From: Bacteroidales bacterium
GTDB taxonomy: Bacteria; Bacteroidota; Bacteroidia; Bacteroidales; JAADJA01
NCBI GenBank assembly: GCA_030596605.1
Contig: JAUVJI010000012.1
Location: 1 to 48,090, forward strand
Direction of reading: 5' to 3'
Length of the DNA: 48,090 nucleotides
The notes under the pieces are model-generated. The model was given only the letters and a program-made list of their open reading frames with translations, searched no databases and had not been told where the DNA came from. Made by a program: the position numbers and the translations under genes. Positions 1-48,090 of the stretch are shown here, in pieces. Numbering within the stretch: the stretch's first letter is position 1; every line of letters starts with the position of its first letter.

Positions 1-1
1 A

Positions 2-295
2 ACGCGGAGGGAATTGGTAGCCGAGGCACGTAAAAGAATCCATGAAAACCCTGATCAATATGTTGATCACATTTATGGAGAACATGAAGTCGGTGGAACA
101 GGGTACTTATACCTTTCACCTGTTCCGTTTGATGAATTGGGTTTTAACACAAAGCTTCAAAAAACATCGTACCCTGAATTATCGAAAGGATTTCTTTATA
201 GTGTCCCCACAGTATTTGTACTCTGGCCGGCACTGTTATTAGGAATTCGTGAAGCAACCAAAAATAATCAAACTAAAGAATTAGAAAATGAGTAA
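2..295 (+). CDS. HybA-like 4Fe-4S ferredoxin subunit, C-terminal fragment
   Basis: This reading frame is open from base 2 to a stop at 293-295, so the gene begins before the window and only its last 97 or so codons are present. The visible part has the signature of the C-terminus of HybA/DmsB-type electron-transfer subunits: an RxELVAEARKRI helix, then GGTGYLYLSPVPFDELGF, and a single hydrophobic segment near the end (VPTVFVLWPALLLGI) that anchors the protein in the membrane. The cysteine clusters that bind the 4Fe-4S centres would lie upstream and cannot be seen. It overlaps the next gene (ATG at 288), so the two are translationally coupled. A partner oxidoreductase is expected upstream; which one, hydrogenase or molybdopterin enzyme, cannot be decided here. 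Confidence 0.75.
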   Translation, partial: TRRELVAEARKRIHENPDQYVDHIYGEHEVGGTGYLYLSPVPFDELGFNTKLQKTSYPELSKGFLYSVPTVFVLWPALLLGIREATKNNQTKELENE

Positions 296-1520
296 CACAG
301 ATTATACAATAGCAAAAGATAATGATGGTAAATCCATATGGAAGTTCCTGGTAAATGAGTTGAAACCAAGGGGTAAATTTTTTACTCCTTTTAATATCAT
401 CTCTTTACCTATAATGTTTTTGGGTCTCGTACTGATCATCATCCGTTTCTGGAAAGGATTAGGTTCCATCACAAATCTTACACAGGAGGTACCGTGGGGT
501 TTGTGGATCGGTTTTGATGTGGTCACAGGGGTTGCATTTGCAGGAGGAGCTTACGTGCTTACCTTTATGGTGTATATCCTGAATATGCGAAAATATCATT
601 CCATTGTCAGGGTGACGGTTTTAAATGGGTTTCTGGCGTATGTATTTTATGCAGGCGCCCTGCTCCTTGACCTGGGGCGGCCATGGAATGTGATAAACCC
701 GATTATTGGAAATAATTTCGGAACCAGTTCGGTACTGTTTTTAGTGGCCTGGCATTTCCTGCTCTATATGGTTGCAGAGTTGATCGAGTTTTCACCGGCA
801 ATTGCAGAGTGGCTCGGAGCCAGGCGTGCCCGTAAAATACTGTCAGGAATGACCATTGCAGCAGTAATTTTCGGGATCACGTTATCCACGCTTCATCAAT
901 CGGGGTTGGGTGCGCTTTATCTGATGGCCAAAGATAAAATACATCCACTTTGGTATTCTGAATTTATTCCAATATTATTTTTTGTATCGAGCATTTTTGC
1001 CGGGCTTTCAATGGTGATCTTTGAGGGCTCCATCAGCCAGAAAGTATTTTCCGATCAGATCAGTGAAAAAAATCATAAATCACATAACGGAATATTACGC
1101 GGTTTATCAAAAATCTGTACCGGGGCTATGTTCGCTTACTTTTTCCTACAGGTTCTCATCTTTGTTCATGGAAAACACTGGGGACTTTTAAATACCACCA
1201 TGGGTTATTGGTTTCTCGTCGAGATGATAGGCTTTGTGCTTTTCCCCATGATGCTTTTCTTCTATAGTTATCGGAAGAATAACATATTATTAATAAAAGT
1301 TGCTGCCCTCATAACCATGCTTGGGATCATTGTAAACAGACTCAATGTCACCGTAATTGGTTTTAGATGGGATGCAGCCGTACAATATTTTCCATCCTGG
1401 ATGGAAATTGTAGTAACCCTGACGGTAATTTTCACAGAAATATGGATATTCAGGTGGATCATAACCCGGATGCCTGTTTTACGTGAATCGCCATCATGGG
1501 TAAATAAAAAAATAGACTAA
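288..1520 (+). CDS. HybB/NrfD-like integral membrane quinone-reactive subunit
   Basis: A 410-residue protein dominated by about ten hydrophobic segments starting near residue 38, with the HybB/NrfD look (PWGLWIGFDVVTGVAFAGGA near residue 75, LDLGRPWNV near 127, TLHQSGLGALYLMAKDKIHPLWYS near 200). Family members sit in the cytoplasmic membrane and exchange electrons between quinone and a ferredoxin-like partner. Its start overlaps the end of the HybA-like gene by 8 bases, and HybA and HybB are known partners. Length matches HybB (about 390 residues). The next gene is a GcvH-like protein rather than a hydrogenase large subunit, so I do not assign a specific hydrogenase. Strong at family level, uncertain for the physiological substrate. 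Confidence 0.85.
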   Translation: MSNTDYTIAKDNDGKSIWKFLVNELKPRGKFFTPFNIISLPIMFLGLVLIIIRFWKGLGSITNLTQEVPWGLWIGFDVVTGVAFAGGAYVLTFMVYILNMRKYHSIVRVTVLNGFLAYVFYAGALLLDLGRPWNVINPIIGNNFGTSSVLFLVAWHFLLYMVAELIEFSPAIAEWLGARRARKILSGMTIAAVIFGITLSTLHQSGLGALYLMAKDKIHPLWYSEFIPILFFVSSIFAGLSMVIFEGSISQKVFSDQISEKNHKSHNGILRGLSKICTGAMFAYFFLQVLIFVHGKHWGLLNTTMGYWFLVEMIGFVLFPMMLFFYSYRKNNILLIKVAALITMLGIIVNRLNVTVIGFRWDAAVQYFPSWMEIVVTLTVIFTEIWIFRWIITRMPVLRESPSWVNKKID

Positions 1521-1564
1521 TCCGCTTTCACTAAATAAAATGTGATTGCATAAAAAACAAAAAA

Positions 1565-2281
1565 ATGGAAAATTTCACTTACACTAACATTTTTGACACA
1601 AAAGGAATTGAATACTTGATCATCCTCGCATTCTTTGCTTTGTTAATCCCATTCTGGATTATTTTAAATAAACAACCAAAGATTGTGAAACAAATTCGCA
1701 AAACATGGGATGTTCTTACAGCTAATATTCTGAATATTCCACAGGGATTATTTTTCAGTAAAAATCATACATGGGCTTATTTGGAAAAATCAGGTGCAGC
1801 TAAGGTGGGGTTGGATGATTTTCTGCTAAAAACTGTTGGAGATGTACAAGTCAGAAATCTCAGGAATCCGGGTGAAACAATTAGCAAAGGAGACCTGATT
1901 GCAGAAATTGATCAAAATAGCAAACTACTCAGGATATTTTCACCTATTTCCGGAGAAATCATGCAGATGAACCCAATACTAAATGAAAGCTCCGAAATGA
2001 TAAATGAGGACCCTTATGAAAAAGGTTGGATATATAATATTAAACCCTCAAACTGGGTGGCGGAGACAAAGTCATATTACCTTGCTGATGAGGCAACGCG
2101 GTGGGCGACAAAAGAATTGGAAAGACTGAAGGATTTTTTAGCAGTTTCGATTGGAAAACATTCATCCGAACCTTCCATGGTTGTTTTACAGGAGGGAGGT
2201 GAACTGCGGATTAATCCACTTTCAGAATTGCAGGATGAAATCTGGAAGGATTTCCAGGAAGAGTTTTTAGATAAAGCATGA
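1565..2281 (+). CDS. Membrane-anchored GcvH-like (lipoyl-domain fold) protein
   Basis: 238 residues. An N-terminal hydrophobic helix (about residues 17-36) is followed by a domain matching glycine cleavage H protein in order: HTWAYLEKSGAAKVGLDDF, then VGDVQVRNLRNPGETISKGD, then IFSPISGEI, then EDPYEKGWIYNIKP. In true H proteins the lipoylated lysine lies seven residues before the serine of SPxSG. Here that position is a serine and a lysine lies one residue later, so lipoylation is doubtful by sequence. The gene is 44 bp behind the HybB-like gene and ahead of a terminator at 2296-2325, so it probably belongs to the respiratory operon and not to glycine catabolism. A membrane-tethered electron or thiol carrier role is only a guess. 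Confidence 0.75.
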   Translation: MENFTYTNIFDTKGIEYLIILAFFALLIPFWIILNKQPKIVKQIRKTWDVLTANILNIPQGLFFSKNHTWAYLEKSGAAKVGLDDFLLKTVGDVQVRNLRNPGETISKGDLIAEIDQNSKLLRIFSPISGEIMQMNPILNESSEMINEDPYEKGWIYNIKPSNWVAETKSYYLADEATRWATKELERLKDFLAVSIGKHSSEPSMVVLQEGGELRINPLSELQDEIWKDFQEEFLDKA

Positions 2282-2295
2282 TAAAAAAAAAAATT

Positions 2296-2325
2296 AAAAC
2301 TGGTGTGAATCACCAGTTTTTTTTT
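2296..2325 (+). terminator. Intrinsic terminator after the HybA/HybB/GcvH-like operon
   Basis: A 10-bp perfect stem (AAAACTGGTG / CACCAGTTTT) with a 5-base loop is followed by an uninterrupted run of T. It lies 15 bases after the GcvH-like stop codon, which separates the respiratory operon from the sensor kinase. Confidence 0.85.
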
Positions 2326-2392
2326 GTATTTTGCAGGCATATAGCACCTATTGTTTATCAGCGTTTATTGATAATCAAATAAATTTGATGAT

Positions 2393-4063
2393 ATGATTTT
2401 CTTTAATAAATCTGATAGTAAAAAAAGTATTGTTAATAAATTTTTTAAAAGTTATTTACGATTCCATTCCTCAATTTATGGCCGGGTAGTTTACATTATA
2501 ACGGTATTGTCTGTGATTCTGTTTTTATCATTTGGGGTCATTTTCAGATCGGTTTATGAAAAACACCTGAATACTGTCATTCGTCAAAGCGGAAACAATA
2601 TCGGTTCCATTGTGGAAGGAGCTTTATACAATTCAATGCTTACCAATGATAAGAGTGCGCTGCAAAGTACACTTGATATTATTAATACAATGTCTGGGAT
2701 TGACCAGGCTAATATGTATAATAGTAAAGATAGCCTTGTTTATTCTACCTTTTCTTTCGATACTTTCTGCCAAAGCAATCCAAATTGTAAGGGTTGCCAC
2801 CCGGATATTAGTTCCATGTTTCCCCCAAAAGAGAAATCTTACAGGATCATAGATGCAGAAAGCGCATGCTGCATGAATGAGGACGGTGAAGGGCACAGGC
2901 ATCTGCTAATCCGATCACCCATCTTTAATGAAAAATCCTGCTACCTGAGTTCCTGTCATGCACACACGGAAAATGATGAAATTCTTGGTTCCCTGATTTT
3001 AAAAATTCCATTGGAAGATCTTGATGTAGCAGTAAAGGAATCTTCAACAGATTTTTTTCTATTGGCCACACTTACAACAGTGCTGCTTGTCGCATTTTTA
3101 ATATTATTCACCAATAATAAAATTAAAAACCCATTAAATGCAATTTTAAAAGCCAGTGAGGCAGTGTCGAAGGGTGATAAAAGTGCACGATTGGAAATAA
3201 AACCTAATCTGCTGAACGATATGAGGATGGTTTCCCTCGCATTCAATAACATGCTTGATAATTTGGATACTGCTAATAAAGAACTGGAAAACTGGTCGCA
3301 CCAGTTGGAATATAAAGTTCAAAAAAAATCTGAAGAGTTATCTGAAATGCAAAGTGAACTGTTCCATGTGGAGAAAATAGCATCTCTTGGAAAATTGTCC
3401 TCATCTGTTGCCCATGAAATAAACAATCCCTTATCAGGTGTTTTAACCTATACAAAACTTGTTCAGAAACAACTAAGGAAATTGGACTTTGAGGACGAGG
3501 TAAAAGGATCGATGTTAAAATCTTTAAAAGTTATTGAACAAGAAACAAAACGGTGCGGTGATATTGTAAAAGGATTACTTGACTTTTCAAGAAAAGATCA
3601 ACAGCACTTTGAAAACAAACAACTGCATAATATATTACAGGAAACTTATGATTTGATGGCGCATCAAATGAAAATGGCAAATATATCTTTCATCACTGAT
3701 TTTGCCGCCCGGTGGGATACAATATATTGCAGTGAGAATCAAATAAAACAGGCTTGTGTTGCAATCCTTGTAAATGCTTATGAAGCAGTGTCTGATAATG
3801 GGGATATCATGATGAGAACATATAATCTTAATGAAGACCATATAAAACTGGATATTACTGACAATGGTACAGGAATCGCTCCAGAAGACATTTCTCATAT
3901 TTTTGAACCCTTTTTCTCAGCAAAACAAAAGGCAAGTGGGATTGGCCTCGGATTGGCAATTGTTCACGGCATTGTTCAAAACCACAAAGGAAAAATAGAA
4001 GTTGAATCTGAACCGGGAAAGGGAACCACTTTATCCATAATTTTACCATTGATCAAGAATTAA
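2393..4063 (+). CDS. Sensor histidine kinase with periplasmic CxxCH (c-type haem) motif
   Basis: 556 residues. A first membrane helix (about 32-52) and a second (about 221-240) bracket a periplasmic domain. That domain holds CKGCH at 132-136, a perfect CxxCH haem-attachment motif, a CC pair at 159-160, and CYLSSCH at 183-189, a CX4CH arrangement. A HAMP-like linker follows, then a coiled coil, the dimerisation domain with phospho-acceptor His341 in AHEINNPL, and an ATPase domain (DNGTGIAPED, then GIGLGLAIV). The gene is 10 bases ahead of a sigma-54 response regulator and forms a pair with it. The haem motif and the upstream respiratory operon suggest redox or gas sensing; that is inference. 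Confidence 0.9.
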   Translation: MIFFNKSDSKKSIVNKFFKSYLRFHSSIYGRVVYIITVLSVILFLSFGVIFRSVYEKHLNTVIRQSGNNIGSIVEGALYNSMLTNDKSALQSTLDIINTMSGIDQANMYNSKDSLVYSTFSFDTFCQSNPNCKGCHPDISSMFPPKEKSYRIIDAESACCMNEDGEGHRHLLIRSPIFNEKSCYLSSCHAHTENDEILGSLILKIPLEDLDVAVKESSTDFFLLATLTTVLLVAFLILFTNNKIKNPLNAILKASEAVSKGDKSARLEIKPNLLNDMRMVSLAFNNMLDNLDTANKELENWSHQLEYKVQKKSEELSEMQSELFHVEKIASLGKLSSSVAHEINNPLSGVLTYTKLVQKQLRKLDFEDEVKGSMLKSLKVIEQETKRCGDIVKGLLDFSRKDQQHFENKQLHNILQETYDLMAHQMKMANISFITDFAARWDTIYCSENQIKQACVAILVNAYEAVSDNGDIMMRTYNLNEDHIKLDITDNGTGIAPEDISHIFEPFFSAKQKASGIGLGLAIVHGIVQNHKGKIEVESEPGKGTTLSIILPLIKN

Positions 4064-4073
4064 ATAAAATATC

Positions 4074-5417
4074 ATGGCAGATAAGATATCAATATTAATC
4101 GTTGATGATGAAGAATCTGTAAGGGATTCTTTATATAACTGGTTCATCGAAGACGGATACCATGTCGACTGTGCCGAAAATGCCAAGAAAGCCTTATCAA
4201 TAATTGAGTCAAAAAACTTTGACATTATTCTTGCTGACATTAAAATGCCGGGGATGGATGGCCTTGAGATGCACCGAAGAATCAAATCCTTTAACAAAGA
4301 TTCTATTGTCATTATCATGACTGCCTTTGCATCTGTTGACACTGCTGTTCAGGCTTTGAAAGACGGTGCTTATGATTACATAACAAAACCCTTCGATCCT
4401 GATGACCTTTCACATTTAATCCGAAATGCTGCCAAGCAAATTTCCCTGACAACAGAAAATGAAGCTTTAAAGGAAAAAGTTATTTCGCTTGAAAACATTG
4501 AAGATATAATTGGACAAAGTGAGGCAACGATAAATGTTCTGAAAGAAGTGCAAAGTGTGGCCCAAACCAATTCATCAGTAATCATTACCGGCGAAAGCGG
4601 TACAGGAAAGGAGCTTATAGCCAGGGCCATTCATTCCAATTCATCCCGCAAATTTTTTCCTTTGGTTACCGTCCATTGTGGAGCTTTATCCGAAGACTTA
4701 CTGGAAAGCGAACTATTCGGGCATGAAAAGGGAGCGTTTACCGGCGCCATGTTTAACAGGAAAGGCAGGTTTGAAATGGCTGACGGTGGAACCATTTTCC
4801 TTGATGAAATTGGAACCATTTCACCAAAAATGCAAATTGAGCTGCTCCGTGTTTTGGAATCAAAAAGTTTTGTAAGGGTTGGAGGTAATAAGGAAATTAA
4901 ATCTGATTTCAGGGTCATTTGTGCGACTAACAGGAATTTAAAACAAATGGTAGAGGAAGGAAATTTTCGCGAGGATCTATTCTACAGATTAAATGTTGTA
5001 AATATCAGGATCCCGCCAATCCGCGAACGAACTGAAGACATTCCTTTGCTTGTTGATTATTTTATTAAAAAATATTGTACCTCAATGAGCAGGGATGTTA
5101 TTCCAATAGATCCAGCTGCACTTAAAAGGCTGAAAGAACATGAATTTCCGGGCAACGTAAGGGAAATTGAAAATATGATTGAACGGGCGATTGTGGTCGG
5201 GAATGGAAAAGCAATCAGACTTAAAGATCTCCCCATGGGGAAAAATATCATAGATAGTTCTGTTGAAAGCCTGGATGACCTCGAAAAAAAACACATTCTC
5301 CAGATACTTAATAAGTATGCCTGGAATATATCACGTTCAGCAAAGGCCTTAAAAGTAGACAGAGTAACACTTTATAATAAAATTAAAAGATACGGTTTAA
5401 AACAGATAAAAGAATAA
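4074..5417 (+). CDS. Sigma-54-dependent response regulator (NtrC/AtoC family)
   Basis: 447 residues in the usual three parts. The receiver domain (1-120) has acidic residues at 11-12, phospho-acceptor Asp55 in LADIKMPG and Lys105 in TKPF. The AAA+ activator domain (about 145-375) has Walker A GESGTGKE at 173-180, the sigma-54 contact loop GAFTGA at 220-225 and Walker B GGTIFLDEIG. The C-terminal Fis-type helix-turn-helix ends AKALKVDRVTLYNKIKRYGL. It is co-transcribed with the haem-motif kinase just upstream, which is presumably its cognate partner. No -24/-12 sigma-54 promoter was recognised in the window, so its targets are unknown. Confidence 0.95.
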   Translation: MADKISILIVDDEESVRDSLYNWFIEDGYHVDCAENAKKALSIIESKNFDIILADIKMPGMDGLEMHRRIKSFNKDSIVIIMTAFASVDTAVQALKDGAYDYITKPFDPDDLSHLIRNAAKQISLTTENEALKEKVISLENIEDIIGQSEATINVLKEVQSVAQTNSSVIITGESGTGKELIARAIHSNSSRKFFPLVTVHCGALSEDLLESELFGHEKGAFTGAMFNRKGRFEMADGGTIFLDEIGTISPKMQIELLRVLESKSFVRVGGNKEIKSDFRVICATNRNLKQMVEEGNFREDLFYRLNVVNIRIPPIRERTEDIPLLVDYFIKKYCTSMSRDVIPIDPAALKRLKEHEFPGNVREIENMIERAIVVGNGKAIRLKDLPMGKNIIDSSVESLDDLEKKHILQILNKYAWNISRSAKALKVDRVTLYNKIKRYGLKQIKE

Positions 5418-5521
5418 TATTCTGTTTTTTTAACTAATAAAGAACCAACAGGGGGTGGAAATAAAAACTACAGGTAAATAAAGAATTATACAAAACAAGT
5501 ATTCATCAAGGTTGTTTTTAA

Positions 5522-6061
5522 TTGAAAAAGCAAAGTATCCTATTAATTTCTTTTGGGCATTTCGAGAATGACTTTCTTGCTAAGACTGCCGATCATATTG
5601 CAAGCGAGTTTCTATTACCTGTTCAATTTGAAGAAAATCCCCTGGAAGTGAATAAATTTTATGATCCAACCCGCAGACAATATGATGGTAATAAAATATT
5701 AAAAGAATTAAATAGTTTATCCTTGCGAGGAGATACAAAAACCCTCGGGTTATTCGAAGTAGATCTATTTATTCCTGTACTCACCTATATTTTTGGCCAG
5801 GCTATTTTCAAGGGTAATACCGGAATTGCATCATTGTACCGATTAAAAAATGAACAATATGGCATGAAACCGAATGAAAATCTTTTATTCAACCGCTTTG
5901 AAAAAGTTATTATACACGAACTTGGCCATACTTTTGGATTGGTTCACTGCTATTCTCCGGTTTGCGTAATGAGATCCAGCACCTACGTTGAAGACATTGA
6001 TCAAAAAAATAAGAAACTTTGTATGAAATGTCGCTCTGAAATTGAAAGGTTAGAATTATAA
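5522..6061 (+). CDS. amzA: Archaemetzincin-family zinc metalloprotease
   Basis: 179 residues. The defining signature is at the C-terminal half: HELGHTFGLVH at 132-142 supplies three zinc-binding histidines and Glu133. It is followed by Cys143, Cys148, a CVMRSS segment and a second Cys pair at 167 and 170 (LCMKC), the four-cysteine site typical of archaemetzincins. The N-terminus (ILLISFGHF, then YDPTRRQYDG) also fits the family and the length is standard. The start is TTG; no ATG is available upstream at a family-consistent length, and no clear Shine-Dalgarno is visible. It stands alone about 100 bp after the regulator gene. Physiological substrates of bacterial members are not known to me. 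Confidence 0.88.
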   Translation: MKKQSILLISFGHFENDFLAKTADHIASEFLLPVQFEENPLEVNKFYDPTRRQYDGNKILKELNSLSLRGDTKTLGLFEVDLFIPVLTYIFGQAIFKGNTGIASLYRLKNEQYGMKPNENLLFNRFEKVIIHELGHTFGLVHCYSPVCVMRSSTYVEDIDQKNKKLCMKCRSEIERLEL

Positions 6062-6403
6062 AAATCCAGCCTCCACGAAATATAGCATTCCAATTGGTGA
6101 TTAAAATTCAATGTTAAGTAATCCCAAACAGGAACAAGATCCCTCAAATCATCATGGATATAAAGAAAACCTGTTCCTGAATGTTTACAATTTCCATTCA
6201 ACTTCAGCTACTGATTCACAATTTCTATTCTATAATAGTCTCAAAATTGTAAATAAAGCAATGCATGTAATTAGCAAAGGTATCCCGAAGAAGAATATCA
6301 GTTCTAATGTTCTAAAAGTAGTTTTCATGGCTCAGTTAGTTTTAGGTCAATTAATTAGGTCGTTAAAAGAAATAAAAGAACTTTTTGTTGAAGTTATTTT
6401 ATG

Positions 6404-6496
6404 TTTTGGTTAAAGTTTCAATACAAATATACTATTGGAAACCATAGAAAATATAGCAGAAAACCACTAAAAAAAAAATTAGTGGATTTCCTTATT
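6404..6496 (-). repeat. Promoter/hairpin module, copy A
   Basis: About 93 bp sharing long blocks with 8557-8650: TTTGGTTAAAGTTT, CAATACAAAT, GCAGAAA and TGGATTTCCTTATT in the same order and spacing. Read on the minus strand it has a hairpin (CCACTAA / TTAGTGG) followed by the Bacteroidota -7 element TATATTTG. Stem bases differ between the copies while pairing is kept. Confidence 0.6.
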
Positions 6497-6569
6497 CATA
6501 CCTTTGTTTGAGTTGCAGAATCTAACCTGATTAATTCCTAAACTCAGGTTAAAGACCGATGAGTGTGGC

Positions 6570-6609
6570 TTTTCCATAACCCAGCCATTAATGGCTGGGT
6601 TATGGAAAA
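6570..6609. terminator. Perfect 40-bp palindrome, likely bidirectional terminator
   Basis: Two 20-base arms (left arm TTTTCCATAACCCAGCCATT) are exact reverse complements with no spacer. It lies between the plus-strand archaemetzincin gene and the 3' end of the minus-strand T9SS pseudogene, the place expected for a shared terminator, and A/T tracts close both ends. A protein-binding site is the alternative. Confidence 0.6.
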
Positions 6610-6652
6610 CTTATTGATATAATATTAAAAGATTTATAAAAAATTTAAAACT

Positions 6653-8167
6653 CTATTCAAAAATAATCTTTTTAACTTCTTCAATACCGGCGCTCTTTAA
6701 ACGAATAAGATAAATCCCTATGGCACTAAATTACCCGTATGATTCGTTCCGTTCCATTCAATTTTCTGAAAACCGTTATTTAATATTTCACCATTTAACA
6801 GGGAATTAACCACTCGAAGGTTATCATTAAAAATATCTAAATAAACAGGCTCATCATTGTCGATGGATATTGATATATAAATCGAAGAATTGAATGGATT
6901 GGGAAATACGGATAAAATTGAAGACCGCTCGTTAGATTGGAGAATATTCGTACCGGTTAATAAATCTTCATTTAGCAAAATCAGGGCACCATGTTTTTTA
7001 TAATCGGTAAAAATACTGATACTGTCAGAAACAAAATCATCAATTGATTCCCCAACAGGGAGGTCAATATAGATTTGCAATTCAATCGAATCACCCTTTA
7101 ATAATTGAAACGGAAAATTAAAATTAGAAGGATCAATATGCCACATTGCACCCCCAATGATTCCTTCCTGTTCAATATCCTGTATTTCAATATCGAACTG
7201 TGAATCATTGTACACTACCAAAGTCTTCCCATTCAGGCAATCCTCAAATGTATTGAATTGTACCGTGCCTAAAGACATTGTCAAATTTTTATGCAATTGG
7301 AATGAAGCGATTTTAGTTTGCCAAACAAAGATTCCGGCTACAGGCAAATACTCTTGGGTATACCAAAAAGTAAGGTTATCTAAAGGATCAACTGACATCA
7401 TGGAATAATCTCCCCATCTCGGATTTGTTGACTGATTGCCTGCTCCTGAGACGATTTCACTTTCCAACATAGTCAATACTCCCGGATCATCATTAAATCG
7501 TCTTCCTGACACTCTGATGCCCGGATAAATTACATCACTTGAAACAGAATATCCCAATCCGATATTACCATCAACATCCATTGCAATACTTCCCATCCAG
7601 CGAGAATCAGTGTCAAGAGCGAATGAACTTTGCTGATGAATAAACCATAGCACTTGCTAACCAACGATCATTAAGGTGGTCATAAACCACAATCGGGTCT
7701 GTCCAATTCAAATCGAGCCAGGGGCCCGGAAAATCACTCCAGATCGTTTTATTTTCTGCTGGTCCATATAATATATTTCCCTGTTTGTCCCAAATGGCAA
7801 ATGAACTTTTCACCATTTGAAAATAATGGTTTGGTACAACATCGCCTTCAGTATCCGGATTAGGCATATTAATACTCCCCACCCCATCGAAATTCTGGAT
7901 TATTGGAATTGATTCATTCTTATAAATAGCATTTTGAATAACAGTATCCTCCTGAATGATGGAATTCTGAATTCCGATTCCTGGTTCATTATCTAACTCA
8001 GGTTTTTCCTGAAATAGATTTTCCGATTTAAATGAGGAGATGTCCTTTAGTGAATTGGATTTACCAAGGTAATTCAGTTTTTTTGATTCTTTAGGTTTGA
8101 TTGACTTTGGCTGGGTGTAAGTATTGCTACATACAAAGAGCAACAGAATTATTAAAATTGTTTTCAT
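6653..8167 (-). pseudogene. T9SS-secreted protein pseudogene: internal deletion and two frameshifts
   Basis: Three reading-frame pieces on the minus strand make one broken gene. The first (8167 to about 7615) has a signal peptide (MKTILIILLLFVCSNTYTQ) and the segment SFAIWDKQGNILYGPAENK, ending after DRWLASAMVYSS. The second takes over in another frame at about 7650 with FIHQQSSFALDTDSRWMGSI and AMDVDGNIGLGYSVSS, and runs to 6718. In intact relatives as I remember them these two segments are separated by well over 100 residues, so the centre is deleted. A second frameshift near 6718 moves the last part of the C-terminal sorting domain (IGIYLIRLKSAGIEEVKK) into a third frame ending at 6653. 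Deletion plus two shifts argue for real decay. Confidence 0.8.
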
Positions 8168-8226
8168 AATTTTAGTGGTTTAAATGAACCTATAAAATTA
8201 TGAAATTTCAGGTTAAAATATGGTAT

Positions 8227-8541
8227 TTAATTTAATGTTAAATTATAATTCATCGGTACCATCCTAAAATCCCTCATAAAAAAATCTTCCCATTCATTGA
8301 ATTTTCCGTAGACCATATATTTGGCATCATCATTTTGGACTATAACAGTATAATACTCCTGTAATTCCTGCTGCATGAATGTTCTTGGATCAATATGCTG
8401 GTAAATAGTTAAAACCAGCCAAAGATATTCACATGCTTTTCTCATTGTATCCCTGTGCGATGCCTGGGGAGTTTCATCTGACCAGCCCTCTGATGCGAGT
8501 GCCAGGATTGCTAATACTGAAATGAACTTTTTTGCTTTCAT
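8227..8541 (-). CDS. Small secreted protein of unknown function
   Basis: 104 residues beginning MKAKKFISVLAILALASEGWS, a plausible signal peptide. The mature part is rich in aromatic and charged residues (KACEYLWLVLTIYQHIDPRTF, then YMVYGKFNEWEDFFMRDF). I recognise no family. Translation is supported by an exceptionally good ribosome-binding site (AAAAGGAGG, five bases before the ATG) and a promoter-like TACATTTG on the minus strand in repeat copy B. It is followed by the T9SS pseudogene and may once have been co-transcribed with it. Confidence 0.65.
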   Translation of the reverse strand: MKAKKFISVLAILALASEGWSDETPQASHRDTMRKACEYLWLVLTIYQHIDPRTFMQQELQEYYTVIVQNDDAKYMVYGKFNEWEDFFMRDFRMVPMNYNLTLN

Positions 8542-8546
8542 GGTAA

Positions 8547-8555
8547 CCTCCTTTT
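8547..8555 (-). promoter_or_regulatory. Unusually strong Shine-Dalgarno of the 8541 gene
   Basis: On the minus strand AAAAGGAGG lies five bases before the ATG at 8541. Bacteroidota genes usually lack strong Shine-Dalgarno sequences, and the neighbours here do, so it stands out and supports the start. Confidence 0.7.
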
Positions 8556-8556
8556 A

Positions 8557-8650
8557 TTTTGGTTAAAGTTTACAATACAAATGTACTTAACTAAAACCCA
8601 AAAAACATGGCAGAAATCCACCATGATTTTTTTTGGTGGATTTCCTTATT
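8557..8650 (-). repeat. Promoter/hairpin module, copy B
   Basis: Second copy of the module at 6404-6496. On the minus strand it has a hairpin (ATCCACC / GGTGGAT), then TACATTTG, which fits the Bacteroidota -7 element TAnnTTTG, then the strong ribosome-binding site and ATG of the 8541 gene. This copy is therefore probably a working promoter region. Confidence 0.65.
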
Positions 8651-9188
8651 ATGAGAATCAAATATTGAACAAGAAAAGACTACATTTTACAACTATAGAC
8701 TTTTACGAAATATGAAAAGATCTATTTTATTGATCGTTTAACACGCCAAAATTGACCTCTCATCCAATAACGTGACCAAAGAATTTAACAACCTGTATAT
8801 CGAAATATGTAATCCGTAAACCAATAACGGAAATTCAATAACCGAACCCCAAAATCTTGTAGTTCTTTCTTCCGTTGAAATCCTGTTTAAAACATTAAAA
8901 AAACCTTCAAATGCTTGTGTCAAATCTCCGGTAATCGTTATTATTACTAATGTACAGGATTTTGATAAAAAAATGATGAGAAAATTCGGCTATCATAAAT
9001 GCTATTAATATTGTTCAAAATCGAACATTTCTAATACATGATGAACACTTAAATGTACTTTTTTAATTCTGTTGTAAGTCATAAGGCACTCTTTTATAGC
9101 CTATAACATTTCAAGGTATCAAGTTTGCCAATAAAGTAAGTTAGTATGAAGATTTTATTTTTTTAAACCATTCACTAAAATTTAAAAC
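8651..9188. other. 538-bp intergenic region without a supported gene
   Basis: I see no recognisable gene. A 61-codon minus frame (8923 to 8738) begins with TTG, lacks a family resemblance and lacks a ribosome-binding site. A short plus-strand stretch ending at about 9008 (VIVIITNVQDFDKKMMRKFGY) faintly recalls the last third of a receiver domain and may be a gene remnant, but it is too short to claim. Confidence 0.4.
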
Positions 9189-9785
9189 ATGAAAACATTA
9201 AAATTTTATGCCTTTTTAGGTACAATTGTAGCAGCGTTAATATTATCAGGCTGCTCAAAAGAAAATGATCTTGATCAACCAAATTATGGTTCTTCTTCTG
9301 AAAACTTGAGTGGACAGGAATTAGAAGGCCTGACTCTGTTAGTTGAGAAACACAAACTGCACAAAGATGTGTATTTCACACTATTTGAAAAAACAAACAA
9401 TCCATTATTTGATAATTTATATCATTCCGATGCACAATTGTTTGATTTGCTTTCTAATAAAATTGCAGACTATGGTCAAATAAATCCTGTTGGTAAAATG
9501 GGAGTAGGTGAATTTAGAAGTTTGGAAATTCAGAATTTGTATGATGAATTCTTAAAGACATTTGAAACAGGTATGATCCAGACCTTAACATTTGCAATTG
9601 AAATGGAAGAAGGAACTTCTGAGGATATTCAAAATTGTCTGGCTCAGATTGAAGGCAATGGAGACATCGCTTTGCTCTATACAGATTTATTGACAGAGTC
9701 AATAAGTCAGTTGGATGCACTTGTTTCAGAATTAAAATCATTGGTATCAAACGGTGAACCTACCAACCCGGTCAAAGAAACATAA
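9189..9785 (+). CDS. DUF2202 ferritin-like lipoprotein
   Basis: 198 residues. The N-terminus is a lipoprotein signal with lipobox LSGC, lipidated Cys22. The rest is helical and matches the DUF2202 pattern: SGQELEGLTLLVEKHKLHKDVY, then SDAQLFDLLSNKIADYG, and the segment FAIEMEEGTSEDIQNCLAQI. The family has a ferritin-like four-helix fold, with the glutamates of such segments as candidate metal ligands. The cellular role is not established. It stands alone and is followed by a hairpin terminator at 9836-9864. Confidence 0.85.
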   Translation: MKTLKFYAFLGTIVAALILSGCSKENDLDQPNYGSSSENLSGQELEGLTLLVEKHKLHKDVYFTLFEKTNNPLFDNLYHSDAQLFDLLSNKIADYGQINPVGKMGVGEFRSLEIQNLYDEFLKTFETGMIQTLTFAIEMEEGTSEDIQNCLAQIEGNGDIALLYTDLLTESISQLDALVSELKSLVSNGEPTNPVKET

Positions 9786-9835
9786 TAGCAGCAAATATCT
9801 TTAGGAAGTTTTATTCTCTTAGAGAAATTATAATT

Positions 9836-9864
9836 ATGCCCGTCAAATTAAAAATGGCGGGCAT
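9836..9864 (+). terminator. Terminator of the DUF2202 gene
   Basis: The stem ATGCCCG / CGGGCAT, extended by a G-T pair, encloses an A-rich loop and is followed by TACTTTTTATTTT, about 50 bp after the stop codon. Confidence 0.7.
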
Positions 9865-9958
9865 TACTTTTTATTTTGCAAACATAATCCTGATCAATAA
9901 ATTTAATACATTTGTTTAACAATTAGATGAACAATAGAAGTTATTAAACTATCATGCA

Positions 9959-11716
9959 ATGTCCACTCAAGAAATAATAAAAAATACTACTCTGCTATTA
10001 ATTTTTATGCTGATTTCATTCACCTCCAGGCCACAGGCATTGCCTATTTACATCAATGGGACATACAATGACTGGGAAGATGCCATATACTTTCAGGAAG
10101 ATGAGCAATTGATTGGTGAAGAAATTGATTTTCTGAAATTTACTGTCGCCAACGATAATGATTTTCTTTTTATAAAAATTGATTTCAGCAATGAGATAGA
10201 CCTGACTGATAACAATGAAATATATATTGATATTGATGCAGATAACAATTCAACAACGGGTTGGCAGATAAATGGAATTGGTTCGGAAATGGACTGGAAT
10301 TTCGGTCAAAAGTATGGATACCTGAATGAAGGAAATTCATGGGTAAATATTTACTTTTCTGACATTCAATTGCGGCTATTGCCGACAGTCACCAGCACAT
10401 CTTTCGAAATAGCCATCGGCAGGCATGTAAAACCAAACGGGATTGATTACCTATTTACTGGCGATACTATAAAACTGTGTTTTACTAATTATGTGACCAA
10501 TGGTGATAACATACCAAATCCCGGAGAGTTATTTACCTATATTTTCGACAATACAAATGTTGAACCACCCGATCCTATCCTTATTCAAAAAGAAGAAAGT
10601 GATCTTTTGCGATTAATGTCTTATAATATCCGTAACGATTTTGAAAATAATATTGGTGGATTGGATGATCCGGAACGGTTGCCAGGATTGACAAGGATTT
10701 TTACTGCTATTGTACCTGATATAATTACAATAAATGAATGTTGGAATACGACAACAACTACTGCCCAAGACTTCCTGAATACTAATCTACCAACCGGCAA
10801 TGCCAATGGTTGGTATGTCAATAAGCTTGATGGTGCGAATATAACAGCATCCCGATACCCAATTATCCAAAGCTGGCTCGTTCATCCTGACAGGCGGATA
10901 ACAGCCTGTCTTATTGATCTTCCGGAATTATACAAACAAGATATTTTGGTCATTAGCGCTCATTTTAAATGCTGTGACGATGACCCAACACGACAAATGG
11001 AAGCTGATGCTTTTGTTTCATTTATACTCGATGCAAAAACACCGGGAGGAGTAATTGATCTTCCAGCAAATACACCATTTGTACTGATGGGTGATTTAAA
11101 CCTTGTTGGGCTTTCACAACAGTTAACAACCCTATTAACAGGGGATATACAGGATGTCAACACATTTGGCACTGCGGCTCCTCCTGATTGGGACGACGGT
11201 GATTTAGAGGATCTGATTTCACGACAAACCGACAAACGTATGGCCTATACCTGGCGTAATGACTATGGATCATATCCACCCGGCAGGCTCGACTTTATGA
11301 TTTTTTCAAATAGCGTAATGGAAGTTGAAAAAGCATTTACACTTCAAACTGAAGTTATGACACCGGAAAGACTCCAATTTTATGGATTGGATGAGTATGA
11401 CACCAAAACTTCTTCAGATCATTTCCCAAAAGTGACAGATTATATACTTGAAAAATCTATCGGTATCGAAACTACTCAAAATCCTGGAATTAAATTGGAG
11501 ATTTATCCAAATCCAGCCACAGACTTAATCTATGTTACGTCTGATCAGCAAATCAAATTCGTTAAAGTTTATACATACTCCGGTCATCTTTTACTAATTG
11601 ATACTGTGTATGATAATTCATGGCAATTAAATACATCACAATTAGAAGGAGGAATATATCTATTTCAAATATTTACTAAAGCCGGCGTAATCAGTGATCA
11701 GGTTATTGTTGAATGA
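9959..11716 (+). CDS. T9SS-secreted endonuclease/exonuclease/phosphatase-family protein
   Basis: 585 residues in three parts. A signal-like N-terminus is followed by a beta-rich region (about 28-195) starting YINGTYNDWEDAIYF that resembles family 9 carbohydrate-binding modules. Residues about 215-495 form an exonuclease/endonuclease/phosphatase domain: LMSYNIRNDF, ITINECWN with its catalytic Glu, VLMGDLNLVG with Asp and Asn, and SSDHFP with the catalytic Asp-His. The end (about 510-585) is a type A T9SS sorting domain (LEIYPNPATDLIYV). It is predicted to be exported, acting on nucleic acid or phosphoesters outside the cell. Substrate cannot be told. The ATG at 9959 is accepted because the hydrophobic segment follows soon after. 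Confidence 0.88.
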   Translation: MSTQEIIKNTTLLLIFMLISFTSRPQALPIYINGTYNDWEDAIYFQEDEQLIGEEIDFLKFTVANDNDFLFIKIDFSNEIDLTDNNEIYIDIDADNNSTTGWQINGIGSEMDWNFGQKYGYLNEGNSWVNIYFSDIQLRLLPTVTSTSFEIAIGRHVKPNGIDYLFTGDTIKLCFTNYVTNGDNIPNPGELFTYIFDNTNVEPPDPILIQKEESDLLRLMSYNIRNDFENNIGGLDDPERLPGLTRIFTAIVPDIITINECWNTTTTTAQDFLNTNLPTGNANGWYVNKLDGANITASRYPIIQSWLVHPDRRITACLIDLPELYKQDILVISAHFKCCDDDPTRQMEADAFVSFILDAKTPGGVIDLPANTPFVLMGDLNLVGLSQQLTTLLTGDIQDVNTFGTAAPPDWDDGDLEDLISRQTDKRMAYTWRNDYGSYPPGRLDFMIFSNSVMEVEKAFTLQTEVMTPERLQFYGLDEYDTKTSSDHFPKVTDYILEKSIGIETTQNPGIKLEIYPNPATDLIYVTSDQQIKFVKVYTYSGHLLLIDTVYDNSWQLNTSQLEGGIYLFQIFTKAGVISDQVIVE

Positions 11717-11904
11717 CAAAAAAATTAAGAAGAGAAATCTGAATTTTACAAATTTATGATTGAAAACAATTTCTGTGAACCGGGGATATTCGAGTTTGGA
11801 CCACAACCATCAATGAAGTGGTCAAGTTGGTTTGCAGGAATAAAAAAGTCTTTAAAGGCATTAAAATAGGACAACCGCCGAATTATATGCAGTTGCCCTA
11901 TAGG

Positions 11905-11919
11905 GTGATCCCGAGAGGA
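11905..11919 (+). other. attL of a tRNA-Arg integrative element
   Basis: The 15-base sequence GTGATCCCGAGAGGA is identical, in the same orientation, to 17844-17858, which is the 3' end of tRNA-Arg. A tRNA 3' end duplicated at the far side of an integrase-bearing segment is the classical product of tyrosine-recombinase integration. Confidence 0.75.
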
Positions 11920-12035
11920 CTACTTTTTCACTTATTGATAACTTTGACAATTTATTATTACCTATGCAACTTACTGATTTATTTTGTTTTAAATAAATAA
12001 CAATAAATTCCTATAAATTACAATAAGCCAAAAAC

Positions 12036-12056
12036 TGTATCCACTTTTGTATCCAC
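12036..12056 (+). repeat. 21-bp repeat near the left end of the element (arm-type site candidate)
   Basis: A 21-base direct repeat identical to 17768-17788. Each copy holds two GTATCCAC units separated by TTTT. The copies lie about 120 bp inside attL and about 55 bp inside attR, which fits integrase arm sites. Confidence 0.65.
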
Positions 12057-12099
12057 TTTTATAATTTTCTTATTATCTTGTGAGGACAATTTTCATTCA

Positions 12100-12261
12100 A
12101 TGGCGACGATAAATTATTACCTCAAAGGTGCAATAAGTGATAAAGATATTAAAATCATTGAGAAGAAGGATAAAAAAGAATTGGAATCACGGTTAAGTAA
12201 GAAATACCAGATTTATTTACATGTTTCGATGGCTTTGGCTTCTTTTCGGCTCATATAAATT
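12100..12261 (+). pseudogene. Truncated tyrosine-recombinase (integrase) N-terminus
   Basis: A 53-codon frame begins MATINYYLKGAISDKDIKII and continues ELESRLSKKYQIYLHVS, the start of the arm-DNA-binding domain of Bacteroidota phage-type integrases. It ends at TAA shortly after, with none of the SAM-like or catalytic (R...HxxR...Y) domain. About 350 codons expected for the family are missing. Position just inside attL supports its origin as the element's own integrase. It could still make a short peptide, but no enzyme. Confidence 0.7.
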
Positions 12262-12420
12262 TACTCTGAACTAAAAGCAGTAAATTTAAATAAATTTTGA
12301 TTAAATAAAATTAAAAATGGGTTATTTAGATTGATTCAATGGATATGTCCTTCAAAAATTATAATTTTACTGTGCTATTACTACTTAAAATTTGAATTAA
12401 AGCCAAGTACATAAAATGTG

Positions 12421-12428
12421 TATATTTG
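12421..12428 (+). promoter_or_regulatory. Candidate -7 element (TATATTTG) for the FISUMP gene
   Basis: TATATTTG matches the Bacteroidota TAnnTTTG element and lies 91 bp before the FISUMP start codon. No well-spaced -33 element is evident. Confidence 0.45.
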
Positions 12429-12519
12429 TTTCATGATTTAATTGTTAAACTGTAAATTTTTTCAGAACACGACACAGACATTCTAATAAAATTAATAAAT
12501 ATTTAAAATAAATATAATC

Positions 12520-13545
12520 ATGAAAAGAATTCTTTTGACAGTTGTAATTACATTAATTTGCATCGTAAGTTTATTCTCCCAAACCGGCTCAATCACCAAC
12601 ATACAAGTTGAACAACGTAGCGACGGCAGTGGCCTGGTGGATATTTATTTCGATTTAAATGGAACTGGGAATTCTTATTTTATGAATATAAGAGTAAACT
12701 TTGTTGCAGATACGATTTATTATCCGATTACACCAAGTACACTCACCGGAGATGTCGGACCTATAAGTCCTGGAACCAGCAAGCATATTGTCTGGGATCC
12801 CATGCAGGATCACCCCAACAGATACAGCCCACAGACAAAACTTTTGGTTATCGCTTATAATGTGGAAAGTATGAATCCATGTCCAGATGCTCCCACAGTA
12901 ATGGATGTTGATGGTAACGTTTACAGCACTGCACAAATAGGCAACCAATGCTGGATGAGAGAAAACCTGAATACAACCAGGGACGCTGCCGGAAACAATA
13001 TCACAAGATATTGTTACGAAAACAATAACACATATTGTGAACTTTACGGTGGGCTTTATTCATGGTATACACTGATGAATGGTGCCGGTATCAGCAACAG
13101 CAACCCCAGTGGTGTGCAGGGTATTTGCCCCACAGGCTGGCATGTGCCAAGCAATGCTGAATGGACCGAATTAACAGATTATCTTATTAATACTTATGCA
13201 GATATAGATACAAATAATGTGGGCAACAAATTAAAATCGTGCAGACAGATGGACTCTCCGCTTGGCGGAGATTGCAATACTTTAGATCATCCACACTGGA
13301 ATTCTGATACAATCCACTATGGAACCAATGATTTTGGTTTTTCGGCGCTTCCGGGCGGTATACGATCCTCCAATAACTCATACGGTCTTGTAGGAATCAA
13401 AGGTGATTGGAGGACGACTTCATTGAACATTTTTAGTTTTCCTTATTCTTTGGCAATGGAATGTTCCTGCGGGGGCGTGTTTGATGATACTTTCTCCTTT
13501 TATGACTATGATTTTGGTTTAAGTGTCCGCTGTTTAAGGGATTAG
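12520..13545 (+). CDS. Secreted FISUMP-domain protein
   Basis: 341 residues with a signal peptide (MKRILLTVVITLICIVSLFS). Residues about 25-115 form a beta-rich domain (SITNIQVEQRSDGSGLVDIY). From about 130 to the end is a FISUMP domain (Fibrobacter succinogenes major paralogous domain): VMDVDGNVYSTAQIGNQCWM, ENLNT, a YGGLYSWYTLMN segment, ICPTGWHVPSNAEWTELTDYL, FSALPGGIRSS, and the closing LSVRCLRD. Such domains occur on surface or secreted proteins, and their biochemical role is unknown. It is cargo of the degraded tRNA-Arg element and is followed by a hairpin at 13566. No T9SS sorting domain is present. Confidence 0.85.
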   Translation: MKRILLTVVITLICIVSLFSQTGSITNIQVEQRSDGSGLVDIYFDLNGTGNSYFMNIRVNFVADTIYYPITPSTLTGDVGPISPGTSKHIVWDPMQDHPNRYSPQTKLLVIAYNVESMNPCPDAPTVMDVDGNVYSTAQIGNQCWMRENLNTTRDAAGNNITRYCYENNNTYCELYGGLYSWYTLMNGAGISNSNPSGVQGICPTGWHVPSNAEWTELTDYLINTYADIDTNNVGNKLKSCRQMDSPLGGDCNTLDHPHWNSDTIHYGTNDFGFSALPGGIRSSNNSYGLVGIKGDWRTTSLNIFSFPYSLAMECSCGGVFDDTFSFYDYDFGLSVRCLRD

Positions 13546-13565
13546 AAAATTTGACTATTTAGAGT

Positions 13566-13595
13566 ATCGCGCCTTTGGCGTGATCGAATTTTTTT
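13566..13595 (+). terminator. Terminator after the FISUMP gene
   Basis: The stem ATCGCGCC / GGCGTGAT (one G-T pair) with a three-base loop is followed by CGAATTTTTTT, 20 bases after the stop codon. Confidence 0.65.
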
Positions 13596-13672
13596 ATAAT
13601 GACACGCTACGATGAATTACCGATTTTTAAGGAAAGCTATGATTTGCTACTGATTAAAAAATATATATTCAA

Positions 13673-16600
13673 ATGAAATCAAGAATATTTATCCTCATGA
13701 TTTTGATTGGTTTCCTTTCTGCTCCATGGAAGCTGATTTCACAACCCATCATGGGATATTCCGATTTGTTTGTAATGGGTACACAATCGAATGAATTTCC
13801 TCCCATCATGGGATATTCCGATTTGTTTATAATGGGCACAAAATCGAATGAATTTCCTCCGGCTATAGCCTATACACAAGTGTTTGAAATAAATACCATG
13901 GGGCAGTATTTTACAGGGTATTCAGGTTTGTTTACTCTGAATACTATTGGTGGAAGAATTTATGGTCAGATTACAAACAATCAAACCGGATTGCCCATAC
14001 AGAATGCGTTTATTGAAGCCTTGGGGCATATTTCACTACCAAGCGATCACCTGGGCTTTTATAACCTGTATGTCCCTTATGGCTATGGGTATATTCTAAC
14101 CATAACAGCAGAGAATTATGAAACCCAATATTATTTGACTGTTGACGTTACCGAATCTGCACCTGAAGTGGAAATTAATTATCAAATGGTAAGCATACCA
14201 ATTGATGTTGAGATAGCTACGCTTAACCCAAATCCCAACCCGGTTATTTCAGCAGTTCAGCAGGGAGGAACACTTCACAGGCATTATAAGGTATTTAACA
14301 ACTTTAACGGTAACCCGGTAATTGTTCCTGTTCATGTAACCGGAACTGGAGGTTTTTCTGATTATTATATTTCAAAAGCTGATGGTGTAGTTGATATAGC
14401 GATTGAAAGTAGTCAGGTGGGTAATGGCCAACCGGGATCACAGGAAGTATTTTCTATTGTATCTGTTGGCAATGAACAATTAATCAACCCAATTCAGTTT
14501 ACCTGTAAAGTTGAAGAATCATTGTATGAGAAATACTGGGACAATTACAATTATGCAAAAATAGGAGTAAATTTCCTTGGCCTCGACCTTTCCCTTGAAA
14601 CCGAAAGAGGGGCTGTAACAAGTTTGTCGGCAAGCTCCGGTTCCCCAACCGTTTCGGAATATATTGACATTAGCCGCCAGGGAAGAGCAGGATTGGGTAT
14701 TGGCTTTAAAGTAAAGTCTCCGGGTTCAAAAGGTTCATTAGGACCCATTCAGGGTGGAATAGGTGCAGAAGCCGGGCTTGGTGCAAAATTTATGGGCCTT
14801 ACCGTAGATAATTACCATTTCCCATATGAATCAACAACCGATTGGGAAGCCATTGCAAAATATATATTAATAGGGGATGGTAATTATAAAAGCATTGATA
14901 ATGCCATGATAAGGATATTGTCACTATTTGAAGATAAATTTACCAGCCAGTCAACCCTGTCGGATGCTTTTATTTCGGATGGCGTTGGTATTGACGTAGG
15001 TTACGATGCATCTGCTGAAGCGTTTGCCGGCGTTGAAGTAACTCAAAATGCAAATATTGGAGCCGGGGCAAATATTGGAACCGAAGCCCATGTTACCTTC
15101 GAGACTTATAACCATCATATTGAAAATGAATTTGAGTTTAATTTTGGTGTATCAGGAAAGTTTGCATCTGAAGCTGGTGCGGGCCTAAAAATGGATCTGG
15201 ACAATAATGGAAAGGATGACCTGAATGCCATGCTGACTGTTTGGGACAAGAATAGTTCAAGGGGATTACAGTTTTCCACTTTTCTTGATAGTGATAATCC
15301 CAGCATTTTAAAGAGGTTTGAATTAAAGTTTTTGAAGCGGAATTATTTAAGCAACTATGAGGAAGAAATTGTTTTTTCAATTGATGGACAGGAAGTACTG
15401 AATGCTATATCAACCCTCACAAATGAAATACAGCAAATACGCAACAGTCATTATAACTCAACCAACATAACCGTAGAAAACAACACTTTCAAACTTATAC
15501 TGGATGAGGTATTTGATGCTATTTATAATATCCAGGTAAATCCTTCGGGAGATGCCAACATTAGTTACCAAAAAGAATTAACTAAAATTTCAAGCACAGG
15601 ATCCTTCGAATTAAGCCTTGATTTATCAGTTACTGCCCTTGCACTTGAAGTAGGAGGAGGAGTCGGTTTTGAAAAGGGCAAAAAGATGATAGTGGAATCA
15701 GGGAAATGGGCTAATGGAAAAAAATATATGAATCAGGAATACACTTCTGAAATTCCAGAAATTCCTGTAAGCTATCAGCAGGTTTTACAAGAAATCATTG
15801 ATGATGTTCCCTGGTGGTTAAGATGGTTAATAGCAATGATAGATGTTTTAATACCAGGTAAGGATGATATAACTTTTTATGTGGGAGATAACGGTTCCTA
15901 TATAATTTTCCCAGATAATGCCTTTCCTGCAGGAGCAGATTCAATTCATTGTTCATCCTGGAGCTGGTATGGTAACAGTCCTGCCAAATCGCTGGATGAT
16001 TTAGAAGAGGATAAAAAATACATTTATAAAGAAAACAAGAAGGATGCAGAAGATGCCTTTGGCATGATTTACGGGATCGGTGGCTTCTTCCAATTTGAAC
16101 CCTATGGCACTGCCTTACCTGATACAGCCTGGATGACAATAGTATATGACCAGGCAGAGGTTGACAGTTTGGATGAATCCTCACTTGGTATGTACTGGGA
16201 AGACAAAACAAACCATATCTGGAATTATATAGGTGGTGTAATTGACACAGTTAATAATACGGTAACAGCTCCCATTACACAACTTTCTTTGTTCACGCTT
16301 GCACCAGCAATGCCATTTGGTCCATTTGGCCTAAATGCCACCCCCGACACTATTTATGCTGATAGTGTTTCGGTTTCTATCGTAATTAGCGATACAATTT
16401 ATAATAATAATCTGACACCTGTTATTGACAGTGTATTGTTTACCTTAACCACAGACCATGGCCGGATACTTACAGCTGATGTTGATACTACGAACGATGG
16501 GATTCAGATTTGGGCTTTAGGCCATAAATTGCAGTTCCAGGTATTATCAAGCCATATAGCGGGCCTGGCAGAGGTATCGGCATATAGTGTTTCCGGCTCT

Positions 16601-17626
16601 GCAAATGCGGTAACACAGATTTATTTCTATGATACTATACCACCTGCTGCGCCCTCAATAATTGATGGAGCCGGAGGGAATACAATAGCTGATATATCAT
16701 GGCATCCAAATACAGAAGCTGATTTGGCAGGGTATAAACTTTATTTTGACACAGATACACTATTGCCCCTTGATGGAATTCATACAGTTTATGGTGAACC
16801 ATCTCCAATTATTACAGGTATTGACACGACAATGAAGGTATATGGTCTTTTTAATGATTCTACTTATTATTTTGCAGTCTCAGCAGTTGATGTGTCAGGA
16901 AATGAAAGTCCATTATCTGCCTTTATATCAGCCACACCAGGATACACCTTATTGGCTTTAAAAGTATTGCTTGAAGGGTCATTTTATGCTCAGGATTCAA
17001 TGAAAACTACTTTAAACGATGCCAACCAGATTCCGTTGAGTCAACCCTATATTAATGCACCTTGGTTTTATTCTGGCTCTGAATCAGTATTTGTTATACC
17101 TAATAATGATATTGTTGATTGGGTGTTGATAGAATTAAGGGAAACAGAAGGAGATTCAGCAACTGCAACTCCTGATAAAGTAATTGCAAGGAAAGCTGCT
17201 TTTTTGTTAAAAGATGGAAGCATTGTAGAAAGAGATGGAATTAATCCATTAAGCATAGATATAACTATTTCGAAGAACCTATATATTGTCATTTGGCACC
17301 GGAATCATCTTGGTATAATGTCTGCGAATCCTCTTATTGAAATAGATGGAATATATAACTACGACTTTTCAGCAAGCGAAACACACACATATGGAGGATT
17401 AAATTCGGTTAAAGAACTTGCTCCCGGCAAATGGGGGATGATAGCTGCTGATGGGAATGCGGATGGTATAATTAATAACCTGGATAAAGAAAATGTGTGG
17501 GAGCCGCAAGCAGGTGAATCAGGTTATAAATCAGGCGATTTTAATATGGATATTGAAGTAGATAACAACGATAAGGATGATGTTTGGATGCCGAATGATG
17601 GGAAAGGGTCGCAGGTGCCGGAATAA
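13673..17626 (+). CDS. Giant secreted protein with N-terminal repeats, FN3 and dockerin-like tail
   Basis: 1317 residues. A signal peptide (about 1-24) is followed by two near-identical 19-residue repeats (PIMGYSDLFVMGTQSNEFP, then the same with three changes) and two weaker ones to about residue 92. Residues 95-175 (RIYGQITNNQTGLPIQNAFI) look like a carboxypeptidase-regulatory beta-sandwich. A long middle region without recognised homology contains glycine-rich stretches. A fibronectin type III domain lies at about 1000-1090. The C-terminus (about 1255-1317) has two EF-hand-like loops (DGNADGIINNLDKENVW and DFNMDIEVDNNDKDDVW), as in dockerin modules. No T9SS sorting domain is seen. It is the main cargo of the tRNA-Arg element. 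Function unknown; probably a surface or scaffold-associated protein. Confidence 0.8.
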   Translation: MKSRIFILMILIGFLSAPWKLISQPIMGYSDLFVMGTQSNEFPPIMGYSDLFIMGTKSNEFPPAIAYTQVFEINTMGQYFTGYSGLFTLNTIGGRIYGQITNNQTGLPIQNAFIEALGHISLPSDHLGFYNLYVPYGYGYILTITAENYETQYYLTVDVTESAPEVEINYQMVSIPIDVEIATLNPNPNPVISAVQQGGTLHRHYKVFNNFNGNPVIVPVHVTGTGGFSDYYISKADGVVDIAIESSQVGNGQPGSQEVFSIVSVGNEQLINPIQFTCKVEESLYEKYWDNYNYAKIGVNFLGLDLSLETERGAVTSLSASSGSPTVSEYIDISRQGRAGLGIGFKVKSPGSKGSLGPIQGGIGAEAGLGAKFMGLTVDNYHFPYESTTDWEAIAKYILIGDGNYKSIDNAMIRILSLFEDKFTSQSTLSDAFISDGVGIDVGYDASAEAFAGVEVTQNANIGAGANIGTEAHVTFETYNHHIENEFEFNFGVSGKFASEAGAGLKMDLDNNGKDDLNAMLTVWDKNSSRGLQFSTFLDSDNPSILKRFELKFLKRNYLSNYEEEIVFSIDGQEVLNAISTLTNEIQQIRNSHYNSTNITVENNTFKLILDEVFDAIYNIQVNPSGDANISYQKELTKISSTGSFELSLDLSVTALALEVGGGVGFEKGKKMIVESGKWANGKKYMNQEYTSEIPEIPVSYQQVLQEIIDDVPWWLRWLIAMIDVLIPGKDDITFYVGDNGSYIIFPDNAFPAGADSIHCSSWSWYGNSPAKSLDDLEEDKKYIYKENKKDAEDAFGMIYGIGGFFQFEPYGTALPDTAWMTIVYDQAEVDSLDESSLGMYWEDKTNHIWNYIGGVIDTVNNTVTAPITQLSLFTLAPAMPFGPFGLNATPDTIYADSVSVSIVISDTIYNNNLTPVIDSVLFTLTTDHGRILTADVDTTNDGIQIWALGHKLQFQVLSSHIAGLAEVSAYSVSGSANAVTQIYFYDTIPPAAPSIIDGAGGNTIADISWHPNTEADLAGYKLYFDTDTLLPLDGIHTVYGEPSPIITGIDTTMKVYGLFNDSTYYFAVSAVDVSGNESPLSAFISATPGYTLLALKVLLEGSFYAQDSMKTTLNDANQIPLSQPYINAPWFYSGSESVFVIPNNDIVDWVLIELRETEGDSATATPDKVIARKAAFLLKDGSIVERDGINPLSIDITISKNLYIVIWHRNHLGIMSANPLIEIDGIYNYDFSASETHTYGGLNSVKELAPGKWGMIAADGNADGIINNLDKENVWEPQAGESGYKSGDFNMDIEVDNNDKDDVWMPNDGKGSQVPE
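13745..13860 (+). repeat. 57-bp tandem repeat in the 5' end of the 1317-aa gene
   Basis: Two adjacent 57-bp units, each containing CATCATGGGATATTCCGATT and AATCGAATGAATTTCCTCC, differ at only a few positions and encode the 19-residue N-terminal repeats. Two diverged units follow, visible at protein level only. Confidence 0.85.
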
Positions 17627-17844
17627 AGTACTCATTTTAGCATATGGAATCTAATAAGGTTTGAAGTTTTTTCTTCAGCCCTTAATATTAAAATATCATG
17701 GGATGGTGCAATTCAATGAAAAATCACATAATATAAACAACGAAATTTTTGATGATAATTAAAATAATGTATCCACTTTTGTATCCACAAAAAAGAAAAA
17801 GCCTTGCAAATAGCTTATTTACAAGACTTTACAAAACTTACTTG
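17627..17844. other. Right end of the tRNA-Arg element
   Basis: No gene is seen. It contains the second copy of the 21-bp repeat (17768-17788) and runs up to attR within the tRNA-Arg 3' end. The 17789-17843 stretch is A-rich with CTTGCAAATAG / CAAGAC segments of possible hairpin character. Confidence 0.5.
17768..17788 (+). repeat. 21-bp repeat near the right end of the element
   Basis: Identical to 12036-12056 in the same orientation, with two GTATCCAC units. See the left copy for interpretation as integrase arm sites. Confidence 0.65.
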
Positions 17845-17918
<74 letters not shown>

Positions 17919-18053
17919 TGATGATTTACGAATTACGATGTACGATTTTTGATTTACGAAACTAAAAATCAAAAATTATCTTTCTATAATCACAAATCGG
18001 TGGCAAAATTATGAAATAATATTTATTGAATAATAGATTAATCAGAAATATTA

Positions 18054-18061
18054 TATTTTTG
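18054..18061 (+). promoter_or_regulatory. Candidate -7 element (TATTTTTG) for the HD-domain gene
   Basis: TATTTTTG fits TAnnTTTG and ends 21 bp before the ATG, giving a very short leader. Confidence 0.45.
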
Positions 18062-18082
18062 TTTGAATCAATTTAATTCATA

Positions 18083-18679
18083 ATGATGGATTTGAATAAT
18101 ATACATTTTGCGATTCCTGAAAATATCGATAGGATAATTCATAAATATTTCAAACCTGATTCTCTTGCTCATAAGTATTATTATACTCATTGTTTAAAGG
18201 TTACTGAATTATCGTTGCTAATTGTTGAAAGAAACAAAAACTTAAATCTAAATACAGATTATATTCTCAAAGGAGCCATGCTGCACGACATTGGAATAAT
18301 AAAAACAAACGCTCCAAAAATTGGCTGTTTTGGAGATTATCCATATATAGCCCATACTTATCTTGGCCGGGAAATACTTGAAGAAGAGGGATTGCCGGAT
18401 ATTGCACCAATTTGTGAAAGACATCTTGGAACAGGGTTAACAGTCAGTGATATCATTGAGTCAAATTTCCCCTTACCGCACCGGGACATGACTCCAAAAT
18501 CATTGGAAGAAAAGCTGATTTGTTATGCTGACAAGTTTTATTCGAAATCTGATAAACATTTAACGGTGCCTAAAACTCCCGAAAAAATCAGAAAAAAGAT
18601 ACTTAAGTACGGCAAGGATAAATTAAAGACCTTCAATGAATTTGTTGATCTGTTTGGGATAGATTATATCTACAAATAG
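18083..18679 (+). CDS. HD-domain protein (TIGR00295-like phosphohydrolase)
   Basis: 198 residues with an HD metal-dependent phosphohydrolase pattern: His36 in THCLKVTELS, the His-Asp pair at 68-69 in GAMLHDIGI, His91 in AHTYLGREI, His114 in CERHLGTGLT, and a downstream ICYADKFYSK acidic segment. The spacing resembles the small stand-alone HDIG proteins grouped as TIGR00295, whose substrates are not firmly known; nucleotides or phosphate esters are likely. The start could be either ATG of the ATGATG pair at 18083. It is monocistronic between tRNA-Arg and the ncRNA. Confidence 0.8.
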   Translation: MMDLNNIHFAIPENIDRIIHKYFKPDSLAHKYYYTHCLKVTELSLLIVERNKNLNLNTDYILKGAMLHDIGIIKTNAPKIGCFGDYPYIAHTYLGREILEEEGLPDIAPICERHLGTGLTVSDIIESNFPLPHRDMTPKSLEEKLICYADKFYSKSDKHLTVPKTPEKIRKKILKYGKDKLKTFNEFVDLFGIDYIYK

Positions 18680-18694
18680 GATCTGAGTTCCCCT

Positions 18695-19229
18695 AAAAAC
18701 CTAGCGGGGACCTTGTCTGACCGACAAGATCCCCGCTCACTTTGCAATCACCGTAGTGTTTGCTCTGTGCCAAGTTACGGTTATTATGATTTGCTCTTTC
18801 CTGGTTTCCCCTTGCGGTTCGGCCTTTCCTGAGCCTGGTTGAGTTCCGGTCGACCGTTGCCGGTTTTCCTTTGCTTAACCGCAGCTTTTCTTCGCTCCCT
18901 GCAATTCGATTTCCTTGCGGATTTCGGTTCGCAGTTTGGAACCTGTCTGTTAAACCTTGCGGTTTAAGTTTTCAGATTCCCTGACCTCCTCAAGCTGACT
19001 TGCATTTCCGCCGCTCCGAAGAACTTTGTTTTTGCAGGCCTGAATTTTCCGGGAAGTTCTCTTACGATCCCTTCCTTTCCAAACCACCTGATTTCAAGGC
19101 TGATTTAATTTTGGCTGACAACCTAATGCCCTTCCTCCATTAAATCCGGGTTAATTCCTGTTCTGCCGTTGCCGGTTTTCCGTTCCTTAACCCCTGACGA
19201 TCCAAGCTAACCTTTTATCCCTCACTTGG
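18695..19229 (-). ncRNA. Unrecognised structured ncRNA candidate, about 530 nt
   Basis: On the minus strand a good Bacteroidota promoter (TTGACA at 19262-19267, then TACTTTTG at 19236-19243) is followed by about 530 bases that are clearly more GC-rich than the neighbours and have no long open frame. The segment ends in a strong terminator hairpin (18703-18737, stem beginning AGCGGGGA) and a T run. Inside, CCGCAAGG occurs three times and AAAACCGGCAACGG twice, both of which can form stems capped by a GCAA tetraloop. The two AAAACCGGCAACGG copies lie in related 44-46 nt modules. It is not RNase P RNA (present at 21202), tmRNA or 6S RNA by any signature I can see. I cannot name the class. Confidence 0.6.
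18703..18737 (-). terminator. Terminator hairpin of the 530-nt ncRNA
   Basis: A 15-base stem (AGCGGGGATCTTGTC pairs with GACAAGGTCCCCGCT, one G-T pair) and a 5-base loop are followed on the minus strand by AGGTTTTT. Confidence 0.85.
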
Positions 19230-19235
19230 TAAAAA

Positions 19236-19267
19236 CAAAAGTACATCAAGCACCACCCTTTTGTCAA
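19236..19267 (-). promoter_or_regulatory. Promoter of the 530-nt ncRNA
   Basis: On the minus strand the TTG of TTGACA lies 21 bases before TACTTTTG, matching the Bacteroidota -33/-7 arrangement. The first transcribed base would be near 19229. Confidence 0.7.
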
Positions 19268-19419
19268 GTTTTTAAGCCTTTAGATTTGAACATGATTTTA
19301 ACATAACATATTAACAATTGTTAATAACGAATCTAAATAACAGAATATCTATCACTTGGAAATAAGCCAGTAATAAAACTTTGTTGATAAGAATGAAAGA
19401 TATATAATTTGATTTCTGT

Positions 19420-21063
19420 CTATTCTGATTTAAAGACTTGCTCTCCTCCTGAAAAGGTTGCTATAACTTTTACATTAGGCACAATTTCTATTTCTAAGAT
19501 CATAATATCCTCATCCAGGATAACAAAATCAGCAAATTTACCAGCTTCAATACTACCTTTAACATCTTCTTCAAAAGCTGCCTTTGCGGCCCAGATAGTC
19601 ATACCCCGGAGCGCATCCTCCCTGCTTAACGCATTATTAATTTGAAATCCTTCCTCTGGCCAACCTTTCAAATCTTTCCTGGCGACCGCTGCATAAAAAG
19701 TGTATAGCGGATTAATATTCTCAACTGGAAAATCCGTTCCTAAAGGCAACCAATCATTCTGATCGAGTAATTGTTGGTAAGCATAGGCCCCTTCTATCCT
19801 TTCAGCTCCTACCCTGTCTTCAGCCCAGTACATATCGGAAGTGGCGTGGGTTGGTTGAACAGATGGTACGATGGAATTTTCTCTGAATAATTTAAAATCA
19901 TCAGTGTGGATAATTTGTGCATGTTCAATCCTCCATCTTCTATCATTTATCCCTTTTAAATATTCAGCGTACAAATTCAATATAAACCGATTTGCTTCAT
20001 CACCGATTGCATGTGTATTTACCTGGAAATTATGCTCAATGGCTTTTGCACAAATATTTTTGTAATAGTCAGGTTCATGCATAAACAGACCTGAATTGTC
20101 CGGATCGTCAGAATAGGGTTCGATCATTTTAGCGCCTCTCGAACCAAGCGCTCCATCTGCAAATAGTTTAATAGAACGAACGGTTAATCTTTCAGTTATA
20201 TAAGGTCCTTGTTTAACATAGCTATCAAGATTATTATGAGAAGGGCTAAGCATAGCATAAATCCTCATTTTAAAACTTCCTTCCTGGTGCATCACATCTA
20301 TCAAGTCAACTATCTCTTTTCCCAGTCCAGCATCATGAACAGAGGTTAACCCTACTGGAAAACAATTCCTTTCAGCTGCCATCAAAGCATCTCGGTCAAA
20401 TTCTTCATTCGATCGAGGTATTATATTAGATACAAGATCCATGGCATTATCAATTAATATGCCTGTTGGCTCTCCATTTGATACAAATACATCACCGCCA
20501 GCAATTTTAGTTTCCGCAGTAATTCCGACTCGTTTTAAGGCTTCTGAATTGGCTACTGCTGCATGCCCATCAATGCGGGTAAGGTAAACCGGATTGTTTG
20601 GAAAAGCCTCATCCAAAAGATCTTTGGTTGGAAAATCTTTTATCTCCCAATCATTCTGATCCCAGCCACGGCCTTCTATCCATTCTGATGGATTTTTCTG
20701 ATAATGCTCCTTTAACCGTTCTACCACCTCCTCGAACGATTTTGTCCCCACTAAATCCGCACGTTTAAGCAAATTACACCCATATCCGTAAAAATGACAA
20801 TGTGCATCGATAAATCCTGGATAAACTGATTTTCCGTCAGCATCAATTATATTTTCAGAAATATAATTCCCCAAAATCGCTATATTGGTTCCTACAGCTA
20901 TAAATTTTCCATTCTCAACAGCAAATGCCTCATGGATGGCAAATGTCTCATCAAGTGTATAGACCTTTGCATTGTGGACAATTAAATCGGCTTGTTTTTT
21001 TTGATTTGCACATGAACTCATAATTATCAGGGTTCCAAGAAAGAAAAATATTGCTTGTTTCAT
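19420..21063 (-). CDS. Amidohydrolase (YtcJ-like, amidohydrolase 3 family) lipoprotein
   Basis: 547 residues. The N-terminus is a lipoprotein signal with Cys18 (IIMSSC), so the enzyme is expected to be membrane-attached outside the cytoplasm. Family marks are IVHNAKVYTLDETF, the metal-binding GFIDAHCHFYG, the WIEGRGWDQNDWE segment, HAVANSEALKRVGI-type region (HAAVANSEALKRVGI), LFADGALGSRGA, VNTHAIGDEANRFIL, RIEHAQIIH and LGTDFPVENINPLYTFYAA. YtcJ-like enzymes hydrolyse amides or imides; the substrate here is not evident. It stands alone on the minus strand. Confidence 0.88.
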   Translation of the reverse strand: MKQAIFFFLGTLIIMSSCANQKKQADLIVHNAKVYTLDETFAIHEAFAVENGKFIAVGTNIAILGNYISENIIDADGKSVYPGFIDAHCHFYGYGCNLLKRADLVGTKSFEEVVERLKEHYQKNPSEWIEGRGWDQNDWEIKDFPTKDLLDEAFPNNPVYLTRIDGHAAVANSEALKRVGITAETKIAGGDVFVSNGEPTGILIDNAMDLVSNIIPRSNEEFDRDALMAAERNCFPVGLTSVHDAGLGKEIVDLIDVMHQEGSFKMRIYAMLSPSHNNLDSYVKQGPYITERLTVRSIKLFADGALGSRGAKMIEPYSDDPDNSGLFMHEPDYYKNICAKAIEHNFQVNTHAIGDEANRFILNLYAEYLKGINDRRWRIEHAQIIHTDDFKLFRENSIVPSVQPTHATSDMYWAEDRVGAERIEGAYAYQQLLDQNDWLPLGTDFPVENINPLYTFYAAVARKDLKGWPEEGFQINNALSREDALRGMTIWAAKAAFEEDVKGSIEAGKFADFVILDEDIMILEIEIVPNVKVIATFSGGEQVFKSE

Positions 21064-21186
21064 AAATTAAGGTTTTAAGCAAAAATAGAATATTTGATCG
21101 TATCTTTTGCCATGAATTCACGAATTTATTTAACATCCAAATATATAGAACCTTGATTTTAATAACTTTAGTTTTTCAAATTGCTG

Positions 21187-21194
21187 TATCTTTG
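21187..21194 (+). promoter_or_regulatory. -7 element (TATCTTTG) of rnpB
   Basis: TATCTTTG fits TAnnTTTG and ends 7 bp before the inferred 5' end of RNase P RNA. Confidence 0.6.
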
Positions 21195-21201
21195 CAAATT
21201 G

Positions 21202-21650
21202 TATTAACAGTCCGTTCTATCGTCCCGCCGCAGGCGGGAAGGAAAGTCGGGACAACACAGAGCGCCGTACTTCCTAACGGGAAGGCTTTCTTGATGCGTT
21301 AAGCGTAACCGTTAAGCGTCATCAAAAGAGACAGCAAGTGCCGCAGAAAATAACTGCCGACACCGGGGTTTTTGGTTAGTTGGGCGTTACTTGAAAGAGT
21401 AAAGCCCTCCTTCGCCAAGGCTTCGGAGGGCGAGGGTGAAAATGTGAGGTAAGAGCTCACAGGTTGGTGTGGTGACATATCAATCGGGTAAACCTTACGG
21501 GTTGAAAGGCCATGTATACCGGGGCTGAAGGGCTGCTCGCCCGATCCCGGGGGGTTGGCCGCTAGATACTGATGGTGACATCAGGGTCAGATAAATGATA
21601 GAACCCCGATAGCTATCGGGGACAGAATCCCGCTTACAGGGCTGTTGATA
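21202..21650 (+). ncRNA. rnpB: RNase P RNA
   Basis: About 449 nt. The ends pair as P1 (TATTAACAG with CTGTTGATA). Conserved elements are in order: GGAAAGTCGGGACAACACAG, AGAGACAGCAAGTGCCGCAG with AAATAACTGCCGAC, GGTGAAAATGTGAGGTAAGAG, GGCCGCTAGATA, GATAAATGATAGAA and the 3' ACAGAATCCCGCTTACAGG. This is the catalytic RNA that matures tRNA 5' ends. Three variable helices consist of perfect or near-perfect palindromes that look like dispersed genomic repeats (21223-21239, 21404-21431, 21604-21621). A palindromic terminator follows at 21661. Confidence 0.95.
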
Positions 21651-21660
21651 CAAGATATAT

Positions 21661-21736
21661 CGTCATTGCAAGTGATGTATAATTAAAACAATTTTATAAT
21701 GAGATTGCTTCAATTTCACTCGCAATGACGTTTTTT
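21661..21736 (+). terminator. Palindromic repeat acting as rnpB terminator
   Basis: CGTCATTGCAAGTGA and TCACTCGCAATGACG form a long imperfect stem around an A/T-rich loop, with nine T following. The CGTCATTGC...GCAATGACG pattern resembles a dispersed bacterial palindromic repeat that I recall from many genomes. Confidence 0.7.
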
Positions 21737-21829
21737 TTTATTTTTTGATAATTTTATATTTATACTTTTAAATATTTCGTATATTTACAGGTCACTATTT
21801 TAGTTGCCAACTTTCAATATATGTGAGTT

Positions 21830-23632
21830 ATGAAAAAAGTGATCATTCTACTTGTGTTGCTGAGTTTCATTTGCATTGGAATAAATTCACAGGATATACA
21901 TCTACCTGAAAAAACTCAAATATTTTTCGATGATTTTGAAAGCTATATTCCAGGTGGCCAACTTGTATGTCAAAATCCTGAAGATTGGACAACATGGAAC
22001 AATCTACCATGCACCTATCAAGATCCGTACATTACTGATACAGTAGTAAACAATACTTCACAATCAGTAATTTTAGTTGATTCTAACGACCTTGTTAAGC
22101 CTATTGATAATTACACCGAAGGAAGGTACAGGATCAGTTTTAAGATGTTTGTACCGGACGGATTTTATGGATATTTCAATACACTACAAATTTTTGATGG
22201 TATAAATAGTGAATATGGAATGCAAGTATTTTTCGAGGACAATAGCACTGCCTATTGTGATGGTGTAGTAAATACCAGTTTTAATTACACCCATTACTCA
22301 TGGTTTGAGAATGATATCATTGTCGACCTTGACAATGACCATGCTAAATACTTTTATAATAGCATGCTTATTGATGAATGGCAATGGAGCCAGGGAGGGA
22401 GTTTTAGCGGTATAAACCAACTGGCAGGCTCTGAATTTTATCCATGGACAAATGTACCACAGGGTGTGGCAAAATTTTATATTGATGATTATCAAATTGA
22501 AGAACTTCAGCCTATTGAACTTCTCCCCCCTTTTAATTTAAATCTTGAAACATCCGGTAGTGATATTATCCTCAATTGGGACAGTCCGTATGGTGGTGAT
22601 TGGTTATATTGGGATTACGGAAACACAGGTAACGGTATCGGTACAAATGGCGATTCAATTTTTATTGCTTCAAGATGGGATACAGCAGATTTAGCAGGCT
22701 ATAATGGTTTTTATTTATCCAAAATTAAATTCTTCGCCCAAAGTAATACATGCACATATAGTCTAAGGGTCTGGATTGGTGAAAATTCCCCAACACTAAT
22801 GATTGTACAGGATGTTCCTGAATTTGCAACCTACGACTGGAATGAAATTGTTTTGAATAATCCGGTATTGATAGATGCTTCGCAAGAATTGTGGTTTGGA
22901 TATGTATGCACTTCTCAAATGGGTGAGTTCCCTGCAGCATGTGATGATGGTCCTGCAATTCCATATAAAGGGGATATGATAGCATTTAATCCCCCTGGAT
23001 CTTATTTTGTTTCAATGTCTGTTGATTACGGACTGGATTATAACTGGAACGTTGCAGGATTTGTTACAGAAACAAAAGATAGTAAAGAGATAGCCAAACC
23101 TCTTGTAAAAAATAATGCAAATCAGCATCAACCATCAATAAAGCCAAAATTAATTTCTAAAAAATCGGAAATAGATTTAGGGAATTTTTATAACAAATAT
23201 TTGCAAGGATACAATATCTATCATTCCTTCAATTGGGGACCTTATGTATTGTTTGATTTTACCACCGAAAAAACCTGGACCCACGAAGACCTGCCAACAG
23301 GACATTACGCCTATTATGTAACAGCCTTGTACGACGAAGGGGAATCCGTTCCTTCGGATACGGTTTCTGCTTTTCTGACAAACATTAATGAAAACAAAAT
23401 AAACGACATCAGGATCAGTCCCAATCCGGCAAAAGATTTTGTTCAAGTAGAATCCAGAACCGAAATCCATAAGATTTTACTTTTTGACCTGAACGGCAGG
23501 ATCAAAAAAGAAATTACAGGAATAAACAAAACCAGTTTAAACTTTACTGTTGATGATTTGATTCCGGGAGTGTATTTGCTTCGCATGGAAACCGAAAATA
23601 GAAATATGGATTATAAGCTAGTTATTCAATGA
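21830..23632 (+). CDS. T9SS-secreted protein, first of a tandem pair
   Basis: 600 residues: signal peptide (MKKVIILLVLLSFICIGINS), then a beta-rich domain (about 28-225) beginning FFDDFESYIPGGQLVCQNP, DWTTW and RISFKMFVPDG of concanavalin-like appearance. A second beta domain (about 235-410) contains SLRVWIGEN and the paired ELWFGYVC and DDGPA motifs. A linker holds a YNIYHSFNWGPY segment, followed by a fibronectin-III-like part (YYVTALYDEGESVPSD). The C-terminus is a type A T9SS sorting domain (IRISPNPAKDFVQV...GVYLLRME). Function unknown; probably surface-bound or released, perhaps carbohydrate- or peptide-binding. Its TGA overlaps the ATG of the next gene. Confidence 0.85.
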   Translation: MKKVIILLVLLSFICIGINSQDIHLPEKTQIFFDDFESYIPGGQLVCQNPEDWTTWNNLPCTYQDPYITDTVVNNTSQSVILVDSNDLVKPIDNYTEGRYRISFKMFVPDGFYGYFNTLQIFDGINSEYGMQVFFEDNSTAYCDGVVNTSFNYTHYSWFENDIIVDLDNDHAKYFYNSMLIDEWQWSQGGSFSGINQLAGSEFYPWTNVPQGVAKFYIDDYQIEELQPIELLPPFNLNLETSGSDIILNWDSPYGGDWLYWDYGNTGNGIGTNGDSIFIASRWDTADLAGYNGFYLSKIKFFAQSNTCTYSLRVWIGENSPTLMIVQDVPEFATYDWNEIVLNNPVLIDASQELWFGYVCTSQMGEFPAACDDGPAIPYKGDMIAFNPPGSYFVSMSVDYGLDYNWNVAGFVTETKDSKEIAKPLVKNNANQHQPSIKPKLISKKSEIDLGNFYNKYLQGYNIYHSFNWGPYVLFDFTTEKTWTHEDLPTGHYAYYVTALYDEGESVPSDTVSAFLTNINENKINDIRISPNPAKDFVQVESRTEIHKILLFDLNGRIKKEITGINKTSLNFTVDDLIPGVYLLRMETENRNMDYKLVIQ

Positions 23633-25362
23633 AAAAGATAGTATTTATTCTTATCCTTATTATTCCCTTTTATATAAAGGGGAGTACACAGGATACAAAA
23701 GCAATTATTTTTTTTGATGATTTTGAAATTTATATTCCAAGTGGCCAACTTGTCTGTCAAAATCCTGATGATTGGACAACATGGGACAATCTTCCATGCA
23801 CTTATCAAGATCCGTATATTACAGATACCCTGGCATACAGTGGTTTAAATTCAGTTGTTCTGGTTGATTCAAACGACCTTGTAAAACCTATAAATAATTA
23901 TACCAGCGGAAGGTATAAAATCAGCTTTAAAATGTTTATTCCAGAAGGATCTTATGGATATTTTATCACACTTCAAAAATTTGAAGGCTTAAATAGTAAT
24001 TGGGGTATGCAGGTTTTCTTCCTGGAGGAGGGAAATGCTCATATTTTATGTCCCTCAGCAATTCCTTTCCAATACAGCAATAATAGCTGGAATAGTAATG
24101 ATATAATTATCGACTTAGATCATGATCATGCAAAATATTTCCATAACAATATTTTAATTGAAGAGTGGTGTTGGAGTTACGGAGGGGGTTGGAGTGGTAT
24201 AAACCAATTGGCAGGTTCCGAGTTTTATCCCTGGACAAATGTTCCACAGGGTGTAGGAAAATTTTATATTGATGATTATCAAATTGAAGAACTGGAACCA
24301 TTCCAGTTGCTGCCACCTGAAAACCTAACCCTTGAAACATCCGGGAATAATATTATTCTAAATTGGGAAAGTCCGTTGCAGACATACTGGATACACTATG
24401 ATGGTGAAAACTATGGGAATGGAATTGGGCCCGGTCCTGTTTATATAGCTGCGCGGTTTTTACCTGAAGATATTCAGGCTCTAAACGGAATGTTCCTGAC
24501 CAAAATAAAATTCTTTGCCAGGAACAGCGACTGTTCTTATAGCCTTAGGGTATGGACAGGTGAGAATGCTGGAAATCTTATTCTCGAACAAGATGTACCG
24601 GAATTTACCCCGGACTCATGGAATGAAATCGAGCTGAATGCTCCTGTCCTTATTGATGCTTCGCAGGAATTATGGCTGGGAAATATCTGTTCAAATGCCT
24701 GGGATTATCCTGCTGCCTGTGATGAAGGTCCTGCCTTACCATTTAAGGGTGATCTAGTTTCTTTTGATGGTATCAACTGGGTTTCTTTGTCACTTGAATA
24801 CGGATTGGATTATAACTGGAATATTCGGGGCCTGGTTACTGAAAATACAGACAATAAAGAAAATGCAATGCACTTGACACAACATAAAACACCACCATTG
24901 TTTCGATCAAATCAAACTGCTTTAAAAAATTTAACAGGGTATAATATTTATCATTCCTTTAATTGGGGTCCCTTTGATATGCTGGACTTTACAACGGATA
25001 CAATGTTTACTCACGAGAAACTATTGACAGGAAACTATGAATATTATGTAACAGCATTGTACGACGAAGGGGAATCAATTCCTTCGGATACGGTTTCTGC
25101 TTTTCTGACAAATATTATTGAAAATAAAATAAACAACATCCAGATCAGTCCCAATCCGGCAAAAGATTTTGTAGTAATTCTATCAGACCAAATTATTCAA
25201 AATGTATCTTTAATGAATTTGTCAGGCCAGATTTTTGAGGAAAATAACGAAATAAAAAAATACAGTTTTAGCATTGTGCTTAACCAGTACGATCCGGGAG
25301 TTTATTTGATACGAATTGAATCAGAGAATGAATTGATCTATAAAAAAATAATAATTCAATAA
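23629..25362 (+). CDS. T9SS-secreted protein, paralogue of the preceding gene
   Basis: 577 residues with the same architecture as its neighbour and long identical stretches (GQLVCQNP, WTTW, LPCTYQDPYITDT, INQLAGSEFYPWTNVPQGV, YYVTALYDEGES). It is shorter in the linker before the YNIYHSFNWGPF segment. It ends in its own T9SS sorting domain (IQISPNPAKDFVVI...GVYLIRIES). Its start codon overlaps the upstream stop as ATGA, so the pair is translationally coupled. Nucleotide identity is still visible (for example TACGACGAAGGGGAAT near both 3' ends), which points to a fairly recent tandem duplication. Function unknown. Confidence 0.85.
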   Translation: MKKIVFILILIIPFYIKGSTQDTKAIIFFDDFEIYIPSGQLVCQNPDDWTTWDNLPCTYQDPYITDTLAYSGLNSVVLVDSNDLVKPINNYTSGRYKISFKMFIPEGSYGYFITLQKFEGLNSNWGMQVFFLEEGNAHILCPSAIPFQYSNNSWNSNDIIIDLDHDHAKYFHNNILIEEWCWSYGGGWSGINQLAGSEFYPWTNVPQGVGKFYIDDYQIEELEPFQLLPPENLTLETSGNNIILNWESPLQTYWIHYDGENYGNGIGPGPVYIAARFLPEDIQALNGMFLTKIKFFARNSDCSYSLRVWTGENAGNLILEQDVPEFTPDSWNEIELNAPVLIDASQELWLGNICSNAWDYPAACDEGPALPFKGDLVSFDGINWVSLSLEYGLDYNWNIRGLVTENTDNKENAMHLTQHKTPPLFRSNQTALKNLTGYNIYHSFNWGPFDMLDFTTDTMFTHEKLLTGNYEYYVTALYDEGESIPSDTVSAFLTNIIENKINNIQISPNPAKDFVVILSDQIIQNVSLMNLSGQIFEENNEIKKYSFSIVLNQYDPGVYLIRIESENELIYKKIIIQ

Positions 25363-25388
25363 CTGAAAATCTAATTCCCAGACTCTAA

Positions 25389-27845
25389 TTATTTAATACT
25401 TATAGAATTTTTCACTTTCTCTTTCAGCAAAGCATAATCCACCACCTCGATCATCTGGTCGACATAATGGAAATTTAAACCGCTGCGATAATTTTCCTTG
25501 ATATCTTCAACATCCTTTTTGTTTTCGATTGACAGGATAATATCATTGATCTTTGCCCGTTTGGCTGCAAGTATTTTCTCTTTAACACCACCCACAGGCA
25601 ATACTTTTCCTCTTAAAGTAATTTCGCCTGTCATTGCTATTTTCGATCTGATTTTTCGTTGTGTAAATGCTGATGCAAGAGCTGTAATCATGGTGATTCC
25701 TGCAGAGGGTCCATCCTTAGGCGTTGCCCCTTCAGGGACATGAATATGAACATTCCACTTCTGAAAAACCTCCGGGTCAATACCAAGAAATTCAGCATGG
25801 GATTTAAGGTATTCCAGTGCTATTGTTGCCGATTCTTTCATTACATCCCCAAGGTTACCGGTAAGTGTAAGTGTACCCTTACCCCTGCTGAGACTGGCTT
25901 CCACAAACAATATCTCCCCTCCTACCGTTGTCCATGCCAAACCGGTTACAACACCTGCAACATCATTTGACAGGCCTTTTTCTTTTTGAAAACGTGGTAT
26001 CCCTAAAGTTTTCTGCAAATCGTCCGGAGATAATTTCTTATTGTATTCCAATCCTTCTACAATAAACTTTACATTCTTCCGGATAATTGTTGCAATATTT
26101 TTTTCGAGTGTCCGCACACCGGCCTCACGTGTATAGTCGCTAACGATTTTCTCGATAATTCCTTTGCTAAATTGCAACTGGCTTCGCTTAACACCATGCT
26201 CCTTAAATTGTTTCGGAATAAGGTGCCTTTTGGCAATTTCCACTTTTTCCTCCATCAGGTAACCACTGATATCGATCACTTCCATCCTGTCAATAAGGGC
26301 AGGGTGAATCGTACTTAAGGTATTTGCCGTAGCAATAAACATTACTTTCGACAGGTCATATTCCACCTCCAGATAGTTATCGTGAAATGTAATATTTTGC
26401 TCGGGATCAAGGATCTCAAGTAAAGCAGCCTGCGGATCACCACTCACATTCGCACCCAAAACTTTATCCACCTCATCCAATACAAAAACCGGATTAGACG
26501 ATTTAACTTTTTTAAGATTTTGAATGATCCGGCCAGGTAAAGCGCCAATATATGTTTTTCTGTGTCCGCGTAATTCGGCTTCATCTCTTAAACCACCCAA
26601 TGACATCCGGATATATTTCCTGTCAAGTGCCCTGGCAACGGATTTTCCCAAAGAAGTCTTGCCCACGCCAGGAGGGCCTACAAGGCACAATATGGGCGCT
26701 TTTAGGTCATTTTTCAACTTAATTACAGCAAGGTGCTCTACAATCCTTTCTTTTACCTTTTCAAGGCCAAAGTGATCCTCATCCAGAATTTTTTCAGCTC
26801 TCCTTAAATCAAAATTATCTTTGGTATACTCATTCCAGGGTAGGTCTACTAAAAATTCCAGGTAGTTTAATTGCACCGAATAATCTGCTGCTTGCGTATT
26901 CATGCGTTGCAGTTTGGCCAGCTCTTTTTCAAAAGTCTCCTTAACATTTTCCGACCATTTCTTTTCAGCAGCTTTAAACTTCAGGTCATTTATATCCTGA
27001 GTACCGGGAGCATCTCCCAACTCTTCCTGTATGGTTTTCATTTGCTGGTGCAGGAAATAATCGCGCTGTTGTTTGTCAAGATCAACTTTGACCTTATTTT
27101 GGATCTGGTTTTTTAATTCCTGCATTTGAAGCTCTTTAGTAAGAGCTGTTAAGACTTTCTGCGCACGTTCATGAAAATCGGAAATTTCAAGCAACTTCTG
27201 CTTATCAATAATATCAATATTGAGGTTGGAAGAAATAAAATTTACGAGAAAAACAGGGCTTTCAATATTTTTTATTGCAAATGCTGCATCAGAAGGAATA
27301 TTTGGGGATTGTTTGATGATCTGAATGGAAAGATCTTTCAACGAGGCAATAAGCGCTTTGAATTTTTTATCCTGTACCAAATTTTCAATCTTATCATATT
27401 CGTCAACCTTAGCTATAAAATATGGATCTGACTGGACAAGTTCAATTAATTGAAATCGCTTTTTACCCTGGATAATAACCGTTGTATTTCCATCGGGCAT
27501 TTGAAGTATTTTAATGATATTGGCAACCGTACCTATTCTGTTAAGATCTTCTAAAGTTGGTTCTTCAATATCAGCATCTTTCTGTGCTACAACACCAATC
27601 AGTTTTTTGCCGGCATAAGCATCTTTGATCAGTTTGATTGATTTATCCCTTCCTACTGTAATCGGTATCACAACTCCCGGAAACAAAACAGTATTACGCA
27701 ATGGCAAGACCGACAATTTCTTTGGTAATTTTTCGGCTTTGATCAGTTCTTCATCCTCTGATGATAATAAAGGTATGAACTCTGTTTCGCTGTCAAGCAT
27801 ATCAGAGATCATAAACATATTTCTCTCGTTCAATTCCATAATCAA
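25389..27845 (-). CDS. lon: ATP-dependent protease La (Lon)
   Basis: 818 residues. An N-terminal substrate-recognition domain (about 40-240, LPLRNTVLFPGVVIPITVGR) is followed by a coiled region with DYFLHQQMKTIQEELGD. The AAA+ domain has Walker A GPPGVGKTSLGKS and Walker B PVFVLDEVDK. The C-terminal protease domain has catalytic Ser714 in PKDGPSAGIT and Lys757 in GGVKEKILAAKRA. Lon degrades misfolded and regulatory proteins in the cytoplasm. A minus-strand TAGTTTTG at 27902-27909 is a plausible -7 element. The start may be the Met at 27845 or two codons later. Confidence 0.97.
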   Translation of the reverse strand: MIMELNERNMFMISDMLDSETEFIPLLSSEDEELIKAEKLPKKLSVLPLRNTVLFPGVVIPITVGRDKSIKLIKDAYAGKKLIGVVAQKDADIEEPTLEDLNRIGTVANIIKILQMPDGNTTVIIQGKKRFQLIELVQSDPYFIAKVDEYDKIENLVQDKKFKALIASLKDLSIQIIKQSPNIPSDAAFAIKNIESPVFLVNFISSNLNIDIIDKQKLLEISDFHERAQKVLTALTKELQMQELKNQIQNKVKVDLDKQQRDYFLHQQMKTIQEELGDAPGTQDINDLKFKAAEKKWSENVKETFEKELAKLQRMNTQAADYSVQLNYLEFLVDLPWNEYTKDNFDLRRAEKILDEDHFGLEKVKERIVEHLAVIKLKNDLKAPILCLVGPPGVGKTSLGKSVARALDRKYIRMSLGGLRDEAELRGHRKTYIGALPGRIIQNLKKVKSSNPVFVLDEVDKVLGANVSGDPQAALLEILDPEQNITFHDNYLEVEYDLSKVMFIATANTLSTIHPALIDRMEVIDISGYLMEEKVEIAKRHLIPKQFKEHGVKRSQLQFSKGIIEKIVSDYTREAGVRTLEKNIATIIRKNVKFIVEGLEYNKKLSPDDLQKTLGIPRFQKEKGLSNDVAGVVTGLAWTTVGGEILFVEASLSRGKGTLTLTGNLGDVMKESATIALEYLKSHAEFLGIDPEVFQKWNVHIHVPEGATPKDGPSAGITMITALASAFTQRKIRSKIAMTGEITLRGKVLPVGGVKEKILAAKRAKINDIILSIENKKDVEDIKENYRSGLNFHYVDQMIEVVDYALLKEKVKNSISIK

Positions 27846-28005
27846 GATTAAGTCAATTTGACAGAGTAATCAGTATATTCAAAATTCACAATTATTAATT
27901 GCAAAACTATACGAAAATCAACTAACTCTGTTGCAACATATTATAATTATTAATGTGAAAATTTAAAGATAAAGACATCAAAAGGTCAATATGTGTGCCA
28001 AACAA

Positions 28006-29193
28006 TCAGAGAGTCCTGTTTGTTGCAGTTTGGTCAAATACATTAATTAAAAGCTCTTTTTCAATTTTATCAAACGCTATATCCCTACGCCGGTACATAG
28101 CTTCTGCAACCTCTAAGGCTTTTTTAATATCATAAATTTTATGGCCTGATTTACCGCCCCAGGTAAATGACGGAATAAAATTTCGTTGGAATCCAGATCC
28201 GAAAATATTAACATTAACTCCTGCAACAGTTCCTGTGTTGAACATAGTATTAATACCGGTTTTGGAATGGTCACCCATGATCAATCCGCAAAATTGAAGC
28301 CCGGTATCGGTGAATGTTTTTTGGGGATAACTCCAAAGTTTCACATGATCATATGAATTTTTAAGATTTGAAGTATTTGTATCGGCGCCCAGGTTACACC
28401 ATTCAGCTATAACCGAATTGCCAAGAAATCCATCATGTGCTTTATTACTATATCCAAAGATAACCGAATTGTTAATTTCGCCTCCCACCTTTGAATAAGG
28501 ACCAATGGTAGTCGGTCCATATATTTTCGCTGACATTTTAACCACTCCATGGTCACATATTGCAAATGGTCCCCTGATAACACTGTTTTCCATTATTTCA
28601 GCATCCTTCCCAATATAAATGGGGCCATTGGTTGCATTTAATATGGAAAATTCAATACTGGCGCCTTTTTCAATAAAAATATTTTCTTCTCCAACAACCC
28701 TGTTGGTCGAACTTAATTTCTCAGTTTTTCTTCTTTTCGTTATCAGGTCAAAGTCTCTTTTAATCGCCTCACCGTTCAAACTGAATATTTCCCAAAGATC
28801 ATTTATTTTCAAAAATTCACTTTTGGTTTCTATTTCATCAATTCCGGATATATCCATTTCACCCGACTCGTCCAGGTCTTCAGCAAGAACATGGAGAGCA
28901 ATAATGAAATCCTCGGTAACCAGGGCCTGGTTTGCTTTTAAAAAATTGATCTCGCTGATCAGCTCACTATTCGGACATACTGATCCGTTTATAAGGATGT
29001 TTTGCTTGTCCTTTACGATAGGAAATTTTGCACTTAAATAAGTTTCAGTAAGTGTGGAAGTTTTTACTTTTAAATACTTTTCCCATTTTTCTCGAATAGT
29101 GAGAATCCCAAATCTAATATCGGCCACCGGACGCAAAAAGGTTAATGGGAGCAAATTATTTCTGCTTTGGTCATCAAACAAAATGTAGTTCAT
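28006..29193 (-). CDS. GlmU-family sugar-nucleotidyltransferase / acyltransferase protein
   Basis: 395 residues. The N-terminus (MNYILFDDQSRNNLLPLTFL, then RPVADIRFGILTIREKWE) is the form seen in Bacteroidota GlmU-like proteins. The C-terminal half is a left-handed beta-helix of hexapeptide repeats (IYIGKDAEIMENSVIRGPFA, then IYGPTTIGPYSKVGGEINNS), as in UDP-GlcNAc pyrophosphorylase/acetyltransferases. It probably transfers an acyl or nucleotidyl group to a sugar phosphate for envelope synthesis. A canonical N-terminal GxGTRM nucleotide loop is absent, so nucleotidyl-transferase activity is uncertain. It lies between lon and rpmE2, each as its own minus-strand unit. Confidence 0.8.
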   Translation of the reverse strand: MNYILFDDQSRNNLLPLTFLRPVADIRFGILTIREKWEKYLKVKTSTLTETYLSAKFPIVKDKQNILINGSVCPNSELISEINFLKANQALVTEDFIIALHVLAEDLDESGEMDISGIDEIETKSEFLKINDLWEIFSLNGEAIKRDFDLITKRRKTEKLSSTNRVVGEENIFIEKGASIEFSILNATNGPIYIGKDAEIMENSVIRGPFAICDHGVVKMSAKIYGPTTIGPYSKVGGEINNSVIFGYSNKAHDGFLGNSVIAEWCNLGADTNTSNLKNSYDHVKLWSYPQKTFTDTGLQFCGLIMGDHSKTGINTMFNTGTVAGVNVNIFGSGFQRNFIPSFTWGGKSGHKIYDIKKALEVAEAMYRRRDIAFDKIEKELLINVFDQTATNRTL

Positions 29194-29292
29194 ATAGTCA
29201 AGCTGGTATTAAGATGATAAAATGTTATAAATCAAGGGACAATATTACAAAAAATAATCTCAACTAATATGTTACCCAAAATAAAAAAACGA

Positions 29293-29320
29293 AAAAAGCC
29301 CTTATTTTAAGAGTAAGGGC
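29293..29320 (-). terminator. Terminator of rpmE2
   Basis: On the minus strand GCCCTTA and TAAGGGC enclose a short A/T loop and are followed by TTTTTTC, about 30 bp after the stop codon. Confidence 0.8.
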
Positions 29321-29350
29321 CTGTTAATTTCTTTTTCAATAAATGCAGGT

Positions 29351-29617
29351 TTATTGTTTGTTCTTATCGTAATGTTTTTGATAGCGGCTTTTGAACTTAT
29401 CAACACGCCCTGCGGTATCAACAAATTTCATTTTACCTGTAAAGAATGGATGCGATGTGTGAGAAATTTCAAGCTTAATAAGCGGGTACTCGTTACCATC
29501 TTCCCATTTAATTGTCTCTTTCGATTTTGCAGTTGAACGTGTCAGGAATGCATAATCATTCGACATATCTTTAAAAACCACAAATTTGTAATCCTTCGGA
29601 TGAATATCTTTCTTCAT
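29351..29617 (-). CDS. rpmE2: 50S ribosomal protein L31, type B
   Basis: 88 residues beginning [20 protein letters not shown], with [21 protein letters not shown] near the end: the standard type B L31. It lacks the CxxC zinc pairs of the type A form. Promoter (TACTTTTG at 29644-29651 on the minus strand) and terminator are both visible, so it is a single-gene unit. Confidence 0.96.
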
Positions 29618-29643
29618 TACTTTTACTTTAATTTTTGGGAGTG

Positions 29644-29651
29644 CAAAAGTA
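29644..29651 (-). promoter_or_regulatory. -7 element (TACTTTTG) of rpmE2
   Basis: On the minus strand TACTTTTG lies 26 bp before the rpmE2 ATG and fits TAnnTTTG. Confidence 0.55.
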
Positions 29652-29698
29652 CAGGTTAATAAATTAATAACAAAGGAATATTTAAAAAAATATTTACA

Positions 29699-30184
29699 CT
29701 AATTGATGAAGTAATGAAAATAAAGAATTCCAAGTAATGAAATCAATATAATTGAAAAAATTACAATGATTTGAAACCGTATTATGGACCTGCTTTTCGA
29801 CTTTCTTTCATTTTCTTCTGATATCTTTTTCAGCAAATGTCGAATCCGGATGAAGGCCGTGTCACCTTTTACTATATAATCATATGCCCCATTCCTCATT
29901 GTATCAACGGCAATGTTCACATCGTCAGACCCAGTTAAAAATATAACTTGTGTATCGGGAAAGCGACTTTTTAGTTTCTTTAAAATATCCATTCCCGTAA
30001 AATCTTTTTCAAGGAAATAGTCAAGAAGTGCAACATCCGGTTTCTTGTCAAGGTTATGCATGGCTTCTTTTCCTGTAGAATAAGATCTTATATTCTGATA
30101 ACCCATTTTTTCCAATTCCTTGTTTATCAGGTTAAGATATAACATATCGTCCTCTACAACAAATATTGTTTCTGGTCGTACCAT
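29699..30184 (-). CDS. Response regulator receiver domain with C-terminal membrane anchor
   Basis: 161 residues. Residues 5-120 form a CheY-like receiver: acidic EDD at 11-13, phospho-acceptor Asp55 in VALLDYFL, a FLTGSDD segment, and Lys in DYIVKGD. Instead of an output domain there is a basic linker (NERKSKSRSIIRFQ) and one strongly hydrophobic helix (about 138-158), then the end. The receiver would be cytoplasmic and tethered to the inner membrane. No kinase gene is adjacent, so the partner is unknown. Stand-alone receivers are common, but a single terminal membrane helix is not the usual layout. Confidence 0.85.
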   Translation of the reverse strand: MVRPETIFVVEDDMLYLNLINKELEKMGYQNIRSYSTGKEAMHNLDKKPDVALLDYFLEKDFTGMDILKKLKSRFPDTQVIFLTGSDDVNIAVDTMRNGAYDYIVKGDTAFIRIRHLLKKISEENERKSKSRSIIRFQIIVIFSIILISLLGILYFHYFIN

Positions 30185-30272
30185 TTGTTTGGTTTTTTTT
30201 GTTAAAACAATATCCCCAAATTCAATTCCATCCCTAAATCCGGGATTAATTCAGGTTCTGCTATACTTTGCA

Positions 30273-31967
30273 TTATTTTTTAATTACTCTTTTCGTTATC
30301 AATCCCTGGTGATTATCTATCCTTATAAAATAAATCCCCGACGGAATATCAGATATATCAATCACCTTATCCTCTGATGATGCATAAAAATTAAATTCTT
30401 TAATTGGTTTACCTATAATATCAAACAGCAATACCTGAATTTCTTCAGGTTCAAAGTTAATAAAATTTAAATAAACAAATTTTTCTGCCGGATTAGGATA
30501 AATATTAACAAATTTTTCTTCATTTATTTTATTGGTGGATATACCAACCGTTGTCCCATCTAAAACTGTAACTCCGGAATTATCCGGATCGAGCCAGGGT
30601 TTTAACTGAATTGTATCAGCATTTCCATTTGATTGCCAATGGTATGAGAATTTACCATAAAAATCCGGTTTCTCCGGACCCAGATTACCAAAAGATTCGC
30701 ACGCAGCGTATCCACCGGTTAAAGTTCCGATGATCCTTCCCTCTGGGTCAAATAAAGGTGAGCCTGAAGAGCCGGGTTCGGTTACACCCCAGTTGGTTAT
30801 TGTCTCTGTCCAAAATACTTTCCAATGTGCATAATTTCCACCATTAAGAAAATCATAAGTTTCAATCGGTGTGGTATATGTTGAAATCTTTTTTATATCC
30901 CCTTCGGGATGATGAATTGTAACTCCACTTGAACTTATAGCACCTGTTATGTCCCATCCATTAAAATAGGGATCATAGGCCGCTGGAATTGTGTTGTTAT
31001 TCAACAAAACGAGATAAAAATCTGATCCTGTAGATCCCCTGTCGCCACCCTGGGCAATTCTTGAGGCTCCAACAAGGGATTTTAATTCCGGCTCTACCAG
31101 TGGATCTTCACATGTTTCCGACTCATAGTCAAAATAGAAAATCCATTGGTTCAGGTCATCCTCGTCAGCATATTGATTAAAATGAAATGCACAATGATCG
31201 GCGGTTAATATATACGGAGTTAAATCCTGTTTAACGTTATTTACGAGCGACCCTGTACACCAAAATCCTGAACCGGAAACCCTTATCTGTATCCTTACAA
31301 CACCCTTTTTTTCATCTTGCCAGTTTGCTCCTTCAGGGCAGGTTGGATTTATTTCACAAAAGTCTGAACTGCCGAATCCCTTTGCAGAACCATATTGAGG
31401 AACATCCCTGTAAGCATATCCAAAATCCGAAATTTGAAAAGATGGTTTTTCTGATAAATTATCTGGCAAATTAAGCTCTAAAATAATGGCATCTCCAAGC
31501 ATCAGTTCCGTAGCAAATAATCGGCTCTTTTGGCTATTTTGAAAAGTATAGGCTCCTTTCACTTGATTTCTACCATCATCATACAAAAACAATTCAGCAC
31601 CATTAGGAAGGTAAAAATCATCAAAATACAAACTAATTGCCAAGGCTCCTTCCGATCTTAATTTAAGTCTCCAAACAAGACTTCCATCATTGAGTTTTTC
31701 CCAGGTGCCTGAATTATCCGGATTGATCTTTACCGGGATTAATTTGGCAAAGCGGCGTAGATACGAAAATTCATCATTTTCCATATCTTCCTCCATAAGT
31801 TTATTCATATCTGGAGAAGGAATTATTATTTCCCCGAAATGTTCCGAAAGATTATCATTGATAAAACTTACCGGAATACCGTCTTGACTCAGTTGAGCAT
31901 TTGAATTGTTTATATTGAAAAATATTAGAACAAAGAATAATATAAAGGTCAAATACAATTTTTTCAT
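30273..31967 (-). CDS. T9SS-secreted trypsin-like serine protease (lysyl endopeptidase type)
   Basis: 564 residues with signal peptide (MKKLYLTFILFFVLIFFNINNSNA). An N-terminal propeptide-like region precedes a chymotrypsin-fold domain (about 200-460). Its triad motifs are LTADHCAFH (His), GSDFYLVLL (Asp) and GSSGSPLFDPEGRIIGTLTGG (Ser). The combination with CTGSLVNN and several cysteines recalls Achromobacter protease I-type lysyl endopeptidases. The C-terminus is a type A T9SS sorting domain (VNIYPNPAEKFVYL...GIYFIRIDN). It is expected to be exported and to digest external protein. A minus-strand TAATTTTG at 32000-32007 may be its -7 element. Confidence 0.9.
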   Translation of the reverse strand: MKKLYLTFILFFVLIFFNINNSNAQLSQDGIPVSFINDNLSEHFGEIIIPSPDMNKLMEEDMENDEFSYLRRFAKLIPVKINPDNSGTWEKLNDGSLVWRLKLRSEGALAISLYFDDFYLPNGAELFLYDDGRNQVKGAYTFQNSQKSRLFATELMLGDAIILELNLPDNLSEKPSFQISDFGYAYRDVPQYGSAKGFGSSDFCEINPTCPEGANWQDEKKGVVRIQIRVSGSGFWCTGSLVNNVKQDLTPYILTADHCAFHFNQYADEDDLNQWIFYFDYESETCEDPLVEPELKSLVGASRIAQGGDRGSTGSDFYLVLLNNNTIPAAYDPYFNGWDITGAISSSGVTIHHPEGDIKKISTYTTPIETYDFLNGGNYAHWKVFWTETITNWGVTEPGSSGSPLFDPEGRIIGTLTGGYAACESFGNLGPEKPDFYGKFSYHWQSNGNADTIQLKPWLDPDNSGVTVLDGTTVGISTNKINEEKFVNIYPNPAEKFVYLNFINFEPEEIQVLLFDIIGKPIKEFNFYASSEDKVIDISDIPSGIYFIRIDNHQGLITKRVIKK

Positions 31968-32106
31968 TTTTAAAATATTTCTGGCGGATATGATAAGTAC
32001 AAAATTAAATTTTTTAGTTTAAAATTTACCAAATTTAACAATTATTATGTTTAGGTGTTAGAAGACTATACGAATTATAAACTATTTTGTTAACAACAAT
32101 TTATTG

Positions 32107-32114
32107 TACTTTTG
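32107..32114 (+). promoter_or_regulatory. -7 element (TACTTTTG) of prfA
   Basis: TACTTTTG lies 21 bp before the prfA ATG. A TTG start at 32112 would overlap this element, which argues for initiation at 32136. Confidence 0.6.
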
Positions 32115-32135
32115 CACCCAATTAAAAATGGTACC

Positions 32136-33209
32136 ATGTTAGAGAAATTAGAGGCTATATATCAAAGATATAAGGAAATTGAAGAGCAGATGAATGAGCC
32201 TGATGTGATGTCTGATATGAAAAAATTCATTAAGCTGAATAAAGACTACAAAGAGCTGCAGCAGGTGGTCAGTTCTTACTTAGAATATAAAAATGTTCTC
32301 GATAATATTAATTCCACAAAAGAAATATTAAAAACTGAAAAAGATGATGAGTTCAGGGAAATGGCAAAGCTTGAATTGACAGAACTGATCGGGAAAAAAG
32401 AGACTTTGGAAGAAGACATCCGAATTATGATCATACCCGCCGATCCTCAAGATAATAAAAATTCGATCATCGAGATAAGGGCAGGTACAGGGGGTGATGA
32501 AGCCAGCATTTTCGCCGGCGATTTATACAGGATGTATGTTAAGTATTGCGAAAATAAAGGCTGGAAAATGGAATTGGTTGATGAGACAGAAGGAACGGCA
32601 GGCGGATTTAAAGAAATCATTTTCGAAGTGAAAGGAAATGGTGTTTATGGCCAGATGAAATATGAATCGGGAGTACACCGTGTTCAACGGGTTCCTAAAA
32701 CAGAAACACAGGGAAGGGTGCACACATCAGCTGCCTCTGTGGTTGTATTGCCTGAAGCTGACGAATTTGATGTAGAAATCAGTCAGGCCGATATCAGAAA
32801 AGACCTTTATTGCTCATCAGGGCCTGGAGGACAATCCGTAAACACTACTTATTCTGCTGTCAGGTTAACGCATATTCCAACAGGAATTGTAGCAACCTGC
32901 CAGGATCAAAAATCCCAGCTTAAAAACTATGATAAAGCCATGTCGGTTCTTAGGACACGGATATATGAACTGGAATATCAAAAATACCTGGATGAGGTTT
33001 CATCCAAGCGTAAAACCATGGTTTCAACAGGTGACAGGTCTGCTAAGATCAGAACTTACAATTGGCCACAAGGCCGTGTAACCGACCATCGGATCAACCT
33101 TACTATGTATAACCTTCAGTCAACTATTGACGGGAATATCCAGGAGTTAATTGACCAGCTTCAATTAGCCGAAAATGCAGAAAGGCTCAAAGAAGAAATC
33201 AGCCGGTAA
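32136..33209 (+). CDS. prfA: Peptide chain release factor 1
   Basis: 357 residues from the ATG at 32136. It has the RF1 layout: an N-terminal helical domain ([18 protein letters not shown]), [19 protein letters not shown], the GGQ peptidyl-hydrolysis loop at 231-233 in [12 protein letters not shown], and the C-terminal [17 protein letters not shown] block. RF1 releases finished proteins at UAA and UAG codons. An upstream TTG would lengthen the protein by 8 residues but falls on the promoter. pyrF follows 11 bp later in the same operon. Confidence 0.97.
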
Positions 33210-33220
33210 AATTTCGTTTT

Positions 33221-34048
33221 ATGACCAAGCAAGAACTTCTTCAGATCATCAAAAAAAAGAAATCCTTTTTATGTATTGGCCTTGATACCGATATCAACAA
33301 AATACCTCCTCATCTCAAAGAACTGGAAGATCCTGTTTTTGAATTCAATAAAAATATTATTGATCATACACACGAATTTACCCTTGCCTACAAACCAAAC
33401 ATTGCTTTTTACGAAAGCCTTGGTACCGGTGGTTGGATATCACTTGAAAAAACGATTGAATATTTAAAGAAATTTGATGTGTTTACCATTGCCGATGCCA
33501 AAAGAGGTGATATAGGAAACACTTCAAAAATGTATGCAAAAGCTTTCCTTGAAAAACTTGATTTTGATGCTATAACTGTCGCCCCATACATGGGAATTGA
33601 TTCGGTTAGTCCTTTTCTTGAATATAAAAACAAATGGGCTATTATTCTGGCATTAACTTCCAATAAGGGAGCTTTTGATTTTCAGTTTACAGAAAGCAAA
33701 ACTTCATCAAACAAACTTTTTGAAGATGTGCTAAAAAAATCACAGGATTGGGGATCTGCAGAAAATATAATGTTTGTGGTGGGAGCAACTCAGGCAGAAA
33801 TGCTGGCTGATATACGAAAGATCATTCCTGATCATTTTTTATTGGTTCCCGGAGTAGGCGCTCAGGGTGGAAGCCTGGAGGAGGTAGCCAAGTATGGAAT
33901 TAACCGACATTGCGGATTAATTGTAAATTCTTCCAGGGGGATTATTTATGCCTCAGATGGTATTGACTTCGCCGAAAAAGCCAGGGATAAAACTGTCGTA
34001 TTGCAAAAACAAATGGAGTCAATTCTATTGCAAAACAACCTGACCTGA
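33221..34048 (+). CDS. pyrF: Orotidine 5'-phosphate decarboxylase
   Basis: 275 residues, the longer (type 2) form of the enzyme. The active-site stretch [11 protein letters not shown] at 92-102 supplies Asp92, Lys94 and Asp97. The phosphate-binding end is VPGVGAQGG, with NSSRGIIYA downstream. It converts OMP to UMP, the last step of pyrimidine synthesis. It sits between prfA (11 bp upstream) and the cupin gene (1 bp downstream). Confidence 0.96.
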
Positions 34049-34049
34049 A

Positions 34050-34556
34050 ATGGATCGGTCAGCTGAATATTGGATAGACAAACTAAATCTGACCAGGCAT
34101 CCTGAAGGAGGTTACTTCAAAGAAGTTTACAGAGCAAAAGAGTTTATAAATAAAAAAAGCCTACCAGGCAGGTATACAAGTTTTCGATCCTTCTCCACAT
34201 CTATTTATTTCCTTCTTCAAAGTCACGAATTCTCTGCGTTTCACCGCTTAAAATCAGATGAGATTTGGCACTTTTATAAAGGCTCGCCAATTTCAATTTT
34301 TATCATCTTGCCCAATGGAAACCTTAAAAAAGTTTTATTAGGACAGAATCCGGAAAATAATGAATTCCTGCAATTTACTATTCCCAAAGGTTGCTGGTTT
34401 GCGGCCAAAGTATATTCAACTAAATCTTATGCCCTGACCGGCTGTACGGTTTCTCCGGGATTTGACTTTGATGATTTTGAATTGGGTAGTTTTGAAAAAC
34501 TTTCAAAATTGTTTCCTAACCATCTCCAATTAATAAAGCAATTTACAATCTTGTAA
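34050..34556 (+). CDS. Cupin superfamily protein (DUF985/cupin_5)
   Basis: 168 residues: YWIDKLNLTRHPEGGYFKEV at the N-terminus, STSIYFLLQSHEFSAFHRLK with DEIWHFYKG (metal or ligand site), then IPKGCWFAAKV and LTGCTVSPGFDFDDFEL. This is the cupin_5 pattern at full length. No biochemical role is established for the family to my knowledge. It starts one base after the pyrF stop and must share its transcript. Confidence 0.88.
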   Translation: MDRSAEYWIDKLNLTRHPEGGYFKEVYRAKEFINKKSLPGRYTSFRSFSTSIYFLLQSHEFSAFHRLKSDEIWHFYKGSPISIFIILPNGNLKKVLLGQNPENNEFLQFTIPKGCWFAAKVYSTKSYALTGCTVSPGFDFDDFELGSFEKLSKLFPNHLQLIKQFTIL

Positions 34557-34598
34557 ATTTTATCCAAAATCATCCAAACAGAGTTCCCTCCTACAATT

Positions 34599-34690
34599 AA
34601 AAAAGCCCTACCGAAGCAGGGCTAAAGTTCTTTTCGAACTACGGCATATAGCCTTATTGTGATAAGATTTAAAAAAGGAATTTTTAATCT
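34599..34690 (-). ncRNA. tracrRNA of the type II-C CRISPR system
   Basis: On the minus strand, starting a few bases after TATATTTG (34697-34704), lies an anti-repeat (34656-34678, CCTTTTTTAAATCTTATCACAAT). It can pair in two bulged blocks with the crRNA repeat: GTTGTG with CACAAT, and ATAAGA plus AAAAGG with TCTTAT and CCTTTT. Next come AAGGCTATATGCCGTAG, a short nexus hairpin, then AGTTCGAAAAGAACT, and a terminator (GCCCTGCTTCGGTAGGGC plus T run). Order and structure match known II-C tracrRNAs. Transcript about 92 nt, divergent from cas9. Confidence 0.85.
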
Positions 34691-34696
34691 TGCCAA

Positions 34697-34723
34697 CAAA
34701 TATATAAAATTTCTTTATATTTG
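34697..34723. promoter_or_regulatory. Divergent -7 elements for tracrRNA and cas9
   Basis: TATATTTG occurs on the minus strand at 34697-34704 (tracrRNA) and on the plus strand at 34716-34723 (cas9), 11 bp apart. The two promoters must share or compete for the intervening DNA. Confidence 0.6.
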
Positions 34724-34759
34724 AAGATATTTTATTAAACTTTTTTTGACCAAAATACA

Positions 34760-37700
34760 TTGATCTTGACAAAAATTTTAGGACTCGACCTTGGTACTAA
34801 TTCTATTGGGTGGGCAATTGTTGATGACGACAAAAAACAAATACTCGAAGCGGGCGTGAGAATTTTTCCTGAAGGTATTGAACCAAAAACATTAGGGACA
34901 GGCGATAAAGAACAATCAAAAAATGCTACAAGAAGAGAAGCTAGACAAAGTAGGCGACAAAATTTCAGAACCCGAATCCGGCGCATTAAATTGCTTGAAA
35001 AATTGATAGAACAGAAAATGTGTCCATTAACTAAAGAAGAGTTACTTCAGTGGAAGCATTATGATGCTAAAAAAGGAAAAGCAGGTTGTATATTTCCCTC
35101 CTCCAATGAATTTACAGAGTGGTTAAAACTTAATCCTTATGTATTAAGAAGTAAGGCATTAAATGAGGACATAAGCTTAATGGACCTTGGCAGAATATTT
35201 TATCATCTAATTCAGAGACGGGGATTTTTAAGCTCCAGAAAAGGTAAAGATGATGGAAAAATATTTAAAGGAAAGGATAATATTGAAGGAATTGATAAAA
35301 CAAAAGAACAAATAAAGAATTCAACATTAGGTTCGTTTCTAAATACAATATATCCAGAAGAAAATAAACCTTTTATAAATATTATAGATGAAAACGGAAA
35401 TGAGTTGAGAATAAGGTCAAGATATACTTTACGTGATATGTATATTTCTGAATTTGATAAAATTTGGGGGAAACAAGCAGATCAATTAGGACTTTCAAAT
35501 CAGGTTAAAAAAATAGAAAATACACAACAATTAAAAGGTTCAATAGAAAGCAAAAGAAATAAACATAAAATTAAATATCTGATCTCAAAATATGGAGAAA
35601 AAAATGTTAAGGTTGAAAATAATATAATTACAACTACTTATGAAATGCCGCTTAAGGAATATTTTGGTGGTAAAATAACTTATGAAAACGGAGAATTAAA
35701 ACACAAAAGCCAAAACAGTTTAATTTTCTATCAAAGACCTTTACGGTCACAAAAAGGATTACTTAGTAAATGTTCATTAGAGGGTAGAAAACTTTTCAGT
35801 TACGAAAAAAATATGATGATAGAAGTCGGACCAACCCCTGCTCCTCTATCTCATCCCGAATATGAAGAATTCAGAGCTTGGCAATTTATTAACAACATCG
35901 AATATGGAAATAAACAAAAATTAGATGATACACAAAGAAATGCAGTTATAAATTTAATTAATACAAAGGACGCAAGTTTTAAATTCAAATTAATACCAGA
36001 TGAGTTAGGTTTAAGCCACGAAACTTTTAATTATGAGAACAAATTCGATGTTATAGGAAATTACACCCATGCAAAACTGAAACCTCTGTTTTTAGATAGT
36101 TGGGGAAAGAATAAAAATGAAATATGGCACTGCTTTTATTTTTATGAGGACAATGATAAACTTATCAAAAAAATTGAAAAAAATTACAATAAAGAAATTG
36201 ATATTACTAAAATTGAAAAAATTAAATTAAAAGATGGATATGCAAATGTTTCACTTAAAGCCATACGAAATATTACACCTTTTCTAATAAAAAGATATTA
36301 CTACAGCGATGCTGTGATATTAGGAGGTGTAAGGAATGCATTTAGAACGGTAATTGATGGACAAAGTGTTGACAGGTGGGATAATTTCAAAAATGATCAT
36401 AAAATTATTGAAGATGATATAATTTCTATTGTAAAACAAAAAGAAAATAAAGAAGGTGAAGTAATTGAAAAAATAAAAACTTATTTATCAAATTTTTATG
36501 GATTCGAAAAGGATGATAAAAGTTTTAAACGATTATATCATCATAGCCAGGGAACAGAAGAAAAAGAATTAATAGATAAATTACCTGAAATAGACAATTT
36601 AAGAAACCCTATTGTTCAGCAAGGATTAAACGAATTACGCAGGTTAGTAAATACTCTGATTGACAAATACAAAAAAGAAAATTCTGATTTTAGATTTGAC
36701 CAGATAAAAGTTGAACTCGGTAGAAATTTAAGATCAAGCAAGAACCAAAGGCAGGAAATCTCTAATAGAATAAGTGACAACCGAGATAAAAATGATATGG
36801 CGAGGCAAAGATTAAATGAATATGGCTTACGTCATTCGCGTGATAATATTCAAAAATATTTACTATTTAAAGAAATAGAAGATAAAAACGGAGAAGTAGT
36901 TTGTCCATACACAGGCATAACCATTTCTATAAAAGATTTATTGGGAAGTGAAAATAAGGTACAAATAGAACATATTATCCCGAGAAGTATTTCATTAGAC
37001 GATAGCTTTGCAAATAAAACATTATGCGATGCTAAATTCAATGGTTTAAAAGGCAACAAAACACCATTTCAGTTTTATTGGGAAAATAATGACACACAAT
37101 TGTGGCGAGCTAAAAGTTGGGATGAAATTGAACAAAGAACTTTTCGATTATTACCTTATGCTAAAGCCAAACGATTTACATCGAGAAAAAAGGACTGGGA
37201 TAAAAGTGAATTTATTCAGAGACAATTAAATGACACACGCTACATAAGCAAAAAAGCAAAAGAGATTCTATCTCAAATTTGTGATAAAGACAATGTAAGA
37301 ATTATGCCCGGAAGCTTAACTTCTGAATTACGGCATTTATGGGGGCTGAATAACGTTTTACAACCTGTAAAAATTATTGATACCCCAGGCATAATTGTAG
37401 ATGAAGATAATCCAAAACCACATTGGGTTGTTTTGGGCAAAAATAAAACGGTAAATAGCATTCATCCGGTTTACAACGAAAAACCTGCTATTTCTAGAAA
37501 TGAAACAACAATATCAGGAAAAATTTCTGAAAACATTTTTACATCAAAATATTTCAAATTAAAAATTGAAACTTCCGATATGGCAGATGGAGAATATTGG
37601 GCTACGATTAAATTATCTGATAAACCACAAAAACTAATAAAAGTTTTTACAGATAAACCTGTATCAACAGAGAATGAAATAGTTTTAAGGGGTAGTATTG

Positions 37701-39385
37701 AAAAATCAAATTTTATTAATGATACAATAGGAAAGAAAGTAAAAACAAATTTAGAAAATGGTAAGTACTGGGCAAAATTTGAAGTTCTTTCGAAAAAATT
37801 CGAGATTCCTGTAAAAGATAAAAAACCAAAAAAGAAAACAAATCAGATTTTACTTTATGGCAATGTTAAATCAGGAATATTTAATTCCTATATTTATGAA
37901 TGTAAAACAAATGTTGATGACGGAAAATACTGGATTTTATTAGATATTGATTTCGGAAAATCCAAATTTATTCCTACAATGAATAAACGGCCTGAATTAA
38001 CGGAACAAAATATTATCATCTATGGCACTATAAATAACAAAGGCGCCTTTTCATCAGAAATAGACTATGAACACACCTTTATTGCTGAAAACAATTCTGG
38101 AAAATATTGGGCAGAATTTGAGATCTTAGAAAAACCTCAAACATTTTACCCTTTGAAGAATAAAGAACCTGAAATTTTGGATGAGCAAACTTTAATTGAA
38201 GGTAATATCTGGGTAGATAAATACACCGGTGAAATAAAATTTGATCCCAAAAAGAATAGGGAAGACCACCGGCACCATGCTATTGATGCCATTACCATTG
38301 CTTTAACCGAGCAAAGCTATTTGCAAAAACTAAGCACATATAATGCAAACAAAGACGAAAAGAAAAGAGGGAATCCCCACAATAAACCTGTGTTTGATGT
38401 ACCTTGGGAAGGGTTTTTTAATGATGTTCAATATACTGCTGAAAACATTTTGATTTCGCACAAAAAGAATAATCCGGTTTTAACCGAGATCTCTAAAATA
38501 ATTTATAAAAATGGGAAAAAATATAAAAGCAAAGGCTATGCTGCCAGAGGCTCTCTACATAAAGAGTTTGTTTTTGGCAAACGGACTCCTCCTGCTAAAG
38601 ATGAAGCTTATCATATCAGAAAATCATTAGAAAGTCTTAAAACAGAGAAACAAATTAATAAGATTGTTGATGATAAAATTAGAGAAATTGTACATAAAGC
38701 AAAAATTGAGGAGAAAGAAATCAACAAAAAAATTGAAAATCTGCAAAAAAGTCTAAAATCTGCAAATAATGATTATGAAGAACAAAGCATAAAAGGAGAT
38801 ATCGAAATATTACAAAATAATATCAAGATGCTTTACACTCTTCCGAATAAAAGAGGAGAAAGGGTTCCGATAAAAAAAGTCAGGATTAGAGAAAATATAA
38901 GTAATGCTGCAAAACTAAAATCAGTAAATCAGTTTGTTAATCCACGTAACAACCATCATGTTGTAATATATAAAGATTCAAACGGTGATTTACAAGAACA
39001 TATAGTCACATTTTGGGAGGCTGTAAAAAGAAAATTACAGAAACAACCTCTTTATCAATTGCCCCCTCCTGAAAAAGAAAAACCCGAACCTGTTGAAATT
39101 ATTGAAACACTTGAGCAAAATGATATGTTTTTACTAGGATTAACAAATAATGATTTTGATAATAATAAAAACAATTTTTCTTATTTAAGTCAACATTTGT
39201 ATAAGGTTGAGGCAATTTCTTCTAAATATTATGAATTCAGACATCATTTAGAATCAACACAGAATCGAGAATATGAGCCATATTATTACATTTTAAGTAG
39301 TTTAGGCAAAGGCAAAAAAGGTTGGCAAAACTTTAATCCTATTAAAGTTAAAATTTCTCCAACCGGTAAAATCATGAAAATATAA
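34760..39385 (+). CDS. cas9: Cas9, type II-C, with tandem-repeat insert in the RuvC-III region
   Basis: 1541 residues. RuvC-I carries Asp10 (LGLDLGTNSIGWAI). An arginine-rich bridge helix (about 57-80) is followed by the recognition lobe, RuvC-II Glu652 (VELGRN), HNH His738 (QIEHIIPRS) with Asn761, the WGLN motif at 861-864, and RuvC-III His1173 and Asp1176 (HRHHAIDA). Between WGLN and RuvC-III is an insert of roughly 300 residues. It contains four repeats of about 57 residues, each with GxYW (944, 1001, 1055, 1114), plus a fifth partial unit. The C-terminal PAM-interacting region follows. All nuclease residues are present, so it should be active. The start is TTG at 34760 or 34766; an in-frame stop at 34736 excludes anything further upstream. 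Confidence 0.95.
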   Translation: MILTKILGLDLGTNSIGWAIVDDDKKQILEAGVRIFPEGIEPKTLGTGDKEQSKNATRREARQSRRQNFRTRIRRIKLLEKLIEQKMCPLTKEELLQWKHYDAKKGKAGCIFPSSNEFTEWLKLNPYVLRSKALNEDISLMDLGRIFYHLIQRRGFLSSRKGKDDGKIFKGKDNIEGIDKTKEQIKNSTLGSFLNTIYPEENKPFINIIDENGNELRIRSRYTLRDMYISEFDKIWGKQADQLGLSNQVKKIENTQQLKGSIESKRNKHKIKYLISKYGEKNVKVENNIITTTYEMPLKEYFGGKITYENGELKHKSQNSLIFYQRPLRSQKGLLSKCSLEGRKLFSYEKNMMIEVGPTPAPLSHPEYEEFRAWQFINNIEYGNKQKLDDTQRNAVINLINTKDASFKFKLIPDELGLSHETFNYENKFDVIGNYTHAKLKPLFLDSWGKNKNEIWHCFYFYEDNDKLIKKIEKNYNKEIDITKIEKIKLKDGYANVSLKAIRNITPFLIKRYYYSDAVILGGVRNAFRTVIDGQSVDRWDNFKNDHKIIEDDIISIVKQKENKEGEVIEKIKTYLSNFYGFEKDDKSFKRLYHHSQGTEEKELIDKLPEIDNLRNPIVQQGLNELRRLVNTLIDKYKKENSDFRFDQIKVELGRNLRSSKNQRQEISNRISDNRDKNDMARQRLNEYGLRHSRDNIQKYLLFKEIEDKNGEVVCPYTGITISIKDLLGSENKVQIEHIIPRSISLDDSFANKTLCDAKFNGLKGNKTPFQFYWENNDTQLWRAKSWDEIEQRTFRLLPYAKAKRFTSRKKDWDKSEFIQRQLNDTRYISKKAKEILSQICDKDNVRIMPGSLTSELRHLWGLNNVLQPVKIIDTPGIIVDEDNPKPHWVVLGKNKTVNSIHPVYNEKPAISRNETTISGKISENIFTSKYFKLKIETSDMADGEYWATIKLSDKPQKLIKVFTDKPVSTENEIVLRGSIEKSNFINDTIGKKVKTNLENGKYWAKFEVLSKKFEIPVKDKKPKKKTNQILLYGNVKSGIFNSYIYECKTNVDDGKYWILLDIDFGKSKFIPTMNKRPELTEQNIIIYGTINNKGAFSSEIDYEHTFIAENNSGKYWAEFEILEKPQTFYPLKNKEPEILDEQTLIEGNIWVDKYTGEIKFDPKKNREDHRHHAIDAITIALTEQSYLQKLSTYNANKDEKKRGNPHNKPVFDVPWEGFFNDVQYTAENILISHKKNNPVLTEISKIIYKNGKKYKSKGYAARGSLHKEFVFGKRTPPAKDEAYHIRKSLESLKTEKQINKIVDDKIREIVHKAKIEEKEINKKIENLQKSLKSANNDYEEQSIKGDIEILQNNIKMLYTLPNKRGERVPIKKVRIRENISNAAKLKSVNQFVNPRNNHHVVIYKDSNGDLQEHIVTFWEAVKRKLQKQPLYQLPPPEKEKPEPVEIIETLEQNDMFLLGLTNNDFDNNKNNFSYLSQHLYKVEAISSKYYEFRHHLESTQNREYEPYYYILSSLGKGKKGWQNFNPIKVKISPTGKIMKI

Positions 39386-39509
39386 AATGCAATGTAAAAT
39401 TTTTTATCGCAAAGACCTGTTTGCCAATATTAATATTATGAGGATCCATTGTTGCAGACACATATATGGTTACGGCACATTTGATTATAGTGCGACATGC
39501 CGAATAGTA

Positions 39510-39537
39510 GTAGCGACATGCCGCGGCATGTCGCTAC
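39510..39537. repeat. REP-like palindrome 1
   Basis: A 28-bp perfect palindrome, arm GTAGCGACATGCCG. One of five related copies around the RAYT gene. Confidence 0.8.
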
Positions 39538-39559
39538 ATAAAACGCGACACACCAGATA

Positions 39560-39587
39560 GTAACGACACGCCACGGCGTGTCGTTAC
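39560..39587. repeat. REP-like palindrome 2
   Basis: A 28-bp palindrome, arms GTAACGACACGCCA / CGGCGTGTCGTTAC. It differs from copy 1 by substitutions that mostly keep pairing. Confidence 0.8.
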
Positions 39588-39623
39588 GTAAATCCGATAC
39601 GCTGTAAAACAATTGTCAATAAA

Positions 39624-40235
39624 ATGAACTATTATAAAAACAAATACAGACAAAACACAACACGGTTGAAAAACTGGGATTATTCATCTCCATGTGCATA
39701 TTTTGTTACTATTCGTACAAAAGACGGTGAATATTATTTTGGAGATATCGAGAATAATAAAATGAAATTTTCTGAAATTGGCCGAATAGCGTATAAATAC
39801 TTTGCTGAAATTATTAAAAGATATCCTAATACAATTATTGATGATTATGTTATTATGCCGAATCATGTTCATGGATTGATTTTGATTACTGATGAAAATG
39901 GAAATTTTTATTTCCGGAACTATTCAATTAGCAACACGGTATGTAGCGTCATGCCGCGGCATGACGCTACTGTGATGAAACCAATAATCAATTCATCAAA
40001 TAAAAACAAATTTGGCGGATTAGTCAAAAATTCAATCCCTTCCATTATTAATCATTACAAAGGAGATGTTACAAAATATGCCAAAAATAATGAGATCGGA
40101 TTTCAATGGCAACCTCGTTTTTATGACCGGATTGTAAGAGATAAAGATGAATTATTCAGGATTAAAAGATATATTGTGAATAATCCCAAAAATTGGGAAA
40201 GGGATAAAAATAATTCGGATAAAATTTTGATGTGA
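39624..40235 (+). CDS. REP-associated tyrosine transposase (RAYT, Y1 family)
   Basis: 203 residues. The Y1 transposase signature is MPNHVHGLI with the HxH metal pair at 81 and 83. The N-terminus (RLKNWDYSSPCAYFVTIRTK) and the C-terminal FQWQPRFYDRIVRDKDELFRI are as in RAYT proteins. The catalytic tyrosine is probably in NHYKGDVTKY (Tyr145 or Tyr152). RAYTs are single-copy enzymes linked to REP palindromes, and five such palindromes lie around or inside this gene. Residues 107-116 (CSVMPRHDAT) are encoded by one of them. The gene lies between cas9 and cas1, splitting the usual cas operon. Confidence 0.9.
   Translation: MNYYKNKYRQNTTRLKNWDYSSPCAYFVTIRTKDGEYYFGDIENNKMKFSEIGRIAYKYFAEIIKRYPNTIIDDYVIMPNHVHGLILITDENGNFYFRNYSISNTVCSVMPRHDATVMKPIINSSNKNKFGGLVKNSIPSIINHYKGDVTKYAKNNEIGFQWQPRFYDRIVRDKDELFRIKRYIVNNPKNWERDKNNSDKILM
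39943..39970. repeat. REP-like palindrome 3, inside the RAYT coding sequence
   Basis: A 28-bp palindrome, arm GTAGCGTCATGCCG, lies in frame in the transposase gene and contributes about nine codons. Confidence 0.8.
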
Positions 40236-40255
40236 TCATGTGATAACAATGAAAT

Positions 40256-40283
40256 GTAGCGACATGCCACGGCATGACGCTAC
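40256..40283. repeat. REP-like palindrome 4
   Basis: A 28-bp imperfect palindrome, arms GTAGCGACATGCCA / CGGCATGACGCTAC, 20 bp after the RAYT stop and upstream of cas1. Confidence 0.8.
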
Positions 40284-40324
40284 TATAAACATCGCCATAT
40301 ATAACATAACAAATTCATATAACC

Positions 40325-41218
40325 ATGTTAAAACGTACCCTGTTTTTCTCTAACCCATACCACCTGAGCACTAAAAACGAACAACTAATTGTTTCAGACA
40401 AAAATTCTGGTGAAGTAAAGCAGGTATCCGTTGAGGATACCGGATTTGTAATATTTGACCATCCGCATATTACCTTTACCCAGTCGGTTATGCAAAAACT
40501 GGCCGAAAACAATACGGCTGTGGTATTTTGCGACCAGAAACATCATCCATCTTCTTTATTGTTTCACCTGGACACAAATTCAGTACAGACAGAATTATTC
40601 CGCCATCAGGTTGAATCAAGCGAACCTTTAAAGAAAAACCTGTGGAAACAAACCATAGAAGCCAAAATAAAAAACCAGGCAGCCTTGCTTCAAAAGTCAG
40701 GTGTTGAAAACAAACTGATGGACACATTAGCATCAAGGGTAAAAAGCGGGGATACATCCAATATTGAGGCCCAGGCATCAAGAATTTACTGGCAACATGT
40801 TTTTGGATTGAAGAAGTTTAAACGTGAACGTTTCGGTATGCCACCAAATCCATCTTTAAACTATGGCTATGCCATTTTGAGAGCGGCAGTTGCCAGGGCG
40901 TTAGCCGGGTCGGGTTTACTGCCTACACTGGGTATTCACCATCATAATAAATACAATGCCTATTGCCTTGCCGACGACATTATGGAACCATACAGGCCAT
41001 ATGTGGATGAAATTGTGCAAAAGCAAATGAAAGCCTCAGCCGAATATCATAACCTTACAAAAGAGAGGAAAGCTGAACTATTGAATATATTATCATGTGA
41101 TACTGATTTCGGAAAAATAAAACGCCCCTTAATGGTAGGCCTATCTCTTACCACATCCTCGCTTGCCAAATGTTATGCAGGAAAACAGAAAAAAATCACA
41201 TATCCAACTTTAAGATAA
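40325..41218 (+). CDS. cas1: Cas1, type II CRISPR integrase
   Basis: 297 residues, the length and form of type II Cas1. The N-terminus MLKRTLFFSNPYHLSTKNEQ and the VFCDQKHHPSS segment are typical. Catalytic positions are Glu148 (SNIEAQASRIYW), a histidine in GIHHHNKYNAYC (205-207) and Glu221 in DDIMEPYRP. With Cas2 it forms the spacer-integration complex. It begins about 40 bp after a REP-like palindrome, and cas2 follows 88 bp later. Confidence 0.96.
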   Translation: MLKRTLFFSNPYHLSTKNEQLIVSDKNSGEVKQVSVEDTGFVIFDHPHITFTQSVMQKLAENNTAVVFCDQKHHPSSLLFHLDTNSVQTELFRHQVESSEPLKKNLWKQTIEAKIKNQAALLQKSGVENKLMDTLASRVKSGDTSNIEAQASRIYWQHVFGLKKFKRERFGMPPNPSLNYGYAILRAAVARALAGSGLLPTLGIHHHNKYNAYCLADDIMEPYRPYVDEIVQKQMKASAEYHNLTKERKAELLNILSCDTDFGKIKRPLMVGLSLTTSSLAKCYAGKQKKITYPTLR

Positions 41219-41223
41219 TCACC

Positions 41224-41301
41224 ATGAAAACACACAACACCATTTTTACTGTTTTAACCAATTCAGCCGTTTTAACCGATTCAACAAGTTTAACCAATTA
41301 A
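41224..41301 (+). repeat. Degenerate TTTTAACC repeats between cas1 and cas2
   Basis: Three units of 17-18 bp built on TTTTAACCAATTCAGCC fill the cas1-cas2 gap. They also form a 25-codon frame (MKTHNTIFTVLTNSAVLTDS...) with repeated VLTxS. Coding is doubtful; the repeat structure is clear. Confidence 0.55.
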
Positions 41302-41306
41302 CCCCA

Positions 41307-41645
41307 ATGTCCCACCATCGTCTAAACGCATATCATATCATGTGGCTCTTTGTATTTTTCGATATGCCGACCAATACCAAAAAGGAGCGGAAGGCAGCAG
41401 CCCGATTCAGGAAAAACCTGTTAAAGGACGGATACTCAATGATGCAATATTCGGTTTATATACGTCACTGTGCCAGCCGCGAAAGCGGCGAAGTACATAT
41501 AAGGCGGGTAAAAAGTTTCCTTGAAGAAGCCGGGCAGGTGAGCATCCTGTCGGTAACCGATAAACAATACGGAAATATTTACAATTACTGGGGCATCAAA
41601 TCCAACCCCCTTCCGGAAGCCCCGAAACAATTAGAATTATTTTAA
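41307..41645 (+). CDS. cas2: Cas2, CRISPR adaptation protein
   Basis: 112 residues with the Cas2 ferredoxin fold: WLFVFFDMPTNTKKERKAAA at the N-terminus with the conserved Asp, FRKNLLKDGYSMMQYSVYIR, and SILSVTDKQYGN. Cas2 dimers bridge Cas1 dimers during spacer uptake. A REP-like palindrome at 41665 and the CRISPR array follow. No csn2 or cas4 gene is present. Confidence 0.95.
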   Translation: MSHHRLNAYHIMWLFVFFDMPTNTKKERKAAARFRKNLLKDGYSMMQYSVYIRHCASRESGEVHIRRVKSFLEEAGQVSILSVTDKQYGNIYNYWGIKSNPLPEAPKQLELF

Positions 41646-41664
41646 ACAGGAAATAAAAAATGGT

Positions 41665-41692
41665 GTAGCGACACGCCCCGGCGTGTCGCTAC
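41665..41692. repeat. REP-like palindrome 5
   Basis: A 28-bp palindrome, arms GTAGCGACACGCCC / CGGCGTGTCGCTAC, between cas2 and the CRISPR array. Confidence 0.8.
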
Positions 41693-41755
41693 GGTCATTT
41701 TTCTAAATGATATTTTCAGTCAATTCAATGTATATCAGAAGGTACAGCGCCAACT

Positions 41756-42506
41756 AATATCATTTATCCCTTTTTCTTATCAAACCACAACGTACCGTAA
41801 TCCCATATATAACCATAATTTAATATCATTTATCCCTTTTTCTTATCAAACCACAACTAAATATCGATGGTGATGTTACTGTTGGTAAATATCATTTATC
41901 CCTTTTTCTTATCAAACCACAACACAGCTTTATTCACATCGAATGTTTTTCCAATATCATTTATCCCTTTTTCTTATCAAACCACAACTAGTCTGTAGCG
42001 GCGTAAAAAATTTCGGCGAATATCATTTATCCCTTTTTCTTATCAAACCACAACTCAAGTGGCTCAATGATCCATTGCTCTTCAATATCATTTATCCCTT
42101 TTTCTTATCAAACCACAACGCATGAATCTTACTTAACAGGTATATGCGAATATCATTTATCCCTTTTTCTTATCAAACCACAACAGGATGATATCACAAG
42201 ACGGTTTACCACCCAATATCATTTATCCCTTTTTCTTATCAAACCACAACAAAATGGTATTTGTCCATGAATCGGGAGTTAATATCATTTATCCCTTTTT
42301 CTTATCAAACCACAACTTATGGGTTGGATAGTATTATGGGAATCGAATATCATTTATCCCTTTTTCTTATCAAACCACAACCATACTGGCTGGATCACCT
42401 TTTATTGAAATAATATCATTTATCCCTTTTTCTTATCAAACCACAACGATTGCATTTGTTTTAAATGCGGGGGGTTGAATATCATTTATCCCTTTTTCTT
42501 ATCAAA
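41756..42506 (-). CRISPR. Type II-C CRISPR array, 11 full repeats and one truncated, 11 spacers
   Basis: Repeats of 36 bp start at 41756, 41822, 41888, 41953, 42019, 42084, 42149, 42215, 42281, 42346 and 42412 and look identical. A twelfth at 42478 matches for 29 bases and then diverges. Spacers are 29-30 bp. On the plus strand each repeat begins AATATCATTTATCCC and ends TTATCAAACCACAAC. Read on the minus strand it begins GTTGTGGTTTGATAAG, the usual 5' end of II-C crRNA repeats, and that sense pairs with the tracrRNA. crRNA is therefore expected from the minus strand, running toward cas2. The degenerate repeat at the right marks the oldest end, so acquisition is probably at the cas2 side. Confidence 0.97.
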
Positions 42507-42537
42507 ATGTCAATGAACGAAATGAATTTGAACTATT

Positions 42538-43617
42538 CTATTTGCATTTATAAGCAATAGCATTGATGTTCATCCCGGCTCCTACTGAAGCAAGAACGAT
42601 GATATCATCTTTTAACAGTACATGCCCCATAAATCCTTCTCTTCTAACAAGATCGAGCAGGGTGGGAACCGTACCCACAGAGTTGTTACCAAGTTTCTGA
42701 ATACTCATGGGCATTATGTCTTTGGGTACTTCGCGAATATTATATAGGCGGAATAACCGATTCACTATCTCCTGATCCATTTTTTCGTTGGCCTGGTGAA
42801 TAAGTATCTTTTTTACGTCTGTTATATTTAGATTTGCTTTTGTAAGGCAATCCTTAATAACACCGGGTACATACTTTAATGAAAATTCGTAAATTTTTCG
42901 CCCATGCATCTTGATATATCTGATTTTCGGGTTCGACCCGACAATATTGGATTTTCCAAGGTACAGGTAGTATGCCTCATTTTTGGTATATGATTCGGCT
43001 GAAAAGGATAGCACCCCCCTTTTTTCATCTTCATCAAAAGCTTCAATAACTGTAGCGCCTGCGCCATCAGAATAGATCATAGTATCCCTGTCATGGAAAT
43101 CGACAACTCGTGATAGTGTTTCCGTACCAATAACAAGGCATTTTTTAGCTATCCCGTTCTTAAAAAAAGAATCAGCATGTATGATTCCCTGTATCCATCC
43201 GGGGCAGCCAAAAATAATATCGTATGCAACACATTTAGGATTTTTGATACCCAAAATATGTTTCACCCGTGCAGCAAGGCTTGGAACCATATCTGTCTGA
43301 TTCGTATCTTTTACAACATCCCCAAAATCATGTGCAACAATGATCTGGTCCAGATCTTCCTGATCAATTTTTGCATCTTCAATGGCATTCCTGCCGGCTA
43401 TTGCTGCGATATCGGATGCATGAAGATCATCCGTAACATATCGTCTTTCCGAAATACCGGTAATGGCCTGGAATTTTTCCGAAATCTCATCATGTGAAAT
43501 ATCAAATGCTATATTATTTAAATCATAAAATTTATTCCGGGCAAAATCCGGGTTCTTCACAACTTCTGTTGGTATATAACTTCCGGTACCTGTTATTATC
43601 GAATTAATATATGTCAT
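42538..43617 (-). CDS. 3-oxoacyl-ACP synthase III family protein (FabH-like)
   Basis: 359 residues of the thiolase fold. The triad is Cys138 in FGCPGWIQG, His274 in ILIHQANEKM and Asn311 in LGNNSVGTVPTLL. The N-terminal ITGTGSYIPTEVV and GISERRYV match the family. FabH enzymes condense an acyl-CoA with malonyl-ACP; FabH-like paralogues of this length also start specialised lipid synthesis. It stands apart from other fatty-acid genes, so I do not assign fabH itself. Its stop codon is only 32 bp from the truncated CRISPR repeat. Confidence 0.88.
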   Translation of the reverse strand: MTYINSIITGTGSYIPTEVVKNPDFARNKFYDLNNIAFDISHDEISEKFQAITGISERRYVTDDLHASDIAAIAGRNAIEDAKIDQEDLDQIIVAHDFGDVVKDTNQTDMVPSLAARVKHILGIKNPKCVAYDIIFGCPGWIQGIIHADSFFKNGIAKKCLVIGTETLSRVVDFHDRDTMIYSDGAGATVIEAFDEDEKRGVLSFSAESYTKNEAYYLYLGKSNIVGSNPKIRYIKMHGRKIYEFSLKYVPGVIKDCLTKANLNITDVKKILIHQANEKMDQEIVNRLFRLYNIREVPKDIMPMSIQKLGNNSVGTVPTLLDLVRREGFMGHVLLKDDIIVLASVGAGMNINAIAYKCK

Positions 43618-43857
43618 TCTGTAAAAACGAGATTTAACATTTGATAATTGTTTGTAAAATTAAACATAAATGAAAAAGAGATCAAGATTTCAATACTAAA
43701 CAATGAAAAATATTAATAGTTCAATTTATTCATTGATCCGCTATCTGCATTCCTAACAGTTAATATGCAAATATCAACATTTTATACTTAACAACAATTA
43801 ACGAATATTAACAATTTGATATTATGCTAAATAATATTTTTGTTCGTTAAATAAAAA

Positions 43858-44610
43858 ATGGTGGATAAAACTATATTGTCAATACTTTTTCTTTTAACAA
43901 TTCACTTTACAATTAAAGGGCAATCTGATAATTTAGTTAAGTTGTATGGCACCCTTATAAATGAATCAGGTGAAAGCTTATCGAATGCACATATAATAAA
44001 CCACACAAATGAAACCGGAACCATTTCTAATAAGGAGGGATATTTTTCATTACATTGTTATCACAATGATACGATATGGATTACTTCAATCGGATATAGA
44101 AAAATAAAGTACATAGTTCCAAAAATTCACAAGTCCAAATACCTGAAGAATTTTATACTTCAAACAGATACGGTTGATCTTGTTGAAACAGTTATTTACC
44201 CATATCCGGCTACTGCAAAAGAATTAAAGAAAGAAATTCTGATATTATCACTGGAACCAACTCACGAAATAGATTTACATCTGGAGTTAGCTGAAATATA
44301 TCCTTTGACATCGGAGGGCTTTGTAATAAAAGGTCCGTTCACAAAACTATATGAAGCCTTTAGCCGTCATGCAAAATTGCAACGAAAATATCAAACCCTT
44401 GTAAAAGCTGACCATAAAATTGTAGAAGCTGCTAAAATTTACAACCCAAATTTGATTAAAAAACTTACCGGATTAAAAGACGAAAAAGAAATCATAAGGT
44501 TTATGGAATTCTGTGATCTGGATCCGGAATTTATTTTAAATACAAACACCTATGAACTGTACTTCACCATAAACAATTGTTATGTAGAATTTGTTTCTAT
44601 TGATAATTAA
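43858..44610 (+). CDS. Exported protein with carboxypeptidase-regulatory-like domain
   Basis: 250 residues. A signal-like N-terminus (ILSILFLLTIHFTIKGQ) is followed at about 25-110 by a beta-sandwich with the carboxypeptidase D regulatory pattern: KLYGTLINESGESLSNAHII, NKEGYFSL, and WITSIGYRKIKY. The C-terminal half is helical and unrecognised (ELKKEILILSLEP and later RHAKLQRKYQTLVK). Such proteins lie in the periplasm or at the outer membrane. The function is unknown. A TATTTTTG at 43835-43842 is a plausible promoter element 16 bp before the ATG. Confidence 0.75.
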   Translation: MVDKTILSILFLLTIHFTIKGQSDNLVKLYGTLINESGESLSNAHIINHTNETGTISNKEGYFSLHCYHNDTIWITSIGYRKIKYIVPKIHKSKYLKNFILQTDTVDLVETVIYPYPATAKELKKEILILSLEPTHEIDLHLELAEIYPLTSEGFVIKGPFTKLYEAFSRHAKLQRKYQTLVKADHKIVEAAKIYNPNLIKKLTGLKDEKEIIRFMEFCDLDPEFILNTNTYELYFTINNCYVEFVSIDN

Positions 44611-44726
44611 GTTCAGAATTTCTCATTATTGTTTATTATTTTGTTTATTTCGCAGCAATTTCTAAACAGGAAATTTAGAAACTTAATTGAAGTATATATG
44701 TATAACCGTCTAAATCATTGTATAAT

Positions 44727-45095
44727 ATGAATAGTTTTATAAAAAAAGGAATAACAATATTTTTATCCATAGTTCTGTTTTCTTCTTTGATTACAATTAC
44801 ATCCTGTTCATTCGAAGATGATATTGTTTTAGAACCGGGAAACCTTGTGGTTTATAACAATTCTGATTTACAATTTGAACTAACCATTAAAAATATTGAT
44901 AATGAGGACCAAACAGTTGTTTCAGAATCAATATTAAAAAGTAATAGTCAGGAAAGTATTCCATTAGAAAAGGGTTACGCATATGAAGCAATTGCCATTG
45001 AGAATAATCCTGAAAAATCTGACCCAACTGTTTTTACTAAAACATTTTTAATTGATGCCCATCAAGATATTGAATGGTGTATTCCGAGTAAATGA
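44727..45095 (+). CDS. Small lipoprotein of unknown function
   Basis: 122 residues from the ATG at 44727; an upstream TTG at 44718 adds three residues and is less likely. The N-terminus is a lipoprotein signal ending ITITSC with lipidated Cys27. The mature part is beta-rich (GNLVVYNNSDLQFELTIKNI) and resembles no family I can name. A weak hairpin (TTACCC / GGGTAG) with a T run follows at about 45146-45170. Confidence 0.7.
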   Translation: MNSFIKKGITIFLSIVLFSSLITITSCSFEDDIVLEPGNLVVYNNSDLQFELTIKNIDNEDQTVVSESILKSNSQESIPLEKGYAYEAIAIENNPEKSDPTVFTKTFLIDAHQDIEWCIPSK

Positions 45096-45206
45096 TATTC
45101 ATCCAAATTTCAAAACATATTCCACCCCATTAATTAATTTACTGTTACCCGATAGGGTAGCTTATTTTTTATTAATTTTAAAGCTGAATTTATTAATAAT
45201 CATATT

Positions 45207-46067
45207 ATGAAATATCCAGCTTACTTACTTTCAATTTGCATTTTATTATTCTCTGCTTCAGGCATAACTAAAGCACAAACCAATTCTGGTGAACCTAAAG
45301 TAGTTCTTGAAAAAATATGGGAATCACCTGATTTACTGACAACATCGGAGTCGGTTTGTTACGACAGTAAAAATCACTTTTTGTATGTTTCGTGTATTAA
45401 CGGCAATCCGACAGATAAAGATGGAAATGGTTTCATTTCTCGCCTATCACTAACTGGTGAGATCATCACCTTAAAATGGATTGATGGTTTGAATGCACCA
45501 AAAGGAATGGGGATTTACGACAACAAGCTATATGTTACCGACATTGATCAAATCGTTGAAATTGATATTGAACAAGCTGTAATTGCAAAAATAATTACGG
45601 TTGAAGGATCTCGATTTTTAAATGATATAACCATTGATCCTAATGGTGCTGTATACATTTCAGATATGTCAACCAGCAAAATTCACAAGCTCAATAAAGG
45701 CATCATTGAGACTTGGTTTGATGATGAGCATTTGATGGGAACAAATGGACTATTCTATGAAGACAGAGAAATTCTTGCAGGTACAAAAGATGGCATATTC
45801 AGCATCAGGATAGAAAATAAAAGACTTTGGCACCTTATCCTGGACACCGGTGGAATTGATGGATTGGAAGCAGATGGGAATGGCAACTATATTATTTCCG
45901 ACTGGACAGGGAAAATACAACTGGTAAGTACGGAAGATGATCCCATCATTCTTTTAAACACAGGAGTAAATGCAGCTGATATAGAATATATTCCTGAAAA
46001 TAATCTGCTTCTCGTCCCAACCTTTAGTGATAACAGGGTGATGGCGTATGAGTTAATTGAAAAGTAG
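45207..46067 (+). CDS. Secreted SMP-30/NHL-like beta-propeller protein
   Basis: 286 residues with a signal peptide (MKYPAYLLSICILLFSASGITKAQ). The rest is a six-bladed-propeller type sequence: ESVCYDSKNHFLYVSC, LNAPKGMGIYDNKLYVTDID, FLNDITIDPNGAVYISDMST, GTNGLFYEDREILAGTKDGI, GIDGLEADGNGNYIISDWTG, and ADIEYIPENNLLLVPTF. Metal-binding positions of gluconolactonase (Glu, Asn, Asp) have candidate counterparts in ESV, LND and DGLE. It may hydrolyse a lactone outside the cytoplasm, but a binding protein is as likely. Confidence 0.8.
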   Translation: MKYPAYLLSICILLFSASGITKAQTNSGEPKVVLEKIWESPDLLTTSESVCYDSKNHFLYVSCINGNPTDKDGNGFISRLSLTGEIITLKWIDGLNAPKGMGIYDNKLYVTDIDQIVEIDIEQAVIAKIITVEGSRFLNDITIDPNGAVYISDMSTSKIHKLNKGIIETWFDDEHLMGTNGLFYEDREILAGTKDGIFSIRIENKRLWHLILDTGGIDGLEADGNGNYIISDWTGKIQLVSTEDDPIILLNTGVNAADIEYIPENNLLLVPTFSDNRVMAYELIEK

Positions 46068-46136
46068 AAGACAGAAGATAGAAGACAGAAGTTAGAAGTC
46101 AGAAGACAGAAGTTAGAAGTCAGAAGTCAGAAGTCG
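46064..46136 (+). repeat. Purine-rich minisatellite (AGAAGNC units)
   Basis: About ten 7-8 bp units alternate among AGAAGACA, AGAAGATA, AGAAGTTA and AGAAGTC. It starts at the stop codon of the propeller gene. Confidence 0.9.
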
Positions 46137-46412
46137 GGAATTAGGAGCCAGTTTAAGAGAAGAAGGTGAGGTTGTCTGTTTAGTTTATGCTTTTTGTTAG
46201 AACTTTTTCACACTTTACCTTCACCTATGTACCACACAGGCTTCTTTACCCTAACCTTAACCATTTGTCCACACAGGCTTCCTCACCCTAACCCTCACCT
46301 AAATTCTTAATTATATTTTCGTTTAACAAAGGATACTAACTTTGGCGTGATATATGTATATTTTTGCCAAATGCTAATTAAATAATTCACACAAATAAAA
46401 AATAAAAATATT
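46137..46412. other. Intergenic region with a two-copy CACACAGGCTTC repeat
   Basis: CACACAGGCTTC followed by ACCCTAACC occurs at about 46233-46255 and again at about 46270-46292. TATTTTTG at 46359-46366 is a plausible promoter element for the next gene. Nothing else is seen. With the minisatellite this makes 345 bp without a gene. Confidence 0.6.
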
Positions 46413-46919
46413 ATGAAAAATGTCATTTTAGGAATACTGGTAATCGCCTTTCAGGTTGGAGTTGCTCAAAAGTTAGCCTATATCGAAAGTGATAAAATCG
46501 TTGACAAAATGCCGGAGCATCAAAAAGCAAATGATGAGATCGAAAAACAGATTAAGGAATGGGAAACTGCTGTGGAAGAGAAATTTAAAGCTGTCGAGCA
46601 ACTTTACCAGGAATATGTGAAAAATGAGAGTATTTTATCTGATGAGCTAAAACTTCAGAAACAAGAGGAAATATTTGAAGCAGAACGACAGGCTAAAGAT
46701 TACAGGGAAGAAAAGTTTGGAACTGATGGAGAGCTTGAAAAACTGCAGGAATCAAAACTTAAGCCACTTCAGGATAAGATTTTAGAAGCTGCCAGAAAAG
46801 TGAGTAAAGAGAACAATTACGATTATGTATTTGACAAAATGCCAGAATCGAATTGGGTATGGACAAATCCGGAACACAACCTTACTGACTTAGTGATTTC
46901 AGAATTAGGATTAGAATAA
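46413..46919 (+). CDS. OmpH/Skp-family periplasmic chaperone
   Basis: 168 residues with a signal peptide (MKNVILGILVIAFQVGVAQ) and the OmpH opening KLAYIESDKIVDKMPEHQKA. A long charged coiled coil follows (about 40-130). The C-terminus NNYDYVFDKMPES and DLVISELG is the usual end of the family. Skp-like proteins hold outer-membrane proteins during transport through the periplasm. It stands alone here. Confidence 0.88.
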   Translation: MKNVILGILVIAFQVGVAQKLAYIESDKIVDKMPEHQKANDEIEKQIKEWETAVEEKFKAVEQLYQEYVKNESILSDELKLQKQEEIFEAERQAKDYREEKFGTDGELEKLQESKLKPLQDKILEAARKVSKENNYDYVFDKMPESNWVWTNPEHNLTDLVISELGLE

Positions 46920-46932
46920 TTTCTGATATTGT

Positions 46933-47034
46933 TTCACGCAAAGACCGCTAAGTTTTAAACGCAAAGACCGCAAAGCCTGATATTTATATAAATCATTTGC
47001 GATCTTTGCGTTTTCTTTATTTGCTTTGCGTGAA
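46933..47034. repeat. Imperfect palindromic CGCAAAG repeat between convergent genes
   Basis: TTCACGCAAAG at the left and CTTTGCGTGAA at the right are exact reverse complements. Inside lie GCAAAGACCGCAAAG and GCGATCTTTGCG. It fills the gap between the OmpH-like and universal stress genes and can act as a bidirectional terminator. Confidence 0.65.
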
Positions 47035-47056
47035 CTAAAAAATCTTTCAATCTGCT

Positions 47057-47905
47057 TTATAAACTGAAATATACCTGGCTATGTTCAACCGGATTGATAC
47101 AAAAGACCGGAATTTGTGCATCATTGAACATAATCTTTTCATTCCACGGACCCAAATTAAAATATGTTGTTCCTATCTGGGGTTCCGTTAATATCATTAC
47201 CAGATCCATATTATTAGCCGCTGCAAAATCAATAAGAAGTTTGGCGGAATCACCGGATTTTTCAGCATTATGGATGGTATAATTAACTTTCTCTCTTTTA
47301 AACTCATCCACAATTTGTTTACTGATGATCTCAATCCTGCTCATTTCAGCGGGGTCTTTAACAGTTTCTTTAAAGATATGAATTGTGGAATTAAACCTAT
47401 GTGCAACACGTGTAGCAATTCCCACCTTTTGCCTGGCCTCAGTAAACGCATTGATTGGGAATAGAACATTTTTATAACCAACATATTCTTTGTTTTGAAC
47501 AACAAGCGTAGGAACCTCCGCCTTACTTAAAACTTTCAAAGCATAACTACCCAGTAAATATTGAAATCCCTTTTTACCATGTGTACCGAGAATAATAAAA
47601 TTAGCTCCTATTTCATCTGCTTTCTTATAAATCAAATCAAATATACTTCCATCTTCATAGGCATATTCCATTTCGACATTATGTTTTAATTGAAATTCAT
47701 CGATAAGCCCCTGAAGTTTTTCTTGCACAGCCTGATTTAAATTGTCAACTCCTTTAAAATAAGCATGTGTATCTTTATTGATTACATGGTAAATACATAC
47801 TTTCATGCCTTTCTGGGATTCGACAATTTTAACACCATGATCAATGGCATTGTGGCAAACTTCTGAAAAGTCGGTTGGGATAAGAATGATGTTATTCAGT
47901 TTCAT
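47057..47905 (-). CDS. Universal stress protein with two UspA domains
   Basis: 282 residues from the ATG at 47905. Domain one (about 1-145) begins NIILIPTDFSEVCHNAIDHG and has FIILGTHGKKGFQYLLGSYA, the GxHG nucleotide-binding region. Domain two (about 150-270) begins NVLFPINAFTEARQKV and lacks a full GxHGxxG motif (LVMILTEPQIG), so it is probably non-binding. An upstream ATG at 47989 would put the start before the promoter-like TATTTTTG at 47934-47941, so it was rejected. Tandem Usp proteins serve in stress survival. Confidence 0.92.
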   Translation of the reverse strand: MKLNNIILIPTDFSEVCHNAIDHGVKIVESQKGMKVCIYHVINKDTHAYFKGVDNLNQAVQEKLQGLIDEFQLKHNVEMEYAYEDGSIFDLIYKKADEIGANFIILGTHGKKGFQYLLGSYALKVLSKAEVPTLVVQNKEYVGYKNVLFPINAFTEARQKVGIATRVAHRFNSTIHIFKETVKDPAEMSRIEIISKQIVDEFKREKVNYTIHNAEKSGDSAKLLIDFAAANNMDLVMILTEPQIGTTYFNLGPWNEKIMFNDAQIPVFCINPVEHSQVYFSL

Positions 47906-47933
47906 AATATTATTTTTAAAAAAAGGATTTTGG

Positions 47934-47941
47934 CAAAAATA
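47934..47941 (-). promoter_or_regulatory. Candidate -7 element (TATTTTTG) of the universal stress gene
   Basis: On the minus strand TATTTTTG lies 28 bp before the ATG at 47905 and decides against the longer reading frame. Confidence 0.5.
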
Positions 47942-47972
47942 TAAAAAAAGAGACTGTCTCAAAATTATAATC

Positions 47973-48073
47973 AACCGCAAAAAACGCAAAAGAAACGCGA
48001 AATCAATTTACGCAAATTTAAAAAACTGATCAATTATAGAATTTTTGCGGATTTTTCGCGTCCTTAGCGGTTT
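47973..48073. repeat. Second imperfect palindromic CGCAAA repeat
   Basis: AACCGCAAAAAACGCAAAAG on the left is answered by TTTTTGCGGATTTTTCGCG and AGCGGTT on the right. It resembles the repeat at 46933-47034 in composition and layout. Confidence 0.5.
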
Positions 48074-48090
48074 ATATTTCATAGAGGCTT

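Follow-up and report, generated by a model that had tools for sequence, protein, structure and literature searches.

Type II-C Cas9s without an insertion ahead of RuvC-III, including the solved Nme1Cas9 and ThermoCas9 and the proteins L132, L133, L153 and L158, carry 7-48 residues between their WGL and K-x-R-HHAxDA motifs. The Cas9 encoded in the DNA analysed here, a 48,090-nucleotide stretch of a Bacteroidales genome (hereafter the window), has both motifs in common with these enzymes and aligns with them over RuvC, HNH and the C-terminal core, but spans ~300 residues between the two motifs; the initial annotation had rightly regarded the gap as far shorter in most Cas9s. CbCas9 from Chryseobacterium (1,442 aa), solved with its partner PcrIIC1, is likewise a large Bacteroidota II-C Cas9, yet it has only ~42 residues between the WGL and HHAxDA motifs, so its size lies elsewhere. 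Fp2Cas9 from Flavobacterium psychrophilum (1,548 aa) is active, with an HNH glutamate at residue 868 that is followed by 680 residues (PMC12609912). It resembles the window Cas9 in size, in its Bacteroidota host, in its II-C type and in the replacement of the HNH aspartate by glutamate, whereas 804 residues follow the corresponding glutamate (E737) of the window protein; judged by this residue numbering alone, Fp2Cas9 would not be a characterized member of the group described below. Cas9d (type II-D) is also an RNA-guided RuvC/HNH nuclease, and NF049971 matches the window Cas9 weakly, below the cut-off; Cas9d is compact, however, at 747 aa, and the accessible part of its description mentions no such insert (PMC11706934).

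The locus looks complete for type II-C, with cas9, cas1, cas2, a CRISPR array and a tracrRNA (Table 1), and no match to csn2 or cas4 among the four locus proteins scanned. Translated from a TTG start codon, with another TTG at 34766, the window Cas9 matches TIGR01865 with an E-value of 1.2e-145 and 487 bits (cut-off 100). Its motifs are GLDLG at 8, VELGR at 651, IEHI at 736, WGLN at 861 and HHAIDA at 1172. The protein has the features that define the Cas9 class, namely a split RuvC with the catalytic D, E, H and D, and HNH located between RuvC-II and RuvC-III. The catalytic positions comprise D10 of RuvC-I, E737-H738 of HNH and the RuvC-III motif at 1172-1177, in agreement with the earlier statement that the RuvC and HNH catalytic residues are kept. 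Because all catalytic motifs are present and the locus appears complete, the window Cas9 is likely to be an active nuclease, as far as can be predicted from sequence. The tracrRNA is divergent from and upstream of cas9, and its anti-repeat pairs with the CRISPR repeat; a repeat:tracrRNA fusion, joined by a GAAA loop for folding, has a fold energy of -44.6 kcal/mol (z = -6.7). The strand of the array was assigned from this pairing. A transposase gene sits between cas9 and cas1. Array spacers gave no matches in searches against phage records.

Table 1 Features of the Cas9 locus and of the Cas9 insert (window coordinates; residues are those of the window Cas9)
Feature	Coordinates	Strand	Description
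tracrRNA	34598..34690	-	Anti-repeat, short hairpins, terminator
cas9	34760..39385	+	1541 aa, type II-C-like; TIGR01865, Pfam RuvC_III and HNH_4, motif positions
Five-unit beta insert	37400..38257	+	~285 aa; residues 881-1166, between WGLN and HHAIDA
Unit 1	37412..37582	+	Residues 885-941; starts with H-W (P-H-W-V-V) instead of G-x-Y-W; profile match
Unit 2	37583..37753	+	Residues 942-998; GEYW at 944
Unit 3	37754..37915	+	Residues 999-1052; GKYW at 1001
Unit 4	37916..38092	+	Residues 1053-1111; GKYW at 1055
Unit 5 (root unit)	38093..38257	+	Residues 1112-1166; GKYW at 1114; leads into K1165-x-R1167 and HHAIDA
cas1	40325..41218	+	Type II family; TIGR03639, E = 4.2e-85
cas2	41307..41645	+	TIGR01573, E = 3.8e-20
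CRISPR array	41756..42507	-	11 exact 36-nt repeats (GTTGTGGTTTGATAAGAAAAAGGGATAAATGATATT) and a degenerate repeat at 42478-42507

The additional residues form a tandem array of units of ~55 residues, with boundaries placed just before each GxYW. All four GxYW motifs lie exactly where the initial annotation had put them between WGLN and RuvC-III. Its description of four repeats and a fifth partial one was correct in that the repeats are real, but the count was wrong, and a unit profile resolves five units over residues 885-1166, the first of which, lacking GxYW, the annotation had not recognized as a unit. When the four GxYW units are aligned with one another in pairs, scores are 55-86, compared with maxima of 40-47 for shuffled sequences. 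A search of the whole 4.3-Mb genome with the unit profile returned five matches of 64-81 bits, all in cas9, and no unit elsewhere (next best E = 0.54). The profile was built from clade members including the window units, so these counts are partly self-consistent; the shuffle test is independent of the profile. Known domain families do not account for the insert: no Pfam domain exceeds its curated cut-off (best E = 0.0056, in 1 of 12 members, with a different family in each member), no PHROGs match is significant (best 0.018, in one member, likewise with differing families), and comparisons with NCBIfam and with PDB sequences gave nothing significant. The segment is not ordinary RuvC or WED sequence, the outcome that would have refuted the initial annotation: relatives have only short linkers here, and Pfam RuvC_III matches the window Cas9 in two separate stretches.

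An AlphaFold2 model of the insert, based on 27 sequences, is all beta with approximately four strands per unit (pLDDT 89, pTM 0.70), and so bears out, at the level of prediction, the proposal of a beta-rich repeated module. A larger model of 1,200 residues is moderately confident (pLDDT 77.5, pTM 0.53), and in Foldseek it matched Cas9s, with CbCas9 at the top (E = 9.9e-20). The insert model gave no significant Foldseek match against the PDB or viral structures (BFVD). Its best structural alignment, by VIA-align, was to ABC ATPases (1v43, 1z47 and GlcV; Z = 5.3, rmsd 3.9) and covers two units of the insert, over ~100 residues, matched to the TOBE/OB-type regulatory domain of these proteins. Identity over this alignment is only 8%, however, and a Z of this size may reflect no more than a common arrangement. 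A five-bladed beta-propeller was considered on account of the five units with a permuted start, and the fold searches gave no significant propeller match.

The insert was found in 27 distinct Cas9s, drawn from samples of genomes across the host's order and phylum and from GTDB contigs; the contig scan returned nothing with the whole protein as query and recovered insert-bearing Cas9s with an alignment as query. Hosts are Bacteroidales, Flavobacteriaceae, Porphyromonas and one MAG labelled Neomarinimicrobiota. The initial annotation had raised the possibility that repeat number varies among the closest Cas9s, but the unit profile counts five in every one of these proteins, and the distance from WGLN to HHAIDA is nearly constant (~315-335 residues). 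These proteins form one clade in two trees calculated with the insert columns excluded (SH-aLRT 98-99). Outside the clade, Cas9 linkers are 7-48 residues long, except in the one-unit candidates described below. Two Flavobacterium records (L078, from Flavobacterium alvei, and L079) carry the insert. In the genus of G578, taken to be Flavobacterium, the insert was present in 0 of 199 genomes, although the genus may differ or the sample may have missed carriers. No insert homologues were found on phages or plasmids; viral contigs matched the RuvC-III anchor only. Weak matches to L005 and L038, considered as non-Cas9 relatives, contained no unit.

Units at the same position in different proteins are 28-46% identical, compared with 18-24% between positions, and different units within one protein are 19-26% identical. 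The unit tree groups by position, requiring 5 changes where the minimum is 4. Since units cluster by position, the array was apparently assembled once, before the clade diversified, and then frozen at five units, with no homogenization since. Across four close pairs, dN/dS is 0.11-0.14 for the insert and 0.06-0.11 for the core, and the former value indicates that the insert is under purifying selection. These data bear on two alternatives. That the insert is neutral filler, tolerated and functionless, is highly improbable: related Cas9s manage without it, but purifying selection and the preservation of length and unit number across many Bacteroidota families and the MAG labelled Neomarinimicrobiota speak against it. 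There is a small chance that the insert protects Cas9, as an anti-CRISPR shield or a stabilizer of the fold, without a direct part in catalysis. An accessory, lineage-specific insertion that is less constrained than the core would suit such a role, but a fixed count of five and distinct positions exceed the needs of a simple spacer or shield.

Three further Cas9s have linkers of 64-100 residues, each of which may hold one unit: L050 (G051), L099 (Gracilimonas) and L170 (G073). G051 and G073 reach 43-44 bits with profile A4, in matches that begin at unit 5 and extend through RuvC-III, compared with ~26 bits for Cas9s that match at the RuvC-III anchor only. When unit-profile scores are ranked against shuffled linkers, L170 comes 2nd, L099 4th and L050 96th of ~1,440; some shuffles score as high, which makes the profile result no more than suggestive, and the one-unit homology is weak, with an hhalign probability of only 53%. 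In one tree, L099 and L050 are successive sisters of the five-unit clade, although the forks are not all well supported and are open in another tree; L170 branches away from these sister lineages. Successive sisters that each carry a candidate unit suggest that the insert likely arose by tandem duplication of one unit at the same site.

The insert enters RuvC-III after the WGLN element and ahead of the basic K-x-R residues that precede HHAxDA, and K1165 and R1167, which follow it directly, are invariant in all 27 sequences. A hand alignment to HHAxDA, offset by one residue, places the insert in the segment of SpCas9 that contains K974 and R976, which contacts the non-target strand. The position of the insert relative to HNH and DNA is likewise predicted from sequence. 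Tentatively, and with somewhat less than an even chance of being correct, we interpret the insert as a lineage-specific accessory domain of II-C Cas9s, composed of five duplicated beta units and acting as an arm at the RuvC edge. The arm, made of beta strands and rather stiff, would be attached at the point where the non-target strand, once displaced, reaches its cleavage site. It would act mainly via protein surface contacts, likeliest with the non-target strand as it passes and with HNH or a different Cas9 domain, and these contacts would govern the holding of the strand and the timing of RuvC and HNH engagement. Across the 27 members, the insert has a net charge of +3 to -12, compared with +21 to +82 for the remainder of the protein; unit 4 is net acidic in every member, units 2 and 3 are basic in most, and unit 3 is the most conserved besides the root unit 5. 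This charge disfavours a generic arm for binding DNA or other nucleic acids, and a near-neutral insert with an acidic unit 4 favours surface contacts influencing strand handling over plain DNA binding.

The same charge pattern, and the conservation of units position by position, each with its own signature, would also fit a role in docking some other protein through direct contact, such as a host factor or, when spacers are acquired, Cas1-Cas2, with little effect on cutting. This leading alternative is unlikely, though far from negligible. Large II-C Cas9s do bind partners, as in the CbCas9-PcrIIC1 heterotetramer (PMC13153721), but the five-unit Cas9s have no recurrent PcrIIC1-like neighbour. 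The only genes that are widespread beside cas9 in the clade are cas1, present at 18 of the 27 loci, and cas2, present at 17, with no conserved extra gene across the 27 loci, several of which lie on contigs too short to show neighbours; in the window, no PIN-domain, PcrIIC1-like gene occurs between cas9, cas1 and cas2. We give a slim chance to the insert binding and ordering the tracrRNA scaffold. Cas9 function depends on scaffold contacts, and the tracrRNA at this locus has several hairpins, but the insert has a net charge of approximately zero and lies in RuvC-III beside the catalytic HHAxDA, in a segment tied to the non-target strand in SpCas9. An arm at the RuvC edge that influences strand handling remains the preferred reading.

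Cas9 has been studied intensively, yet a whole lineage carries, beside the RuvC site, a domain the size of a small protein for which we found no description, either in the open literature searched or in the accessible part of the 2025 CRISPR classification. It is possible, if doubtful, that this is a new domain of Cas9-internal origin, in which one small beta unit at the non-target-strand edge of RuvC was duplicated into an arm with a fixed count of five that controls the docking of HNH or the handling of the strand, and in which enzymes with no unit, one unit and five units survive today as a natural series. The insert also marks a natural insertion site in RuvC-III that tolerates ~290 residues, which is useful for building fusions, and relatives with zero, one and five units would allow a direct test of how insertion at the non-target-strand edge affects cleavage, specificity and partner binding.

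A gene for a REP-associated Y1 transposase lies between cas9 and cas1 and is flanked by a set of five REP-like palindromes, one of which falls within the gene itself and another of which adjoins the CRISPR array. Just one more copy of the exact palindrome pattern is present in the rest of the genome assembly. Elsewhere, the window encodes a bacterial RNase P RNA and a tRNA.

Coordinates of the transposase gene, REP-like palindromes, RNase P RNA and tRNA in the window
Feature	Position	Strand	Remark
REP-associated Y1 transposase gene	39624-40235		between cas9 and cas1
REP-like palindrome	39510-39537		28 nt
REP-like palindrome	39560-39587		28 nt
REP-like palindrome	39943-39970		28 nt
REP-like palindrome	40256-40283		28 nt
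REP-like palindrome	41665-41692		28 nt
Bacterial RNase P RNA	21204-21652	+	class A
tRNA	17845-17918	-	

The HNH motif of the window Cas9 reads E-H (residues 737-738; 36968-36973), whereas other II-C Cas9s carry D-H; the same D-to-E substitution is reported for Fp2Cas9, an active enzyme from Flavobacterium psychrophilum (PMC12609912).

Among the five-unit Cas9s, the most diverged inserts are those of the Porphyromonas-type members L090 and L049, in which units 1 and 2 sit on long branches. The C-terminal part of a five-unit-type Cas9 (L091/L053, G011:C163) was detected at a contig end in a genome of the window's genus; a public contig of equal length (21528) that gives the same match is titled Chlorobiota, at odds with that placement. 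A further five-unit Cas9, L089, comes from a MAG labelled Candidatus Neomarinimicrobiota and is nested among Bacteroidota members, which may reflect horizontal transfer or a binning error.
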